The notes under the pieces: generated by a model
Databases searched by the model: none
Told to the model about the DNA's origin: nothing
The model's input: the letters and a program-made list of their open reading frames with translations, nothing else
From: Verrucomicrobiota bacterium JB023
Lineage (GTDB): Bacteria; Verrucomicrobiota; Verrucomicrobiia; Verrucomicrobiales; Akkermansiaceae
NCBI GenBank assembly: GCA_030673895.1
Contig: JAUTCR010000050.1
Location: forward strand, 1-64,000
Reading direction: 5' to 3'
DNA: 64,000 nucleotides
Translations under genes and position numbers: made by a program
Part shown: one piece after another, positions 1 through 64,000 of the stretch
How positions within the stretch are numbered: the stretch's first letter is position 1
Layout: the number at the start of each line of letters is the position of its first letter

Positions 1-369
1 GTGAAAGATCGTCCCGGGGCGGATGGTTTGACTTTGGGCGGCATGGAGGATGGCCTCGGTGACCAGTTCGGCCCGCATGTGGGTGTCGAGCTTCCAACCC
101 ACAATCTTACGGGTGCAGAGGTCGATGACGACGGCGAGATAGGCCCAGCCTTGAGCGGTCGGAATATGGGTTATATCGCCGGCGAGGACTTGGTTTGGCC
201 GGGTAGGAAGCCCCTCTTCGACGACGAGATTGGGCGAGGGGGCGTTGGCTCTTCCATCACTGGTGCGGGGGACGTAGGTCTTGGGGAGGTGAAGTGGAGG
301 GGCGGCAGCCAAGTCCCAGAGGTGTGGAGGTTCGGCGGGCTCTTGGTGCAGCCCGAGCAGTTCCTGCGC
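1..369 (-). mobile_element. IS3-family transposase fragment (integrase core), cut by window edge
   Basis: The minus strand encodes the middle of an IS3-type OrfB transposase. Reading from 369 down, it has the basic stretch PKTYVPRTSDGRA, then GDITHIPTAQGWAYL and AVVIDLCTRKIVGW, and it runs off the edge just before the expected SDRG motif. The first catalytic Asp of the DDE triad (GDIT) is visible; the second and third would lie outside the window. Upstream in the same frame there is a TGA at 370-372 and further stops, so the N-terminal part (HTH and start of OrfB) is missing or frameshifted. It is probably a 5'-truncated remnant, although an OrfA/OrfB frameshift arrangement cannot be excluded. 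The plus-strand open frame over the same bases is a shadow. Confidence 0.75.
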
Positions 370-372
370 TCA

Positions 373-648
373 CATCCTTATCGCTTTCAGGTCCTCGTCC
401 TTCGCTACGGAGCTGTCCCTCCCCGTGGGCTTTGGCCTCCAAGCACAGATTTAGTCCTTATTGATGCAGAGGTCCTTGTCGACTTCGGCGACCGGTTACC
501 TCGCTGAATTTCATTCCTACAGCGGCGTTTGCATTGACGTCCGGCTGGCGCTTTGGAGGGCGCGTTTATGCGGAGCGACGCGCGGCTATCTTGTGGAACT
601 CGCCCGAATTGACTTGCCTTCCGGCTGGGATGTTTCGACATCACTAGC
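373..648. other. Gene-poor junction between IS remnant and S11-like gene
   Basis: No convincing coding region. The transposase frame continued upstream is broken by several stops, suggesting decayed insertion-sequence DNA up to about 500. The last 140 bases must hold the promoter of the 649 gene, but no clear -35/-10 pair was recognised. Confidence 0.4.
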
Positions 649-1626
649 GTGAACGTTTTATGTCGTCTCGTTGCCTGTAGTTTGGTCGGCTTTCTCCTCG
701 CTTCCTGCACTGGAGGACTCTCGGGAGGTTCGCTTGCCGAGAGAGATAACGGGGGAGAAAGCTACTTCGTCGTCGAGTCTAATTCGGGCGTTGTCTTGTC
801 GAAGCTGAGTCCACGGTCCAGCCGTCCGATCGGTGAGTTGACCCAGGTTGCCACCGCCGTGGTGGCTTTTGATTGGTCCACCGCGACCTCGTCCTCGCTC
901 AGCACCTTGGCCACCGTGCCGATGGAAGCGGCGAGCTTGGGTGGAGGAAATCCGATGGGGCTGATGCCCGGTGATCAGATTCGGTTGCGTGATGCCCTCT
1001 ACTCAATGTTGTTGGGCGCTGATGCGGTCAGTGCGCAGACAGTGGCCACGTATGTCGGAACAGAGCTTGCCCGGCAGCGGGGGGGCTATGGACAGCCGAT
1101 CTCCATTTTCGTTACTGAGATGAACCAACTGGCGTCTGCTCTCGGGATGTCGGGAACGAGGTTCACGAGCCCGCACGGTCTCGACGGGACGACCTCCACG
1201 GCCGAAGATGTGGCGCGGCTTGGCGTTTATGCCATGAGGCATCCGGGTTTGGCATTTTATGTGAAACAGAAGTCTCGGCGGATTAGCTTTTACCGAGGCG
1301 GCCAAGCGGTGGCCTTTGATGTGAGTAATACCAACCCCTTGGTGGGGCAGGGAGATATTAATGGCATCAAGGCAGGCAGCACGACACCGGCTGGAGCGAG
1401 CTTGCTGATTAGTGCGGAGCGCAAGCCGATCGTGGAAAAGCTTCCCGGTGGTCAATCGCGCGTCACGCCGAGGAGATTGGTCATTGTCGTGCTACGAAGC
1501 TTGCAAGGTGAGTCCCGGGCAATGGGCTTACGCGAGGTGGGCTGGGCCCAGTATGACCAGTGGCTAGCCTCGGGTGGGTCGAATTCCGCTCAGGTCAGAG
1601 AAATGCTTACGGTGCCAAATCCTTGA
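649..1626 (+). CDS. Secreted S11 (D-Ala-D-Ala carboxypeptidase-like) protein, catalytic residues lost
   Basis: 325 aa, GTG start. The N-terminus is a lipoprotein signal (basic start, hydrophobic stretch, lipobox LASC with Cys20). The rest aligns along its whole length with the transpeptidase fold of PBP5/DacA: GLMPGDQIRLRDALYSMLL, the FTSPHGLDG segment, STAEDVARLG, NTNPLVG and GIKAGST. The catalytic motifs are degenerate. The SxxK position reads E63-L-T-Q66, so neither nucleophile Ser nor general-base Lys is present. The SxN position reads G123-A-D125, and KTG reads K241-A-G. The fold is kept without the chemistry, so it is more likely a peptidoglycan-binding or regulatory pseudoenzyme than a carboxypeptidase. 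No operon partner is visible; pfkA follows after a short gap. Family assignment is firm, function unknown. Confidence 0.85.
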   Translation: MNVLCRLVACSLVGFLLASCTGGLSGGSLAERDNGGESYFVVESNSGVVLSKLSPRSSRPIGELTQVATAVVAFDWSTATSSSLSTLATVPMEAASLGGGNPMGLMPGDQIRLRDALYSMLLGADAVSAQTVATYVGTELARQRGGYGQPISIFVTEMNQLASALGMSGTRFTSPHGLDGTTSTAEDVARLGVYAMRHPGLAFYVKQKSRRISFYRGGQAVAFDVSNTNPLVGQGDINGIKAGSTTPAGASLLISAERKPIVEKLPGGQSRVTPRRLVIVVLRSLQGESRAMGLREVGWAQYDQWLASGGSNSAQVREMLTVPNP

Positions 1627-1688
1627 AGTAGGCTAGGCTTCTCAAGCGGAACAACACGCTCACCATTGAACAGAAAAACTCAGAGAAA

Positions 1689-2762
1689 ATGCGCATAGGA
1701 ATTTTAAATAGTGGGGGCGATTGCCCGGGCTTGAACGCCGTCATTCATGGAGTCGTTGGCGCTGCCAGCGAGAAGGGTTGGGAAGTGATTGGCTTTCGCG
1801 ACGGTTTCGAGGGGTTGCTGCCGCCGGGAGATTTTAAGTTTCTCACCCGCGCTGATACTTCCGGAATTCTCAAGCTTGGGGGCACGATTCTAGGAACGAC
1901 GAACAAGGGGAATTTCGCTGCCAAGATTGGGGCAGGTGACGTGGCCAAGGTGCCGCAGGAGATCGTGGATCGGGCGAAGAAGACTCTCGACCAACTTGAG
2001 ATCGGCGCGCTCATCGTTGTCGGTGGCGACGGTTCTCTGACGACCGGGCATCAATTGTTCCAAGATGGTTGGCCGATTATCGGAGTTCCCAAGACGATCG
2101 ATAATGATCTGGAAGCGACGGCGATGACCTTCGGTTTTGATAGCGCGGTGACCAGCGTGGTGGACGGCCTCGACCGCTTGCATACGACGGCCTCGAGTCA
2201 CAAGCGGGTGATGGTGCTCGAGGTGATGGGGCGCCACGCCGGGTGGATCGCTCTCTGGGGCGGGATGGCTGGGGGAGCGAACGTGGTGTTGATCCCGGAG
2301 ATTGATTTCGACATTCAGAAAGTTGCTGAGTTCATCCGCCTTCGGGAGGCGCAGGGCCATCACAGCTCGCTGATTGTAGTGGCTGAGGGAGCGAAGCTCC
2401 CGGACGGCCTGGTGGCTCGGGAAAATGAACATGGGGGCGAAGTTCGCCTCGGTGGCGTGGGGGCAGTGGTCGCCAATCAAATTCAAGAAATGACGGGCAA
2501 AGAGACGAGAGCCTGCACCTTGGGTCACCTACAACGGGGAGGTGCCCCGACAGCCTTGGATCGAATCCTTGGGCTGCGGTTCGGAGTGATGGCGGTCAAG
2601 CTCGCCTCGGAAGGAAATTTCGGGCGGATGGTAAGCTATCAATCCTACCACGTCGATTCGGTGCCCATCATCGATGCCGTGCAGAAGATCCGCTGTGTCG
2701 ACCCGACCGGAGAGGTCGTCGATGCAGCCCGAGCCATTGGCATCTGCTTTGGCGATTGCTAA
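1689..2762 (+). CDS. pfkA: ATP-dependent 6-phosphofructokinase
   Basis: 357 aa. Converts fructose 6-phosphate to fructose 1,6-bisphosphate, the committed step of glycolysis, in the cytosol. The N-terminus MRIGILNSGGDCPGLNAVI is the phosphofructokinase signature. GGDGSLTTG (near residue 112) carries Gly at the position that is Gly in ATP enzymes and Asp in pyrophosphate enzymes. The next diagnostic motif is PKTIDND, with Lys where E. coli-type enzymes have Gly. This Gly/Lys combination is the mixed 'group III' type; the Streptomyces coelicolor enzyme of this type uses ATP. The length matches the family. The ATG follows AGAGAAA, a weak ribosome binding site. ATP use is inferred from the first motif. 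Confidence 0.93.
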   Translation: MRIGILNSGGDCPGLNAVIHGVVGAASEKGWEVIGFRDGFEGLLPPGDFKFLTRADTSGILKLGGTILGTTNKGNFAAKIGAGDVAKVPQEIVDRAKKTLDQLEIGALIVVGGDGSLTTGHQLFQDGWPIIGVPKTIDNDLEATAMTFGFDSAVTSVVDGLDRLHTTASSHKRVMVLEVMGRHAGWIALWGGMAGGANVVLIPEIDFDIQKVAEFIRLREAQGHHSSLIVVAEGAKLPDGLVARENEHGGEVRLGGVGAVVANQIQEMTGKETRACTLGHLQRGGAPTALDRILGLRFGVMAVKLASEGNFGRMVSYQSYHVDSVPIIDAVQKIRCVDPTGEVVDAARAIGICFGDC

Positions 2763-2975
2763 AAGCGATTCACTCTTAAAGAGAGTCTGCGAAGTCTCAT
2801 CGACACGAGATAATTGTCGATGGGGCCTTCGCGGAGGAATTTTGCGAGGCTACCCAGTCCGTCAGACGATTCCCCAAGCGGAGATTCACAGCTCGAATGA
2901 GAAGTTACTGACGTGTGTTTTCTCTCGGTTGGTCCTGTTGGAGCCGATCTCTCATCGCAAAAGGCCTGCCACCCG

Positions 2976-3455
2976 CTACTGGGAGCGTCCCTCCGATTCT
3001 GGTTTAGGATTCTCTTTACCTTCCGATTTCGACTCCGGAGCGGTAGCGGGTTGGTCAGCGCCGTCTTGTTCTGCTCCCGTCGGTTTCGATTCGGTGACTC
3101 GAACGAGCTCTCCCATCCACAGCCCCATATGTCCCCCCGGACCAAGTTCAAATGTTCCTTCAACCGTGAGCACGATATCGTACTGTCCAGAAATCCGCTT
3201 GGGATCAGCAAAACTCGACATCCCTCCAAGCCAAAGCGCCTTCTTGTAATCTCGAACCTCGGCTTTTGTGGCAGCAAAACTACTCCCCTCGAATTCCCCA
3301 TGGTAAAAACCCGTGAGCCTAATCCTCTTACCATCGAAGTCTTTGGGGCTCTTTAGGAGGGTTGCGAAGTCTAGAGCCTTGGGAGGCACGGTCTCACCTT
3401 CTAGTTTTCTTGTTTCCGTCTCGCGTTCCTTCACCGGAGCGTGATCTGCAATCAA
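2976..3455 (-). CDS. Hypothetical protein, distal half of a gene split by an amber codon
   Basis: 159 aa from a TTG. It is in the same frame as the 3522-3893 reading frame and separated from it only by the TAG at 3522-3524; every codon between 3521 and 3455 is open. Read through, the two halves make one protein of about 305 aa. The middle has a compact beta-type domain (FDGKRIRLTGFYHGEFEGSS, then a glycine-rich GPGGHMGLWMGELV strand). The C-terminal 30 residues are Pro/Glu/Ser-rich and probably disordered. No ATG or GTG and no ribosome binding site lies between the stop and the TTG, so independent translation is doubtful. I do not recognise the family. Confidence 0.5.
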   Translation of the reverse strand: MIADHAPVKERETETRKLEGETVPPKALDFATLLKSPKDFDGKRIRLTGFYHGEFEGSSFAATKAEVRDYKKALWLGGMSSFADPKRISGQYDIVLTVEGTFELGPGGHMGLWMGELVRVTESKPTGAEQDGADQPATAPESKSEGKENPKPESEGRSQ

Positions 3456-3521
3456 CTTATCTAAAAACTTCTGCCACTGCTTCCGAATTTCTAGATCCGG
3501 TGTGGCTGTGACAGTATGATT

Positions 3522-3893
3522 CTATCCATCGAGCTTGATCCATCCGAATGAGCCTGCAGCCTCCTCGCCCTTCTTCCTGGGTTCAAGTCCCTTTAGAGGC
3601 AACTCCCGAGCACGCTTGAGGAGCGAGGCGTAGTCGGCTCGAGAAAGATCTCCTGCATACCGTTCCGTCGTGAACGTAAGCTCATCCTGATTGATGCCGT
3701 AGACGCGATACTCCGTATAGTACACAAAGCGAGGTAACTGCGACTCGAAGTCATAAACTGTGATGTCCTGGGCAAACTCGTAGTGCAACTTATCGTTCTT
3801 GGTTTCGTCAAAAACGTAAAATCGAAAGTCCGCCTGGGCAAAACAACCGCAGCAAGTCAGCGCGAAGAATAGGGCGGTTTTCAGGGCGGTCAT
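3522..3893 (-). CDS. Hypothetical secreted protein, proximal half of the split gene
   Basis: 123 aa. It starts with a typical signal peptide (MTALKTALFFALTCCGCFAQA) and continues with a soluble, aromatic-rich sequence (FRFYVFDETKNDKLHYEF). It ends at TAG with ...GWIKLDG, after which the same frame stays open into NHTVTATPDLEIRKQW and the downstream half. It lies 94 bp beyond the end of nuoN on the same strand. The family is not recognised. Possible explanations are a nonsense mutation, a sequencing error or stop-codon readthrough. Confidence 0.6.
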   Translation of the reverse strand: MTALKTALFFALTCCGCFAQADFRFYVFDETKNDKLHYEFAQDITVYDFESQLPRFVYYTEYRVYGINQDELTFTTERYAGDLSRADYASLLKRARELPLKGLEPRKKGEEAAGSFGWIKLDG

Positions 3894-3987
3894 TTCTTAG
3901 CAGAACTACTTGTTAGGGACTGCTATCTCAGGCCCGATGATGCTGACCACGCCGACTGCTGCGTGCGGGAATGCCAATCCAACTGAC

Positions 3988-5451
3988 TCAAGCTCCTACC
4001 AAGTCCAAGAGAGGTTGGGCGTAAACGCCGAGGATGATGATCAGAGCGGCTGATGGGTAAACGACCGCCTTAGTGATGGGGGAGAGATAAATCTCAGGCC
4101 CATTGGCAGAAGGATTCCAGAACATGGTCCGGATGACCTTGAAGTAGTAATAGAAGCCGGCAGTGACCCCGATGAACGCGACGATGACGGGGAGCCAGAG
4201 CCCGGCCTTAACTGCGACGCCAAAGGCAAAGAATTTACCGATGAACCCGACGGTCAGGGGCAGGCCAGCAAGAGCGGCAAAGATGATGGTCAGCGTCCAG
4301 GCAAGTGCGGGATGGGTCTTTCCAAGTCCGGCCAGAGAGGCGATGGACTCAGTGCCCGTCGACTGAGCAATGGATTGTAGGGCGAAAAATGCGGCCACCG
4401 TCATGACAAGGTAGGTCGCAAGATAGATGGCGACGACTTGGGGAGAGGAGAGCGCGTTCTCGGATGCAGGCTGCCAAGCCGCGACGGCGAGGAGAATGAA
4501 TCCGGCATTCGCGATGGAGGAGTAAGCGAGCAGGCGCTTGAGGTTGGTTTGGGCAATGGCAGCCAGGTTGCCGATGAGAAGAGTGGCAGCGGCGATGATG
4601 GAGAGGATAATGACGGCGTTGTTCTTGGTCAGTTCGCTGTCTAGGAATGGCTGTAGGATCCGGAGGGCGACGATGAAGCCGACGGCCTTGGAGCCGACGG
4701 AGAGGAAGGTCGTGGTGGGGGTTGGGGCCCCTTGGTAAACGTCGGGAATCCAGAGATGCATGGGAGCGGCGCCAACTTTGAAGGCGAGGGCGACGAGGAT
4801 GAGGGCGAGGCCAAAGAGGATGGCTGTGCGTGTTTCCGTCGCCATTTGCTCATCCAAGACGGTGGAAATAACCTCCAAATTCATGCTCCCGGTTCCGCCG
4901 TAAATCCAAGCGATTCCATAGACGAGGAAGCCAGTGGAAAGCGCTCCAAGGATGAGATATTTGATCCCGGCTTCCAAGCTGCCGACATTTCGCCGCATGT
5001 AGGCGACGAGGATATAAAAGGTGATGGTGGTGAGCTCGAGGGCGGCGAAAGCGGTGACAAGGTCCTTGGCTGAAGCCATCCACATCATGCCCGCACACGC
5101 GAAGAGAGGTAGGGCGAAGTACTCGGCAATGCCGTCTTCGCGTCCGGGATTTTCCGTGAAGCGAGAGAGGACTTTCTTGTAGTCGATGGCCATGAGAATG
5201 ACCAAGGCAGTAATGATGAGGGTGAAGCCCTTGAAAAACTTGGCAATGCGGTCCGAGGCATAGGCTCTGGAGATTTCATCGCCGGTGGCTGGTTCCGCGA
5301 CAAAAAGGAGGCCAAAGATGGCAAGGAGACCTCCGATCGCAATCCATCCGAGGAAGGACTTTCGTTCACGCGGAAAGAACGCTTCGGCCATCAGGATGAT
5401 GATGCCGAGCGCGACGACGAGAATTTCGAGGTGGTGAAGTTGAAGATTCAT
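3988..5451 (-). CDS. nuoN: NADH-quinone oxidoreductase subunit N
   Basis: 487 aa, about 14 hydrophobic segments; one of the three antiporter-like proton-pumping subunits of the membrane arm of complex I. The conserved core AAPMHLWIPDVYQGAPTP around residue 245 and the KRLLAYSSIANAGF helix are typical of NuoN/ND2. The length equals the family norm. It is the last gene of the nuoG-N operon, 45 bp after nuoM. The next minus-strand gene is a hypothetical 94 bp away, so transcription may end or run on there; no strong terminator was seen. Confidence 0.96.
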   Translation of the reverse strand: MNLQLHHLEILVVALGIIILMAEAFFPRERKSFLGWIAIGGLLAIFGLLFVAEPATGDEISRAYASDRIAKFFKGFTLIITALVILMAIDYKKVLSRFTENPGREDGIAEYFALPLFACAGMMWMASAKDLVTAFAALELTTITFYILVAYMRRNVGSLEAGIKYLILGALSTGFLVYGIAWIYGGTGSMNLEVISTVLDEQMATETRTAILFGLALILVALAFKVGAAPMHLWIPDVYQGAPTPTTTFLSVGSKAVGFIVALRILQPFLDSELTKNNAVIILSIIAAATLLIGNLAAIAQTNLKRLLAYSSIANAGFILLAVAAWQPASENALSSPQVVAIYLATYLVMTVAAFFALQSIAQSTGTESIASLAGLGKTHPALAWTLTIIFAALAGLPLTVGFIGKFFAFGVAVKAGLWLPVIVAFIGVTAGFYYYFKVIRTMFWNPSANGPEIYLSPITKAVVYPSAALIIILGVYAQPLLDLVGA

Positions 5452-5496
5452 GATCTGACCGCAAAAGGTAAGGCGTGTGATTGGGAGGCTGGCGAG

Positions 5497-7053
5497 TTAG
5501 CGGGATTCGTTAATGAGGAGGGCTGTCTCGGAGGTCGCGGGTGAGGCGCTCTCAACGAGGACGGGGCTGGGCTGAACGGTTTGGCGCTGGAACAGCTGCA
5601 GCAGGAGGTTTGGGTAGATCCCAACGGCTAAGAGCGCGAGTGACAAGAGGAGGGCTGGTGCCTTCTCCTTCAAGGTGAGGTCGGCAACGTTTTCGGTGAT
5701 GCTGACGGGGCTTCCTTGGAAGATCTGCCGGATTGCGCGCAGCATATAGATGGCACTGATTACCACCCCAAAAATCGCGATGATGGTGGCAATTTGGACA
5801 GGTCCGAGAGGCTCGGTGTAGGTCCAGTTCTTGAAACCGGAGAGGAAGACAGCGGCTTCGCCCGCGAAGTTTGCCAAGCCAGGAAGACCGATGGACGCCA
5901 TGCCGGCGAGACCGAAGAGAAAGCAGAGGGCAGGAGTCGATTTGCCCAAGCCTCCGAGATTGGCCATGGTGAGAGTGCCAGTCTTGCCTTCAATTTGGTC
6001 GGAGAGAGCAAAGAGGAGAGCAATCGAAATACCGTGCCCGAACATCAGGAGCGTGGCTGCGGGGAGAGCAAGCGGATTGGCGATAGTCGACTCCGCTGCA
6101 ATGAGGGCGGCAAAGGCCAAAAAGATGTAGCCCATGTGCATCACGGACGAATTGGCCAGCATGCCATCCAGACGCTTTTGATTCAGGGTAACAAACCCGA
6201 CCCAGAGAATATTGGCGAGAAGAAGAATGATTAGCAGGGTGAGCCAAGGTTTCAGGCCCTCGCTGACCATCGGATAGAGACGGAAGAGACCGTAGAGACC
6301 AAATTTTTTCAAAACGCCTGCATGAAGCATGGCGATCGGCGTGGGGGCAGATGCGTAGGCGGGAGCTGCCCAAGAATGAAAGGGAAAGAGAGAGACGAGG
6401 GTGCCGAATCCAATAAGAAGAAGTGCGGCAATGCCTTTCTGCGCTGCCGGGTCGATAGGACTGGCAAGCAATTCGCTGAAGAGCAGGCTCGATGAACCGC
6501 TGGCTCCAACCAGCCAGAGAAGTCCGGCCAGAAGCACAATTGAGCCAAAGGCGAGGTAAAGCGTGATCTTCCAAGCGGCTTCCTTGCGGTCACCTTTGCC
6601 TAGCATCCCAATCATCAGGAAAGTGGGAATGAGGGCAAGCTCGTGAAAGGCGTAGAAGAAAAAGAGGTCGGTGGAGAGGAAAGCACCCAATGCGCCCACC
6701 GAGATGAGGAGAATGGATGAGAACCAGAGGCGCTCCCGCCCCTCGGGACATCTGCTGGCCATAATGGCGGCCAAGGTGACGATGGTCGTGAGCAAGACGA
6801 GAATGACCGACATGGCATCGGGCAACCCGAGCGCTAGTGTGATCTCGGGCTTACTGAGCACTTGATACTCGAAGGCTCCCAGCGAGCTATCGCCCTGTTG
6901 CTGCCAGACGATGGCCGAAATCAGGGCGATTCCGAATGAGCCAAGCGAAGCAATCAAGGCGAGGCTCTTGGCAGGGCCTCCGGCAATGATGCCGACAAGG
7001 GCGACTAGCGGCAGGGCTAGCAGAATCAAGAGAAAGGGAAGTTGATCAAACAT
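5497..7053 (-). CDS. nuoM: NADH-quinone oxidoreductase subunit M
   Basis: 518 aa, about 14 transmembrane helices; antiporter-like proton-translocating subunit of complex I. Diagnostic segments are FYAFHELALIPTFLMIG (pumping Glu in helix 5), FPFHSWAAPAYASAPTPIAM and the helix with SVMHMGYIF. The spacing to nuoL (43 bp) and nuoN (45 bp) on one strand shows a single operon. The C-terminus carries an extra polar tail after the last helix. Confidence 0.96.
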   Translation of the reverse strand: MFDQLPFLLILLALPLVALVGIIAGGPAKSLALIASLGSFGIALISAIVWQQQGDSSLGAFEYQVLSKPEITLALGLPDAMSVILVLLTTIVTLAAIMASRCPEGRERLWFSSILLISVGALGAFLSTDLFFFYAFHELALIPTFLMIGMLGKGDRKEAAWKITLYLAFGSIVLLAGLLWLVGASGSSSLLFSELLASPIDPAAQKGIAALLLIGFGTLVSLFPFHSWAAPAYASAPTPIAMLHAGVLKKFGLYGLFRLYPMVSEGLKPWLTLLIILLLANILWVGFVTLNQKRLDGMLANSSVMHMGYIFLAFAALIAAESTIANPLALPAATLLMFGHGISIALLFALSDQIEGKTGTLTMANLGGLGKSTPALCFLFGLAGMASIGLPGLANFAGEAAVFLSGFKNWTYTEPLGPVQIATIIAIFGVVISAIYMLRAIRQIFQGSPVSITENVADLTLKEKAPALLLSLALLAVGIYPNLLLQLFQRQTVQPSPVLVESASPATSETALLINESR

Positions 7054-7095
7054 GGTCGGAGATGGGTCGGTTGGCTAGAAGTCCCGGGAGAGAGG

Positions 7096-8916
7096 TCACA
7101 TGAAGACGGTGATGAAAATGACGGCGACAATGCCCACTGCCATCAGATAGGAGTAGGTCTGCAACGAGCCGGACTGTGCTCGATTAAAGAGAGCTCCCAA
7201 TGTGGCGGTGATTCGGGAGAAACCTCCGACGAGCAATCCGCCAATGATGAAGTCGTCCAGGAAGGCGATGATGGACGCTTTGAAATTGATGAACCATTTC
7301 ACGAACCAGGCGTAGAACTCATCGACATAGAACTTATTGGCAAAGAGCTTGGCGACCGGCTGATTGGCCAACGCATCCTCGTCCTTGTTGAAATAGAGAA
7401 CGAAGGCCAATGCGATCCCCCCCGCAAATGCGAGGATAGAAGCGAGAAAAGCCGCGCTGAATAGCTTGAATGGATGGTGATGATAGAGAGGCGAGATGGC
7501 CTCAGCGACGAAAGGGTAACCTGCCAGAATCGATGGAATGGCGAGAAGAGCGAGAGGAAGCCACATGAGGGGGCCCACCTCCTTGGCCTTCTCGGCATGA
7601 TCGGTGCGAGGCTTGCCGAAGAAAGTGATGAAGAAGAGGCGACCCATGTAGAAGGTGGTCAGGAAGGCCACAACGACCACAAGGGCAAAGAGAGCTTTGT
7701 CCTGCTTGAAGGCGACATCGAGAATCTGCTCCTTGGAAAAGAAGCCCGCCGTGAGAGGGAAACCGGCCAAAGCCAGAGTGCCGAGGGCAAAGGTGATAGC
7801 GGTGATGGGCATCTTCTTGAAGAGGCCGCCCATCTTCCAGATGTCCTGCTCGTGGTGGCAGGCGTAGATGACGGCACCCGAGCCAAGGAAGAGGAGCGCC
7901 TTAAACCAAGCATGGGTGTAGAGGTGGAACATGGCGACATCGGGCTTCAAGAGACCGACCGCCAAAACCATGTAGCCGAGCTGGGAAAGGGTGGAGTAAG
8001 CGAGGACCTTTTTGATGTCGTTCTGCTGCGTCGCCATCAAGGCGGCCAAGAGCGAAGTGACGCCACCGACCCAGGCAATCGTCTGGAAAGAAAAGGCTGG
8101 GAAGAGCTCCGCCAAGTGGCTGAAAGCGTGCTCACCGCCATCAATTGAGAAGAAAAAGCGGGCCATCATGTAAACCCCGGCCGCGACCATGGTGGCGGCG
8201 TGGATGAGGGCTGAGACCGGGGTAGGGCCTTCCATGGCGTCTGGCAGCCAGACGTGAAGGGGAGCTTGGGCCGACTTGCCCACCGCACCGCAGAAGACAC
8301 AGAGCAGAGCAACCCCGAGCATGATGGCGGGAACGCCCTCGGGAAGCGCCATTTGAGAGAAACTCAAGGCGCCGGTCATTGCCCAGACCATCAGGATGCC
8401 CACCATGAAACCCCAGTCGCCAATACGATTCACACAGAACGCCTTTTTGGCGGCGTCGGCTGCGGATTCCTTGGTGAACCAATGCCCAATCAGGAGGTAG
8501 GAGGAGAGGCCAACTAACTCCCAGAAGATGAACATCATGATGAAGTTGTCGGCGAGGACGATCCCGGTCATGGAGAACATGAAGAGGGAAAGCCCGCAAA
8601 AGTAGCGGCCCTTGGCTTCATCATCCTTCATATAGCCCAAGGAGAAGAGGTGGACCAGGGTGCCGACTCCTGTCACGATGAGCATCATGTTCATCGCCAG
8701 CTCGTCACGAATGAGGCCAATGGTGATATCGAGTCCCTCGAAGGTCGCCCAGCTGAACTTCACCGGATCGGCGCTGCTCGGAGTGAGGTAGGTAAGGACC
8801 AGCGTAGCGAGCGCGGAGGCCGTCGCCAGCCAAGCGGCGAGCGTGCCATTGCGCTTGAGACCGAGGTGGATGAGTGCGGCCGACGCAAGAGGGAGTAGCA
8901 GAATGAGCCAGGGCAT
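7096..8916 (-). CDS. nuoL: NADH-quinone oxidoreductase subunit L
   Basis: 606 aa, the distal antiporter-like subunit of complex I whose long C-terminal lateral helix runs along the membrane arm. Clear motifs are FIFWELVGLSSYLLIGHWF (helix 5 Glu), KSAQAPLHVWLPDAMEGPTPVSALIHAATMV (quoted only in part here; residues about 220-250) and KVLAYSTLSQLGYM. The length is normal for NuoL. It lies 47 bp after nuoK. Confidence 0.96.
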   Translation of the reverse strand: MPWLILLLPLASAALIHLGLKRNGTLAAWLATASALATLVLTYLTPSSADPVKFSWATFEGLDITIGLIRDELAMNMMLIVTGVGTLVHLFSLGYMKDDEAKGRYFCGLSLFMFSMTGIVLADNFIMMFIFWELVGLSSYLLIGHWFTKESAADAAKKAFCVNRIGDWGFMVGILMVWAMTGALSFSQMALPEGVPAIMLGVALLCVFCGAVGKSAQAPLHVWLPDAMEGPTPVSALIHAATMVAAGVYMMARFFFSIDGGEHAFSHLAELFPAFSFQTIAWVGGVTSLLAALMATQQNDIKKVLAYSTLSQLGYMVLAVGLLKPDVAMFHLYTHAWFKALLFLGSGAVIYACHHEQDIWKMGGLFKKMPITAITFALGTLALAGFPLTAGFFSKEQILDVAFKQDKALFALVVVVAFLTTFYMGRLFFITFFGKPRTDHAEKAKEVGPLMWLPLALLAIPSILAGYPFVAEAISPLYHHHPFKLFSAAFLASILAFAGGIALAFVLYFNKDEDALANQPVAKLFANKFYVDEFYAWFVKWFINFKASIIAFLDDFIIGGLLVGGFSRITATLGALFNRAQSGSLQTYSYLMAVGIVAVIFITVFM

Positions 8917-8963
8917 TATCTTGTGGTGGTGAGAAGAGGGTTCGGATTAGGTGCCAGGTTGGA

Positions 8964-9287
8964 CTAGCCCTTCATCGAGGTGAGTTCATCGACTTGAATC
9001 GTCTGTCGGGACCGATAGAGCGCGACGATGATCGCGAGACCGACCGCGACTTCCGCCGCAGCGACTGTGATAATGAAGAAAACGAGAACCTGCCCATCAT
9101 AGTCAGGGAGTCCTTCACTGATGTGGCTGCGGGAGAAGGCGACCAAGGTCAGATTAGCTGCTGCCAGCATGAGCTCGAGACACATGAAGATGACGATGAT
9201 GTTGCGGCGGACGATGACACCCGCCAGGCCGATGGCGAAAAGCAGGCCGCTTGCGAAGAGATATTCAGACAGAGAAGCCGGATTCAT
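8964..9287 (-). CDS. nuoK: NADH-quinone oxidoreductase subunit K
   Basis: 107 aa with three transmembrane helices. The first two contain the pumping Glu residues, the first of them in [18 protein letters not shown], the NuoK/ND4L signature. The start codon overlaps the nuoJ stop by 4 bp (ATGA, 9284-9287), implying translational coupling. Part of the membrane arm of complex I, next to NuoJ and NuoA. Confidence 0.95.
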
Positions 9288-9877
9288 GCTGATTCGTTTT
9301 TAGTGGTCGAGGATTCTGTCCCACCCTTTTTGGAGAGGACGACGACACCGACGGTGGCGACGAGAAGGAGGACTCCGATAATTTGCAGAGGCAGATTGTA
9401 ACCGGGAGTCTCTGGAGTGCCGAAAAGGGTGCGTCCGATCAGGTGGGTATCAGGGAGTTTGCCCTCTTTAAGGGATTCCTCGATCTTGCCGCTCCGGGTT
9501 TCGGCTGCGGTTTGAAGGTCAAGCTCTTCAAAGCGTTCCCATCCGGATTGCTCCAGAACGCCGAAGACCTGCATGAGGAGGAGCACAGGGATAACGCAGC
9601 CTGCTGCCACACTGGCGGCCTTGAGAGAGCGGGGCTTTCCAGGTTGGAGATCGAGCAGCATGATGATGAAGATGAACAGCACCATGATCGCTCCCGCGTA
9701 GACAAGAATCTGCATGATGCCGACCAGGTAGGCATGCAATCCGATGAATAGAGCCGCCATTCCGACGAAGGCGCCGACCATGCTGAGAGCACTCGCTACC
9801 GGATTGCGGTTCAAAATCATGGATATCGCTCCGAGGGCCGCGAGGATAGCGAAGAGATAGAAAAGTGGTTGTGGCAT
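9284..9877 (-). CDS. nuoJ: NADH-quinone oxidoreductase subunit J
   Basis: 197 aa, five predicted transmembrane helices in the N-terminal 170 residues. The [19 protein letters not shown] segment is the ND6/NuoJ signature helix, which contains the pi-bulge linking quinone chemistry to proton pumping. An insertion of about 50 polar residues (near 95-145) separates the fourth and fifth helices. The short charged C-tail follows a conserved [10 protein letters not shown]. Located between nuoI (63 bp upstream) and nuoK (4-bp overlap). Confidence 0.94.
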
Positions 9878-9940
9878 GAAGTTGGTTGCTTGGATGTCGT
9901 CAGTTGTGGGACCGCAGAGCGTAGGTGAGGAGTGGCCGGT

Positions 9941-10507
9941 TCACTTCAATTCGTTCCACTTGTTAACCAGGCCGACGCGCTTGCCTCCGATTTCGTAAAG
10001 CTTGTCCTTATCGTGCACCATCTGCTCCCGGCTGGTGCCTGTGACGGCGTAGTCCTTGCGAAGGAAAATGGCTTGTTCCGGGCAAACCTCCTCGCACATG
10101 CCGCAGTAGATGCAGCGGATCATGTCGATATCGAATTCCTTAGGCCGCTTTTCCACCTTGGCCCAAGGATCCTCGTTGGGGATTTCACCCGGAACGATTT
10201 TGATCGCCTTCGGAGGGCAAATGAACTCACAGAGCTGACAGGAGACGCAGCGTTCGCGGTCTTGCTCGTCAGTGACGAGGGCGGGGACGCCCCGGTAGTA
10301 GTCCGGCATCTGCTCGTCCCATTTTTGCTCTGGATACTGCATGGTGACCCCGAGGCCCGAGCCATTGAGTGACTCAGCCCCGCGTGACTTTCCTTTCAGA
10401 GAACGGAAAGCATGGCCCAAGGTAACGAGAAATCCCTTGAAGAGGGCAGGAAGGGTCAGCTTGTCAGAGACCGAGAGTTCGGGGCGTTTGAGTTTGACGA
10501 CGGACAT
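9941..10507 (-). CDS. nuoI: NADH-quinone oxidoreductase subunit I (2x[4Fe-4S])
   Basis: About 188 aa from the ATG at 10507. The open frame extends to 10591, but that start lies inside nuoH and adds a Pro-rich leader; MSVVKLKRPELS is the sensible beginning. Two classic ferredoxin motifs carry clusters N6a and N6b: CVSCQLCEFICP and CIYCGMCEEVCP. The subunit passes electrons from NuoG to NuoB next to the quinone site. The start lies 22 bp after the nuoH stop. The amphipathic region before the first motif is longer than a minimal ferredoxin, as expected for NuoI. Confidence 0.94.
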   Translation of the reverse strand: MSVVKLKRPELSVSDKLTLPALFKGFLVTLGHAFRSLKGKSRGAESLNGSGLGVTMQYPEQKWDEQMPDYYRGVPALVTDEQDRERCVSCQLCEFICPPKAIKIVPGEIPNEDPWAKVEKRPKEFDIDMIRCIYCGMCEEVCPEQAIFLRKDYAVTGTSREQMVHDKDKLYEIGGKRVGLVNKWNELK

Positions 10508-10529
10508 TGGGAAGAAGCTGGTGTGAGGT

Positions 10530-11852
10530 TTAGGACGCGGTGGCGGGGCTGGACTTGGGAGCGGTTCGTTTGCCTGGCCCCACAATCTCATCCACGGTTT
10601 TAGCGAGAAGGAACATCAGCGCAGAGAAGACGGCGAGACCGGCCATTGAGATCCAGAAGACGTTCGGGCCCTGCTTATCGAGGGTGGGCTTGGCAATGAG
10701 CAATGCCGTCAGAACGATATTGATAAGGGCCAGCTCGAAGAAGACGACCCAACCAAGGCGCATCAGCTGATCATAGCGGAAGCGAGGGATGGACCAGCGG
10801 ACGAGAATGAAGAAGAGGATGAAAACGACAACCTTGGAGAGAAAGACACCCATGTGAAGCAGGGAGGCCCAGAGCGGAAAGGCTCCATCGTCGACAAGCA
10901 GTCCGTCCAGTCCAAAAGGGAGGGACCAGCCGCCTAGGAAAAGAGTCACGATGAGGGCGGAGCCCACCACCATGGCGGCGTATTCACCCAGGAAGAAGAG
11001 GGCGAACTTCATCGACGAGTATTCCGTGTGATAGCCACCGACGAGCTCGGTTTCACATTCGGCCAAGTCGAACGGTGTTCGGTTGGTCTCTGCGAAGATG
11101 GAAATCGAGAAAATGATGAAAGCGAGCACCATCGGGATCCAGAGCAGCCATCGTTGCGCGCCGCCATTTTCCCAATAAGAAGACTGCCAGATCATGCCAG
11201 CCTCGTTCCAAAGAGGTAGAAGAAGCCAACCATTCGCCGACTGTTCTTGGACGATGCGATTGAGATTGAGGTCGCCGAATACGAGCAACACCGGGATGAT
11301 GGAAAGCCCCAGAGCGATTTCGTAGGAAATCATCTGAGCCGAAGCTCGTACGCCGCCCAAAAATGGATACTTGGAGTTCGATGCCCAGCCCGCGATGGCG
11401 ATGCCATAGACCGCAAGTGAAGAGACTGCGAAAATGAAGAGAGGACCCACGTCGAGGTCGGCAATGGCGCCACTGATGGTAGTTTCACCGTTATCCCACG
11501 CGATCGGGCTCATGAAGGGAATGACCGCGATGGTGATGAGCGAGGGAACCATCGTCATGCAGGGGGCCAGCCAGAAGAACGACTTGCGAACGTGTCCGGG
11601 GGTGAAGTCCTCCTTGAGGATGAATTTCAAGCCATCCGCGATCGGCTGGGTCAAACCACCAAGAGGAAGCTTGAGGTCGTTCTTGAAGCCCAAAATCGAG
11701 GTTGGAATCATCGTTCGATTGGGCCCGACTCGGTCTTGAATAATGGCTGAGAAGCGGCGCTCCGCATAAACCGAATAAGCCACGAAGGTGAGGACAATCG
11801 TGAAGAAAAGCCCAATCTTGATTGAGGTGGCGATGAGGAAAGTGAGGTCCAT
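10530..11852 (-). CDS. nuoH: NADH-quinone oxidoreductase subunit H
   Basis: 440 aa, about nine transmembrane helices, forming the quinone chamber at the joint of the peripheral and membrane arms. Signature segments are ERRFSAIIQDRVGPNRT near the N-terminus, LKFILKEDFTP, and AETNRTPFDLAECETELVGGYHTEYSSM (residues about 255-285, quoted in part). The protein is longer than the usual 320-350 residues because of extra segments around residues 185-225 and a polar C-terminal tail. It starts 33 bp after nuoG. Confidence 0.95.
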   Translation of the reverse strand: MDLTFLIATSIKIGLFFTIVLTFVAYSVYAERRFSAIIQDRVGPNRTMIPTSILGFKNDLKLPLGGLTQPIADGLKFILKEDFTPGHVRKSFFWLAPCMTMVPSLITIAVIPFMSPIAWDNGETTISGAIADLDVGPLFIFAVSSLAVYGIAIAGWASNSKYPFLGGVRASAQMISYEIALGLSIIPVLLVFGDLNLNRIVQEQSANGWLLLPLWNEAGMIWQSSYWENGGAQRWLLWIPMVLAFIIFSISIFAETNRTPFDLAECETELVGGYHTEYSSMKFALFFLGEYAAMVVGSALIVTLFLGGWSLPFGLDGLLVDDGAFPLWASLLHMGVFLSKVVVFILFFILVRWSIPRFRYDQLMRLGWVVFFELALINIVLTALLIAKPTLDKQGPNVFWISMAGLAVFSALMFLLAKTVDEIVGPGKRTAPKSSPATAS

Positions 11853-11885
11853 TAGGATATTCTGAAGGGATTCGTAAGGAGTCTC

Positions 11886-13640
11886 TTAACCGACAATTTC
11901 ACGGTTTTTGATGCGCTCCTTCTCGCGTTCAAGAAGGGGGATGGTGACACCGGTCTCAAGAACAGGCACGCCCAGTTCTCCGACGGAAGTGAGAGTGTGT
12001 CCCTTGAATTCGTCGATCTCGGTGGCCAGCATTTGGAAGACGTCTTCAATCCGGTTTGGTTGCGCGCTCTCGGTATCGAGAGCAGCCAAGAGGCCGGCCA
12101 GTATCTCCCAATCGGGAAGCGCGTCTCCGGGAGGCAAAATGGCCCGATTGAGTCGCTGCAAGCGACCGGCAACGTTGATCATGGAACCACGTTTTTCGGC
12201 GAAGCTCGCGGCTGGCAGAACGACATCCGCGTGGCCAGCTGTCGCATTGGAAAGGAGATGAAGGACAACCAGATGCTTCAGCTTTTCGACCTCGTCGTTG
12301 CTGAAGCCGGCATCGTCGACGATGTCTTCGCCGAGAACGAGGAGAGCTTTGATTTCTCCCGAGGTCACTCCCTCGCGGATGGCGTCCATCTGGGAGAATG
12401 GATCCTCGTTGCCAAGAACGAGTTTAGCTCCCGTGGTGTTCGGGTTGCGGTCAGCGGATACCAGTTTGCCATCGCTTTCCTCGAAGCGAGCCACCAGAGC
12501 ATACCGATCGGTGCCGAGCGCTTTGATGATCTTCTTCGTGAGAATCAGCTCTTCATTGGTCATGCGAGCCGAGGCGATGACCGCGATCTCTTCCGGCTGG
12601 AAGTTGGTGAAGCCTCCCGCTGCCTTTTCGATAGCGGTGGGCATGGGGACCGCCCGGTGCTCATCGTTCTCATTGAGAAGAAGAGCCTGCGTCAGACGGC
12701 GTTCGTTCTGGAAAGCATGATAGGCCAAGCGGTGGCTGTCGGGGAGCCAGGCCGAGTTGACGTCATTGTTTTCTCTCGGCGTGATGCGGTAGATCTCATT
12801 CCCGCGAGTCCAGACCGTGATATTGCAGCCGGTGCCGCAATTCACGTCGATGCTTGGAGTCTCCTTCAGGAACCAGACGCGCATCTGGAAGCGGAAGTCG
12901 TTCGAGGTCAGCGCTCCGACGGGACAAATGTCGACCGTGTTCAGACCGTAATTGCTCTCGAGCTTACGGCCCGGATGGACGGTGAGAGTGGTGTGAGTAC
13001 CCCGATCCGTGAAGCCAAGCACGGGCTCCTCCGCGACCTCATCCATGAAGCGGATGCAGCGGGAACACATGATGCAACGCTCATCATCGAGACGAATGCG
13101 CGGGCCGATATCGACGTTCTTAGGCTTCTTGACCTTGTTCTCCTGGAATCGGGAGCCGCCGCGTCCGTGTTCGACGGAAAACTCCTGGAGTCGGCACTCG
13201 CCGGCCTGGTCACAAATGGGGCAATCCAGAGGGTGATTGATAAGAAGAAACTCCATCACGCCCTCACGGCACTTCTCGACCAATTCGCCAGTGGTCCGGA
13301 TGCCCATGTTTTCCGCCACCGTATTGGCGCAGGCGATGACCGGTCGAGGCATCCAGCCGATTTCTTGATACCCCTCCTCGTTGAATTCCGGATCCTGACC
13401 GGGCCCTAGGCGCGGCGGCATGCCCATCTGCACAAGGCACATGCGGCAATTACCTGGAGAGGAAAGTTTCGGATGGTAGCAGTAGTGGGGCACCAGTTTC
13501 TCAGCCATCTTGCAGGCTTCGATCATACGGGTGCCCTTGGGAACCTGAATCCAGGTCCCATCGATCTGCACGTTGACCAAGCCTTTTTCGGCGGCAAGGT
13601 CCTTGGGAAGTGGTGGACTGGCCGTGGCAGTTTCGCTCAT
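11886..13640 (-). CDS. nuoG: NADH-quinone oxidoreductase subunit G (short form)
   Basis: 584 aa. The N-terminal 250 residues hold the electron-wire clusters: a [2Fe-2S] ferredoxin domain (CYHPKLSSPGNCRMC and a downstream Cys), the N5 motif HPLDCPICDQAGEC with its His ligand, and N4 (RCIMCSRCIRF with CPVGAL). The remainder is a reduced molybdopterin-oxidoreductase-like domain. The protein is far shorter than the roughly 900 residues of E. coli NuoG, resembling compact forms in other phyla. It is the first gene of this operon; nuoA-F are not upstream, where a plus-strand gene diverges. A perfect TGTGA-N6-TCACA palindrome lies about 60 bp before the start. Confidence 0.93.
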   Translation of the reverse strand: MSETATASPPLPKDLAAEKGLVNVQIDGTWIQVPKGTRMIEACKMAEKLVPHYCYHPKLSSPGNCRMCLVQMGMPPRLGPGQDPEFNEEGYQEIGWMPRPVIACANTVAENMGIRTTGELVEKCREGVMEFLLINHPLDCPICDQAGECRLQEFSVEHGRGGSRFQENKVKKPKNVDIGPRIRLDDERCIMCSRCIRFMDEVAEEPVLGFTDRGTHTTLTVHPGRKLESNYGLNTVDICPVGALTSNDFRFQMRVWFLKETPSIDVNCGTGCNITVWTRGNEIYRITPRENNDVNSAWLPDSHRLAYHAFQNERRLTQALLLNENDEHRAVPMPTAIEKAAGGFTNFQPEEIAVIASARMTNEELILTKKIIKALGTDRYALVARFEESDGKLVSADRNPNTTGAKLVLGNEDPFSQMDAIREGVTSGEIKALLVLGEDIVDDAGFSNDEVEKLKHLVVLHLLSNATAGHADVVLPAASFAEKRGSMINVAGRLQRLNRAILPPGDALPDWEILAGLLAALDTESAQPNRIEDVFQMLATEIDEFKGHTLTSVGELGVPVLETGVTIPLLEREKERIKNREIVG

Positions 13641-13939
13641 CGGGACAACAGTCGGACTATGGGATGACGAGAATCAGGGGGCAAGCGGACTTTGTGAAAT
13701 TTTTCACAAGGGGTGCCGAAATTCTGACGAGTCGGTGAATGGCGATGAAATCGCGCGCAACAATTTCGCCAGACGAGGGTGTCTGCCTGCGAAGGCACTT
13801 ATCGGCAGAAAGTTATACAAGGCGCTGAAAGGAAGTCGTTTATGAAATTTTAGATCCGTCATTCTTCCCGGAGGAATCCGAAAATTGGCAAGACTTCTCG
13901 CCATGAGAATGAGTCTCAATAGCAACATGCGTTGACAAG
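13641..13939. other. Divergent intergenic region nuoG / PepSY-TM operon
   Basis: About 300 bp between two divergent operons. It contains the CRP-like palindrome (13692-13709). A TTGACA box at 13932-13937 points toward the plus-strand operon; if it is a real -35 element, the GTG at 13940 would be too close and the in-frame GTG at 13982 would be the start. No further structure was recognised. Confidence 0.45.
13693..13708. promoter_or_regulatory. CRP/FNR-type palindromic operator upstream of nuoG
   Basis: The sequence TTGTGAAATTTTTCACAA (13692-13709) is a perfect inverted repeat with 8-bp arms. Its core matches the E. coli CRP consensus TGTGA-N6-TCACA exactly. The centre lies 60 bp upstream of the nuoG ATG. 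A regulator of the CRP/FNR superfamily is a reasonable inference; which member, and whether it activates or represses, cannot be told. Confidence 0.6.
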
Positions 13940-14680
13940 GTGCCGCCAGTGTTCTTAGGTCTCGGCCGTCCATTTCACGCTGTGTCGTCTCCAACTGTCA
14001 AAGCCGGTCCGGCTAGCCCGCCTCCTTCGGATCAAGAGAGGTCACTGCGACCCTCCGGACCGAAGAAAAAGAAAAAGCTGAAAACCGTCTTCACCAAGCA
14101 GTTCTATCTCTGGCATTGGGTCAGTAGCGCCGTCTGCCTGGCCTCCATGCTGTTGTTCGCGGTGACCGGAATCACGCTTAATCATGCCGAGGACATCAAG
14201 GTGACGCCCAAAGTGAGAACGGAGACTTTTGTCTTGAGCGACACTCAATTGGCGAGCTTGGAGGGACTTGCTTACGATGAAGACACGCCGCTACCGAAGG
14301 CTCTGGCCAAAGAGCTGACCAAAAGGGTCGGGACACCGATCCAAGGTAAGGATGCTGAATGGTCGGAATACGAGATTTATCTGACTCTTGCTCGCCCGGG
14401 GCAGGATGCCTGGTTGCTAATCGACCGAGAGACCGGCGACGTGGAGTTTGAGCAAACCTCGCGAGGAGCAATCTCCTTTCTCAACGACCTCCATCAAGGG
14501 AGAAACACGGGAACCGCTTGGTCTTGGTATCTCGATATCTTTTCAGTGGCTTGCGTCATTTTCACGCTCACCGGGTTGGCTCTGCTCTGGGTGCATTGCA
14601 AGCGCCGCCCGTCCACTTGGCCTTTGGTCGCTGCGGGGATCGTTCTGCCGATCGTGCTCATCGTCTTCTTCGCCCATTGA
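13940..14680 (+). CDS. PepSY-associated transmembrane protein
   Basis: 246 aa from GTG 13940; an in-frame GTG at 13982 is an alternative start and would remove a non-conserved Pro-rich leader. A lysine patch (KKKKKLK) precedes a first helix with FYLWHWVSSAVCLASMLLFAVTGITLNHA, the PepSY_TM signature, followed by a large periplasmic loop and two more helices (YLDIFSVACVIFTLTGLALLW and a C-terminal one). HQGRNTGTAWSWYLD before helix 2 is also typical. The first-helix His and the later His residues could bind haem or metal. Members of this family occur with DUF2271, DUF4198 and ApbE, as here, in extracytosolic flavin or iron redox modules. First gene of a four-gene operon. Confidence 0.85.
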   Translation: MPPVFLGLGRPFHAVSSPTVKAGPASPPPSDQERSLRPSGPKKKKKLKTVFTKQFYLWHWVSSAVCLASMLLFAVTGITLNHAEDIKVTPKVRTETFVLSDTQLASLEGLAYDEDTPLPKALAKELTKRVGTPIQGKDAEWSEYEIYLTLARPGQDAWLLIDRETGDVEFEQTSRGAISFLNDLHQGRNTGTAWSWYLDIFSVACVIFTLTGLALLWVHCKRRPSTWPLVAAGIVLPIVLIVFFAH

Positions 14681-14689
14681 ATTGCTCTC

Positions 14690-15208
14690 ATGAAAAACAC
14701 ACTGCTATTTTCTCTCTCCGGCATGGCGGTTTCCCTCGCCGGGGACTATGAACTGTCGATCGAGATTCCTTCTCTCGATGTCTCGGAATACCACCGTCCC
14801 TATGTGGCCGCTTGGATCGAAGACGATTCCAGGGACCACGTAATGGATCTCGCGCTCTGGTATGAAATGGCCAAGAAGAACGGCCACGGCGAGAAATGGC
14901 TCAAGGACATCCGCAAATGGTGGCGGGTCTCCGGCCGTTCGCTCGAGTTCCCGGTCGAAGGCTTCAGTGGGCCCACTCAACCTCCGGGAACACACACGGT
15001 CTCCTTGAAAGATTATTTGGCCAAGCTCCCGGCTGCTCCCGACAAGGTCTATAAGCTCTACGTGGAGGCCTCCCGCGAGGTCGGAGGACGGGAAATGCTG
15101 GCGATTCCCTTCACCTGGGATGGCGAGACACTCACCGTCAAAGCCGATGAGCCCGTCCAAGGTAAAAACGAGCTCGGAGAGATTTCCGTTCAACCCTCAC
15201 AATCCTAA
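14690..15208 (+). CDS. DUF2271 periplasmic protein
   Basis: 172 aa with a short N-terminal signal (MKNTLLFSLSGMAVSLA). The core YVAAWIEDDSRDHVMDLALWY, WLKDIRKWWRVSG and PPGTHTVSLKDYL is the DUF2271 pattern, a beta-sandwich of unknown biochemical role. It follows the PepSY-TM gene by 9 bp and precedes DUF4198 by 5 bp, so the four genes are co-transcribed. The usual FMN-acceptor motif for ApbE ([S/T]GA[T/S]) is not visible. Confidence 0.85.
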   Translation: MKNTLLFSLSGMAVSLAGDYELSIEIPSLDVSEYHRPYVAAWIEDDSRDHVMDLALWYEMAKKNGHGEKWLKDIRKWWRVSGRSLEFPVEGFSGPTQPPGTHTVSLKDYLAKLPAAPDKVYKLYVEASREVGGREMLAIPFTWDGETLTVKADEPVQGKNELGEISVQPSQS

Positions 15209-15213
15209 TTCAA

Positions 15214-16035
15214 ATGAAAACAACACTTAAGTCCGTCGTTCTTGGTAGCGCCCTCCTCGGAGTAACTGCCTCGTCTCTCTTGGCCCACCGGGCCTGGATT
15301 CTTCCCTCAACTTCAATTCTCTCCGGCGAAAGCCCGTGGGTCTGTTTCGATGCGGCCATCTCCAATGATCTCTTCTTCCCGAATCATCACGCGATGGGAA
15401 CAGAAGCGATTAAGGTCACTAGCCCCAGTGGCAAAGAGGTCGAAAAGCAATTCGAGAAAGACGGCCACATTCGCTCTTCTTTTGAAATCCAGCTTGAGGA
15501 GAAGGGGACTTACCTCATTTCCCGCCATCGCTTGGGCTATTTCGCCTCTTGGCAGGAAGATGGCGAACAGCAGCGCTGGCGTGGTGACCTGGAGGAATTC
15601 AAATCAGAAGGCTTGGCCGAAAAAGAGGGGATTCAGTTGATTGAGTCCGACTCCAAGACGGTGACCTATGTCACCAACGGCGCTCCCGACATCAAGGCTC
15701 TGGAACCAACCGGCAAGGGCTTGGAAATCAAGTTTGACGAAAGCCATCCGAACGATCTCTTCACGGGTGAAGAGGTCGCGTTCACATTCCTGCTCGATGG
15801 TCAACCGGCTGAGGACGTGGAAGTGTTCATCGTGAAAGGGAACGACCGCTTCCGTGACACCGGGAACGAAATCGAAGGAACAACCACCTCGGAAGGAAAA
15901 TTCACCTTCACCGTCGAAGAGGCAGGTCGCTACTGGATCACGGCCAGCAGTTCGGTCGATGCGGGTGAATATGAAGGCGCGCCCAAGCAGAGGCGTTCGT
16001 CCTATACCGCGACGGTCGAAGTGCTTCCTCTCTGA
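15214..16035 (+). CDS. DUF4198 periplasmic protein
   Basis: 273 aa with a cleavable signal peptide ending near SSLLAHRAW. The HRAWILPS start of the mature protein, the FFPNHHAMG segment and the C-terminal Ig-like half (GEEVAFTFLLDGQPAEDVEVFIVKG) are DUF4198 hallmarks; the family is loosely linked to metal uptake. The His at the mature N-terminus and the HH pair could be metal ligands (inference). The stop overlaps the apbE start by one base (TGATG), indicating coupled translation. Confidence 0.85.
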   Translation: MKTTLKSVVLGSALLGVTASSLLAHRAWILPSTSILSGESPWVCFDAAISNDLFFPNHHAMGTEAIKVTSPSGKEVEKQFEKDGHIRSSFEIQLEEKGTYLISRHRLGYFASWQEDGEQQRWRGDLEEFKSEGLAEKEGIQLIESDSKTVTYVTNGAPDIKALEPTGKGLEIKFDESHPNDLFTGEEVAFTFLLDGQPAEDVEVFIVKGNDRFRDTGNEIEGTTTSEGKFTFTVEEAGRYWITASSSVDAGEYEGAPKQRRSSYTATVEVLPL

Positions 16036-17045
16036 TGTTAGCCGGGGAATCTTCTGAAGTCCGTGTTGCGATTCCCAGAGGAATCAATCCGGACTTCCTT
16101 GCCGCGAGAGCCAGCGATGCTGGCTCTCTTTTTGTCTTGGAAGGCGAGACGATGGGGACGACTTGGAAGCTTCACTTCCGATGTCCTCCCCAGTTTTCCC
16201 GCGAGAAGGTCAGAGGCATTGTGGAGGAGGAGCTCGCTCTAGTGATTCGCCAAATGAGTCACTATGCGGAAGACTCCGAGCTGACTCGCTTCAATCAGGC
16301 TCCAGCGGGTCGTTGGCAGAAGCTCTCCCCAGAGTTTTTCACCGTGTTGCATCGGGCCTTGGCTATCGCGCGGATCACTGGAGGACGGTATGATCCCACG
16401 CTTGGCCAGATTTCCCGCCGGAACGGGTTCGGACCGGAAATGCATGAGGCACCCGTTCGGAAAAATCCTCCGGGGTGGGCCGCCCTGCAGCTGGCGGACG
16501 ATCGATTGGAGGCGAGACATGAAGGACAGTGCTTCCTCGATCTCTCCTCAATAGCCAAGGGATATGCCCTCGATCTGATAGGCGAAAGCTTGGAGCGAAG
16601 GGGCGTGCTCAATTACCTTTTTGAGATTGGAGGTGAATTTCGCGGGAGCGGGATCAAGCCGGACGGACAGCCTTGGTGGGTCGATCTCGATCCTTTCCGA
16701 GGAAGTCATGCCGGACATCCAGTGATCCGCGTTGCTCTGTGTGGGGTCTCCCTCGCGACCTCCGGCACCGCGGTGCAATCGATCGTTGAAGGGGGGCAAT
16801 TGCGGCATCACCTCATCGATCCGAGGACAGGAAGCTCGGTCGAGTCGGATCTTCGTGCCGTCTCGGTATTGGCCTCATCTTGCTTGGAGGCAGATGCCTG
16901 GGCAACGGCCTTGTTCCTGATGGGGCCTGAGGACGGCTTGGCGCTGGCTGCGAATCGGGGGATAGCCGCCTATTTTGTCATTGCGGACGGCGCCGGCGTC
17001 CGTGAGGTCTCCACTCCCGCTTTTAGCGAGCTCTTCGAGGATTAA
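16035..17045 (+). CDS. apbE: FAD:protein FMN transferase
   Basis: 336 aa. Uses FAD to attach FMN covalently to Ser/Thr of extracytosolic proteins. Motifs in order: GETMGTTWKLHF (residue 36), DLSSIAKGYALDLI, YLFEIGGEFRGSG, LATSGTAV, HHLIDPRTG and the Mg-binding CLEADAWATALFLMG. No signal peptide or lipobox is visible at the N-terminus (MLAGESSEVRV), which is unusual for ApbE; the true start could differ, but TGATG coupling supports this one. Last gene of the PepSY-TM/DUF2271/DUF4198 operon, so its substrate is probably a product of this operon or a partner encoded elsewhere. Confidence 0.92.
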   Translation: MLAGESSEVRVAIPRGINPDFLAARASDAGSLFVLEGETMGTTWKLHFRCPPQFSREKVRGIVEEELALVIRQMSHYAEDSELTRFNQAPAGRWQKLSPEFFTVLHRALAIARITGGRYDPTLGQISRRNGFGPEMHEAPVRKNPPGWAALQLADDRLEARHEGQCFLDLSSIAKGYALDLIGESLERRGVLNYLFEIGGEFRGSGIKPDGQPWWVDLDPFRGSHAGHPVIRVALCGVSLATSGTAVQSIVEGGQLRHHLIDPRTGSSVESDLRAVSVLASSCLEADAWATALFLMGPEDGLALAANRGIAAYFVIADGAGVREVSTPAFSELFED

Positions 17046-17059
17046 CTTGAGACACCGGT

Positions 17060-17086
17060 CCGCACCCATGCGAATGCGGTTTTCTT
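17060..17086 (+). terminator. Possible Rho-independent terminator after apbE
   Basis: CCGCA (17060-17064) pairs with TGCGG (17075-17079), followed directly by TTTTCTT. The stem is short (5 bp), so this is a weak call; it sits 15 bp after the apbE stop. Confidence 0.4.
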
Positions 17087-17206
17087 AAGTATTGGCTGCC
17101 GAGTCGGGGGCTCCTTTCTCAAGTTAAACAGTTAACCTGATTTCAGAGACGATTTCTGAAAGATGCATCTGCGGTCCTATTATCTATCAGGTCTTACCAC
17201 GAACCT

Positions 17207-19063
17207 ATGAAAACCCTACTTCACGCATCGACCTTAAGCCTAGGCCTGTTTGTTGGCCTCACCGCGGATTCGCCGGGCGAGGTCAGCCTCCTCTCTCCAG
17301 ATGAAACGATTGTGGCTCGCTTCTTTTTGAACGAAAACGGAGAGCCAAGTTATCAGCTAAGCTACGAGGGTTCCGAGGTGATTCAGCCCTCCCGCCTGGG
17401 CCTCAAGCTCAAGAAGGGAGGCGAAACCTTCGGTAGATACACCATTGCGTCCCATGAATTCGACAGCTCTGATAGCACTTGGAAGCCGGTTTTGGGTGAG
17501 CAGGCAGAGATTCGGGATCATTATCGCCAAGCTCTCATTACATTCTCCCCGGAGGAAAAGGGGGCGACCAGCTTTCAGGTTGAGGCCCGATGCTATGATG
17601 AGGGCTTCGCCTTCCGCTATCACCTCGCGTCTGAAGAGCCGGTGACGGTCACCGGCGAAATGACTGAATTCGCTTTCAAGGAGGATTATCCTCTCTGGAG
17701 CACGAAGGAAGTTGAGGGCGACTATGAAAAAGAGAGCCTCTCCAAGCTGGGTCGTAATCGCATTCGGCCCATCGTGATTCAAGTCAAGGATGGTCCGACA
17801 ATCGCTCTGGGAGAAGCGGCTTTGGTGGACACCGCCAGAATGCGCTTCCAATTGTCCAAGGAGAAGGATTTGACCGTGATTCCTCATCTGGCGGGTGAGA
17901 CGACGACCGAGGGAGACTTCATGAGCTCCTGGCGCTACGTGATGATGGGCGACGATGAGGGCGAGCTCATCGAAAACAAAACCCTGGTGCCTAACCTGAA
18001 CGAGCCCTGCGCTATCAAAGACGTCTCGTGGATTCGCCCGGGTAAGGCGATCCGCGCCGAATTAGCGACTAAGCAGGCCAAAGCCTGTGTCGATATCGCA
18101 GTAAAAATGGGCTTCAGCTACCTTCTCTTGGATGCTGGATGGTATGGGCCCGAGCGCTCCAATGAATCCGATGCCACCACGGTGACCGTGGACCCGGCGC
18201 GCAGCCATGGTGATTTCGATCTCCACGAGATCATTCGCTATGCGACGGAAAATGACATAGGCGTCTTTGTTTATGTCAATCGCCGAGCGCTGGAGAGGCA
18301 ACTCGACACGCTTCTTCCTCTTTATAAAGAGTGGGGGATCTCCGGCATTAAGTTTGGCTTCGTTAATGTGGGGTCACAGAAGTGGACCGTGTGGCTGCAT
18401 GAGGCGATCAAGAAGTGCGCGGAATATGAGCTCATGGTCGACGTTCACGATCATTACCTTCCCACTGGCTGGAGTCGCACCTATCCCAACCTTCTGACGC
18501 AGGAAGGAATCGGGGGGAATGAGCAAATGCCCAGCCCCGAGCATAACGTCAACTTGGCCTACACGCGCTACCTCTGCGGAGCAGGCGACTACACCGTCTG
18601 CTACTATAGCGGGAGGATCCAGACGACGAGAGCCCACCAGTTGGCCGCCTCCATCGTCTATTACAGCCCCCTCCAGCTGATCTTCTGGTACGACAAGCCA
18701 CCTACAATCAAGATCGGGCCGGAGCTTGATGTCTTTCGCGAGGTGGCAACGACTTGGGATGAAACCCATTTCGTCGAGGGAGAGATCGGAGAATATGTGG
18801 CCTTGGCCCGCCGAAAGGGAGACAAATGGTTCGTCGGTGTCCTTAACAGTCAACGCCAACGCGAGGTGAGTCTGAATCTCGACTTCCTCGCCGAGGAGAC
18901 TCGTTATGAGGCTCGCGTTTTCACCGACGGAAGCCCGGAAGGGGCGCGCCCCAAGGAGGTATCCCGGGCAGTCAAGGAAGTGGGATCGCAAGATCAAGTG
19001 AATCTCTCCATGGCGGCCAACGGTGGAGCAGCCTTGATCCTGGCTCCAGCCGCGGCGGAGTAG
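17207..19063 (+). CDS. Glycoside hydrolase family 97 (alpha-glucosidase/galactosidase type)
   Basis: 618 aa, signal peptide at the N-terminus (MKTLLHASTLSLGLFVG). Order: N-terminal beta-sandwich (LLSPDETIVARFFLNENG, PSRLGLKL), catalytic TIM barrel from about 270 (FSYLLLDAGWYG, GISGIKFGF near 379, MVDVHDHYLPTGWSRTYPNLLTQEGIGGNE near 411-431, quoted in part), and a C-terminal beta domain. In retaining GH97 enzymes the nucleophile Asp sits where this protein has Gly (GIKFGF), which places it with the inverting, SusB-like branch. Inverting relatives, as I recall them, read DVHDEY where this reads DVHDHY, so a catalytic-base change is possible. The protein is exported, probably to the periplasm. 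It is monocistronic, with a strong terminator downstream. Confidence 0.9.
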   Translation: MKTLLHASTLSLGLFVGLTADSPGEVSLLSPDETIVARFFLNENGEPSYQLSYEGSEVIQPSRLGLKLKKGGETFGRYTIASHEFDSSDSTWKPVLGEQAEIRDHYRQALITFSPEEKGATSFQVEARCYDEGFAFRYHLASEEPVTVTGEMTEFAFKEDYPLWSTKEVEGDYEKESLSKLGRNRIRPIVIQVKDGPTIALGEAALVDTARMRFQLSKEKDLTVIPHLAGETTTEGDFMSSWRYVMMGDDEGELIENKTLVPNLNEPCAIKDVSWIRPGKAIRAELATKQAKACVDIAVKMGFSYLLLDAGWYGPERSNESDATTVTVDPARSHGDFDLHEIIRYATENDIGVFVYVNRRALERQLDTLLPLYKEWGISGIKFGFVNVGSQKWTVWLHEAIKKCAEYELMVDVHDHYLPTGWSRTYPNLLTQEGIGGNEQMPSPEHNVNLAYTRYLCGAGDYTVCYYSGRIQTTRAHQLAASIVYYSPLQLIFWYDKPPTIKIGPELDVFREVATTWDETHFVEGEIGEYVALARRKGDKWFVGVLNSQRQREVSLNLDFLAEETRYEARVFTDGSPEGARPKEVSRAVKEVGSQDQVNLSMAANGGAALILAPAAAE

Positions 19064-19395
19064 GTCTTCATCAGCGGTCCAACTCATCCGGAGGACTTGT
19101 CCCTCGGGCAGCCGACTCGGACCGCATTCTTTTGTCGCTTCAGCAAGCGCGGACGTCACGGGGTGAGGTCCGCGCTTTTCATTGGCTTTAAGGGCCTTCT
19201 GCTGGGTGGGCGATCGCCGTAGGACGAAGTGCTTCGCTTCTTGCAAGCTTTCAGGCGAGAGCTTTGGACGCTCATGTGCCATGGTGCTTGCGGAGAGGGG
19301 GTGTGTCCGCAACCAGCAAAAGTTCTTGCATTCCTCGTCTCTGAATCTAATTTCAGCCCTCGAAACAATACAATCTTTATCAAGTAACTAAAGTA
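19064..19395. other. Intergenic region between GH97 gene and cysJ
   Basis: 332 bp. It holds the GH97 terminator (19145-19179) and a second hairpin with arms TTGCGGA and TCCGCAA around 19291-19315. The rest should contain the cysJ promoter. I looked for SAM-type riboswitch signatures and saw none that convinced me. Confidence 0.5.
19145..19179 (+). terminator. Rho-independent terminator of GH97 gene
   Basis: Perfect 10-bp stem AAGCGCGGAC (19145-19154) / GTCCGCGCTT (19168-19177), 13-nt loop, ending in TTTT within the arm and tail. It lies about 80 bp after the GH97 stop. Confidence 0.75.
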
Positions 19396-21171
19396 ATGAT
19401 TCCCGAGCACGCTCCATTCACCCCTGATCAGCGGAAATCGCTCGATGCCTTCCTCGCGAGCCTGGATGCCAGCCAACGGATCTGGTTGGGCGGCTTCCTG
19501 TCGGCTGGCGTCGGGAGCGCGACCGCTCCTGCTGCGGCTCCTGCCACCAAGGTTCCCCTGACTGTTCTCTACGGGACAGAATCTGGGAATTCCGAAGAGT
19601 TGGCCGCGCAGACCGTCAAGCTGGCCAAGAAGAAAGGCTTCAAGCCATCGATGAAGAATATGGCCGACTGCGTGCCAGCCGATTTGGCTCAGGTGGATAA
19701 TCTTCTTGTCGTCGTCAGCACGTGGGGCGAGGGAGATCCTCCCGAGGCAGCCGAGCCTTTTTACAAGGCATTGATGGCAGAATCGGTCGATTACTCGAAA
19801 GTGAAGTTTTCGGTCTGCGCCCTGGGAGACACGTCTTACGAGCGCTTCTGCGAGACAGGCAAGCAAGTGGACGCCCGCCTTGCGGCGCTCGGCGGGAATC
19901 GCGTCGAGGATCGCGTCGATTGTGATGTCGACTATGAGGAAGCCTTCAACGGTTGGGTCGAGAGGGCATTGACCGCGCTTGCTCCCGAGCCTGCGGCAGC
20001 TCCACTCCCGACAACGGGCGCAGGTTTACCGGTTCTCCCCGGAGCCACGGAATACGGAAAGAAAAACCCCTTTCCGTCCGAGCTGCTCGACAAGGTTTTA
20101 CTGAATGGCGAGCGCTCGAAGAAGGAAACCTGGCACTACGAATTGTCACTGGAAGGCTCCGGCATGAGCTACGAGCCAGGTGATGCCTTGGCCGTTGTCC
20201 CCCTCAATGCGCCCGATATGGTGGAAGGAATTCTGACCGCTTCCAAACTGAGCGGCACAGAAGAAGTTGAGGTGAAAGGGGAGAAGAAGCTCCTGGCAGA
20301 CGCCCTGCGCGAAGACTTGGAGGTGACCTCCTTGTCCAAGAGCATTCTCAAAAAGCTCTCTGAAGTCGCACCTTCTAACAAGTTGACTACCCTTGTTAGT
20401 GATGAGGGCAAAGCTGAGTTGAAGGCTTATGTTTACGGTCGCTGGATTGTCGATGCGATTCAGGATTTCGCGCCTGATGGACTGGATCCCGCACAGCTGG
20501 TGAGCCTTTTCCGCAAGATGCCTCCACGGCTCTATTCCATCGCCTCGAGCCCCTTGGCCCATCCCGATGAGGTCCATCTCACCATTGCTTCCGTGCGCTA
20601 TCAAGCTCATGGACGCGAACGGAAGGGGGTGGCCTCAACCTATCTCGCCGACCTCGTCAAGAAAGGGGATCAAGTCCCGATCTATACGCATAAGAATAAG
20701 AATTTCCGCCTGCCCGCATCAGGTGATACCCCCATCATCATGGTCGGCCCCGGCACGGGAATCGCGCCCTTCCGCTCCTTCATTGAGCATCGGGCGGAGA
20801 CTGGCGACACAGGGAAGAACTGGCTCTTCTTCGGGGATCAGCATTACTCCTACGACTTCCTCTATCAGCTCGAGTGGCAGGACCATATTAAGAATGGCAC
20901 CCTGCACAAACTCGATGTGGCCTTCTCCCGGGACCAGCCCGAGAAAGTCTACGTGCAAGACAAGATGCGCGAGAACGCTCGTGAACTCTACGCTTGGTTG
21001 GAAGAAGGCGCCAACTTCTACGTTTGTGGCGATGCCAGCCGCATGGCGAACGACGTCAATGAAGCCCTGATCGAAATCGTCCACCAAGAGGGCAATGTCT
21101 CGCGCGAAGCTGCTGAGGAATACGTGGCAAAGCTAAAGAAAGAGAAGCGTTACCAGCGTGACGTTTACTAA
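19396..21171 (+). CDS. cysJ: Sulfite reductase flavoprotein subunit
   Basis: 591 aa. Passes electrons from NADPH through FAD and FMN to the sulfite reductase haemoprotein. The flavodoxin domain starts near residue 55 ([17 protein letters not shown]). The FAD domain has [21 protein letters not shown] (residues about 377-397, quoted in part) and [10 protein letters not shown]. The NADP domain has [16 protein letters not shown] and [13 protein letters not shown], ending in the typical aromatic C-terminus YQRDVY. An Ala/Pro linker (about 195-215) joins the domains. First gene of the sulfur assimilation operon cysJ-cysI-cysH-cysK; cysI begins 40 bp downstream. Confidence 0.94.
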
Positions 21172-21211
21172 GAAAATTTATTGGTACGAAATTATTAGTA
21201 GAAAAAAATTC

Positions 21212-22936
21212 ATGAGTGACAAACTCTCAGCCAACGAAGGCATCAAGACCCGGTCGAATTATCTCCGCGGTACGCTCGCGGAAGGATTGCAGGATCTTTC
21301 CACAGGTTCCCTGTCTGAGGATGACCAGCAGCTGCTGAAATTTCACGGAACTTACCAGCAGGACGATCGTGACATCCGCGCCGGACGAAGGGCGCACAAG
21401 CTGGAGAAAGCCTATTCCTTCATGATCCGGATCCGGGTCCCTGGAGGCGTGACCACGCCTCAGCAATGGATCGAGGTGGATCGCATGGCGGACCAGTTCG
21501 CCAATGGCACGATCAAGCTCACGACCCGGCAGGCCTATCAGCTTCACGGGGTCATCAAGTCCAATCTCAAGCGCACGATCAAGGAAATCAACGACACCGC
21601 CATGGATACCATCGCCGCTTGTGGCGATGTGAACCGGAATGTGATGTGCAACCCCAATCCTTACCTCTCGGATGTGCACGCTGAGGTTCTCAAGGTCTCC
21701 CAGGCCATCTCCGACCACCTCACCCCGGCCACCCGGGCCTACCACGAAATCTGGTTGGATGGGGAGAAGATCGAGACCTCAGAAGAAGAGGTCGAGCCCA
21801 TCTACGGGAAAACCTACCTGCCTCGGAAGTTCAAGATCACGGTCGCTGTTCCTCCCTCCAATGATGTCGATATCTTCGCTAATGATCTATCCTTTATCGC
21901 AATCGTGGAAGAGGGCCAAGTGGTCGGCTACAACGTCGCCGTTGGCGGCGGCCTGGGCATGACCCACGGTGATGAGAAGACCTTCCCGCGTGTGGCCGAT
22001 GTCATCGGCTTCTGTCGGCCTGAGCAGGTCGTCGACGTTGCCGAAAAGGTGGTGATGGTTCAGCGCGACTATGGCGATCGGACCAACCGAAAGCACGCCC
22101 GCTTCAAATACACGATCGAGGATCGCGGTGTCGAATGGGTGAAAGCTGAACTGAACAAGTATCTCGGATACGAACTGGAAGATGTTCGCGACTTCGCCTT
22201 TGAGGACAATGGAGACCGCTTCGGCTGGGTCAAGGATGACAAGGGGCGCCATCACTACACCCTCTTTGTCCAGGGGGGACGGGTCATTGACCTTCCCGGC
22301 TACCCGATGAAGACCGGTCTGCGGCGGATTGCTGAGATTCACGAAGGGGACTTTCGCCTCACTGCGAACCAGAATCTGGTGATTGCCAACATATCCGAGC
22401 AGAAGCGACACGAGGTCGAAGCCTTGCTGGAGGAATACGGTATGGCCAAAAGCCATGACAAGAGTGCCCTCCGGCTGGCTTCTATTGCCTGTGTTTCGCT
22501 GCCGACTTGCGGACTGGCTTTGGCCGAGGCTGAGCGGAAATTGCCTGAAGTCATCGAAATTCTCGAGAACAAGCTCGAGGAAGTCGGCCTCCGCCACGAC
22601 TCCATCACCATTCGGATGACGGGGTGCCCGAATGGTTGCGGGAGACCTTTCCTGGCGGAAATCGGCTTCGTCGGTCGCGGCCCCGGTCGTTACAACCTGT
22701 ATCTGGGTGGCGGGCATGAGGGGCACCGTCTCAACAAGCTCTATCGCCAGGATCTGGACGAGAAGGATATCCTCGCCACGCTGTCTCCCATCTTCGATCA
22801 CTACGCCAAGGAGCGCGAAGAAGGGGAGCGATTCGGAGATTTCGTGATCCGGACTGGTTACGTCTCCGCAACCAAGTGGGGTGGCGATTTCCACGACAAC
22901 ATCAAGGAGGACGCCTACGCCAATAAAAGCTCATGA
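21212..22936 (+). CDS. cysI: Sulfite reductase haemoprotein subunit
   Basis: About 574 aa from the ATG at 21212 ([10 protein letters not shown]). The frame is open from 21158, but the extra residues overlap cysJ and are not conserved. Reduces sulfite to sulfide with six electrons using sirohaem and a [4Fe-4S] cluster. The N-terminal half begins [16 protein letters not shown] and has the [11 protein letters not shown] and RQAYQLHG motifs. The cluster ligands are the four Cys in CVSLPTC and MTGCPNGCG near the C-terminus. Its stop overlaps the cysH start by 4 bp (ATGA). Confidence 0.95.
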
Positions 22937-23655
22937 ACGCGATAGCCAAAGACATCCCCGTGGATGAGTTGGCCGCGGCATTGCATACGCAGACAGCTGG
23001 CGAGCGTATTGCTCACTTGGCTGATCAGTTTCCAGATGGAGTCGTCGCGAGCACGAGTTTTGGCCTCCAGGCGGCGGTGATGCTTCATCTAATTAAGGAG
23101 AATGCACCCCAGCTTCCGGTGGTGTTCATTGATACCGGCTACCTCTTCCCGGAGACGTATCGCTACGCGGAGATGCTGACGGAACGTTTGGGGATCAATC
23201 TCAAGGTCTACCAGGCACGCAAAAGCGCCGCTTGGCAAGAGGCCGTCTACGGCAAGCTCTGGGAGCAAGGACCGGTCGGACTCGAGAGTTATTCGCTACT
23301 GAATAAAGTCGAGCCAATGAACCGCGCCATTCAGGAACTGGGAGCCAAGGTGTGGCTGAGCGGGTTGCGCTGGAGCCATTCGTCGACCCGAAAAGATCGG
23401 GCCTTCGCCGAACAGCAATCCCGGACCATCAAAGCCTATCCGATCCTCGATTGGAGCGATGGAGACGTGGACTCCTACTTCGCCAAACACAAGCTGCCCA
23501 CTCATCCCTTGGCCGAAGACTACGTGACGATGGGCGACTGGCACTCCACAAAAAAGAAATCCGAAGCAGCAAGCGCGGAGGAAACGCGCTTCAATGGAGA
23601 AAAATACGAATGTGGCCTTCACCTCGATTCCGGGGTGCAGGATTACCAAATCTGA
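22933..23655 (+). CDS. cysH: Phosphoadenylyl-sulfate (PAPS) reductase, thioredoxin-dependent
   Basis: 240 aa. Reduces PAPS to sulfite. [14 protein letters not shown] is the PP-loop-like nucleotide site, [14 protein letters not shown] follows, and the C-terminal KYECGLH carries the catalytic Cys, the only Cys in the protein. The two Cys pairs that bind [4Fe-4S] in APS reductases are absent, which points to PAPS rather than APS as substrate. It starts within the cysI stop codon (ATGA overlap). ATP sulfurylase and APS kinase genes are not in the window. Confidence 0.93.
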
Positions 23656-23672
23656 GTTAACGAAAGACTGAC

Positions 23673-24623
23673 ATGATTGCAAATAACATGGTGGACACAG
23701 TGGGCAACACGCCGCTGATCAAGGTGCCGAAGATTTCGGAAGAAGCAGGCGCGGAAATCTTCGTCAAAGCGGAATTTTTCAACCCGCTCTTCAGTGTGAA
23801 GGACCGTATCGGCAAGGCGATGATCGAAGCCGCCGAGCGGGACGGAAAGCTGAAGCCCGGCGGACTAATCATTGAGCCCACCTCCGGCAACACCGGCATT
23901 GCACTCGCCTTTGTCGCAAGAGCAAAAGGTTACCGCTGCATCCTGACGATGCCGGAGACGATGTCGCAGGAGCGTCGCGTCTTGCTGCGGCTCTTGGGTG
24001 CGGAGATTGTGCTCACTCCCGGGCCCCGCGGCATGGGAGGCGCCATCGCCAAAGCGAAGGAAATGCTGGAGGAAAACGAAAACGCTTTTGGCCCGGGCCA
24101 GTTTGATAATCCGGCCAATCCCCAAGTTCATCGCGAGACCACCGCAGAAGAGATCTGGAAAGATACCGGAGGTGATATCGACGTTTTTGTGGCCGGTGTC
24201 GGCACAGGAGGCACCCTCACCGGCGTCGGGGAAGTGCTGAAGTCCCGCAAGGACGTTCACGTCGCCGCCGTCGAGCCGACCGCGAGTCCAGTAATCTCCG
24301 GCGGCAGCCCGGGCCCCCACAAGATCCAAGGGATCGGTGCGGGCTTCATCCCCGGCAACTTGAACACCGAGATCATCGATGAGATTGTCCAAGTAACGAA
24401 CGAGGACGCATTCGCGACCGCACAGCGCCTTGCCCAAGAGGAGGGCCTTCCCGCGGGAATTTCCACTGGAGCCAACGTGTGGTCCGCAATCCAGCTGGCC
24501 AAGAAGTTCCCCGGCAAACGCATCGTCACCGTAGGTTGCTCCTCAACAGAACGCTACCTCAGCACCCCGCTTGCTGAGCAGGTCAAAGAAGAGGTCAGCA
24601 ATCTTCCGGTCCACGAAATCTAG
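23673..24623 (+). CDS. cysK: Cysteine synthase A (O-acetylserine sulfhydrylase)
   Basis: 316 aa. PLP enzyme making cysteine from O-acetylserine and sulfide. Signatures: VGNTPLIKVPKI at the N-terminus, FFNPLFSVKDRIGKAMI with the PLP Lys, EPTSGNTGIALAFVARAKGY, GVGTGGTLTGVGEVLK and HKIQGIGAGFIP. It follows cysH by 17 bp and completes the sulfate-to-cysteine route of this operon. A strong terminator lies 40 bp downstream. Confidence 0.95.
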   Translation: MIANNMVDTVGNTPLIKVPKISEEAGAEIFVKAEFFNPLFSVKDRIGKAMIEAAERDGKLKPGGLIIEPTSGNTGIALAFVARAKGYRCILTMPETMSQERRVLLRLLGAEIVLTPGPRGMGGAIAKAKEMLEENENAFGPGQFDNPANPQVHRETTAEEIWKDTGGDIDVFVAGVGTGGTLTGVGEVLKSRKDVHVAAVEPTASPVISGGSPGPHKIQGIGAGFIPGNLNTEIIDEIVQVTNEDAFATAQRLAQEEGLPAGISTGANVWSAIQLAKKFPGKRIVTVGCSSTERYLSTPLAEQVKEEVSNLPVHEI

Positions 24624-24664
24624 GTAGACAAAGGCAAGGCTCCAATCAAATTCCAGCAAACCCC

Positions 24665-24697
24665 AGGCCGGCAATCTCCGCAGATGCCGGCCTTTTT
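24665..24697 (+). terminator. Rho-independent terminator of the cys operon
   Basis: Perfect 9-bp stem AGGCCGGCA (24665-24673) / TGCCGGCCT (24685-24693) with an 11-nt loop, followed by TTTTC. It lies about 40 bp after cysK and before the convergent sugar-transferase gene. Confidence 0.85.
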
Positions 24698-24876
24698 CTG
24701 TCCGCTGGTTGCAGCGACTCCGCCTTGAATATCCCGATTCAAGGGCGACGATTTTCTTGCTCTTTGAAAAAAGGAGCGAGGAGACCCGAAGGCCTCCTCG
24801 CGAAAACGACTTGTTCGGCCTCGATACTTCCAAAGGGAATCTCACGAAGCCGCAAGGTATTCCGAGAATAACGGAA

Positions 24877-26340
24877 TCAGTAGGCGGTTCGGTGGGGGAT
24901 AATCACCGAAATAGCCGTGCCAATCATAATCCGGACATCGAGGAAGAAACTCCAACGACGGATATAGAGGATATCGTGGCGAGCACGATTCCGAATGTCT
25001 TTGGGTGTATTAACTTCACCTCGAAACCCCCGCACTTGGGCAAGGCCAGTGATGCCGGGCTTGACGTGGCGGCGGATTCCGTAGCGCTCAAAATACTCTT
25101 GGAACTCATCCTCATGGCAAGGCATGTGGGGGCGAGGGCCGACAATACTCATCTGCCCCATCAGAACGTTGAGGAACTGAGGGAACTCGTCAATTGAGGT
25201 CTTTCGAAGAAAGCCTCCACCCCGATAAATTCGCGAATCACCCTTTTGCGCCTGACGTGATTCATCGTCATTGCTGACGTCCATCGTGCGGAACTTGAGG
25301 ATCTTAAAGGTCGAGTTATCGACACCCATTCGTTCCTGGCTAAAGAACAAAGGACCCGGCGAATAAATTCTCTGGAGAATCCAAACGACTGCGGCAAAGG
25401 GCAAAAGAACCGTGGAAACGATAACGAAAGCAACCAGTCGATCGAAGAGATCCTTTAAAAGCATGTTGAGAGTGCTCTCCAATGGCGCAGGTGGAGGGGT
25501 CAAGAAATCTGTCCCGTAAGGGCCGCCAACCCGCTCAACAGTGAACCTACGCCCCAGACGGCGAGAGATTTCAACCGGAAGCCAAGTTCGATAGCCATCC
25601 CGTTCACCCTTCTGGATCATGAATGAGGTAACGTCCGGATCCAAGTAGTAGGCCGATGCCACCAAGAGATCGATCTTCTTCCCCTTGAGCTTCTCTTTGA
25701 TTTCTTCACGGGTGGCATCGGTTTCGATATGCTCAACAAAATCGACCGAGATCGCTTCAGATGATGATTCGAGCCTCTCCGAGATGGACTCCGTCCATTC
25801 AGGAGGGCCAATGACCATCGTGCGTAGATTCCATCGGTTTGAACGCTTGTTGATTGAATTGACAAGGTGACGGAACAAATACCGGTTCGAAATATAGATA
25901 ACGGCCACAGCCACAACCGCATAGACCCCCAAAAAGCCTCGGGAAATACGATTGTCCTGGGAGAAGACGAGGAAGAATAGCAATCCTAGCGCTATCGTTG
26001 ACGCTTGACGGACTGTCACGCGCCAAGCCAGCCGCTTGGAATGAGTGGTTTGGAACCGAAGATGGCCCGGTCGCCCAACGGCCTCGCAAATGAACGCAGC
26101 GAGGATACAGAGCAAATATTTGCTGTAAGTTAGAACCGGAATTTGCTGCTCGAGGATGAGCGCTAGGACGAAGACTGTTGTCGCCACGTAAGTCGTGACG
26201 AGAAGGAAGAATTGGCTGATCAAAAAGGCATGGTAATACCCAGTTTCACGATTGGATGTCATAAGGGGGAAGAGCGTTGTTGTTCGAACCGAGAGGAATT
26301 TCCAATGATTGCTCAAGGAGAGCAGCATCAAGAATGCCAA
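24877..26340 (-). CDS. Polyprenyl-phosphate sugar phosphotransferase (exopolysaccharide initiation)
   Basis: 487 aa. The N-terminal half has four to five membrane helices and a CoA-binding-like domain (VIGPPEWTESISERL near 155). The C-terminal 200 residues are a bacterial sugar transferase domain: a membrane re-entrant helix (FDRLVAFVIVSTVLLPFAAV), FFSQERMGVDNSTFKILKFRTM, LRKTSIDEFPQFLNVLMG, MSIVGPRPHMP and HVKPGITGLAQVRG. Such proteins (WcaJ/EpsE family) transfer a hexose-1-phosphate to undecaprenyl phosphate and so start a polysaccharide repeat unit. The exact sugar is not predictable. It converges with the cys operon. Confidence 0.92.
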   Translation of the reverse strand: MAFLMLLSLSNHWKFLSVRTTTLFPLMTSNRETGYYHAFLISQFFLLVTTYVATTVFVLALILEQQIPVLTYSKYLLCILAAFICEAVGRPGHLRFQTTHSKRLAWRVTVRQASTIALGLLFFLVFSQDNRISRGFLGVYAVVAVAVIYISNRYLFRHLVNSINKRSNRWNLRTMVIGPPEWTESISERLESSSEAISVDFVEHIETDATREEIKEKLKGKKIDLLVASAYYLDPDVTSFMIQKGERDGYRTWLPVEISRRLGRRFTVERVGGPYGTDFLTPPPAPLESTLNMLLKDLFDRLVAFVIVSTVLLPFAAVVWILQRIYSPGPLFFSQERMGVDNSTFKILKFRTMDVSNDDESRQAQKGDSRIYRGGGFLRKTSIDEFPQFLNVLMGQMSIVGPRPHMPCHEDEFQEYFERYGIRRHVKPGITGLAQVRGFRGEVNTPKDIRNRARHDILYIRRWSFFLDVRIMIGTAISVIIPHRTAY

Positions 26341-26628
26341 TCGAGTCGCAAGCGCTTTAATCAGGAGAATAGAGAGACTGTCAAGAACTATGGTTCCTAA
26401 ATCTCGAATATATGCAGCATAATGACATGACTGCAGAAGTTATGATTTTAGCGAAGTTTCGCCAAATAGCGAAGAGATTAACTATTAAGACCTGCTAATA
26501 GACACCAAGTTCGGAGATAGTCTCGTGGCCGCAAAAAGGACGCAAAAAATGTTTCGAGCCAGAGACTTCAATAAAGATTTTCGATTCTGCGGACATCAAA
26601 AGATAATAGAAAACAACCTTACAATCAA
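26341..26628. other. AT-rich intergenic region in the polysaccharide island
   Basis: 288 bp, clearly richer in A+T than the flanking genes. A small hairpin GCGAA-gt-TTCGC lies near 26451-26462. It should carry the promoter of the sugar transferase gene. No other feature was recognised. Confidence 0.4.
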
Positions 26629-26871
26629 TCAGTTACCGGGATTCTCGGACGCTTCATCATCTTCACGGTAGAGGCCGCCAAATGCCGAAGTCACTCCGAT
26701 CAAAATTCCACTGGTGTTCTGGTTATTAACCTTTTGCTCATCTGAGTTTTCAAGTGTCTTGAGGGTCTTTCCAGGCAAGGCAGCCGGGGACCGTTTCAGA
26801 TTAAGAGGCAGAGCTGCTTTCAACAGAAGGCCGAGGATCAAGCAGGTCACTAATAGACCGATTAGTTTCAT
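26629..26871 (-). CDS. Small membrane-anchored protein, unknown
   Basis: 80 aa. One N-terminal hydrophobic segment (LIGLLVTCLILGLLLKAAL) followed by a basic, then acidic and Asn-rich soluble tail ending EDDEASENPGN. The Cys in the hydrophobic segment is not in a convincing lipobox. The ATG is preceded by AAGAAAG, a fair ribosome binding site. It lies 288 bp upstream of the sugar transferase gene and diverges from the O-antigen-ligase-like gene. No family recognised; a role in polysaccharide assembly would be guilt by association only. Confidence 0.5.
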   Translation of the reverse strand: MKLIGLLVTCLILGLLLKAALPLNLKRSPAALPGKTLKTLENSDEQKVNNQNTSGILIGVTSAFGGLYREDDEASENPGN

Positions 26872-27309
26872 CTTTCTTAGTTTTCAGCTAGCGCAAGCAG
26901 CTTGAACGCCACAAGCATTCTCTCAAGCTGATTTTTTCTTTTTCCGCTGTCAGGTCACCAACCTGGGTAAAGAACGACTGGTGTGGCATTCACCCTTCGG
27001 CGGCGACAATAGGGATCAGCGCCTTCCATTAGCAAAATCGATATTAATATACACAAATTCTATTATATAAATACGGACTCCATATTGATTTAACCGTAAG
27101 AGATTTGCAGACAAGCGACAATTTGGTCTGCCACTCATATGTGAAGCATCAATCAGAGCGAGTGCTGTTCGGTTGGCGGAATTGTCTTCAAACCTGATAA
27201 TCAACCAAGCTTAGCTTTGCTCAAAGTCGCACAATCTGTTAGACGATTCACGGATTCGCTTGTATCAGCTCATGCTGATGTTGAAGGTGTCCTTCGAAGG
27301 AAAAAGGCA
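26872..27309. other. AT-rich divergent intergenic region
   Basis: About 440 bp. The part from 27030 to 27200 is markedly AT-rich, with runs such as TATTAATATACACAAATTC and TATTATATAAATACGG that could act as promoter or UP-like elements for the divergent genes. No gene was seen: the extension of the 27310 gene to a TTG at 27217 lacks support. Confidence 0.4.
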
Positions 27310-28728
27310 ATGGAAATAACTAGAGAGAGACGGTGGCCAATTGTGTGTTTTTGCATGGCCTTTTTTGCAATCCATTCCACCGTTCTGCTTTTTGGTGCGG
27401 CTTCAACTATTCACCGTTCAATAGCCATTTGGCTGTCTTCTGGAGCTGGATTTTTAGCTTTTTGCATGCTTCCTCGTTCGAGCTGGCTTCCACGAATGCC
27501 CTCCGCTTACTGGGCTTCAATCTCGATTCTCTTCTTTTTTGGTTGGTATATGACGATCAATGCCGTGGCTCGTCACTCCTTGAGTGACTGGCAATTCTAT
27601 CCGGTGGAGAAAAGGTTCCTTCCCTTCCACGGGCTACCTGGTTCGGTTGCCTTGGAAAGCAGTAAGATGGCAATGGTTGAATTCACCTTGACGATCGGAG
27701 CTCTTCTAGGATGCCTGCGGACAACCCAAACCTCAGCCTGGCGCTGGCTACTTGGCCTGGTGGCGTTCTGTGGCTTCGTGGTGGTGCTTGTTGGAGCTTC
27801 CCATAAGGCATTCGATTTAAGCACGGTCTGGGGTGTTACGGGCAGGCACCCTGCATCATTTTGGGCCCCATACATTTATCACGGAAACGCTGCTGCCTTT
27901 CTGAATATAGCCCTATCCGTTTCAATTGGGATGGCTTTCTCATCGATCGAAGACGAGTCGAAGCGGCCTTGGTTGATGTATTGGACGATGGTGAGTGTGA
28001 TGATTGGGGCGGCCATCCTTGGGACGGCGTCGAAGGCGGGGATGCTTCTTGCTCCCCTTGTGGTTTCGCTCTCGGTTTTTTGGAATCGGCAGCGGCTTGT
28101 CTGGAAATTGAAAACAGCCAACAAGTCAACGAAGGGGCGCTTGGAGAGAGTGTTCTTTGTCTCAATTACCGTGCTCCTCGGGCTGCTTCTTCTCGTTTTC
28201 GGTATCGAGCGGGCAATCGACCGATGGGAGGACTTTCTTGCCCGATTCGAGGAAGCGGACCGGAAATCTGTGGATGCCCGGCAGGGTATGATGCTCCTGA
28301 TGCTGCGGATGGCGGGGGCCAATGAGGGGAGTTGGCATGGGTTCGGACCCGGTAGTTTTGTTCACTTGGTGCCTCACTTTACGGCCACAGGAGACGAGGA
28401 AGTCATCCCGGGCGTTTGGTTGCATGGACACAGCGATCCGCTACAGACTCTGGTTGAATGGGGCTGGCTGGGTTTTCTGGCTTGGGCGGTGCTCGGGCTC
28501 GGGGCGATTGTTTGCGGATTCCTGCTCCTCCGACAGCGCGATCAGCTGCTAACGAGGGAAGAACCTCCCTTGGTGAGGGCGATGCTGATCGCGCTCTTGG
28601 TCACGGGGATTCATTCTTCCTTCGATTTTCCACTCTCGATCTATTCCATCCATCTCCTTGCGATGATTCTGGTGGCGCTGCTCTGGGGACTTTACGGAGC
28701 GAGGAAAAGGAGGACGAAATGCGAATAA
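27310..28728 (+). CDS. O-antigen ligase/polymerase-like membrane protein
   Basis: About 472 aa from ATG 27310, chosen because it follows GAAGGAAAAAGGC, a strong ribosome binding site. Ten or more hydrophobic segments. A large periplasmic loop near the C-terminal third contains WHGFGPGSFVHLVPHF and LHGHSDPLQTLVEWGWLGFLAW, the H-x(n)-E/G-W pattern typical of the O-antigen ligase (Wzy_C/WaaL) family. It probably polymerises or ligates the polysaccharide started by the neighbouring sugar transferase; ligase and polymerase cannot be told apart by sequence. Confidence 0.85.
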   Translation: MEITRERRWPIVCFCMAFFAIHSTVLLFGAASTIHRSIAIWLSSGAGFLAFCMLPRSSWLPRMPSAYWASISILFFFGWYMTINAVARHSLSDWQFYPVEKRFLPFHGLPGSVALESSKMAMVEFTLTIGALLGCLRTTQTSAWRWLLGLVAFCGFVVVLVGASHKAFDLSTVWGVTGRHPASFWAPYIYHGNAAAFLNIALSVSIGMAFSSIEDESKRPWLMYWTMVSVMIGAAILGTASKAGMLLAPLVVSLSVFWNRQRLVWKLKTANKSTKGRLERVFFVSITVLLGLLLLVFGIERAIDRWEDFLARFEEADRKSVDARQGMMLLMLRMAGANEGSWHGFGPGSFVHLVPHFTATGDEEVIPGVWLHGHSDPLQTLVEWGWLGFLAWAVLGLGAIVCGFLLLRQRDQLLTREEPPLVRAMLIALLVTGIHSSFDFPLSIYSIHLLAMILVALLWGLYGARKRRTKCE

Positions 28729-28942
28729 TGCGCTTCGGTTAACAGCGTGAGCAACGAATGCTTTTCCGCTGCTGCTTCCCGTAAGAATGCTTGCGGCGGT
28801 CTCGTCTTTTCAGGTCAGGGTCATCAGACGGACTGTTGGGGGGCGATTGTCTCATTCAATGGTGTCGAAATGCCGTGAATCCTCACCAAGGCAATCCTTG
28901 AGGGGAAGAAGCGGAGAGAGACCACCTGCAGGGAATTATTTT

Positions 28943-31411
28943 ATGAAGAAGCATTTATTTCTCAATCTAAGCTCCCTTATCGGGGGCAGCCTGTTCGTGG
29001 GAGCAGAAGCACACGTCGAGCGAAATGGTTACCTCGAAGTCGAGGCCGAAGCATTCTCCGCACAACATGCGGACGAGGTTCGTCGTTGGTATCGCATCGA
29101 TGAGGCTCCGCTCGATCTGCCCGAGCCCGATGGCGATGAGACGCATTTGGGGGGAGCCTCGGGTGGCGCTTATTTGGAGCTCCTTCCGGACACGAGACGG
29201 ACTCACGACGACCCGCTGCTCCGGGGAGAAAACTTCATGCCGGACCCCGGCGAGATGGCCATCCTCACCTACAAGGTGGAATTCAATAATCCCGGCAGGT
29301 ATTACTGCTGGGTCAGGGCTTATTCAACGGGGACCGAAGACAACGGATTGCATCTCGGTATCAATGGTGAATGGCCCGAGAGCGGCAGCCGGATGCAATG
29401 GACCGCGAAGAAGCGGTGGCAATGGGATAGCAAACAGCGGACCCAAGAGAAACACAGCGGGGAACTGGGAAAAATTTGGATCGATGTGCCGCACAAAGGT
29501 GAGCATTCCATCCAGTTTTCGATGAGGGAAGATGGCTTCGAGTTCGACAAGTTCATCCTCACCAAGGCTTCTCCAGAGGATGAGCAACCTGCGAAAGTGA
29601 GGCAAGATGCGGCGTCCAATGCTCAAGTGGCGACCGAAAGCGACCGTGTCGATGGCCAAGGAGAGATTCAAGTCGCGGGAACCATGAAGGTCTGGCAGCC
29701 GGTGACTCTGACCTTGGATGGGCCGTTTGCCCATGAACAGGATCAAGATCCTAATCCTTTCACGGACCTTCGCTTCTCCGTGACCTTTGCCCATGAGGAA
29801 AGCGGGATCAATTACACCGTTCCAGGCTATTTCGCTGCGGATGGGAATCCCGGTGAAACCTCGGCCCAGGCGGGGACCAAGTGGAGGGCGCACCTTTCCC
29901 CAGATGTCCCGGGAGACTGGAGCTTCGAAACGCATTTTGAGGGTGAGGACAAAGCCTTATATGATGGGCTAACCGGAAGCTTCGTCGTGAGCGGGAAGGG
30001 TGAGGATGAGCCCGGGTTTTATGCCGAAGGGCGTCTCCAGTATCGGGGCGAGCCCTATCTCCAGTTCGCGGACTCAGGACGTTCGTTCATCAAGGCAGGG
30101 GCGGACGCACCAGAAACTCTCCTGGGCTATGCTGACTTCGATGGCACGGAGGCTCGCAAGCGAAAGGTTCCGCTAAAAACCTACGATGCTCATCGACAGG
30201 ATTGGAAAAAGAGTGACCCGACGTGGAAGAACGGGAAGGGGAAGGGACTGATCGGTGCCCTGAACTACCTTGCGAGTGAGGAGATGAACGCGGTCTCGTT
30301 CCTGACCTACAATGCGGGGGGAGATGGCGACAACGTCTGGCCCTTCGTCTCGCGCGACGACAAGTTCCATTATGATTGCAGCAAATTGGATCAATGGAAC
30401 GTCGTCTTCACCCATGCCCAGGCCCAAGGGATCTTCTTACACTTCAAGCTGCAAGAGACTGAGAATGATGACCGGAGGCGCAAGAAAAACGCGGGGGACG
30501 ATGCCGTGGATCCTTCCCTGGACGGAGGTGACCTCGGACCCGAGCGCTCGCTTTATCTCCGTGAGATGATTGCGCGCTTTGGCCATCACTTGGCCTTGAA
30601 CTGGAATCTTGGCGAGGAAAACACCCAATCGACCGAGCAGCAGTTGGCCATGGCGCGGCTGATTCAGAAGACGGATCCCTACGGGCATCACATCGTCTTG
30701 CATACTTATCCCAATCAGCAGGACAAGGTCTACCGCCCGCACTTGGGGGAGGATTCGGTGCTTACCGGACTTTCATTGCAGAATAGCGCGGTGACCGATT
30801 GCCACCATCAAGTGGTCAAGTGGGCGGAGCTCTCAGCGGCCTCGGGGAAGAAGTGGGCGATCGCTTTCGACGAGCCGGGAAGTGCGGGAATTGGGATGCC
30901 GGCCGATCCGGATTACCCTGGGATGCCCGACGATTACGACGGGCCCAGTATCCATGATGTCCGTAAGTACACGCTCTGGGGCACGCTCCTCGCTGGAGGT
31001 TGGGGAGTCGAATACTACTTTGGATACAAGCTACCCCAGAACGATCTCAACTGCGAGGATTGGCGTTCGCGCGATCGCTCGTGGGACTACTGCCGCTACG
31101 CGCTGCGAATCTTCGAGGAGGAGTCTCTGCCCCTCACTGAGATGACGAATCATGACGAACTGATTGGCAATCCGAAGCATGATAACTCCCGCTACTGCCT
31201 GGCCAAGCCGGGCGCGGTTTACCTGATTTACCTGCCTGAAGGCGGAGAATGTCAGTTGGCAGGAGTGGAAGATGTCGCGAGCTACCGGCTGAGTGCTTAT
31301 CGCACCGAGACAGGCACAAAGGTGGAAGACCGGCTGATTGAAGGAAGCCCCTCGGAGCTGCCCACGGCGGAGGGTGAGATTCTCTACATTGTCCGTCTCA
31401 ACGAAGCTTGA
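28943..31411 (+). CDS. Secreted DUF5060 glycoside hydrolase
   Basis: About 822 aa from ATG 28943 (MKKHLFLNLSSLIGGSLFVG signal). The longer frame from 28787 adds an unlikely 52-residue leader. Order: signal; a carbohydrate-binding-like beta-sandwich at 25-205 (YLEVEAEAFSAQHADE, GRYYCWVRAYSTG); DUF5060 at about 244-330 (MKVWQPVTLTLDGPF, FRAHLSP-like strand); then a TIM-barrel catalytic region (LIGALNYLASEEMNAVSFLTYN). LNWNLGEENTQ near 552 and AFDEPGSAG near 642 offer the two candidate catalytic Glu. Related proteins act on marine or plant polysaccharides; the substrate is unknown. The AraC-type regulator immediately downstream probably controls it. Confidence 0.8.
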   Translation: MKKHLFLNLSSLIGGSLFVGAEAHVERNGYLEVEAEAFSAQHADEVRRWYRIDEAPLDLPEPDGDETHLGGASGGAYLELLPDTRRTHDDPLLRGENFMPDPGEMAILTYKVEFNNPGRYYCWVRAYSTGTEDNGLHLGINGEWPESGSRMQWTAKKRWQWDSKQRTQEKHSGELGKIWIDVPHKGEHSIQFSMREDGFEFDKFILTKASPEDEQPAKVRQDAASNAQVATESDRVDGQGEIQVAGTMKVWQPVTLTLDGPFAHEQDQDPNPFTDLRFSVTFAHEESGINYTVPGYFAADGNPGETSAQAGTKWRAHLSPDVPGDWSFETHFEGEDKALYDGLTGSFVVSGKGEDEPGFYAEGRLQYRGEPYLQFADSGRSFIKAGADAPETLLGYADFDGTEARKRKVPLKTYDAHRQDWKKSDPTWKNGKGKGLIGALNYLASEEMNAVSFLTYNAGGDGDNVWPFVSRDDKFHYDCSKLDQWNVVFTHAQAQGIFLHFKLQETENDDRRRKKNAGDDAVDPSLDGGDLGPERSLYLREMIARFGHHLALNWNLGEENTQSTEQQLAMARLIQKTDPYGHHIVLHTYPNQQDKVYRPHLGEDSVLTGLSLQNSAVTDCHHQVVKWAELSAASGKKWAIAFDEPGSAGIGMPADPDYPGMPDDYDGPSIHDVRKYTLWGTLLAGGWGVEYYFGYKLPQNDLNCEDWRSRDRSWDYCRYALRIFEEESLPLTEMTNHDELIGNPKHDNSRYCLAKPGAVYLIYLPEGGECQLAGVEDVASYRLSAYRTETGTKVEDRLIEGSPSELPTAEGEILYIVRLNEA

Positions 31412-31488
31412 GCAGGGTAGGCAAGAAGCGATGACATTGGGCGTCTCATCCGCGCTCGCAATGTTCTGGCCATTTTCCAATCTATCAG

Positions 31489-32682
31489 ATGCTGGCCGAG
31501 GCGGTCAGCACTTCTCTATTTCAATTCGATTCTATGGCGTCACAGCGGAAGAGAAAAATTGTCACGGTCATGTCACCGGTTTGCGTGATGCGATACGTAC
31601 CCGGTTTCATTTTAGCCAAGCGGTCGGACCTCGTCGTCTGGCAGCTTAATATTTATCACGATATGGCTGACATGCTCAGCCTCATCGAGCAATGGAAGCC
31701 GGATGCGATGGTGGTGGAATATCTCCCCGGGATTTCCGAGCCCCTGCTCGAGACGGGGATACCGACCGTTGCGGTTCAGTATGATTTTGCGATGGATAGT
31801 AAGACCTCGTTCGTCGACGTGGATGATGTCGCGGTGGGTCAACTGGCCGCCGAATTCTTCCTCGAGAAGCGGCTGGAGAACTTTGCTTTCTATGGCAAGG
31901 CCGAAGCTCAATTCTCCGAGCAACGGCTGCAAGCCTTTCGAGAGACGATCAAGAAGAATGGGTTCGAGGTCCAGGTCCACGAGGAGGAAGCCGCGCTTGG
32001 GCCGAGGCGATACACGGAATATTGGCCCGAGCCCTCTGGCTCGATGGTGCAATGGCTATGTGACTTGCCCAAGCCCTGCGGCCTCTTTGCGGCCCATGAT
32101 CCCTTGGGTCGGGCGGCCATCGAGGCAAGTGTCATGGCTGGCGTCGAGGTGCCGCGCGAACTAGCGGTGCTGGGCGTGAATGACGATCTGATGGTCTGCC
32201 TTCTCAGCGATCCGAAACTGAGCTCGATACGAATTCCCTGGGCCAGGATTGGACAAGAAATGTTGGTGATGCTCGATGCGATGCTGGCAGGTGAGAAGGG
32301 GGTGCAACAGAAATTGATATCGCCCGGATCGGTGGCCGAACGGTTCTCATCCGATGTCCTGGCGGTGGAGAATCCACTCGTTCGACGCGCCTTGGAGTTG
32401 ATCCGCTCCCGCTTGAGCGAGGGCGTCGCGGTGCAGGACTTGGTCGCGGAGCTGGGTTGTTCCCGTCGTCATCTGGAGCGCTTGTTTGCGACTTGTCTTG
32501 GACATTCCCCAAAGGATGAGATCAATTTCCGCCGCATCTCGGCAGCCAAGGATTTGCTTCTCCACAGCAATCAGAAGATTGCCACCGTGGCGGCGAAAGT
32601 GGGATTCAAGAGCGTGGAAAGATTCTATGCTGTCTTTCGCGAATCCACGGGAAAAAGTCCGGGGCAATTCCGAAAGGGGTGA
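31489..32682 (+). CDS. AraC-family regulator with LacI/XylR-like sugar-sensing domain
   Basis: 397 aa. Residues about 22-290 form a periplasmic-binding-protein-like sensor (PDAMVVEYLPG, FVDVDDVAVGQLAAEFFLEK, LAVLGVNDDLMVCLLSDPKLSSI), as in XylR. Residues 300-397 are two helix-turn-helix motifs of the AraC type (VQDLVAELGCSRRHLERLF and IATVAAKVGFKSVERFYAVF, with GKSPGQFRKG). It binds a sugar-like ligand and controls transcription. It lies 77 bp downstream of the DUF5060 hydrolase gene on the same strand, so it likely senses a breakdown product of that enzyme. An internal start at M16 (MASQRKRK) is possible. Confidence 0.88.
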   Translation: MLAEAVSTSLFQFDSMASQRKRKIVTVMSPVCVMRYVPGFILAKRSDLVVWQLNIYHDMADMLSLIEQWKPDAMVVEYLPGISEPLLETGIPTVAVQYDFAMDSKTSFVDVDDVAVGQLAAEFFLEKRLENFAFYGKAEAQFSEQRLQAFRETIKKNGFEVQVHEEEAALGPRRYTEYWPEPSGSMVQWLCDLPKPCGLFAAHDPLGRAAIEASVMAGVEVPRELAVLGVNDDLMVCLLSDPKLSSIRIPWARIGQEMLVMLDAMLAGEKGVQQKLISPGSVAERFSSDVLAVENPLVRRALELIRSRLSEGVAVQDLVAELGCSRRHLERLFATCLGHSPKDEINFRRISAAKDLLLHSNQKIATVAAKVGFKSVERFYAVFRESTGKSPGQFRKG

Positions 32683-32688
32683 TCAGCG

Positions 32689-33660
32689 CTATTGATCCGA
32701 GCGAAAGCGAATCATCGAGTTGGTTTCCCTACCGCCCCGGCGGATGGAGCCAGCTTGAAGGTAGATGCACCCCTCATGAAGGACTGGCTGCGTCGCGTGC
32801 CGGCCATGGGGTAGCGGAGGCCAATCGGACCACGTCCAATCGGCCGGATCGAGTGCTTCCACCTCGGCGTTGGCTTGCGGGCGATGAGTTTCTCCACCGA
32901 TTACGAGAACCTTGCCTTGGAAGGCGAGGGCTGATGTACCCGCCCGGGGTGTGGGGATTGGGTCGGCGAGGGTCGTCCATTCTCCGGTTTCGAAGTCATA
33001 GCAATCGACTTCGGGCACAACTTGCTTGAAGACGCCGTCCGCCCCGGAGCGTCGCCCACCAGCGAGAATCACCTTGTCCTCAATGAGGACCGCTTGGAAA
33101 TGGTCACGGGATCGGGGCGCATCAGGTAGCTGGCGCCATTTGCCAGTGGCAAAATCATACTCATCGAACCACGGGACCCAGCCAGAACGATGGCCATCAA
33201 TCAACCCACTCACGAGGTAGAGTTTTCCATCTCGAATGAAGGCTCCCGCAGAACCACGCCGCCGGGGCTCAGGGATTAGCGGCCCCTCCTGCCATTCATC
33301 CTGACGTGGATCATAGTAGAAAATTCGGTCCACCGGTTCCTCAGCAGGGAAGTTGCCGGTAAAGGCTCCCGCAATCACGATGCGATGGTCCCAAGTGACG
33401 GCCTGAAAATGATGGAGCTGAAGGGGAGGCGGTGAACCCTGGCTCCAAGATTGAGTCCTCGGATCGAAGATATCAATGGGCTGAACGCGCCGGCCTCCTA
33501 GGGCATAGAAGGCACCATCCAACTCGACGAAAGCATGCTCATGGCGCGGTGAGGGAGAGCCCGTCGACTCCACCGAGGTCCAGGAGCCCTGGCTCAAGGC
33601 ACCGATACCGGCACCCAAGCCAAGAATGAGAGGCAGGAGAAGAGGGAGAAGGCCGTTCAC
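32689..33660 (-). CDS. Secreted kelch-repeat beta-propeller protein
   Basis: 323 aa. N-terminal signal or anchor (LLPLLLPLILGLGAGIGALS), then about five to six kelch repeats with the usual GG pair and spaced W/Y (AFYALGGRRVQPIDIFDPRTQSW, KVILAGGRR, KVLVIGGETH). Resembles N-acetylneuraminate epimerase-like propellers, but kelch repeats alone do not fix a function. It converges with the AraC-type gene, leaving 6 bp between the stops. It sits next to the hydrolase/regulator pair and may bind or modify a sugar, which is inference. Confidence 0.8.
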   Translation of the reverse strand: MNGLLPLLLPLILGLGAGIGALSQGSWTSVESTGSPSPRHEHAFVELDGAFYALGGRRVQPIDIFDPRTQSWSQGSPPPLQLHHFQAVTWDHRIVIAGAFTGNFPAEEPVDRIFYYDPRQDEWQEGPLIPEPRRRGSAGAFIRDGKLYLVSGLIDGHRSGWVPWFDEYDFATGKWRQLPDAPRSRDHFQAVLIEDKVILAGGRRSGADGVFKQVVPEVDCYDFETGEWTTLADPIPTPRAGTSALAFQGKVLVIGGETHRPQANAEVEALDPADWTWSDWPPLPHGRHATQPVLHEGCIYLQAGSIRRGGRETNSMIRFRSDQ

Positions 33661-33737
33661 CAGACCGATGATCTCCAGTTTTCAGGAAATCTCAAGCTCT
33701 GCCGCCCGTCTGGCCAGACGGCATCAAAAGAATTTGA

Positions 33738-35531
33738 TCACCCTTTGATCTCAAGAAGCATCTGCGCGTTCGAAGGGAACTTCTTCAAAAAGAAAAGCAG
33801 CCGTTCCATCGCTTCGATCTGGCGATGCCCAGCCAATCCTCTCCGAATCAGGTTGATCTTATTGAGGGTGTGTTCCGGCAGGATAAGTTCTTCCCTCCGG
33901 GTGCCGGACTTAAAGATATCAACCGCAGGAAAGACGAAATGCTCGGCAATGCGGCGATCCAGGACCAACTCCATATTGCCCGTTCCTTTGAATTCCTGGA
34001 AGATCGCGTCGTCTGCCTTGGAATTCGTATGAATGAGAGCGGTGCCAAGTATGGTCAACGAGCCAGCCTCCCGCGTATTTCGCGCCGAGGCGAAGAGGCG
34101 GCGTGGCATCTCCAATGCGCCGGACATGATTCCTCCGGACTGGATGCCCCGGCCCCGACCTTTTTTCGAGCCCCCCATGATGTTGTTGTAAGCTCGGGCA
34201 AGGCGCGTGATGGAGTCCATGAGGACGAAGACGTGCTCTCCAGCCTCGACCAGACGCTTGGCGCGCTCGATGCACAGCTCGGCGAGGCGGGTGTGATTCC
34301 GTGCCGGCTCATCATTGGAGGAGGCGTAAATCTCAGCCTCTGGAACCTGACGGCGGAACTCGGTCACCTCTTCCGGACGCTCATCGATAAGGCAGATAAT
34401 GAGGTGGATGTTTTCATCATGGAGTTCCTTGACCGCTTCGGCGATGTGAAGGAGCAGCGTGGTTTTGCCCGCCCTCGGAGGAGAGACGATCAGACCACGT
34501 TGGCCACGGCCGACTGGAGCGATGATATCGAGTACCCGGGTGGTGAACCGCTCCGGGACGGTCTCGAAGGAGATACGCTTGTCAGGATTCACCGCCTTCA
34601 GTTCCTCGAAATGCGGGAAGGAGCGGGCCTCTTCGATGGTGTGCTCATTGATCGAATCGATCGAGAGGAGCTGGGGGCCTCGTGGACCTTTCTGGCACTG
34701 ACCCTTGATATACTGGCCGGAGCGCAAGGCGGCATTTTGGATCAGATCGGGGGGAACGAAGACGTCACTACGAGATTGCTCGTAATTCCGGTCTGGCTCC
34801 CTGAGGAATCCAAACCCCTTGGGAGTCGATTCGAGGATACCCTCAACGGTGTAGGGCTCGCCGCTAAACTTGCTGCCGGAAGATCGGTCGGAATCCCGCT
34901 GTTCGTCGCCTCCTTCACCGTCTTGGTCCCGGTACCGTCCGTTCTTTTTGCGCTTCCTCTTTCGGTTGCGATCGTTGTTAACGCGTCCACCACCAGCGAC
35001 CCGTCCCATGGGGCGGCCATCCTTCATCGGGGTGTCGGAGGCTTGGGACGCCTGGTCCTTGCTGGAAGATTCTCCCTGATTGCTGTCACCCTTTGCTTCC
35101 GCAGGAGCATTGTTCTTCATCCCCTCGGGGACGGAAAGAATCTTACGGGAGGCTTTACGGGGAGCCGACTTGGTTGCGGGTTGGGCTGCCGGTTTGCCTT
35201 TCGCAGCTGTTTGCCCGGTCGCGGGCGCTTCGCTGCCGGGTGCTTTGTCCTGCTGAGGTTCGGAGGCGGGGTTCTCTGACTGAGCGGTTGTTTTCTTGGC
35301 CGTCTTCTTAGCCGTTGTCTTTTTAGCGGTCGCTTTCTTCGCCACAGCCTTTTTTGCTGCTTTCTTAGTAGCGGATTTCTTGGCTGCTTTTTTTGCCGCC
35401 TTCTTCGCGGTGGCTTTTTTAGCTGCTTTTTTGGCGGTCTTTTTAACGACGCGACGCTTCTCTGGAGTAGAGGACCCGTTCGATTGGTCAGCTTGCTCCG
35501 TAATGATGAACTCAGTTTGTTCCTCAGCCAT
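33738..35531 (-). CDS. rho: Transcription termination factor Rho with Lys/Ala-rich N-terminal extension
   Basis: 597 aa; E. coli Rho has 419. Residues about 20-75 are a histone-H1-like run of AKK/TAKK repeats, followed by a low-complexity region rich in Pro, Ala, Gln, then Arg/Asp/Gly (to about 215). The RNA-binding cold-shock-like domain starts near 222 (YTVEGILESTPKGFGFLREP). The ATPase has Walker A SPPRAGKTTLL near 355, the Walker B segment VFVLMDSITRLARAYN, and the Q/R-loop region KKGRGRGIQSGG. Rho is a hexameric RNA helicase that ends transcription. The extension probably adds nonspecific nucleic-acid binding, as suggested for other bacteria with inserted Rho N-domains. Confidence 0.96.
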   Translation of the reverse strand: MAEEQTEFIITEQADQSNGSSTPEKRRVVKKTAKKAAKKATAKKAAKKAAKKSATKKAAKKAVAKKATAKKTTAKKTAKKTTAQSENPASEPQQDKAPGSEAPATGQTAAKGKPAAQPATKSAPRKASRKILSVPEGMKNNAPAEAKGDSNQGESSSKDQASQASDTPMKDGRPMGRVAGGGRVNNDRNRKRKRKKNGRYRDQDGEGGDEQRDSDRSSGSKFSGEPYTVEGILESTPKGFGFLREPDRNYEQSRSDVFVPPDLIQNAALRSGQYIKGQCQKGPRGPQLLSIDSINEHTIEEARSFPHFEELKAVNPDKRISFETVPERFTTRVLDIIAPVGRGQRGLIVSPPRAGKTTLLLHIAEAVKELHDENIHLIICLIDERPEEVTEFRRQVPEAEIYASSNDEPARNHTRLAELCIERAKRLVEAGEHVFVLMDSITRLARAYNNIMGGSKKGRGRGIQSGGIMSGALEMPRRLFASARNTREAGSLTILGTALIHTNSKADDAIFQEFKGTGNMELVLDRRIAEHFVFPAVDIFKSGTRREELILPEHTLNKINLIRRGLAGHRQIEAMERLLFFLKKFPSNAQMLLEIKG

Positions 35532-35962
35532 AATTGATTAGAAAAAAGGGGGGGCACGACAGGCTTACCCTACAGTCGGCCGAATGCTTCGGCAGGTGTG
35601 GGATACGTTGGATGACTGGAATTCGTCACGCTGCTGTCTCCGTGCATAGTTGGACGTCAGGGTGTAAGGGTCGCGAGGTTCGATGAAGAGACAAAAACCG
35701 CAACGAGCGGCTCAGTGTTCAAGCTTCTGAACAGGATGACATGACCACGATGTCGTGGCATTGCCCTCGGGACCGGCACACCTTGAGGGAAAAAGCGCGG
35801 GGTGTCGAATTCTTTTTGCGTGTGTCGTGGGGCTCGCGTCTCCTCAACTAATTGAGGAAAAACGGAGAAGACCGCGCAGGAAAGGCGGGATAAGACTGGA
35901 AAAAGCCACCGACCTTGGCTATGGCCAGCCGCTGTCGCTCTTTCAAATTGGGAGCTCTGCCT
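35532..35962. other. Divergent intergenic region rho / epimerase
   Basis: About 430 bp. A small hairpin CCTCAA-ctaa-TTGAGG lies at 35842-35857. The first part should be the rho leader, which in many bacteria is autoregulated, but no specific element could be identified. Confidence 0.4.
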
Positions 35963-37015
35963 ATGAAAACAGCTATCGTTACCGGCTCAAGCGGCCTAAT
36001 TGGTTCGGAAACTACCAAAGCCCTGTTGAAGAAGGGTCATCGTGTCGTTGGGATCGATAACAATATGCGGGCTTACTTCTTTGGGGATGAAGCCTCAACG
36101 GCTGACACGACCAAGGAACTGAGTGAGCTTTCCAAGAACTTTATTCACGAGCCAGTCGATATCCGGAATTTCGATGACGTCCAAAAGATATTCGAGAAAT
36201 ACAATTCAGATATCGACTTGGTTGTCCATACCGCAGCCCAGCCATCCCATGATTGGGCGGCTCGGGAGCCGCTGACTGACTTTGGAGTGAACGCGACCGG
36301 AACCTTGCATTTGCTGGAAGCCACTCGTCTGCACAGCCCGGAGGCCGTCTTCATCTTCACCTCGACCAATAAGGTCTATGGAGACCGGCCCAACGAACTT
36401 CCTCTCATTGAGCAAGAACTCAGATGGGAGATTGAAGAGAGCCATCCTTATCATATCGGCATCGACGAAAAGATGTCGATCGATGACTGCAAACACTCGA
36501 TTTTCGGCGCCAGCAAGGTTGCGGCCGACGTGATGGTGCAGGAGTATGGCCGCTACTTCGGAATGAAGACCGCAGCCTTTCGCGGAGGTTGCCTCACCGG
36601 CCCCGCCCATGCGGGAGCCGAGCTTCATGGCTTCTTGGCCTATCTGATGAAGTGCATCGTGCAGAAGCGGCCTTACCGAATCTTTGGATATAAGGGGAAG
36701 CAGGTTCGGGATAATATTCATTCCCACGACCTCGTTTCCGCATTCCTTCACTTCTACCAAAACCCGCGCAGTGGTGAGGTTTACAATATCGGGGGGTCCC
36801 GGCACTCGAATTGCTCAATGATGGAGGCGATTCGCAAGGGCGAGGAATTGTCAGGAAACAAGCTGGATTTCACTTATGTAGAAGACAATCGCATCGGAGA
36901 TCACATTTGGTATGTGAGTGATGTTAGAAAGTTCCAATCACACTATCCTGATTGGCAATACGAGTATGACATCGATGCGATTCTCCAGGAAATCTACCGC
37001 GCTTGTCTCGGGTGA
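35963..37015 (+). CDS. NAD-dependent epimerase/dehydratase (CDP-paratose/tyvelose epimerase-like SDR)
   Basis: About 350 aa from ATG 35963, with GGGAG nine bases upstream; the longer frame from 35915 lacks this. Extended short-chain dehydrogenase: [16 protein letters not shown] is the NAD-binding glycine motif, [10 protein letters not shown] the substrate loop, [17 protein letters not shown] the C-terminal domain. The usual catalytic Y-x3-K reads F-G-A-S-K ([12 protein letters not shown]), so the Tyr is Phe. I recall the same FGASK in close relatives, so it may mark a subfamily with altered chemistry. Probably makes a nucleotide sugar for surface polysaccharide. It converges with hemB. Confidence 0.82.
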
Positions 37016-37116
37016 TAGGCCCTCGTCTCGTCTTTGGGAAGCTTGGCTCGGACCATCCCGTCCTGATCCTCAATGGTTCATTCCACGCGCTGGGGTGTCA
37101 GATACTCGAAACTTCC

Positions 37117-38112
37117 TCATGAGCCTCTGAGCCATGCCGCAACCTCCTTCGCGAAGTAGGTGAGAATGATGTCTGCTCCAGCTCGTTTGATACCGAGAAG
37201 GCTTTCTTGAACGATTGCTTTTCGGTCAAGCCATCCTCCCTCGGTCGCAGCTTGGATCATGAGATACTCGCCGCTAACTTGATAGGCGGCAACGGGCAGG
37301 GTCGTGGACTCGCGAACCGCTTTGATGACATCAAGATAGGGACCTGCTGGCTTAACCATCACCATGTCAGCCCCTTCGGCTTCATCGAGGGCCAGTTCGC
37401 GTAATGCTTCCCGGATGTTGCCTGGATCCATTTGATAGGTCTTCTTGTCGCCTTCCTTGGGTGCGGAATCCAAGGCGCCGCGGAAGGGCCCGTAGAAGGC
37501 AGAGGCGTATTTCGCAGTGTAAGAGCAAATGCCGACCGAATGATGGCCATCTTGGTCCAAGGTCTCTCGAATGGCCTCGATTCGACCGTCCATCATATCG
37601 CTTGGTGCCACCACATCAGCCCCGGCACGGGCATGGCAGAGAGCCTGCTTCTGCAGGATGGCGACGGTCTCGTCATTGAGAATCTCGAGCTGTCCCTGCC
37701 CATTCCGAACGACAAGTCCGTCATGGCCGTCGGTGTTGTAGGGGTCGAGAGCGACGTCGGTGAAGACGAGGAGCTCGGGAAGCTCTTCTTTCAGCATTCG
37801 AATGGCCCGGGGCACCAGCCCATCCTGCGCGTAACATTCGGCGCAATCGGGTGATTTCAGCTGCTCCTCGATCTTGGGGAAGAGCACGATTCCACGGATC
37901 CCGAGCTCGAATGCTTCGCGAGCTTCCTTGATCAAACCGGATAGTGACCAGCGGGTGCAGCCGGGCATGGAGGCAATGGGGGTGTCCTCGTCATCCTCGT
38001 GAAAGAAGACAGGGAGGATCAAATCAGACGCGTGGAGTCTATTCTCCCGGACTAGCTCTCGCACGCCTTCGCTGCGGCGGTTGCGTCGGGGTCTTTCGAT
38101 GAGGTTGCGCAT
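37117..38112 (-). CDS. hemB: Porphobilinogen synthase (delta-aminolevulinate dehydratase)
   Basis: About 331 aa from ATG 38112, the family length; a TTG at 38199 would add 29 residues and overlap the divergent gene. Condenses two 5-aminolevulinate molecules to porphobilinogen for haem (and sirohaem for the CysI encoded in this window). Schiff-base Lys residues lie in SYTAKYASAF and MVMVKPAGPYLD. The metal segment reads TDVALDPYNTDGHDG, with Asp in place of the zinc-binding Cys, so this is the Mg/K-type enzyme as in Pseudomonas. No operon partner. Confidence 0.95.
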   Translation of the reverse strand: MRNLIERPRRNRRSEGVRELVRENRLHASDLILPVFFHEDDEDTPIASMPGCTRWSLSGLIKEAREAFELGIRGIVLFPKIEEQLKSPDCAECYAQDGLVPRAIRMLKEELPELLVFTDVALDPYNTDGHDGLVVRNGQGQLEILNDETVAILQKQALCHARAGADVVAPSDMMDGRIEAIRETLDQDGHHSVGICSYTAKYASAFYGPFRGALDSAPKEGDKKTYQMDPGNIREALRELALDEAEGADMVMVKPAGPYLDVIKAVRESTTLPVAAYQVSGEYLMIQAATEGGWLDRKAIVQESLLGIKRAGADIILTYFAKEVAAWLRGS

Positions 38113-38219
38113 TCGCCGACTTTGCAAAATGAGCTTGGCTTTTTCAATGGCGGAGCGCGGCGTGGATTGGTGATGGTCAAGGAAGACAAAAATTGGCAAA
38201 ACGATGTCGTCTTTACCGT

Positions 38220-39119
38220 ATGAGTTCTGCCATGAATCGACGCACCTTCATCACCTTAAGTTCTGCCGCCGCCGTTGCTCCAGCCTTTGCGGCCAAGGAA
38301 GAGAAACCTCTCTTCGAAATCTCACTCGCGCAATGGTCACTCCACCGCGCCTTGCATGGGGGGAAGCTCGATAATCTCGACTGGCCGGCCTACACCAAGG
38401 AGAACTTCGGCATCATGGGGCTGGAATACGTGAATCAGTTCTTCAAGACCAAAGCCAAGGACCAAAAATACCTGAAAGAGCTCAATCGCCGGGTGGATGA
38501 CTTGGGAATGACCAATGTGCTCATCATGATTGATGGGGAAGGTCATCTCGGCGCGACCTCGAAGGAGAAGCGCGCCAAGACGGTGGAGAACCATAAAAAG
38601 TGGGTCGAAGCCGCCAAGACGCTGGGATGTCACTCAATCCGGGTCAATGCTCACGGAGATGGCTCCCGGGAGGAAGCGGCGAAAAAGGTCACCGAAGGCT
38701 TGCACTCATTGTCCAGCTTCGCGGCGCCTCTTGGCATCAACGTGATCGTCGAGAATCATGGTGGCCTCTCCTCGGATGGACAATGGCTCGCAGGGGTTCT
38801 CGCCGCAGTCAATCTCCCGAACTGCGGTTCCCTCCCGGACTTCGGGAACTTCCACGACTACGATCGCTATCAGGGCATCCGCGAGCTGATGCCCTTCGCC
38901 AAGGGAGTTTCCGCCAAGAGTCGCAAATTTAATGAAGAAGGCGATGAGGTAGAAACTGATTTCCGCGAGGCGATGAAAATTGTTCTCGATGCCAACTACC
39001 GGGGATGGGTCGGCGTAGAGTGGGAAGGGCGCGGGATGAGTGAGGACGAAGGGATCAAGAAAACGAAAGCCCTCCTCGAAACCATCCGCGAGGAGATGGC
39101 CACGGAATACGCGGCCTGA
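38220..39119 (+). CDS. Tat-exported TIM-barrel protein (sugar phosphate isomerase/epimerase family)
   Basis: About 299 aa from ATG 38220 (an alternative ATG is at 38232). The N-terminus MNRRTFITLSSAAAVAPAFA is a twin-arginine signal, so a folded protein is exported. The body matches xylose-isomerase-like TIM barrels (AP endonuclease family 2): FEISLAQWSLHRAL, GINVIVENHGGLSSDG, LPDFGNFHDYDRY and WVGVEWEGRGMSEDEGI. Conserved Glu and His residues (ENHGG, DFGNFHD, EWEG) would bind a divalent metal. The substrate is probably a sugar or cyclitol derivative, unknown. Confidence 0.85.
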   Translation: MSSAMNRRTFITLSSAAAVAPAFAAKEEKPLFEISLAQWSLHRALHGGKLDNLDWPAYTKENFGIMGLEYVNQFFKTKAKDQKYLKELNRRVDDLGMTNVLIMIDGEGHLGATSKEKRAKTVENHKKWVEAAKTLGCHSIRVNAHGDGSREEAAKKVTEGLHSLSSFAAPLGINVIVENHGGLSSDGQWLAGVLAAVNLPNCGSLPDFGNFHDYDRYQGIRELMPFAKGVSAKSRKFNEEGDEVETDFREAMKIVLDANYRGWVGVEWEGRGMSEDEGIKKTKALLETIREEMATEYAA

Positions 39120-39176
39120 ACCTACTCGCGTGTTCCCCGCCTCCGGGGCCTGCCGCAGCCGAATCGGTCTGGCCCC

Positions 39177-40049
39177 TCAAGAGTTTTCTTGGTCGTGCTG
39201 CCCGACGACGTGGACATGCGGATAAGGGATGGGGATGCCTTCCTTCTGGAACTTCCGCTGAATATCCGCAGCGAGGCTATTCAGGGTGGTGATGTAGTCT
39301 TCCTGCGTTGACCAAACGCCGATCATGAAGTCGAGGGAAGAGTCGCCGAATCCCTTGAACATGATGAAGGGCTCGGGCTCATCCAAGGCGTGATAGTTAT
39401 CCTTCGCAACGTCTTGGAGAACGGCCAAGATGCGCTCGATATCACAGGAGTAGTCCACACCGACGGTGAGCTCACATCGGCGGATCGGGTGGCGGGTGAT
39501 GTTCGTGACGTCCGTCTTGACCAAGGTCTCATTGGGGATGCGGACCGACTTGTTATCGAAGGTGCGGAGCGTGACGGAGAACATGTCGATGGTGTCAACC
39601 AGGCCCGTGTGGCCGCCAACCGAGATGGCGTCGCCGATGCCGAAGGGCTTCTCTCCGCGGAGGAAGAGGCCAGCGATGACATTGGAGAGCGAGGTCTGGG
39701 CCGCGAAGCCCACCGCCAAGCCGAGAACACCGGCCGCGCCGAGAAGCGCACCCACCTCGATGTTGAACTGGTTCAGGCAAAAGACCGTGAGAAGGAAGAG
39801 AGTCACATAGCGAAAGAGCCTCACCACCCAGAGAGTTTGCGGCTTATTGAGCCTGGTGCGGAAGAGGCGGTGGAGGAATCCGGTGACGCCGATAATGAGG
39901 ATGAGACCGATGAGGAAGAAGGGACCGACGACCATGAGCTTCGACATGATCTCGGGGTCGAAGAGCTTGGCGATTTCGTCGACTTTCTCTGGCTCCTTCT
40001 CGGGAGCAATGTCTTCGATCGCACCTTGGGCGAGAATAAGAAGCTTCAT
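39177..40049 (-). CDS. Small-conductance mechanosensitive channel (MscS family)
   Basis: 290 aa. Three membrane segments: near 38-60 (VVGPFFLIGLILIIGVTGFL), 75-93, and the pore helix GALLGAAGVLGLAVGFAAQTSLSNVIAGLFL (residues about 103-133, quoted in part) with its Gly/Ala pattern. The cytosolic beta domain follows (FGIGDAISVGGHTGLVDTIDMFSVTLR, IPNETLV). It releases solutes upon osmotic downshock. Last gene of the EEP-DUF432-MscS operon; it begins 14 bp after the DUF432 stop. Confidence 0.92.
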   Translation of the reverse strand: MKLLILAQGAIEDIAPEKEPEKVDEIAKLFDPEIMSKLMVVGPFFLIGLILIIGVTGFLHRLFRTRLNKPQTLWVVRLFRYVTLFLLTVFCLNQFNIEVGALLGAAGVLGLAVGFAAQTSLSNVIAGLFLRGEKPFGIGDAISVGGHTGLVDTIDMFSVTLRTFDNKSVRIPNETLVKTDVTNITRHPIRRCELTVGVDYSCDIERILAVLQDVAKDNYHALDEPEPFIMFKGFGDSSLDFMIGVWSTQEDYITTLNSLAADIQRKFQKEGIPIPYPHVHVVGQHDQENS

Positions 40050-40063
40050 CTTGTTCGGATGGA

Positions 40064-40843
40064 TTAAAAAAGTGATGAAAAGGCGTTTTCCAAGAAGGAG
40101 CGGCGGGCTCGTCCATCGCGCGGAGGGGTGAGCTCCTCCGCATCCTCGTGGGGAGAAATCGGCCGGGGGGTATAGGCCAGCGCATTCCGGTCGCGGTCTT
40201 CCTTTTCTATCCGGAGGCGGGCGGCATTGGAGAACAGCTGGTCTCCATGACGAAAGATGCCGAAGTGCCCAGTCTCCAGATAGAGACGATCAAAGGAGAA
40301 GGGAGTGCGCAGTCGGTTGACCAGATCAATGGGAACAAGGATATTGTGGCTGCCGTGGTCCGGGTGCTTGTAACGGCGCCGGGCCGGAGAGCGGAGGGAC
40401 AGGCAGGTCTTTCCATAAGACTTCGTCCCATGCCAAGTCTTGGTGAGACGGTCGATCGGTATCGAGTCGATCTTCAGGCTTCCAGAGGAGTGGGGCACCT
40501 CAATATCCACCTGGGGCGGGACGGCCAGATAGAACAAGGCCGAGCTGCCAGGGGCGAGGGTCAAGGAGGACGCTGGCCGGGCGACGATAGGCTGCAGGGG
40601 AAACGAAGGCCGTAGGGTAACGGTGGCTTCGTGCGTGGTGTCCCTATCAAAGCGCTTCCAAGGCAGACTGTCGCAGAGGATGGCTTCCGGCCCGGTAGCG
40701 GGGAGGGACTCCAGATCGCAACCGCTACAGAAGCTGTGTATTCGCCACTCCGGCCCGATGTTCAGGACCAGAAGATGCAAGTCGCCAAAGACACAATGGC
40801 GGAAGCTTTGCTCGGGGACATGGTAGATGTTCCAATGATTCAT
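40064..40843 (-). CDS. DUF432 domain protein
   Basis: 259 aa, soluble, no signal. The stretch TKTWHGTKSYGKTCLSLRSPARR, ILVPIDLVNRLRTPFSFDRLYLE and an all-beta prediction fit DUF432, a family often encoded beside MscS channels, as here. The stop-start overlap (ATGA at 40840-40843) with the upstream phosphatase-like gene and a 14-bp gap to mscS show one operon. The function is unknown; proximity suggests a role in channel or envelope stress physiology. Family assignment is from pattern memory. Confidence 0.68.
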   Translation of the reverse strand: MNHWNIYHVPEQSFRHCVFGDLHLLVLNIGPEWRIHSFCSGCDLESLPATGPEAILCDSLPWKRFDRDTTHEATVTLRPSFPLQPIVARPASSLTLAPGSSALFYLAVPPQVDIEVPHSSGSLKIDSIPIDRLTKTWHGTKSYGKTCLSLRSPARRRYKHPDHGSHNILVPIDLVNRLRTPFSFDRLYLETGHFGIFRHGDQLFSNAARLRIEKEDRDRNALAYTPRPISPHEDAEELTPPRDGRARRSFLENAFSSLF

Positions 40844-41799
40844 TGGGCTTGGCTGGCAATCTCGGCAACGATCGGAGAATGGTCTGAGCCATTGCGTGGC
40901 CCAATCTCGCGATGAAGGCAGACGAGACTATCGCTCAGCAAAAGATGATCAATGGGAATACCATAGAGGGGATGAAACCGCCGCCAAGTCGGGGAATAGC
41001 CTGTGCCACGGGAAGTATCGTGCAGATTCTCCAACATCGGTTGGAAAGCCGGTGACCACGGGGTGCAATTGAAGTCACCTGCGACGATTAAGGGAGCTTC
41101 TTCAACGGCAGCCAAACGGGTGATCTTGTCAAAGGTATTATCCCTGTCTCGCGCATTGGTTCTCCCCAGGGGGGGAATCGGATGGACTCCAGCGATGGCA
41201 AGCGGCCGTCCCTGCCAATCGACCTTGGCATATAAGAACGGGTGGGTCTTCGTATCGATCGTCTTTTCGGTGATGGGAAGCTTGGAATAGAACGCGAGCC
41301 CGAAATTGTCTCCCCTAGGATGCGAGACCTTGTAGGGGTAGTGCTCGTCGAGAGGCTGCAGATGGCCATGCCAACTGAATCCGATCTCGAGCAGCAAGAC
41401 GAGGTCGGCGTCTTGCTCCAGAACCCAATTCACTGCTTCTTGCGGGGTTTCGTTAGAGGTGAGGACGTTGTATGAGATGAGCCTCAAGCTGGGGCCTGCC
41501 GCAGCCACCTTTGGTCCGGGCACGATCTGGGGAGCGATGGCGATCAAGTGAGGAACCGCCAGAAGAAGAACGAGCGGAAGGAGCTTCCAACGCCTAATCA
41601 AAAGAAGCAGGAGGCTCACACCCACCAAGCCGCCGAGGATCTGGAAACGGAAATGGGTGATGATCTCACAAAACCAATGCTGGCGGGCCAAGATGGTGAG
41701 TAAGGTGAGGACCATTCCGATGATGAGCCCTATCAAGGCGAGCCCCAGAATTGTGCGGCGGGTAACGAGTCGTAGCGTCAAGACACCGTTAAAACGCAT
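40840..41799 (-). CDS. Membrane-anchored endonuclease/exonuclease/phosphatase (EEP) family protein
   Basis: About 319 aa from ATG 41799, preceded by AAGGAC; the longer frame to 41937 is unlikely. Three N-terminal membrane helices (GLALIGLIIGMVLTLLTIL, two more to about residue 85), then an EEP domain outside the membrane. Its motifs are RLISYNV, LLLEIGFSWHG, IAGVHPIPP, VAGDFNCTPWSP and the closing NGSDHSPIVAEI with the catalytic His. This architecture resembles YafD-type proteins. It hydrolyses phosphodiester or phosphomonoester bonds, substrate unknown. First gene of the operon with DUF432 and MscS. Confidence 0.87.
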   Translation of the reverse strand: MRFNGVLTLRLVTRRTILGLALIGLIIGMVLTLLTILARQHWFCEIITHFRFQILGGLVGVSLLLLLIRRWKLLPLVLLLAVPHLIAIAPQIVPGPKVAAAGPSLRLISYNVLTSNETPQEAVNWVLEQDADLVLLLEIGFSWHGHLQPLDEHYPYKVSHPRGDNFGLAFYSKLPITEKTIDTKTHPFLYAKVDWQGRPLAIAGVHPIPPLGRTNARDRDNTFDKITRLAAVEEAPLIVAGDFNCTPWSPAFQPMLENLHDTSRGTGYSPTWRRFHPLYGIPIDHLLLSDSLVCLHREIGPRNGSDHSPIVAEIASQAQ

Positions 41800-41965
41800 C
41801 AGCTTGTCCTTCTTGCGCCAGAAAAAACGAGACTGATAGTGTCCGCGATGATTTTGCTGCCGCCGCGTTGCGCTAGTTCCGGATGAGAGGGGGGATGACC
41901 TGACGCCTCTTGTCAGCGCGAAATCAACTCTTCCCACACAGGAGGTTGAGTTTTAAATTTCTGCC

Positions 41966-43660
41966 GTGAATCGTAACCTCGCCATCACCCTGACGGCTGT
42001 CGTGACCTTGTTCTTTGCCGTCTTCTTTATCTATCCGGCGGTGATGGTGATGAAGGAGGCCTTCTACAGTGAGGATGGGGGCTGGACGATGGCCTACGTC
42101 TCGGAGGTGTTTACCAATCCGCTCTACGTCGAGGGTCTTTGGAATGCCTTCCTTCTCGGGGTGACGAGCACCTTGGCGAGTCTGCTACTCGCTTTCCCAT
42201 TGGCCCTGCTGGGCCATCGATATGCCTTCCCCGGCAAGGGGATGCTGGGCGCGCTGATCCTGGTGCCTCTGGTTCTTCCTCCTTTCGTGGGCGCGGTGGG
42301 AATCAAACAAATACTCGGCGTGCAGGGAGCGCTGAATGCCTTCCTCATTGATGTGGGATTGATGAGCGCGCAGTCACCCTTTGATTGGTTGGGTGAGGCT
42401 CGCTTCGCCGGCATCGTCTTGATGAATGCTCTCCATCTTTATCCTATCCTCTACATGAACGTGGCGGCGGCGCTCTCGCACCTCGACCCCGCAATGGAAG
42501 AAGCTGCCGAAAACCTGGGGGCTGGTCCATGGAAGCGGCTCTGGCGCATCACGCTGCCTCTTTGCACCCCGGGCATCTTCGCGGGAGGCGCTATCGTCTT
42601 CATCTGGTCCTTCACCGAGCTCGGTGTTCCCTTGGTCTTCGACTACACGAGAGTGGCTCCCGTCCAGGTTTTTGATGGGATTAAGGACCTTGAGAGCAAT
42701 CCCTTTCCCTACGCCTTGGTGGCGGTGATGCTTGTGGTTTCGGCGGCGGTCTTTCTTATTTCGAAGAAGTTGCTTGGGAAATCCGATCTCGGCAAGGCGC
42801 CCCGGCCAAAGGGCCGGAGCAAAGTGGTGCCTCTCACCGGATGGAGAGGGTGGCTCTGCAGTGCCACGTTCCTCGCGGTCTTTCTCATCGCCAGCATCCC
42901 GCACCTCGGGGTCGTGCTGACCTCACTTTCGGGAGACTGGTATGCCACGGTCTGGCCGGAAGAGTTGACGCTCCGGCATTACTCGGAGGCGCTGGGCCAT
43001 CCTCTGGTCGTTCCGTCCATTCAGAATAGTCTCGTCTATGCAGGTTTGGCCACCTTGGTGGATGTCCTCCTGGGTTTGGGGATCGCTTGGGTGGTCGTCC
43101 GCAGTGGCCTCAAGGGGAGGGGCCTGCTTGACGCCCTCGTCATGTTGCCGCTAGCCGTGCCTGGATTGGTGCTTGCCTTCGGGTATCTGGCTCTTTCGCA
43201 AGAGGGGCAAGCCTTCCATTTCATGCTGGGTCAGATGGGTAATCCCATCGTGCTGCTCGTTATTGCCTACGCAGTGCGTCGGCTGCCTTATGTTGTTCGG
43301 GCTGCGGTGGCTGGCTTGGAACAAAGTAATATCCAGTTAGAGGAAGCCGCGCGCAGCCTTGGAGCGAGCCCGGGACGGACCCTGCGGCGAGTCTCCCTCC
43401 CTCTGATTGGGGCGAATCTCGCAGCAGGCGGGATACTGGCCTTCGCCTTCGCCATGCTCGAGGTGAGTGATTCGCTCATCCTGGCTCAGCAACGCGAACA
43501 CTATCCGATCACTAAGGCTATCTACGCCCTCTTGGGAACTCTTGGTAATGGCAATGAGCTCGCCGCCGCTTTGGGGACTTGGGCCATGGTCTTCCTGGGA
43601 ATCTCCATCATCGGCGCTGTGGTGCTGGGAGGCAAGAAAGGTGGTTTGTTCAAACTGTGA
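41966..43660 (+). CDS. ABC transporter permease, fused two-domain iron/thiamine type
   Basis: 564 aa, about 12 transmembrane helices in two homologous halves, as in FbpB/ThiP-type permeases for Fe(III), thiamine or putrescine-like substrates. Each half has the ATPase-contact EAA loop: MEEAAENLGAGPWKRLWRITLP near 175-195 and EEAARSLGASPGRTLRRVSLP near 455-475. No binding protein or ATPase gene is adjacent, so its partners are encoded elsewhere. Diverges from the EEP gene. Confidence 0.88.
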   Translation: MNRNLAITLTAVVTLFFAVFFIYPAVMVMKEAFYSEDGGWTMAYVSEVFTNPLYVEGLWNAFLLGVTSTLASLLLAFPLALLGHRYAFPGKGMLGALILVPLVLPPFVGAVGIKQILGVQGALNAFLIDVGLMSAQSPFDWLGEARFAGIVLMNALHLYPILYMNVAAALSHLDPAMEEAAENLGAGPWKRLWRITLPLCTPGIFAGGAIVFIWSFTELGVPLVFDYTRVAPVQVFDGIKDLESNPFPYALVAVMLVVSAAVFLISKKLLGKSDLGKAPRPKGRSKVVPLTGWRGWLCSATFLAVFLIASIPHLGVVLTSLSGDWYATVWPEELTLRHYSEALGHPLVVPSIQNSLVYAGLATLVDVLLGLGIAWVVVRSGLKGRGLLDALVMLPLAVPGLVLAFGYLALSQEGQAFHFMLGQMGNPIVLLVIAYAVRRLPYVVRAAVAGLEQSNIQLEEAARSLGASPGRTLRRVSLPLIGANLAAGGILAFAFAMLEVSDSLILAQQREHYPITKAIYALLGTLGNGNELAAALGTWAMVFLGISIIGAVVLGGKKGGLFKL

Positions 43661-43738
43661 GCCCCTCTCGTTAATGATTGCCAATATCCCGTCCCAATAG
43701 AGCGGCCAAGGGAAGGCGAGACATGCTCAAAGCGAAAC

Positions 43739-43763
43739 AGCCCCGGGGTGGCTCCCCGAGGCT
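43739..43763 (-). terminator. Probable terminator of the PEP-CTERM gene
   Basis: Ten-pair stem with one mismatch: AGCCCCGGGG (43739-43748) / CCCCGAGGCT (43754-43763), 5-nt loop. On the minus strand it is followed by a T-rich tail (GTTTCGCTTT). It lies 33 bp beyond the PEP-CTERM gene stop. Confidence 0.55.
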
Positions 43764-43795
43764 GCGGCACAATTCGAACAAGCAAATTGTTAGGG

Positions 43796-44524
43796 TCAAT
43801 GCTGACGTCGGCGACGGCAGACCAAAGGGAGACCTAACAGACCCAGCATCACGATGCTCGGCTCTGGGATCGCGACGACAGTCATCGACTCAATGCGCAC
43901 GGTATTTTCATTCGCGGTAGTCGACGTTGCCTGCATGGTGATCGTGACCGATGTGCCTGCAGGCACGACGAGACCGCTCTCAAAGGTATAGAAGTCGCTA
44001 CCGGATAGATCCGATTCCAAAATCGTGACGGGAGCGAACGCTGCAGAGGTAATCTCGAACCTCGCGTTCGTGTCGCCGTTGCTCCAACTCTCGAACTCAA
44101 GGCTGGTGAAGATGACATCTGAATCAAAATCAAATTCCCAGCCCTCACGAGGCTGAAAATTCCGTTCTTCATTGCTAAAGAAGGCTGCATTGAACTCTGA
44201 ATTGATAGCCACCGCGTCATTCCGGATATTGAGAGTGTGAGCGGCGCCGTCCGAGGCGGCCGTGGGGCTGAAGGAACCTTCACTGTATCCAAAGATATCG
44301 ACGGTTGTTAGAGTGACTAATTGACCACTCTCGGAGTCGGTAGCTTGCATGAAGCCTCCGATGCCTGTGTCATCCAGCGGGTGGGCCGGTGCCGGGTCCG
44401 CCATGGAGGCAGGGTCAGTATCGGAGAAGACGAAGACAGTCGACGCCTGAGCAAGGGGAGATAGCAGGGCGCTGCCTGCGGCAACGAGAAGTGAGGTGGT
44501 GAGGTGTGAATGGGTAGCTCGCAT
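43796..44524 (-). CDS. PEP-CTERM sorting-domain exported protein
   Basis: 242 aa. Signal peptide (HLTTSLLVAAGSALLSPLAQA), a beta-rich middle with FTSLEFESWSNGDTNARFEIT and SVTITMQATSTTANENTVRIE, and a C-terminal PEP-CTERM tail: IPEPS, then the hydrophobic IVMLGLLGLPLVC, then RRRR. Exosortase recognises this tail and processes the protein at the outer surface, a system linked to exopolysaccharide production. The exosortase gene itself is not in the window. Monocistronic, with its own terminator. Confidence 0.88.
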   Translation of the reverse strand: MRATHSHLTTSLLVAAGSALLSPLAQASTVFVFSDTDPASMADPAPAHPLDDTGIGGFMQATDSESGQLVTLTTVDIFGYSEGSFSPTAASDGAAHTLNIRNDAVAINSEFNAAFFSNEERNFQPREGWEFDFDSDVIFTSLEFESWSNGDTNARFEITSAAFAPVTILESDLSGSDFYTFESGLVVPAGTSVTITMQATSTTANENTVRIESMTVVAIPEPSIVMLGLLGLPLVCRRRRQH

Positions 44525-44636
44525 TCGTTGTTTTGGTTGTGGTGTTCTCTAGTAGTTTAAGGCTCTACCGCCTTGTTATTTATTTGGAGAGAGAATCGCC
44601 CAAGTCGGGCTATCTGCTCCCTTTCCGGAAACAGCA

Positions 44637-46937
44637 TCAATCAGCAATGATTTGCAGGAAGAGAGTTGGCTCGGCGCTGAGCGCTTCCGGAAGGGTGATG
44701 GTGACCGTTTCAATTGGCGACCCCATGTCCGACAGCACGGCATCCGGAGTGAAGGGAACAAAGCCGTCTTCCAGGCTAGTTGCGTAGGTATATTGGAAGT
44801 CCAGCCCGGTGAGGTCACTTGCCCGCCGGGTGTAGGAGAGAGTGCCTGAGGAAAGCTCGGCTAGGGAAGGGTAGGGACTCACCGAACCCGCCTTGGTGGG
44901 ATCGGTTCCGAAGGCGTATTCAGTCTCGTTGTCAGCACCATCCCCATCGTCATCATCGGCGGGCCCGCCGGTAAGGGCGAAGCTCGTCGACCACACATCA
45001 TAATCGGGAGTCGGACTGGTCCCGCCTAAGACAAGCAACATCCCCGGCCCCTTGATGAGCGGTGTGGTATTGGGAGCAGCCGAACCCTCGGCTCCCCATA
45101 GGCCGGCTTCGGCGGCGACTCCCGCCAACATCAAGGAGCCAACGCTATCAACGCCCTCATCATCCTCAGTTGTGGCGGCATCATCGATGAAGTTAAGGAC
45201 CAGGCTGGCTCCGTCGGCGATGGACACCGTCGCGGCATCATCAAAGCCAGCCTCCGCGACGACCAAGGAACCACCACTAACTATTGTCTCACCGGTGTAT
45301 GAGGTCGCGCCATCAAAGAAGGCGGAACCCGCACCTGTCTTCTCGAACGAACCCGCACCCGTGATGGGGAAGTCGAAGTGGAAGTCATTGTCACCGTCAG
45401 GAACAGAGACCTCAAGGTCGGACGCCAGGACAACCTCGACATAAATGATATTTTCTCCAGCATCCTGGACCGCCGAAATGAGGGTGTCCTCACCCTCAAT
45501 CAAAACACTTCCTCCCCGGTCATCGGAGAGAGTTTCACTATTCCGTCCCAGCCCCAATCCACTGAAGTGAACCTGTGAAGCTCGGAAAACCAGCTGGTTG
45601 TGGCAAGAGCTGAAGTCCGGCCCATCGGTCAGCGAGACCGTATGGGGACCATCAAAAATCAAACCACCGCCATTGTAATCCAAATGAATCGGGTGGCTCT
45701 CGCTGCCAAAATCACCCGTCACCGTCAACTCACCGGATCCATTCTTGGCAAGCTTGGCCCCGGCAATTTCCGTGGTGACCTCGCCAATGCTGGCCGTGAT
45801 GCCGGAATTTGTGCGGAAGATTCCTCCCTGGGAGCCGACGAGCTGTAAAGTATCAGAACTATTGGTCACCGTTCCTCCGGCCTCGAGACGAAATTCACCA
45901 CCTCCGGAAAGGATGATCCCGGACGTCGTCAGACTGCCTCCATCAACCTGGAGACTCCCGTCGGCCACATGAGTCGTGCCACTGCCAGTATCAACCGCGT
46001 TCTTGATTTCGAAGTCGCTGGCACCAGTCTTGATCAACTTAGTCGTTGCGAGGTTGCCACCTATGATGCCGAAAGTCGCGCTGCTATCATCCGTGATGAT
46101 ATAGACATCCCCCGCCGTCACTCCAGCCTCATCGATAAGGATATCGTCAGAGGTAGGAATAGCCACGTCGTCACCCGTCTGAAAAAGCAAGGCCGTACCA
46201 CTGATGGCGAAGTTCTGTTCTGTTAGGTTCCAGTTCGCACTCTCGCTGCCAGTCCACAAAAGCTCAGGGGTCAGCGAGGTGACCGAGCCGTTGAGAATCA
46301 GATCCGCGTCGAGGAAATCATCGTAATAAAGCTGATTACGAGAGGATGTCGTCCCTGTGGCGTTGGACGCCCGGAGACGAAAGTAATAGGTCTGCAAGGG
46401 GCTGATGACGAGATCCTCTCCGAAAAAAGTATTCTCATCGGCTACTTGAAAGAGACCCGTGCGATTGAATCCTTCCTCCAAGTCATCTCCCAAGTCGAGA
46501 GTGCCCGCATTCACTGGAGCCGAAAAGGCTGGGTCAGTATCATATTCCAAGTCAATTTGGGGCTCCAACCACTCACCTCCGCTCGTGTTAGCAGCCCGTG
46601 CAAATGCCCCGAAGAGAAGTGACTCCAGGGTGACCTCGCTGGTGACTCCCGCCGTCAGCGAGAATTGGATGTAACCTTCTCCACCCACGTAGCCCCTTGT
46701 CCTCCACGCGGAACTGTCCGAATCGCGAGTGTGGGTGACGCCGCCAGCCATTGTCACGTCAGACGCCGAGATCGCAGCATGCGAACTCTCGAGATCCACC
46801 GTATCACCACTGATCTGGAAATCCCATCTGGCGATCTCCTCACCGAAGAGGAAGGGAGAACCAATTATTGAAGAGGAAAGAAGAAGTTGCCTGAAGGCCT
46901 GAATTCGAAGCTTGGGAGAAAAGTCGTTTTTCTTCAT
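44637..46937 (-). CDS. Large secreted autotransporter-type beta-strand repeat protein
   Basis: 766 aa with a long signal peptide (RQLLLSSSIIGSPFLFGEEIA). The centre is a beta-helix-like solenoid with autotransporter-associated strand repeats (TSYTGETIVSGGSLVVAEAG, KNGSGELTVTGDFGSES, TLQLVGSQGGIFRTNSG). Near 650 comes an Asp-rich linker (GGPADDDDGDGADNETEYAFGTDPT) of the kind that precedes a final beta domain in verrucomicrobial surface proteins. No outer-membrane beta-barrel domain and no PEP-CTERM tail are present, so secretion and anchoring must use another route. Low-similarity family; function probably adhesion or surface layer. Confidence 0.82.
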   Translation of the reverse strand: MKKNDFSPKLRIQAFRQLLLSSSIIGSPFLFGEEIARWDFQISGDTVDLESSHAAISASDVTMAGGVTHTRDSDSSAWRTRGYVGGEGYIQFSLTAGVTSEVTLESLLFGAFARAANTSGGEWLEPQIDLEYDTDPAFSAPVNAGTLDLGDDLEEGFNRTGLFQVADENTFFGEDLVISPLQTYYFRLRASNATGTTSSRNQLYYDDFLDADLILNGSVTSLTPELLWTGSESANWNLTEQNFAISGTALLFQTGDDVAIPTSDDILIDEAGVTAGDVYIITDDSSATFGIIGGNLATTKLIKTGASDFEIKNAVDTGSGTTHVADGSLQVDGGSLTTSGIILSGGGEFRLEAGGTVTNSSDTLQLVGSQGGIFRTNSGITASIGEVTTEIAGAKLAKNGSGELTVTGDFGSESHPIHLDYNGGGLIFDGPHTVSLTDGPDFSSCHNQLVFRASQVHFSGLGLGRNSETLSDDRGGSVLIEGEDTLISAVQDAGENIIYVEVVLASDLEVSVPDGDNDFHFDFPITGAGSFEKTGAGSAFFDGATSYTGETIVSGGSLVVAEAGFDDAATVSIADGASLVLNFIDDAATTEDDEGVDSVGSLMLAGVAAEAGLWGAEGSAAPNTTPLIKGPGMLLVLGGTSPTPDYDVWSTSFALTGGPADDDDGDGADNETEYAFGTDPTKAGSVSPYPSLAELSSGTLSYTRRASDLTGLDFQYTYATSLEDGFVPFTPDAVLSDMGSPIETVTITLPEALSAEPTLFLQIIAD

Positions 46938-47219
46938 ATGCCAATGATCAAGATCACGATGACCATGCGTTTCTCATCCTTGAAATAAGATAGAGGGGCG
47001 CGTGTGTTGTCGCAGTGCAACATAGCAGTCGTTATGCCTGATTGCCCTGGGAGTGTCGGAACAGGCAATCCTCTCTTATGTTTGATTTTTTCGAAGGACG
47101 AATCCGTAAAGCTCTGAATCTTGACGAATTAGAGCATGTTGATTAGGTATCAAACCCAGTCAAAGGTGCGTTTCTCGATGATCATAACTAGCCCGAGAAT
47201 ACCGCTTAGGGTTTCAAAC
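46938..47219. other. Intergenic region upstream of the repeat-protein gene
   Basis: Together with the terminator that follows and the stretch to 47454, this is about 520 bp without a gene. A hairpin with 7-bp arms GATTGCC (47040-47046) / GGCAATC (47064-47070) is followed by a pyrimidine-rich run. The promoter of the large surface protein should lie near 46940-47030. No other structure was recognised. Confidence 0.4.
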
Positions 47220-47248
47220 AAAAAAAAGCGCTGGCAAAGGCCAGCGCT
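47220..47248 (-). terminator. Rho-independent terminator of the ars operon
   Basis: Perfect 9-bp stem AGCGCTGGC (47227-47235) / GCCAGCGCT (47240-47248) with a 4-nt loop. On the minus strand it is followed directly by a run of eight T. It lies about 205 bp beyond the last ars gene stop, in the right orientation. Confidence 0.8.
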
Positions 47249-47454
47249 GAAAACCGTCGATTCGATTGGATGCCTGAGTTTCAAAGAACCTCATCACCTG
47301 CGGGACGAAAACTGGACGGCTTCTCCGAGAGCATTATCGACGCAATCAAAAGGTGTTCGGGAATGACTGCACGGACTCTTTTCTATCTTTTGATGAAAGC
47401 AGACACCTCGAACCAGAATCAAATCTGATAGAGGAAGATACTACGGGAAGCAAT

Positions 47455-47925
47455 CTAACAGCAGCCGGAGCCAGGCGCGCAGCAGGCGTCTTGGTCTTCG
47501 CTTTTTGGCGCAATCCCGCAGACATCTTTGTCCAAGCAGTCCGTGTGCTTGGTGGTCAGAATAAGGGTCACGTGACCGTCTCCATTCGATTCGATACTCT
47601 CGATGGGAAAGTTGGACACGTAAGGATACTCGACTTCGACCTCGACAGGCAACTGCTCGGTGGGAATGACCGGTCCACCATGGTCGAGGATCTTGAGGAA
47701 ACGGGAAACAGGGATTCGATGATCCACATCATCCGCGACATAAACTTGCAGTTGACACCTTCCCTCGTGCCGGATGGTGCCGCCGCAATCGATGAAATCC
47801 TTTTTCACGAAGGCCACCTCCGTGACATGGAAGTGAGCTGGGACGAGTTCTCCGTCGGGAAGCTTGATCTGCAATTGTTCGTCGTTGAAGGGAGCGATCG
47901 ATTTCTTTAGTTCTGCAATGGTCAT
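47455..47925 (-). CDS. DUF6428 protein of arsenic operon, Cys-rich tail
   Basis: 156 aa, soluble. The core LPDGELVPAHFHVTEVAFVKKDFIDCGGTIR and the segment LILTTKHTDCLDKDVCGI (both quoted within limits as positions 24-54 and 120-138) match DUF6428, a family I recall from ars operons. The protein ends in a Cys-rich tail, DACCAPGSGCC, with four Cys in 11 residues, plus earlier Cys in DCGG, DCLDKDVCG. These thiols could bind As(III), which is inference. It follows arsC by 6 bp and is the last gene before the terminator. Confidence 0.7.
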   Translation of the reverse strand: MTIAELKKSIAPFNDEQLQIKLPDGELVPAHFHVTEVAFVKKDFIDCGGTIRHEGRCQLQVYVADDVDHRIPVSRFLKILDHGGPVIPTEQLPVEVEVEYPYVSNFPIESIESNGDGHVTLILTTKHTDCLDKDVCGIAPKSEDQDACCAPGSGCC

Positions 47926-47931
47926 AAGTCG

Positions 47932-48369
47932 TTATTTTTCGATGTTGAGTGCCTCGCGATAGCCGTTCACATAGGCTGTTAGGGTGCGTCGAATTTGTTC
48001 GCGGGTTTCCCGGAAGACCTCCCTGACTTCGCTCTCGCTCCCAGTCGCATGAGCCGGGTCGTCGAAAGGCCAGTGATAGCGATTAACTTGGCCTGGGAAG
48101 GCCGGACACGCTTGGTCGGCATGGCCACAAACCGTGATGACGGTATCGATTCCTTGGTCAAGGAACTGATCCAGATGCTTGGAACTCTGTTGCGAGATAT
48201 CGATTCCAATCTCGCTCATGACCTCGATGGCCATGGGATGGACGTAGCCCGCGGGCTTGGAACCCGCGCTGTGGACGAGGAAGAGATCCCCAGCCATATC
48301 ACGAAGAAGACCCTCGGCGAGGTGGGAGCGGCAGGAATTACCGGTGCAAAGTATCAGGACGGATTTCAT
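47932..48369 (-). CDS. arsC: Arsenate reductase, thioredoxin-coupled (LMW-phosphatase fold)
   Basis: About 145 aa from ATG 48369. The longer frame to 48432 lies mostly inside arsR and is discarded. Reduces arsenate to arsenite. The phosphatase loop C8-TGNS-C13-R14 binds arsenate; Cys81 and Cys88 in [14 protein letters not shown] are the relay cysteines of the thioredoxin-linked class, and [11 protein letters not shown] closes the fold with its conserved DP. The gene starts 11 bp after the arsR stop. No arsenite efflux gene (acr3 or arsB) follows. Confidence 0.93.
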
Positions 48370-48380
48370 AGCATGATTAT

Positions 48381-48656
48381 CTAACAGCAGATGCCAGGTT
48401 TGGTTTCGCAAAGCTCGGGGCGTCCCTGACAACAGTCTTCAACCAAATAGGCCAAAAGCTCTTTGACCGCCGGATTGGCAATGGAATAGACGACCGAACG
48501 TCCTTCCCGCCGGCTGGTGACCAACTGGGCATGGGACAATTCCTTCAGATGAAAGGAGAGAGTGTTCGCCGGGGTGTCGAGGGCCGCAGCCAGTTCTCCC
48601 GCAGGGAGACCGGTCGGTGACTCACGGATGAGGGCCCGGAACACCTGCAATCTCAC
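48381..48656 (-). CDS. arsR: ArsR-family transcriptional repressor
   Basis: 91 aa from GTG 48656. Winged helix: [38 protein letters not shown] (residues 3-40) with the recognition helix [10 protein letters not shown], then the wing [11 protein letters not shown]. The C-terminus has [18 protein letters not shown], clustered Cys likely to sense As(III). In-frame codons upstream encode the conserved start of the family (ETKQAVNCLAALAHP), yet that stretch contains no ATG, GTG or TTG before a TGA. Either the protein begins at this internal GTG, lacking helix 1, or a rare ATC start is used. The palindromic operator overlaps that upstream stretch. Confidence 0.85.
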
Positions 48657-48698
48657 CGGGTGGGCGAGAGCGGCAAGGCAGTTGACTGCTTGTTTCGT

Positions 48699-48730
48699 TT
48701 CGATGATTCAACGATTGTTGAAATATCGAA
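48699..48730. promoter_or_regulatory. Nested palindromic ArsR operator
   Basis: A 32-bp two-tier palindrome: TTCGAT-GA-TTCAAC-GATT-GTTGAA-AT-ATCGAA. Outer arms (48699-48704 and 48725-48730) and inner arms (48707-48712 and 48717-48722) are both perfect. It lies just upstream of arsR, where an autoregulatory ArsR/SmtB operator is expected. Assignment is by position and symmetry. Confidence 0.75.
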
Positions 48731-48805
48731 TAATTCAAGGGTCAATTTGAAGAAGGATGACAGATTGGGGAAAAGAGGGGGGATTTTCCCAAGAAAATGG
48801 GTCGC

Positions 48806-49234
48806 TTAGAGGCGGCCCTCATCCGCGTCGATGTAATCCATGAAGGTCAGGATATCGTCACGTCCCTCGAAGCCGGACTCCCGGCACCGTTGCGAAAGCT
48901 TGTCAGCCAGATCATCCCGGAAGCCCCGGGTGTGCATGTAGGAGCGGAACCACTTGGTCTCTTCCTCGTCTCGTTTCACACCATTTGTCTTCGCCCAAGA
49001 GAGAACGGATTCGTTGCTATCCCCAGCCAAGACGCGGAACTTGAGGTCATCGTAATCGATCCCGAGGAATTGGCAGACCCAGAGGTCCATCCCTTTACCT
49101 AGATTCGCATGCAGTTCGTGATGAAGACGCCCATCCGCCTCGAGACGAATCTTCTCACACAGTCTCGGGAAGTGGGGGAGGTCATCGAGTTCTTCCCGGG
49201 GTGAGCAAGGGTAGGTGTCGTTCGTCATGCCCAT
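48806..49234 (-). CDS. DUF5069 domain protein
   Basis: 142 aa from ATG 49234 (an ATG at 49228 is an alternative); AGGCAGG lies upstream of the first. A longer frame reaches 49654 but only through antisense of asnS. Motifs: SPREELDDLPHFPRLCEKIR, LHHELHANLGKGMDLWVCQFLGIDYDDL, EETKWFRSYMHTRGFRDDLAD (quoted by segment). DUF5069 is small, soluble and common in Verrucomicrobiota, function unknown. It diverges from asnS and lies 75 bp upstream of the ars operator. Confidence 0.85.
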   Translation of the reverse strand: MGMTNDTYPCSPREELDDLPHFPRLCEKIRLEADGRLHHELHANLGKGMDLWVCQFLGIDYDDLKFRVLAGDSNESVLSWAKTNGVKRDEEETKWFRSYMHTRGFRDDLADKLSQRCRESGFEGRDDILTFMDYIDADEGRL

Positions 49235-49373
49235 ACCATTGAGCCTGCCTCGATGCACGGCAAGCGGGCTTTCCGGGAAATGAGGCACCTCAATTCGGCT
49301 AAACAGGACGCTCACTGCGGTAGAACGCGGATTGGGACTTTTCAGGGGCGCAAAAGCACGGAAACTGCCCTCC

Positions 49374-50732
49374 ATGCGCGAGTTGATCAAGAGAGTGTTG
49401 CAAGGGGACGAGGAGCGGTCCGCGGTAGAGATCGCGGGATGGGTCCGCACCCGCCGTGATGCGAAGGGTTTTTCCTTTTTGGAAATCAATGACGGTTCCT
49501 GCCTCAGTTCATTACAGGTGATCGTGGATGACGGCGTGCCAGGCTCCGAGCAGGTGAAGGACATGCTGACCGGCTCATCCGTGCGCGTTACCGGCGACTT
49601 GGTGACCTCCCCGGCCAAGGGCCAGAAGTGGGAGATGCGGGCCACCGAGGTCAAGCTGGTGGGAGCGGCTCCCGAGGACTACCCACTGCAGAAGAAGCGG
49701 CATTCGCTCGAGTTCCTTCGCGAAATCTCCCACCTCCGCCCGCGCACCAATCTGCATGGAGCCATCTTCCGGACACGAAGCCGTCTCGCTCAGGCCGTCC
49801 ATCGTTTCTTCGCCGAGCGGGACTTCGTTTACGTGCAGACGCCGATCATTACCGCCAGCGATTGCGAGGGCGCCGGAGAAATGTTCCGGGTGACGACGCT
49901 CGATGCCGAGAAGGGAGGTAAAGCCGAGGAGGACTTCTTTGAGAAAGCAGCTTACCTCACCGTCAGTGGTCAGCTCGAAGGCGAGACCTTTGCTTGCGCC
50001 TTGTCGAACATCTACACCTTCGGGCCAACCTTTCGCGCCGAGAACTCACACACCTCCAGGCATGCGGCTGAATTCTGGATGATCGAGCCCGAGGTCGCTT
50101 TCTGCGATCTCGAAGGTGACATGGACTTGGCGGAAGAGTTTGTCCGCGAAATGGTTCGGGAAGTCGTCAAGGAAATGACGGAGGACTTCGCCTTGTTTTC
50201 GAAATTCGTCGATAAAGGCCTCGAGCCTCGCCTGAGGCAGGTATTGGAAAAGCCGTTCAAGCGCATCACCTACACGGAGGCCGTCGAGATTCTGGAAAAA
50301 AGCGGCCGTCAATTCGACTACCCAGTCTCTTGGGGAGACAATCTGCAAAGCGAGCACGAGCGTTACCTAACAGAAGAGCACTTCAAGTGCCCGGTTACCG
50401 TTTACAACTACCCGCGCAGTATCAAGCCTTTCTACATGCGCCAGAATGAGGACGACAAAACGGTTGCCGCCATGGACTTGTTAGTCCCGGGAATTGGCGA
50501 ACTGGTGGGAGGCAGCCAGCGGGAAGAGCGCTATGACCGACTCAAGAAGGCGATGGACGATCACGGTCTGAGCGAGGGATACGATTGGTATCTCGACCTC
50601 AGGAAGTATGGCTCGGTTCCTCACGCTGGTTTCGGTCTCGGCTTCGAGCGTTTGCTAATGTTTGTGACAGGTGTGGCCAATATTCGCGACGTGATCCCTT
50701 TCGCGAGAACGCCGGGGAATTGCGAATTCTGA
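49374..50732 (+). CDS. asnS: Asparaginyl-tRNA synthetase
   Basis: About 452 aa from ATG 49374 (MRELIKRVLQG); the frame from 49332 adds 14 unlikely residues. Class IIb synthetase charging tRNA-Asn. N-terminal OB-fold anticodon-binding domain (VEIAGWVRTRRDAKGFSFLEINDGS), motif 2 region TFRAENSHTSRHAAEFWMIEPE, and motif 3 HAGFGLGFERLLMFVTG with the class terminus IRDVIPFARTPGNCEF. The C-terminal PG-x-CEF is the AsnRS form. Length is normal. It converges with the exonuclease-ligase gene. Confidence 0.97.
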   Translation: MRELIKRVLQGDEERSAVEIAGWVRTRRDAKGFSFLEINDGSCLSSLQVIVDDGVPGSEQVKDMLTGSSVRVTGDLVTSPAKGQKWEMRATEVKLVGAAPEDYPLQKKRHSLEFLREISHLRPRTNLHGAIFRTRSRLAQAVHRFFAERDFVYVQTPIITASDCEGAGEMFRVTTLDAEKGGKAEEDFFEKAAYLTVSGQLEGETFACALSNIYTFGPTFRAENSHTSRHAAEFWMIEPEVAFCDLEGDMDLAEEFVREMVREVVKEMTEDFALFSKFVDKGLEPRLRQVLEKPFKRITYTEAVEILEKSGRQFDYPVSWGDNLQSEHERYLTEEHFKCPVTVYNYPRSIKPFYMRQNEDDKTVAAMDLLVPGIGELVGGSQREERYDRLKKAMDDHGLSEGYDWYLDLRKYGSVPHAGFGLGFERLLMFVTGVANIRDVIPFARTPGNCEF

Positions 50733-50755
50733 GAAACCTGCCTTGGTCTGGTCGC

Positions 50756-53440
50756 CTAGACGAGGGCCCTTGCCGACTGCAGGGTATCGATATCCTCAGG
50801 TCCTTTGTCACGGCGAATCGACTTGATGCGCGGGAAGCGGAGAGCCAGGCCGGAGTTATGCCTCTTCGATGGGTTGATCGAATCGAATGCAATCTCGAGA
50901 ACCACCGTTGGTTCGACCCAATGGACGCGTCGCTTCTTCTCAACGGTGGTTCGCTTGAAGTGCTCGGTGAGCTCTTCAATCTCCTCATCGGTGAGACCTG
51001 AGTAGGCCTTGCCCAAGGTGAGGAGAGTTCCCGTCGTTTGGTCTCTCACTGCAAAGGTATAATCCGAGAGCAGTTCAGCCCGTTTGCCATGCCCTTGCTG
51101 GGCGGCGACGACGACGCAATCAAGAGTAGGCATCACTCCCTTGAGCTTGAGCCAGGACTTGCCCCGCCTCCCCGGCGAGTATCCAGAGGTCGGATCCTTG
51201 GCAATGAGTCCTTCGTGGCCTTGCCCCAGTGATTCCTTGAAGTGGCTCTCAATCTCCTCGACCGTCCGGGCCTGGTGCAGCTCGATACGATGAAAGGGCT
51301 CGGCCAAGACAAGTGACTCAAGCTTCCTACGACGTTCCAGATACGGGAAATCCAGTAGGTCTTCTCCCTCCAACCAAAGGAGGTCGAAAGCCACGAAGCG
51401 GACCGGAATGGCTTCCCCGAGGAAAAGATCGCCCTGATGCCTTTTGCGTCCCAGCCGCTTCTGGAGGTCGAAGAAGTTGAGCTGCTTGCCCTCCGCGAAG
51501 GCAATGAGTTCGCCGTCCAAAAGACAGGCTTGCTCGAGCTTGTCTCGCGCGGCGGTGAGAATCTCCGGAAATTCATCGTCCAGCGCTCTCAAGTCGCGGG
51601 AATAGAGCGAAACCCGATCTGCGGTGACGTGCAGCTGAGCCCGGATGCCATCGTATTTGGGCTCGAGGTAGATTGCCTTGGGCTCCTCCGCCTCACCGAA
51701 GCGATTGAAGATGGCTGCAGCGGTTTGTTCGGGGGAGGCGAGCATGGGCGAGAGGGGGGAGTGCGGCCGCAAGCTGGCTTCACCCAGCCGTCCGTCCTTC
51801 GCTAGCAGTGCGACCTCGGGGAGACTCCCCAAGAGCATATGGGCGCGGCGGACCTCGCCGCCTTCGACCGAAAAGGCTTCGGCGATCCCTTCTTCCAGGA
51901 GTCCGGCCTTCAAGCCGGCGCGCAAGTCTCCTGTGAGTAGGCGGACAAGTAGTTCCGCCTCTCGTGGATGCAGCTTCCTAAAGCCATCCGCCAGCAGGCT
52001 CACCTTCTGTAGCGAACTGGGATGACTCTTGAGTTGGGTGAACAGTTCAGAGAACTCCTCCAGCTGAGTCCAAGTTGGTTTGCCCACGGGGTGCTGCTCC
52101 AGCATGAGTCGAGTTGTCCGGGCAGCATCAGCTGTCGCCGAGGAGACCTGTCGATAACGGGCGGTCGGCGCCTTGGTCGCCTCGAGAAGAGCTTGGCGAA
52201 TGATGGCTGTTCCGAGGGCCAGCGCACTCCCATCCGGAAGGAGGCGGTGGGAAAGAAAGGCCACGGTGTCTTGGAGACGTTGATCAGGAAGTTCACGGAG
52301 ATGGTCGGCCAAGAGGGCGACTTTACGAAGCCGGGAGGACGAGGCGGTCACCTCGTCGACGAGGGTGGTGAGGTCGGCAATTTCAGTCTGACGCAGCGGG
52401 ATCGGCTTCCTCTTAATCGCATTGGCAGCTGGCTCGGGCTGTTTGGCCAGAGGCAGCTCGATCTGGTCATCGCCGGTGAAGGACCAGGCTTCGAAGCCAT
52501 GGTGGCGGAGGGTGGCGGCGAACTCCCTGGTGTAGCCGTGAATTGTGTAGATGCGGCGGGGACGCACCCGCTGGACCGTCTCGAGGAGGGCGGGGTAGTC
52601 CGCGTGATCGGAGAGTGGGTAGGCCTCGTCGGTTTGATAACGGTATTTTGCCCCCGGACTCATTGCCCAGCCTGACAGCATGGCCACGCGCCGATTCTTC
52701 AGAGACCGGATTTGCTTGGAACGCACCGCGTTGGGTGGCGCGACCAGGACATGACCGGCCGGCAGCTGGCCTTCGTATCGATCAGGCACCTCGATCGGGG
52801 AGCCAGCTTCAGCGCAAGCGCGCGACATTTCGTGGACGGACTTGTGGGCGAGGACGGGAATACGGTGATGATGCAGGAGGGCGATAGCCTCCTGCGCCTT
52901 GCCCAGAGAATAACCCAGGAGGATGGGTGGAGCCCCCTCGTCCAAGGTGCTACGGACGAAGTGGAGAATGGCGGACTCAATCGCCGCCTGAGGAGGGAAG
53001 ACGTAGCTGGGTAGCCCGAAAGTGGTCTCCATAATCAGGGTATCCGCCTGCACCAACCGCGCGGGTTGGCAGGTCCGCGACGGCCTGAGCTTGAAGTCGC
53101 CGGTGTAGAGGAGGGTGGCCTTCGTCTGGCGGTCGGTAACGTGCAGCATCGCCGAGCCAAAGATGTGGCCGGCGGGGAGGAGGCGTAAGCGATGACCATT
53201 GAAGTCGAGGGGGACATCAAAGTCGATTGGCTGAAGCCGTTCCTCCGCGACGTTGAAGCGATCCTTGAGAAGTCGCGCCGTCGCCGTCGAGCAGATGATG
53301 CGCTCATGCCGAGCAAAGTGGTCGGCGTGAGCGTGGGAAATAAAGGCCACTGACTGGGGGCGATGAGGATCGAGAGCAAGCCCGGGACCGGGCAGATGAA
53401 GATGGGGTGATGTGATGAGCTTGACCTCCGCGCCGGGCAT
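50756..53440 (-). CDS. Fusion: MBL-fold DNA exonuclease and ATP-dependent DNA ligase
   Basis: 894 aa, two enzymes in one chain. Residues 1-335 are a beta-CASP-type metallo-beta-lactamase nuclease: SHAHADHF Zn motif, LPAGHIFGSAML, LLYTGDFKLRPSRTC, YSLGKAQEAI, PLSDHADY and IHGYTREFA. This corresponds to the 'ligase-associated exonuclease'. Residues about 360-894 are an ATP-dependent ligase: an N-terminal DNA-binding domain, EPKYDGIRAQLH near 593 with the adenylated Lys, LLDGELIAFAEG near 643, GLIAKDP near 743, SWLKLKG near 763, then an OB-fold. In other bacteria these are usually separate neighbouring genes with a helicase and a phosphodiesterase, neither of which is here. Likely DNA repair. 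Confidence 0.92.
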   Translation of the reverse strand: MPGAEVKLITSPHLHLPGPGLALDPHRPQSVAFISHAHADHFARHERIICSTATARLLKDRFNVAEERLQPIDFDVPLDFNGHRLRLLPAGHIFGSAMLHVTDRQTKATLLYTGDFKLRPSRTCQPARLVQADTLIMETTFGLPSYVFPPQAAIESAILHFVRSTLDEGAPPILLGYSLGKAQEAIALLHHHRIPVLAHKSVHEMSRACAEAGSPIEVPDRYEGQLPAGHVLVAPPNAVRSKQIRSLKNRRVAMLSGWAMSPGAKYRYQTDEAYPLSDHADYPALLETVQRVRPRRIYTIHGYTREFAATLRHHGFEAWSFTGDDQIELPLAKQPEPAANAIKRKPIPLRQTEIADLTTLVDEVTASSSRLRKVALLADHLRELPDQRLQDTVAFLSHRLLPDGSALALGTAIIRQALLEATKAPTARYRQVSSATADAARTTRLMLEQHPVGKPTWTQLEEFSELFTQLKSHPSSLQKVSLLADGFRKLHPREAELLVRLLTGDLRAGLKAGLLEEGIAEAFSVEGGEVRRAHMLLGSLPEVALLAKDGRLGEASLRPHSPLSPMLASPEQTAAAIFNRFGEAEEPKAIYLEPKYDGIRAQLHVTADRVSLYSRDLRALDDEFPEILTAARDKLEQACLLDGELIAFAEGKQLNFFDLQKRLGRKRHQGDLFLGEAIPVRFVAFDLLWLEGEDLLDFPYLERRRKLESLVLAEPFHRIELHQARTVEEIESHFKESLGQGHEGLIAKDPTSGYSPGRRGKSWLKLKGVMPTLDCVVVAAQQGHGKRAELLSDYTFAVRDQTTGTLLTLGKAYSGLTDEEIEELTEHFKRTTVEKKRRVHWVEPTVVLEIAFDSINPSKRHNSGLALRFPRIKSIRRDKGPEDIDTLQSARALV

Positions 53441-53631
53441 GACGTGTCAGGGTAGCCTTGATGTCGAGAATTGGCATGGCGAAATCGAGACTTCCTCTCA
53501 TTATCGCCGCGCAAAGAGCCGTGCCTTGTGTCAGTATCTGACGAGATTGTTACCGAGCGGGAATTCCTCGCAAGGGGCAGCCAGGCACAATGATGCTGCC
53601 GTTTTCGACCTGCAATTATTTAAACCGCCTT

Positions 53632-55638
53632 ATGAGAATCGAGTTTGTCACTGACACCTACGCGCCCGATGTGAACGGAGTTGCGATGACCTTGGGGCGT
53701 CTAGTCGAAGGATTACGCGAGCGGGGTCATCTGGTCCACGTTCTTCACACGGCCGAGCGCCGCACCGAGAGTGGTGAAACCACCCTGCCGTCACTTCCCC
53801 TTCCGGGATACAAGGAGGTGAGGGTGGGCCTACCGGGCTACCTCAAATTAATGCGCCGGTGGCAAAAGAAGCGCCCCGACGCGGTCTACGTGGCCACGGA
53901 AAGTCTGCTGGGGATGTCGGCCATCCGGGCCGCATCAATGCTGCGCATTCCTGTGGCCGCAGGCTTTCATACGAACTTTGACCAATACATGGAGCGCTAT
54001 CGCCTCCGTCGCCTCAAGCCAGCTGCGATGCGCTACCTGAAGAAGGTGCACAGCCGAGCCGATTGCACCTTTGCTCCTTCTCGCGAAGTGGTGGAAAAGC
54101 TGAAAAGCGAAGGCTTCCGCACGGTGCATTTGCTGGGGCGGGGGGTGGATACCAAGCTCTACCATCCGGACAAGCGAGTCGAAACCTTGCGGGCCGAGTG
54201 GAAGGCACAACCGGAAGATCCCGTCATCATCATGGTCGGACGGCTCGCTCCAGAAAAGAACATGGAGCTCGGCGTGCGAGCCTATCGCGAGATTCTCAAG
54301 ACTCACCCCGAGGCGAAATGCGTGGTCGTCGGAGACGGCCCGGTCCGCGAAAGCCTGTCTGCCGACAATCCGGACATCATCTTTGCCGGCGTGCGGCGGG
54401 ACGAGGAACTGGCAGCCCACTACGCTTCGGCCGACGTCCTTCTCTTCCCCAGTGAGACCGAGACCTTCGGCAATGTTCTCTTGGAGGGCATGGCCAGCGG
54501 CCTGGCCACGGTGAGCTACGACTATGCCGCTGCCCGCCGATACGTGGAGCACGGGGTCTCCGGATACAAATCGGAGCAAGGCGATGAGAATGACTTCATT
54601 GCCCAAGCCAAGAAGGCGGTGACCGAGCGGCCTGGAAGCACGCTGCGCTCCGCTGCCTTCGCGAAAGTTGCCGAACTAGGCTGGGATCAGGTTGTCGACA
54701 CCTTCGAGAAGCAGCTCGACCAGATGAGCCAAGGAAGAGTGAACATGCGGACCGTGGGGAAAAAGAAGCCACGCAAGCTGGAATTCAAGACCCTCTTCAT
54801 CTCTGACGTCCACCTCGGCACGAAGGATAGCAAGGTCAAAGAGGTCATCGATCTCCTGAAGCATAGCAAATACGAGAAACTCGTTCTCAATGGAGACATC
54901 ATTGACGGCTGGGCTCTCAAACGGGGGAGCGAATGGAAGAAGAAGCACACCAAATTCGTCCGCACCGTTCTGAAGATCATGGAGAAGAAGGAGGTGATTT
55001 ATCTCCGTGGCAACCATGACGATATCCTCGACCGCTTTCTGCCTATCCAGTTCGGCCCGATGAAAATTGTGAAGGAGCATATCCATGAAGGCATCAACGG
55101 GAGGAAGTATCTCGTGGTGCATGGAGATGGCTTCGATACCGTCTCCACGGATCACAAGTGGCTCGCGGCTGCGGGAGCGGTCGGCTACGACGCCCTCCTC
55201 CGGGTCAATCGACTCTACAATCACTATCGGGCCTGGCGAGGACAGGAATACTTCTCCATGAGCAAGGCGGTGAAGGCCAAGGTGAAGCATGCGGTTTCAT
55301 TCGTGGACCGCTACCAGGAGCAGCTGCAGATGCTCGCCAAGCGCAAGGGCTGCGAAGGCATCATCTGCGGTCACATCCACACTCCAGCGGATGAGATGCT
55401 CGACGGGGTTCATTACCTCAACTCGGGCGATTGGGTGGAATCATTGAGCGCGGTCGTCGAGCATCTTGATGGCACTTTTGAGGTGCTTTATTACGAGGAA
55501 TTCCTGCAGCGCATTCACGACAGCTCGATTGAGCCCGAGACCGAGGAAGAGCGGGAGGCCGACGCCCTGATGCTGCGCGCGCAGGCCGAGATCGACCCCG
55601 AGGACGAGCCTCTCAAGCACGAACACGCCGTGGCCTAG
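53632..55638 (+). CDS. Fusion: GT4 glycosyltransferase and LpxH-like metallophosphoesterase
   Basis: About 668 aa from ATG 53632 (MRIEFVTDTYAPDVNGVAMT); the frame to 53590 adds an unlikely leader. Residues 1-375 are a GT-B family 4 glycosyltransferase (GFHTNFDQYMERYR, MVGRLAPEKNMEL, FPSETETFGNVLLEGMASGLA), like mannosyltransferases acting on lipids. Residues 385-640 are a calcineurin-like phosphoesterase resembling UDP-2,3-diacylglucosamine hydrolases: SDVHLG near 390, NGDIIDGW near 420, RGNHDDI near 460, VHGDGFD, GHIHTPA near 579. All metal ligands are present. A lipid-linked substrate and envelope glycolipid synthesis are inferred. The C-terminus is acidic. Confidence 0.9.
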   Translation: MRIEFVTDTYAPDVNGVAMTLGRLVEGLRERGHLVHVLHTAERRTESGETTLPSLPLPGYKEVRVGLPGYLKLMRRWQKKRPDAVYVATESLLGMSAIRAASMLRIPVAAGFHTNFDQYMERYRLRRLKPAAMRYLKKVHSRADCTFAPSREVVEKLKSEGFRTVHLLGRGVDTKLYHPDKRVETLRAEWKAQPEDPVIIMVGRLAPEKNMELGVRAYREILKTHPEAKCVVVGDGPVRESLSADNPDIIFAGVRRDEELAAHYASADVLLFPSETETFGNVLLEGMASGLATVSYDYAAARRYVEHGVSGYKSEQGDENDFIAQAKKAVTERPGSTLRSAAFAKVAELGWDQVVDTFEKQLDQMSQGRVNMRTVGKKKPRKLEFKTLFISDVHLGTKDSKVKEVIDLLKHSKYEKLVLNGDIIDGWALKRGSEWKKKHTKFVRTVLKIMEKKEVIYLRGNHDDILDRFLPIQFGPMKIVKEHIHEGINGRKYLVVHGDGFDTVSTDHKWLAAAGAVGYDALLRVNRLYNHYRAWRGQEYFSMSKAVKAKVKHAVSFVDRYQEQLQMLAKRKGCEGIICGHIHTPADEMLDGVHYLNSGDWVESLSAVVEHLDGTFEVLYYEEFLQRIHDSSIEPETEEEREADALMLRAQAEIDPEDEPLKHEHAVA

Positions 55639-55741
55639 GCTCCTCGCCCGACACCCGTCTGAGTCAGCCTGTCGGAATCGACTAATCTTTCGCGTTGTCC
55701 CCAACGTGGAACATTTGTTATGGAAGATTCCGATAAAAGGC

Positions 55742-56353
55742 ATGCAGACGTTGTTGAGCAATCCCGTTCTGGTCCTGAATCGGTTATGGCAGCCGGTCCA
55801 CACCTGCTCGGTCCGGCGGGCGCTCAAGCTCCTCTGCCTGGGCCATGCGCAGGTCGTGCAGACGGAAGGAGAGGCCATGTATCAAACCCACGACTTCAGC
55901 TCGTGGATCAATTATTCACTCACTGCCTCCCGTAACGAAGTGATTCATGGCGTGCAGGTTCTGGTCGCTGTTCCACAAATCATCGTCCTTTCTGCCTACG
56001 ACCGGTTACCGCGCCGGGATGTCAAGTTCACGCGCCAGAACGTTTTTCTCCGCGACCAATATGAGTGCCAGTATTGCCGCAAGGTCTTTGCAGAGAAGGA
56101 CCTGAATCTCGATCATGTCATTCCGCGGGACAAGGGAGGTAAGACCACTTGGGACAATATCGTGACTTCCTGCATCCGCTGCAACACCCGCAAGGCTAAC
56201 AAGCTACCGGCGGAAGCGAACATGCGCCTTAGTCGCCAGCCAGCGAAACCAAAATGGCGCCCGCTCTACGGCGTCCGCCAAGAGGGGCATTCGAGGGAGA
56301 GCTGGAAGCAATTCATCCAGCCCGACCGGGGCAAGGTGCGCCTGAGCGCCTGA
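55742..56353 (+). CDS. HNH endonuclease family protein
   Basis: About 203 aa from ATG 55742, with AAAAGG upstream; 55706 (GTG) is an alternative start. N-terminal all-alpha/beta region (NPVLVLNRLWQPVHTCSVRRALKLL) typical of a widespread stand-alone HNH family. The HNH domain at about 105-155 has CQYCRK, LNLDHVIPRDKGGKTTWDNIV and CIRCNTRKANK, so zinc Cys pairs and the catalytic His are all present. The C-terminus is basic. Its cellular role is unknown; it is not next to restriction or phage genes here. Confidence 0.87.
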   Translation: MQTLLSNPVLVLNRLWQPVHTCSVRRALKLLCLGHAQVVQTEGEAMYQTHDFSSWINYSLTASRNEVIHGVQVLVAVPQIIVLSAYDRLPRRDVKFTRQNVFLRDQYECQYCRKVFAEKDLNLDHVIPRDKGGKTTWDNIVTSCIRCNTRKANKLPAEANMRLSRQPAKPKWRPLYGVRQEGHSRESWKQFIQPDRGKVRLSA

Positions 56354-56403
56354 AACGCGGTATGAGCGGGCATCCGGAGGACGCCTGCATCGTCTCACCC
56401 GTA

Positions 56404-57474
56404 CTAATCCTCGTGAAGGGGAGGCTGGCCCAAGCTTTCCGCCAGTTTATTGAAGTCATCAATTTCCCCGCGCGTGAAGAGGAGTCCATCAGCCTCATCC
56501 GAACGGAAGCGAAAATCAGCTTCCAGCTGACCAGGGATGGTCGCGTCGGGATTGCCCCGCAGGATATCCGCAAGCACATGCTTGAGGTTGTCCAGTTGGC
56601 TGCGTCCGTTGGCAAAGTTCGATGAAGAAAGAGCCTCCGGGTGAATGACTTGGAAGAAGAAAGTCGCGGTATTCTTCTCCTTCGGGTTCTCCGTCAGCCG
56701 ACTACGCAAGGAGGGCAGGGAGCCTCCGATGAAGGAAGCCAGCAGCTCGTTGATGAGGGAAAGGCCGTATCCCTTGTGGGTGCCGAAGGGGAGAAGCGCG
56801 TGGACGCGGTGAGGATCCGTGGTCACCTGCCCATTGGCATCAATCGCGGAATCTGGCGGAAGCGACTTACCGGTCCGGCGGGCGGTCTCGACCCGATGCA
56901 TGTCGATATTCGACGTGATCCAATCAACGAGAAGAGGGAATCCAAGTGCCGGTGAGGTGGGGAAGGCCCAAGAGTGAGGATTAGTCCCCAGAGTGGGGCG
57001 GTTTCCTCCGAAGGGGGCGACTTCCGCCAGAGGGGAGGTCGCCTGCGTGTAGGCGATGAAACCTCTCTCGGCCGCAGCCATCACGTAACCCGCCCCCCAG
57101 AGGTAGGGAGAGGCGTTGTCCACCGCGATTTGGCCAATGCCATACTTGTCCGCCAGCTCAATAGCGCGGTCGATCGCCCGGTAGGCGACGGCTGGACCGA
57201 ACTTTTTATTGGCATTCCAAACCTCGGACGAGGGGAAGCGAGAAGGGACGACTTCCACCTCGGCGCCGGGAACGCAGCCGCCGGTTGCTGAGCCAAAATA
57301 GTGATCCGTGAAGAGGGCTCTCAGAGCGATGTGAGGGCGAACGCCGTGGCGGGCCGCTTCCGCACAGAGGAAGACGGCAGGAGCCACTTCGTCGGCCTGG
57401 AACCCGCGGCGTAGAAAGGCGGCGGCCACGAGAGCGTCGTGCTTGCGACGGGGAACAGGGATGAAGTCAGTCAT
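56404..57474 (-). CDS. Ldh-family (malate/L-sulfolactate/ureidoglycolate type) NAD(P)-dependent oxidoreductase
   Basis: About 356 aa from ATG 57474 (MTDFIPVPRRKHDA). The type 2 malate/lactate dehydrogenase fold: GIGQIAVDNASPYLWGAGYVM, NRPTLGTNPHSWAFPT, ALGFPLLVDWITSNIDMHRVE, LPFGTHKGYGLSLINELLASFIGG. These enzymes reduce or oxidise 2-hydroxyacids with an unusual non-Rossmann NAD site. The sequence differs from textbook members at several positions (for example the N-terminal region), so the substrate is not predictable. Stands alone on the minus strand. Confidence 0.85.
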   Translation of the reverse strand: MTDFIPVPRRKHDALVAAAFLRRGFQADEVAPAVFLCAEAARHGVRPHIALRALFTDHYFGSATGGCVPGAEVEVVPSRFPSSEVWNANKKFGPAVAYRAIDRAIELADKYGIGQIAVDNASPYLWGAGYVMAAAERGFIAYTQATSPLAEVAPFGGNRPTLGTNPHSWAFPTSPALGFPLLVDWITSNIDMHRVETARRTGKSLPPDSAIDANGQVTTDPHRVHALLPFGTHKGYGLSLINELLASFIGGSLPSLRSRLTENPKEKNTATFFFQVIHPEALSSSNFANGRSQLDNLKHVLADILRGNPDATIPGQLEADFRFRSDEADGLLFTRGEIDDFNKLAESLGQPPLHED

Positions 57475-57538
57475 CGTCTTGCCGACCAACTAACTATTCC
57501 GCGGAGAGAAACGAAAGAGGGATCTGTGGCAGGCGCTG

Positions 57539-59494
57539 TCATTCGTCCAAGAGTTCGACGGCCAGCTTCTGCACCTCGCCGAGTTCGAGGAGGAAATAAT
57601 CCGGATCCCCTGAAACAGAGCCGTAGTAAAAACGATTCGCCGCCGTCTGCGCGACCGGCGCCAATTTCAGGAGCGACCGTTGAATCCCGGTGTCATCCTC
57701 ATCCGGACTGACGAAGATGGCCTGGACCGTAAAGCGCGGATTGGCGAGAGCAGCTTCTGCCGGCAGGTGGTCGGAACCGAGCCAGCGAGTCGCCGACAAC
57801 TTTTGCAAATTCTCCAGAAGCCGGTTCGCCCGATTCTCGATCAGGCGCGGCGTCACGTCCTCATTCCCCAAGCGAGCCTCCATCCAGCTTTGCGAAAGAT
57901 CGTGATAACGCAGAGTCAGAGGCGGCTGACCCGCTCTTTTCAGCTCAAGCAGGCTGAGATCGATGGGGGAAAAGTCCCACACTTCCGCCGAACGCCATTG
58001 GTAAGGTCGATAGGGCATCGCGTAGTAGCCGGCTGACGAAATCTCAATCACCGAGGAGGAATCTCGTTGGCGGAAGTAATGCCGAGGCTGCCCTTGGTCG
58101 TCGATGACCGTGCCAAAATCGATGGTCTGGCTCTGGCCGCTGAGCAAGCGAAGGGTGAGTGAGAACTCTGGTCGGTCGAGCCCGTAGCGAGAGAGTTCAG
58201 CCACGTTGTCGGAGACGACACCGAGAACTACCTCCTGGTCATTGACCACCTGCTCGGCGAGGAGCTTCTTCACCATGAAGAAATTCATCTCACTCGCGCC
58301 ATCGGTCTCGCCTTGATAGCGGCGGCGGGCCCGCCACTCGTCGGAGATGGGGCTTTTCTCGATAAAGATTTCCAGCGGACCATTCAACTCAGGTGACTCG
58401 AAGGTCAGCGATTGCAAGAACTGGGTGGGCAGACTGGTTAGACTGACGCCTCGCAGGCGGTCCAAGGTGAGGGGGATATCGTTGAGCCCTGGTCTTCCGT
58501 TGATCGCATTGAGGGGCAGCGTGAAGAGGATGTTTTTACGCCAATCGCTTAGCCGAGCAGTCACTGATTCGGCGTCGGCGGAACGAGCCTTGTCGATGTA
58601 GAGGGTAGTCGATTTGTCGTGCAGAGTGCCATCGAGCGAAAAATATTGGAGGGTGATGGACAGAGCCGGATCCGGCGGCGCGGGCGCGGGCTTATCCTCA
58701 GCTTTGAGGGCGGTGAGATTGAAGAGCCCCCCGATGAGCTGGGCCAGAGCGGTGGAATCGGTATCCAACTCCATCGGGCTGGTCAGTTGCCAAGGAGAAG
58801 AAGGATGCTCGCGCCCGAGAACGAGGGTGCCGGTAGGTCGCTTGATGGTGACGCGGGCCAAGGTCTCGGGGGGGAAAAAGAAGGGATGAAGATCCCGGTG
58901 GCTACCGAAGCCGTTGCGCAGGACCTCATCAACCAGGGGGGAGGAGCAGATGTAGACTTGGGTCGGCTCGTCCTCAAAGGCGACGTGGACGGAGGGGAAG
59001 TTTTGATGGTCGGGCTGGGGCTTGCCCTCTGGTTTCGGGTCGGGGACGAATTTGTGCCAAGCCGAGCGTTTGCCCACCAGCAGGGAGACGACCTCTTCGG
59101 ATTTGGTATCGTAGTATTTCAAGCGAGCCCTTGGGGGCTTGAGGCCATACTCAGCCAAGTCCTTTTCCCCGCATTCAAAGGAGGACATCACTTCCAACGT
59201 TGCGGGGAAGGCGGCAAGAACCTCCAGGGCGCGGTAGTTGGCCCGGTCGGGCGGATCAACCGAATCGAGAACCCACTGGGAGAGCTTCTTCTCGTAGCGC
59301 CGGGGCCGGCCTGAGGAATCGATGACAACCTCGCGGATCTCGGCAGGATTGTAGGTCACTAGGGCTTCACCGACAGGACGGGCCGGCTTACCAAAAAGCC
59401 CCGAGAGGTCCTGATTGGTTAAGTGAGCGAGAGCGAGCGCGACACCTCCACCGGTGGCGAGAAAGAGAATGAGGGTCAGTATCCGCGACGGCAT
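57539..59494 (-). CDS. DUF4340 membrane-anchored protein
   Basis: 651 aa. One N-terminal helix (ILTLILFLATGGGVALALAHL), then a long extracytosolic beta-rich part. DUF4340 repeats are recognisable (EIREVVIDSSGRPRRYEKKLSQWVLDS, DLAEYGLKPPRARLKYYD, ELSRYGLDRPEFSLTLRLLSG). DUF4340 proteins usually sit with ABC-2-type transport and GldG-like genes, which are absent here. Preserves the typical repeat of 'YGLxxPxxxL'. Function unknown. Confidence 0.82.
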   Translation of the reverse strand: MPSRILTLILFLATGGGVALALAHLTNQDLSGLFGKPARPVGEALVTYNPAEIREVVIDSSGRPRRYEKKLSQWVLDSVDPPDRANYRALEVLAAFPATLEVMSSFECGEKDLAEYGLKPPRARLKYYDTKSEEVVSLLVGKRSAWHKFVPDPKPEGKPQPDHQNFPSVHVAFEDEPTQVYICSSPLVDEVLRNGFGSHRDLHPFFFPPETLARVTIKRPTGTLVLGREHPSSPWQLTSPMELDTDSTALAQLIGGLFNLTALKAEDKPAPAPPDPALSITLQYFSLDGTLHDKSTTLYIDKARSADAESVTARLSDWRKNILFTLPLNAINGRPGLNDIPLTLDRLRGVSLTSLPTQFLQSLTFESPELNGPLEIFIEKSPISDEWRARRRYQGETDGASEMNFFMVKKLLAEQVVNDQEVVLGVVSDNVAELSRYGLDRPEFSLTLRLLSGQSQTIDFGTVIDDQGQPRHYFRQRDSSSVIEISSAGYYAMPYRPYQWRSAEVWDFSPIDLSLLELKRAGQPPLTLRYHDLSQSWMEARLGNEDVTPRLIENRANRLLENLQKLSATRWLGSDHLPAEAALANPRFTVQAIFVSPDEDDTGIQRSLLKLAPVAQTAANRFYYGSVSGDPDYFLLELGEVQKLAVELLDE

Positions 59495-59582
59495 TGCCGC
59501 AGAACCTTGGCCAAGGAGGGGGGGTGTCGCAATGGTTTTTCACGTGTGACAAGCCTCGGTGAAGAGAATAGAACTCGGAACA

Positions 59583-59840
59583 ATGATGGATGGAGGGGAT
59601 TTGGAGGCTGACCGAGAAGAATGGCGACGAGCCTTCAACGACTTGTCGACCTATCGCATCCCCTTCGGTAAATACAAGGATAGCCTCTTGGTGGATCTGC
59701 CTGAGGAATATCTCATGTGGTTCCGGGAGCGCGGGTTCCCCCAAGGTCGCTTGGGAGAACTCATGCAATTGGTCATGGAGATCAAAATCACGGGAGCCGA
59801 GGAGGTTCTGGCTCCCCTCCGCCGGCGACGTCCCAAGTGA
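59583..59840 (+). CDS. DUF3820 family protein
   Basis: About 85 aa from ATG 59583 (ATG 59586 is adjacent; a GTG-type upstream start at 59559 is less likely). Signature IPFGKYKDSLLVDLPEEYLMWFRERGFPQGRLG (positions 30-62) is the DUF3820 core, a small predicted nucleic-acid-associated fold. No partner gene. Diverges from DUF4340. Confidence 0.8.
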   Translation: MMDGGDLEADREEWRRAFNDLSTYRIPFGKYKDSLLVDLPEEYLMWFRERGFPQGRLGELMQLVMEIKITGAEEVLAPLRRRRPK

Positions 59841-59874
59841 GGGCGGGACCTTTCCGCTAAACTTCTGCTGATGA

Positions 59875-60612
59875 CTAGTAGCCTTGCAGGTGGCTTTCCT
59901 CGGCTTCGTCCGCTTGCCGATAGAGAAAGACGAACTTGCAGGCTCCCGAGAGGAAGATAATGAGGATGATGCCGACGCCGAAGAGAACCGGCTGCTTGAA
60001 TCCGACCAGCCCGAGAGAGACGAGCGTAAGCAGGACGGGGAAGACCAGGATGTCCCGCAGTCGCAGCGTCCATTCCGAGAACTTGGCAAAGGGACTTGGT
60101 TCTGCCACGTCCGTCACGAGAGGCCATTGCAGAAGGGAGAACGATTGACCCGAAAGCTGGGCAACTTCCGTCAGGTCCGGTTGCAGGTTTTCCCGTTGCG
60201 CGAAAGCCTTCATGGCATCGACAGGGGTCAACTCGTCCTGGCGATTGGAGCCGGAGACGCGCAGGAAGCTTCTCGCTGGAAGCTCTCGAATCTCGAAAGG
60301 TTGATCGACTTCAAAATCGGGGCGTTCCCGCAGCATCAGGCCCACGAAATAGCTCTTCTCATCGCGTCGCCAGATCCGGCAAACCTGGTCGGTGCGACGG
60401 CTGTGATTTCTCAATACCGAATTCAGGTCCATGAGGATCTTCTGATCCTCCGCCGCCGGCGGCTGCGCATCGAGCTGTTTGCCGATGACCCACTGGGTTT
60501 CAGCGCGAAACGGACGAATCCAATAATTGAGTTCTCCGCGTGCTTTGATGAAGAGGACCCAAGCTGTTGCCAATAGGCTACCCAGCAGAAGAAGAATGAA
60601 AAAAGCACTCAT
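59875..60612 (-). CDS. Hypothetical membrane protein
   Basis: About 245 aa from ATG 60612 (MSAFFILLLLGSLLATAW). One N-terminal helix, a soluble segment of about 150 residues with many Arg and Asp, then two hydrophobic helices near 190-235 (ILVFPVLLTLVSLGLVGF, VLFGVGIILIIFLSGAC) and a short acidic tail. No family recognised. It converges with DUF3820 and diverges from the sigma-factor operon. Confidence 0.65.
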   Translation of the reverse strand: MSAFFILLLLGSLLATAWVLFIKARGELNYWIRPFRAETQWVIGKQLDAQPPAAEDQKILMDLNSVLRNHSRRTDQVCRIWRRDEKSYFVGLMLRERPDFEVDQPFEIRELPARSFLRVSGSNRQDELTPVDAMKAFAQRENLQPDLTEVAQLSGQSFSLLQWPLVTDVAEPSPFAKFSEWTLRLRDILVFPVLLTLVSLGLVGFKQPVLFGVGIILIIFLSGACKFVFLYRQADEAEESHLQGY

Positions 60613-60949
60613 GGTTTTAAGCAACCAAGGGCTTCGTCCCGATTAACGCTTCTGTCAACCCGCCTCCTTCCACTGGGCTCGCTTCTTGCCTCGCAGAGGA
60701 AATCCCCGGGTGGGGAAAGCAAGCCGGGGGAACCCTTGATGGATTCCCCCGGAATGTGCGGACCGGTGTTCAGGCGGCCCGCTTTTGTTCACCCTTTTAT
60801 GAAGACTGCAACCTAAGTTGCAGAGGGGTAGACTCTCCGATGTGGGAAGCGTTCGATTAAAAATGCCTTTTTCTTCATTTTTTTTGCAAGCGGAGGCCCG
60901 CCTTGCCAAGCCTGACAAAAGAGGGCATTTTGAAATTCGTTCGCTTTGA
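60613..60949. other. Divergent intergenic region with tandem hairpins
   Basis: About 340 bp between the hypothetical membrane gene and the sigma-factor operon. A strong hairpin has perfect 9-bp arms CCGGGGGAA (60724-60732) / TTCCCCCGG (60744-60752). A smaller TCCCC/GGGGA stem at 60703-60716 precedes it. No T run follows on either strand, so they are not ordinary terminators. The sigma operon promoter should be near 60850-60940. Confidence 0.45.
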
Positions 60950-60985
60950 ATGAATTTTTGGAACCGGTCAGCGTCGAAAAGAGTG

Positions 60986-61609
60986 ATGGCAAGGCTATCT
61001 CCGGAGGGAGATGGCGGAGGGGGACAGTCTGAAGACGAGGTATCTGACCTGAAGCTGGTAGAGAAATGCCAGGCTGGTGATTACCGGGCGTTCGACGAAC
61101 TAGTGACCCGCCATCGTGGAAAGGTCTATGCGATGATCCAGAATATGGTGAGAAATGATGCCGATGCCTGGGACTTGTCTCAGGAGGTCTTCATCAAGGT
61201 TTGGAAGGCGCTGCCTCGATTCGAGGCTCGTGCCAAGTTCTCAACGTGGCTCTATCGTATCGTCCACAACGTGGTCTATGACTGGATGAGAAAGCGAAAG
61301 CTGGCCAGCGATGGGGAGCTGAATGATGAGACCCTTCGCGAGAGTCGGATAGCGGCTGGCTCGAGAACCACCCCCGGTCGGGATGCTCGCCCGGACGAGG
61401 CCCTTGATAATGAGGAGCTGAGGGAGCGAATCGAGTCAGCGATGGATAAGTTAAGCGAAGAGCACAAGGCGGTCATCCTGCTGCGCGAGGTCCAGGGAAT
61501 GGACTACAAGGAGATTGCCGATGTGCTGGAAATTTCGATGGGAACGGTGATGAGCCGCTTGTTTTACGCGCGTAAGAAACTTCAAACATTATTAAGCGAT
61601 GAAATCTGA
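60986..61609 (+). CDS. ECF-type RNA polymerase sigma factor
   Basis: About 207 aa from ATG 60986; an ATG at 60950 is an alternative. Region 2 (ADAWDLSQEVFIKVWKALPRF, FSTWLYRIVHNVVYDWMRKRK) binds the -10 element, and region 4 (MDKLSEEHKAVILLREVQGMDYKEIADVLEISMGTVMSRLFYARKKL, residues about 160-207, quoted in part) the -35. The linker between them is charged. It overlaps the downstream gene by 11 bp, a typical sigma/anti-sigma arrangement. The signal is unknown. Confidence 0.92.
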   Translation: MARLSPEGDGGGGQSEDEVSDLKLVEKCQAGDYRAFDELVTRHRGKVYAMIQNMVRNDADAWDLSQEVFIKVWKALPRFEARAKFSTWLYRIVHNVVYDWMRKRKLASDGELNDETLRESRIAAGSRTTPGRDARPDEALDNEELRERIESAMDKLSEEHKAVILLREVQGMDYKEIADVLEISMGTVMSRLFYARKKLQTLLSDEI

Positions 61610-62183
61610 ACGGCAGGAGGAACTGCTCGTCCGCTGGATGGACGATGAATTGAATGAGGCCGAGGGACGAGAACTTGAGGAGCTCTTACAGGAGCAGCCC
61701 GAGCTGCGTGCCCTGCGCGACCAGCACGCCCTGGTGCGGAGGGATCTTCGCGAGGTTTATACCCAGGGGGACGATATTCCCTATGGCGATTTCTTCCAAT
61801 CACGCCTGCAAAGGGCGATTGCGGAGGAGGAAAACACGCTGGAAACACCGGCACCGAAGGCGGCTACCGGTTGGAAGGAGATGTTCCGTTGGTGGCTGGC
61901 CCCCGTGGGGGTCGGTGCGATGGCTCTCGCTTTCTTGGCAGGCACCCGGGTGGCGTCTGGTCCCGAGGCTGAGATGGTGGCGGCAGGCGGGGATTCTCCC
62001 TTGCTCTACACTCCGGAGGGCGGAATTACTGCCCACTACCAAGCTGTGGATGATGCCGGAGCCAATGTGATCTTCATTGAGGGTCTGGCTGCATTTCCCG
62101 ACTCCCTCGACCTGATGGCCGGAAGCCGGACGGAGGATGAGTCGGATCTCCATTTGGTTCGTCACGAGCAAAAGGTGTTTTGA
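61599..62183 (+). CDS. Putative transmembrane anti-sigma factor
   Basis: 194 aa. A cytosolic N-terminal helical region starts ERQEELLVRWMDDELNEAEGRELEELL, as in many anti-sigma domains, but the zinc motif HxxxCxxC is missing, so it is not a ZAS-type. One transmembrane helix near 100-118 (LAPVGVGAMALAFLAGT), then an extracytosolic domain. Overlaps the sigma gene and is linked by TGATG to the next gene. Function as anti-sigma is inferred from topology and operon position. Confidence 0.72.
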   Translation: MKSERQEELLVRWMDDELNEAEGRELEELLQEQPELRALRDQHALVRRDLREVYTQGDDIPYGDFFQSRLQRAIAEEENTLETPAPKAATGWKEMFRWWLAPVGVGAMALAFLAGTRVASGPEAEMVAAGGDSPLLYTPEGGITAHYQAVDDAGANVIFIEGLAAFPDSLDLMAGSRTEDESDLHLVRHEQKVF

Positions 62184-62674
62184 TGAGAGTCTGGCTAGTC
62201 AGTTTGTGGCTCCTGTTACCTTCTCTCGTCAGCGCCGAAGACGAGGGGAAGAACGAGGTGGCACTTCTCAGCACCGTGCTCCTTTTTGGATCCAATGCGG
62301 AGAGCGAAGCCAATGGGGGTGTCCCGAAGGCGGAAACCGGGCATGTGGAGCGGCTAAGCAAGGTCACGGGGCTCAAGTACTCCCATTACCAAAAGCTCGG
62401 CGAGGATGTGCAACCAATCTGGCGTAGCTACACCAACTGGGCGAGCCCGATGAAGGGCTCGGAGGAAATCCTGCTCAGCTTCGAGCCAAACAGTGAACCC
62501 GGGGAACGCGGCCTTCGCCTTGACCTGGAACTCTGGGTTAGCCGACGTAAGATCATGAAGAGCACCCAAGTGCTGCAGCACCACAAGTGGCTCTACATCT
62601 CCGGCCCGAAGTGGCGGGGAGGGCAACTGATTATTGGGGTGGAGCTCTTGGAGCCTCAGCAGCGGGCGCAGTGA
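62183..62674 (+). CDS. Secreted protein of the sigma-factor operon, unknown
   Basis: 163 aa from ATG 62183; it overlaps the anti-sigma stop by one base (TGATG). Signal peptide (VWLVSLWLLLPSLVSAE), then a single small beta-rich domain (VALLSTVLLFGSN, ILLSFEPNSEPG, LRLDLELWVSRRK, WLYISGPKWRGGQLIIGVEL). Family not recognised. As the third gene it may report on, or be the main output of, the envelope stress sensed by this operon. Confidence 0.7.
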   Translation: MRVWLVSLWLLLPSLVSAEDEGKNEVALLSTVLLFGSNAESEANGGVPKAETGHVERLSKVTGLKYSHYQKLGEDVQPIWRSYTNWASPMKGSEEILLSFEPNSEPGERGLRLDLELWVSRRKIMKSTQVLQHHKWLYISGPKWRGGQLIIGVELLEPQQRAQ

Positions 62675-62689
62675 ACAGATTCCGCAGTC

Positions 62690-63049
62690 TTATTGCGCGA
62701 GTTTGACCCCGCAAGCTACAGCAGCGAGGCCAACGGCAATCGAGGCAATGATATTGACCCAAGCAAGCTCCGCGCGGCCTGCTTGCATGAGCGACAAGCT
62801 GTCATTGGCAAAGGTCGAGAAGGTCGTGAAGCCGCCTAGAAAACCAATCAGCGCGAAGGGGCCGAACCAGGAAGGCGCGCTTTTTGCGGCGAAGCCGACG
62901 CCGAGGCCAATGAGAAAACAGCCCAGCACATTGCAGGCGAAGATGCCGAGAGGGAAGCGAGAGGGGACTGCCCTGATGATGAAACTGCTAAGGTAATAGC
63001 GGGACAGGGCCCCCAGTCCACCGCCCAAGAAGACGAGAAGGGCATTCAT
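62690..63049 (-). CDS. crcB: Fluoride channel CrcB/Fluc
   Basis: 119 aa, four transmembrane helices; dual-topology dimer exporting fluoride. Signatures: LGGGLGALSRYYLSS, FACNVLGCFLIGLGVGF with the pore Asn, and GFLGGFTTFSTFANDS with the Phe box and Na site. The start overlaps the trpF stop by 4 bp (ATGA), so it is translationally coupled to trpF. No fluoride riboswitch was seen upstream. Confidence 0.95.
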   Translation of the reverse strand: MNALLVFLGGGLGALSRYYLSSFIIRAVPSRFPLGIFACNVLGCFLIGLGVGFAAKSAPSWFGPFALIGFLGGFTTFSTFANDSLSLMQAGRAELAWVNIIASIAVGLAAVACGVKLAQ

Positions 63050-63726
63050 GGCTGGGTGTGAAAGAGAGCCTGTAGCTCGGAGACCTTGCCAAAGTCTTTC
63101 ACTCCTGGCGCAGATTCACTCCCCGAGGCCACGTCCAATCCTGCGGGGCGGGTGACTTCGAGGGCTCTCCGCGCGTTCTCCGGCTTGATTCCGCCCGCGA
63201 GAAAAACCGGGATTGGCAAGCAATCCTGCACAGCCTGCGCGGCGGCCTCCCAATCGATGGTTCGTCCCGTCCCTCCATAGACCCCGGGGGCATGGGCATC
63301 GAGCAAAAGAGCGCTCGGGGTGGAGCTTTCAGCCAAAGATTCGACAAGTCCGGAGGGCAGCCCTTCCGGAGTGAGCGCGACGGCCCGAATGGTGGGCACA
63401 CCGAGTTCGAGGAAATGGGCCAGCTCCGCCAAGGTTTCATCGCCATGCAATTGGACGGCATCGATGGAGTTGTCAGCAAGGAGGCCTGGAGCGAGCTCCC
63501 TCGCGTTATTCACAAAGACCCCCACGCGAAGGATTTGACCAGCGAGCGAGGGGAGAAAAACGCGAGCCTCAGCCGGATCACAATATCGTTTGGAGCGGGG
63601 CCAAAAGTTGACCCCCAAGGCTGCGACGCCATGTCTCACGAGCCTGGTGGCATCATCTTCGCTTGTGATCCCGCAAACCTTCAAGGAAGGATGATCCGGG
63701 TCGAAAAATTGGGCGAGTAAGGTCAT
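63046..63726 (-). CDS. trpF: Phosphoribosylanthranilate isomerase
   Basis: About 226 aa from ATG 63726, with GGAGG upstream; the frame to 63771 adds 15 unlikely residues. Tryptophan biosynthesis: PRA to CdRP by Amadori rearrangement. Signatures: LKVCGITSEDDATRLV with the catalytic Cys, GVNFWPRSKRYC, RVGVFVNN, IDAVQLHGDE, LLLDAHAPGVYGGTGRTIDW with the catalytic Asp, FLAGGIKPENARRAL, GLDVASGSESAPGVKD. Normal length. Coupled to crcB. Confidence 0.96.
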   Translation of the reverse strand: MTLLAQFFDPDHPSLKVCGITSEDDATRLVRHGVAALGVNFWPRSKRYCDPAEARVFLPSLAGQILRVGVFVNNARELAPGLLADNSIDAVQLHGDETLAELAHFLELGVPTIRAVALTPEGLPSGLVESLAESSTPSALLLDAHAPGVYGGTGRTIDWEAAAQAVQDCLPIPVFLAGGIKPENARRALEVTRPAGLDVASGSESAPGVKDFGKVSELQALFHTQP

Positions 63727-63783
63727 GAATGTCGAACGCCTCCAGAATGAGGAAGCGCGTCCACGAACCAAGCAAGAAAGCGC

Positions 63784-64000
63784 TTAATTGGCCCTGACGA
63801 AGAAGAGCTGTTCCTGAAGATCGGGAACGATTTCCTTCCCCTCGGCAACCAAGAGGGGCTTGCCGCCTTTCTCCGTGAATTTCAGGTAGAGAGTGTCGTC
63901 GCGCGAGGTGACTTTCAGATACGCGCTTTCCCCAGCTTTTCCCTTAATCAATTCCCAGTTGATTGGGCCGTCGAGCTTGACGGCTCCGATATTGAAGCTG
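63784..64000 (-). CDS. C-terminal part of an unrecognised protein
   Basis: The minus strand is open from the window edge down to a TAA at 63784-63786, about 71 codons. The visible end reads ...NIGAVKLDGPINWEL, GESAYLKVTSRDDTLYL, KGGKPLLVAEGKEIVP and closes ELFFVRAN-like (EQLFFVRAN). It looks like a compact beta-rich domain, partly acidic; no family recognised. Confidence 0.6.
   Translation of the reverse strand, partial: SFNIGAVKLDGPINWELIKGKAGESAYLKVTSRDDTLYLKFTEKGGKPLLVAEGKEIVPDLQEQLFFVRAN

What the first reader, a model, noticed from the sequence alone, without database searches (positions are those of the whole stretch)
50756..53440. Ligase-associated MBL exonuclease fused to its ATP-dependent DNA ligase
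Seen: one 894-aa chain with complete motif sets for both enzymes. Known: these proteins are normally separate members of a conserved repair island that also includes a DEXH helicase and a PdeM-type phosphodiesterase; neither is adjacent. The fusion supports direct substrate hand-over from end trimming to sealing.
Basis: partly seen in the sequence, partly recalled or inferred. Interest (0 to 1): 0.65.

Follow-up and report, generated by a model that had tools for sequence, protein, structure and literature searches.

The report
Clamp-tethered nuclease-ligase fusion, dispensable ligase
A DNA-trimming enzyme and a DNA-sealing enzyme are joined in one bacterial protein, as already seen in print, but sequence comparison suggests that the trimming half is the core and carries a built-in hook for the ring-shaped DNA clamp, while the sealing half has been lost many times.

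Summary
The 894-aa fusion is real: one open frame, MBL exonuclease (aa 14-320) plus complete ATP-dependent ligase (aa 355-893), catalytic residues kept. It is not new: print reports it in Opitutus terrae and in 13 metagenome sequences. In this class it is common: 50 of 226 sampled genomes. Helicase and PdeM are in the genome, on two other contigs. New here: (1) In the same clade the ligase was cut, killed or lost repeatedly while the nuclease stayed intact; with one fusion origin the tree needs 16 losses (10 forced by well-supported branches), and all 33 nuclease-only genomes searched have no ATP-dependent ligase. So hand-over to its own ligase is not what is always kept. (2) The nuclease ends in a peptide, QIELPL here, whose Gln is present in 104 of 104 fusion rows and 41 of 42 nuclease-only rows, where it is the protein's tail. 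It fits the sliding-clamp-binding motif; the genome's own Pol IV ends in QLELGL. Eight of eight haloarchaeal homologues have a PCNA-type PIP box at that place. Best reading: a clamp-tethered SNM1-like nuclease with the ligase as optional passenger. Clamp binding is inferred, not assayed.

The parts
50756..53440 (-). Nuclease-ligase fusion gene, 894 aa, ATG start, stop at 50756-50758
52481..53401 (-). MBL/beta-CASP (SNM1-like) exonuclease module, aa 14-320, all catalytic residues present
   Evidence: last domain strand aa 317-320 in the model
52448..52465 (-). Putative sliding-clamp (DnaN) binding peptide QIELPL, aa 326-331
   Evidence: Gln in 104/104 fusion rows and 41/42 nuclease-only rows; at the edge of the disordered linker; same peptide type ends the genome's own Pol IV
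52379..52447 (-). Variable linker, aa 332-354
   Evidence: aa 329-340 pLDDT under 50; low column conservation
51890..52378 (-). Ligase DNA-binding domain (PF04675), aa 355-517
51140..51748 (-). Ligase nucleotidyltransferase domain (PF01068), aa 565-767, with KYDG motif
51656..51658 (-). Codon of the predicted adenylated lysine K595
50804..51079 (-). Ligase OB domain (PF04679), aa 788-879, with RFPR motif

Best explanation
The protein is a two-enzyme DNA repair factor whose core is an SNM1-like MBL/beta-CASP nuclease that is held on the bacterial sliding clamp by a QLxLxL-type peptide at the end of the nuclease domain. Shown by sequence: one chain, two complete enzymes, the peptide and its conservation, one clade of fusions, repeated decay or loss of the ligase with the nuclease kept. 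Inferred: the peptide binds DnaN; the nuclease trims damaged or blocked DNA ends at clamp-loaded sites; the fused ligase, hung on the far side of a disordered linker from the peptide, seals the resulting nick as a passenger on the same clamp; where it is lost, a general ligase (NAD-dependent LigA, not searched here) is expected to seal instead. The Lhr-type helicase and PdeM, where kept, are co-workers of the same island.
For: Fusion and motifs. Clamp peptide: Gln326 is in 74/74 non-redundant and 104/104 of all fusion rows, in 29/30 and 41/42 nuclease-only rows, 8/8 and 11/11 truncated rows, 2/2 lysine-dead rows; the Q[LMI]x[LFMIW] core is in 69/74 fusion and 28/30 nuclease-only non-redundant rows against 0.0012 per position elsewhere in the same proteins. 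In 26 of 29 non-redundant nuclease-only rows with the Gln it lies within 10 residues of the C-terminus. Separate-gene MBLs of the phylum: 1 of 18 rows, and that row (L120) is a frame-broken fusion. Model: domain ends at strand 317-320, aa 329-340 disordered. Own Pol IV ends QLELGL; all 16 Y-family polymerase frames identified among 31 loci (own genome and relatives) have the core in their last 40 residues; the genome has DnaN. Print: motif QLxLF/QxxLF, Hda QLSLPL binds with KD about 280 nM, usual C-terminal place. Eight of eight haloarchaeal homologues end in QxxLxxF at the same place, fitting the haloarchaeal PIP box QxxLxxFx. Ligase loss.
Against: No binding data. The motif pattern was chosen after seeing the tails. 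Position 3 is mostly Glu, where print favours Asp or Ser. Five of 74 non-redundant fusion rows and 2 of 30 nuclease-only rows lack the strict core, and nuclease-only row L118 lacks the peptide altogether. The canonical separate-gene bacterial nucleases seen here lack it at this place (17 rows of the phylum; 6 of 7 bacterial plasmid rows, the seventh being a broken gene), so clamp binding by such a tail is not a general feature of the island. The ligase lysine is kept in 104 of 106 full-length rows, so the ligase is under selection where kept. The eight archaeal rows are relatives of one another.
Confidence: 0.66

Rival explanations
1. Hand-over fusion: covalent linkage itself channels a trimmed end from nuclease to ligase, and this coupling is the selected function.
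For: Whole fusion kept in 50 of 226 class genomes; catalytic residues of both halves intact in the large majority of 106 full-length rows; the two genes are adjacent and overlapping in other bacteria; a ligase half of a fusion was active in print.
Against: 16 ligase losses under one fusion origin, 10 forced by well-supported branches; all 33 nuclease-only genomes searched have no PF01068 ligase; the linker is disordered and variable.
Confidence: 0.2
2. The conserved QxxL peptide is a structural end-cap of the nuclease domain, not a clamp ligand.
For: It follows the last strand closely and a short helical turn covers 324-326 in the model; the Gln is as invariant as catalytic residues.
Against: Canonical family members do without it; aa 329-340 have pLDDT under 50; it is the free tail in nuclease-only forms; archaeal homologues carry the archaeal type of clamp motif there.
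Confidence: 0.17
3. Ordinary gene fusion with little functional consequence, kept by chance after a stop codon was lost between two overlapping genes.
For: Canonical order is exonuclease then ligase with overlapping ends, so one small change makes the fusion.
Against: The fusion persists across 19 family codes of the class and its ligases form one clade.
Confidence: 0.15

Closest known systems
Nuclease-LigB ligase fusions of Opitutus terrae and the Antarctic Dry Valley metagenome (PMC10140301, passages read; the O. terrae report is Ejaz and Shuman 2018, not held, known through that paper)
   Same: Same domain order and same island enzymes; the Dry Valley fusions, like this one, are not beside helicase and phosphodiesterase.
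   Different: The passages seen do not mention a clamp peptide or repeated ligase loss; in O. terrae the fusion lies in the island.
Ligase-associated repair island (Lhr-type helicase, PdeM/MPE, MBL exonuclease, LigB-type ligase)
   Same: All four activities are encoded in the window genome.
   Different: Exonuclease and ligase are fused and divergent (scores under cut-offs); the parts lie on three contigs.
Human SNM1A (DCLRE1A)
   Same: Best solved relative of the nuclease half (E about 7e-16); SNM1A is brought to damage through a PIP box that binds PCNA.
   Different: In SNM1A the PIP box precedes the nuclease; no ligase attached.
Plant DNA ligase 6
   Same: Ligase catalytic domain plus MBL domain with beta-CASP motif in one protein (PMC3198793, passages read).
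   Different: Plant sequence could not be compared here; common origin untested.

Membership tests
Ligase-associated exonuclease (TIGR04122) | Score over curated cut-off 325 bits | tested here: not met
   214.5 bits over aa 19-320: related, but a divergent subfamily
Cisplatin damage response ligase (TIGR04120) | Score over curated cut-off 400 bits | tested here: not met
   324.6 bits; fused ligases form one clade on a long branch from the separate bacterial ones
ATP-dependent DNA ligase superfamily | DNA-binding, nucleotidyltransferase and OB domains with KxDG lysine | tested here: met
   Pfam cut-offs passed; K595; fold matches archaeal ligases
MBL/beta-CASP nuclease | Metal and beta-CASP residues (motif names recalled) | tested here: met
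   RMMBL PF07521 over cut-off; SNM1A match
Repair island with Lhr-type helicase and PdeM | Helicase and PdeM in the genome | tested here: met
   both over cut-off
Repair island with Lhr-type helicase and PdeM | Genes adjacent | tested here: not met
   contigs C50, C35, C67; adjacent in G274, G443, G018, G088, G099, G010, G143 by coordinates
Published nuclease-LigB fusion | RMMBL domain N-terminal to ligase N domain in one chain | tested here: met
   against the description read
Sliding-clamp client | Exposed QLxLF/QLxLxL-type peptide | tested here: met
   sequence and model only
Sliding-clamp client | Binding to DnaN | not testable with these tools
   needs an assay
Plant DNA ligase 6 | Common ancestry of the fusion | not testable with these tools
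   no plant genomes held in the searched collections

The most novel reading that the evidence does not exclude
The MBL exonuclease of this prokaryotic repair island is a sliding-clamp client in both Bacteria and Archaea, with the peptide type switched to fit the host's clamp: beta-clamp motif in Verrucomicrobiia, PCNA PIP box in haloarchaea, at the same C-terminal place, parallel to the PIP box of human SNM1A. The fused ligase is a dispensable passenger, and proteins reduced to nuclease plus ligase DNA-binding domain have in 3 of 7 cases a second QLxL tail.
Probability: 0.6. Interest if true: 0.75.

Novelty: new variant of a known kind. Interest (0 to 1): 0.6.

Why it matters
The Dry Valley paper says that the role and target lesions of this widespread repair island are unknown. 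A clamp-binding peptide would place its nuclease at replication or gap-filling sites, as for SNM1A, and makes the question testable with a six-residue peptide and a two-residue mutant. Natural nuclease-only and ligase-dead relatives are ready-made separation-of-function variants that show which half matters.

Tried and rejected
Missed frameshift or two genes: rejected. Dead half in the window protein: rejected. Fusion unique to this genome: rejected. Fusion outside the phylum: of the plasmid records whose match spans both halves, two were read for this; L204 has two open frames and L205 two genes; other phyla were otherwise not surveyed. Phages: 24 records matched, none covering 80% of the query; the 10 rows listed matched ligase parts only. 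All nuclease-only forms as one clade: rejected, AU p 4e-41 on a thinned set of 75 rows; the same test for all rows without active ligase did not finish. Common origin with plant ligase 6: not testable here. The quick tree method was used throughout, so counts of losses are rough, and gene transfer between lineages could mimic some losses.

Rows dropped before counts: one search kept 182 MBL rows of at least 250 aligned residues (L104 and other short rows fell out), 137 after thinning at 80% identity within a class; one search left out L118, L120, L123, L182, L184, the contig-edge rows and most separate rows (5 kept); one search also left out L174, eight near-duplicate nuclease-only rows, one truncated row and about half of the fusions. 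The motif counts kept L118, L120, L123, L182 and L184. The 106 full-length rows hold a few genomes twice (for example L015 and L067). One search found a frame by a signature in 16 of 31 loci; 15 gave none and were not counted.

Literature: searches for this nuclease with clamp, fusion or island words listed no paper that, by title and opening abstract, deals with a clamp motif in it; the library lacks most subscription journals.

Full report
Observation. Window 50756-53440 (-) is one ATG frame of 894 aa without a stop. NCBIfam places a ligase-associated exonuclease at aa 19-320 and an ATP-dependent ligase at aa 357-893; both scores, 214.5 and 324.6 bits, are under the curated cut-offs. Pfam gives ligase N, M and C domains and RMMBL over their cut-offs and a general MBL domain just under. 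Solved relatives are archaeal DNA ligases for the second half and human SNM1A for the first, and the model's best fold matches are archaeal ligases (the 50 rows shown are ligases or ligase complexes). A genome of the same genus, by coordinates the record of Roseibacillus persicicus, has the same chain at 66% identity. The finding is therefore real and not a sequencing accident.

Catalytic residues. On a joint alignment the window protein has D24, HAHADH, H92, D115, E138, H279, H301 of the nuclease and K595, R600, R615, E644, E743, K765, K767, R860 and RFPR of the ligase (the assignment of roles is recalled knowledge of these families).

The rest of the island. The helicase (987 bits, cut-off 850) lies on contig C35 and PdeM (175 bits, cut-off 150) on C67; the window is C50. 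In 226 genomes of the class, 59 have a TIGR04120-type ligase at 1e-40; by open-frame size, and by the frames read where a stretch was fetched, 50 are of the fused type (two of these, G085 and G478, apparently cut by contig ends) and 9 are separate; 26 of the 50 have the helicase at 1e-80, the same 26 have PdeM at 1e-20, and 24 have neither (tallied). Fusion, helicase and PdeM are neighbours in G274, G443, G018, G088, G099, G010 and G143 by their coordinates, so the scattered state in the window genome is likely derived. In other bacteria the exonuclease gene precedes the ligase gene with overlapping or touching ends, in three of four read cases followed by helicase and PdeM (not), which is an easy start for a fusion.

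Known in print. The Dry Valley paper (PMC10140301, passages read) describes 13 such fusions, credits the earlier sighting in Opitutus terrae to Ejaz and Shuman 2018 (not held), shows the ligase half of one to be active and reports its nuclease half insoluble. It states that the role of the pathway is not known. So the fusion is not a discovery.

The ligase half decays, the nuclease half does not. Among 182 MBL rows, 104 are full-length fusions with the ligase lysine, 2 are full length without it (L089, Luteolibacter marinus, DYQG; L181, QFDG), 11 end inside the ligase (DNA-binding domain only in L042, L092, L095, L097, L098, L114, and L096, which runs on into another protein; nucleotidyltransferase without OB and without the lysine in L043/L157, L158, L087), 42 are nuclease alone in their locus, 18 were filed as separate genes and 5 are cut by contig edges. 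Wherever a row covers the sites, the listed nuclease residues stay; the exceptions are L182 (N92, R279, start cut by the contig edge) and L174 (a frame break), both with the ligase lysine kept, and L104, whose frame misses the nuclease start. Of the 38 genomes searched for PF01068 at 1e-5, the 33 nuclease-only ones have no hit; the other five are the window genome, G458, G286 and G223 with the degenerate forms themselves, and G215 with one weak short hit. G215 still has helicase and PdeM. A helicase hit at 1e-60 was found in 4 of the 38.

Tree. All fusion, truncated and nuclease-only MBLs fall on one side of a fully supported branch, with L120 and L123, two of the 18 rows filed as separate; L120 is a frame-broken fusion and L123 a long-branch planctomycete row. 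Nuclease-only rows sit in several places inside the fusions. With one fusion origin, 16 losses of active ligase are needed; 10 changes are forced by well-supported branches. Holding 21 nuclease-only rows as one clade is rejected (p 4e-41). The 38 fused ligases tested are one clade (support only 83) far from 16 separate and 7 other ligases. These are quick trees; gene transfer is not excluded.

The junction peptide. At the end of the nuclease domain every fusion row has Gln at position 326 (104 of 104; 74 of 74 non-redundant), as do 41 of 42 nuclease-only, 11 of 11 truncated and 2 of 2 lysine-dead rows. The pattern Q[LMI]x[LFMIW] is there in 98 of 104 fusion and 40 of 42 nuclease-only rows; elsewhere in the same proteins (non-redundant set) it occurs at 103 of 83,927 positions. 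The pattern was set after seeing the tails, but the Gln came out invariant in the alignments, which make no use of it. In nuclease-only proteins the peptide is the tail: 26 of 29 non-redundant rows with the Gln end within 10 residues of it. What follows in fusions is a variable linker. In the model (28 sequences, mean pLDDT 88.6, pTM 0.62) the last strand is 317-320, a short turn follows at 324-326 and 329-340 is under pLDDT 50.

Why a clamp. Print gives the bacterial clamp motif as QLxLF or QxxLF, with Hda QLSLPL a tight binder (KD about 280 nM), often at a C-terminus (passages read). The window genome has DnaN, and its own Pol IV ends in QLELGL. Among 31 polymerase loci from the own genome and relatives, 16 gave a frame by my signature and all 16 have the core in their last 40 residues. 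Separate-gene MBLs of the phylum lack it (17 of 17 once L120 is set aside), as do six of seven bacterial plasmid rows; the seventh, L213, is a broken gene with QLGM at another place; L123 and L195 have related but non-matching tails, QQRLFF and QTELPL. Eight of eight haloarchaeal homologues, relatives of one another, end in QxxLxxF, the form of the haloarchaeal PIP box QxxLxxFx (passages read). Human SNM1A reaches damage through a PIP box (passages read). Three of seven proteins reduced to nuclease plus DNA-binding domain carry a further QLxL within 20 residues of their new C-terminus, a small number.

Reading. The most economical account is a nuclease tethered to the sliding clamp, with a fused ligase kept in many lineages and dispensable in others. 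That the peptide binds DnaN, that the nuclease acts at clamp-loaded ends, and that another ligase stands in after loss are inferences. The damage targeted is unknown; the family name 'cisplatin damage response' and the SNM1A likeness suggest crosslinks or blocked ends.

Novelty. The architecture is known; the class-wide spread, the repeated ligase loss and the clamp peptide with its archaeal PIP counterpart were not found in the searches made. I file it as a new variant of a known kind.

Noticed in passing
window 53590-55638 (+): The divergent neighbour fuses a family 4 glycosyltransferase with a calcineurin-like (LpxH-like) phosphoesterase in one 682-aa frame.
   Followed up: no
window 47455-48656 (-): Short cluster that by eye resembles an arsenic resistance group: ArsR-like regulator, small arsenate reductase-like protein and a further small protein (names recalled from the translations, not tested).
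   Followed up: no
L096, ORF of 750 aa around the match at 5001-6656: A nuclease plus ligase DNA-binding domain runs on in frame into what looks by eye like a YqgF/RuvX-type protein; a metagenome assembly, so possibly an artefact.
   Followed up: no
L089 4974-7691: Luteolibacter marinus has a full-length fusion whose ligase lysine motif reads DYQG with two further motif changes: a natural ligase-dead fusion.
   Followed up: partly
L182 2-2554: The only unbroken frame with altered nuclease metal residues (N92, R279) but a kept ligase lysine; its start is cut by the contig edge.
   Followed up: partly
G425, G428, G448, G479, G487, G499, G502, G513: Eight genomes of family code f95 have helicase and PdeM but no TIGR04120-type ligase at 1e-40; their nuclease state was not checked.
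   Followed up: no
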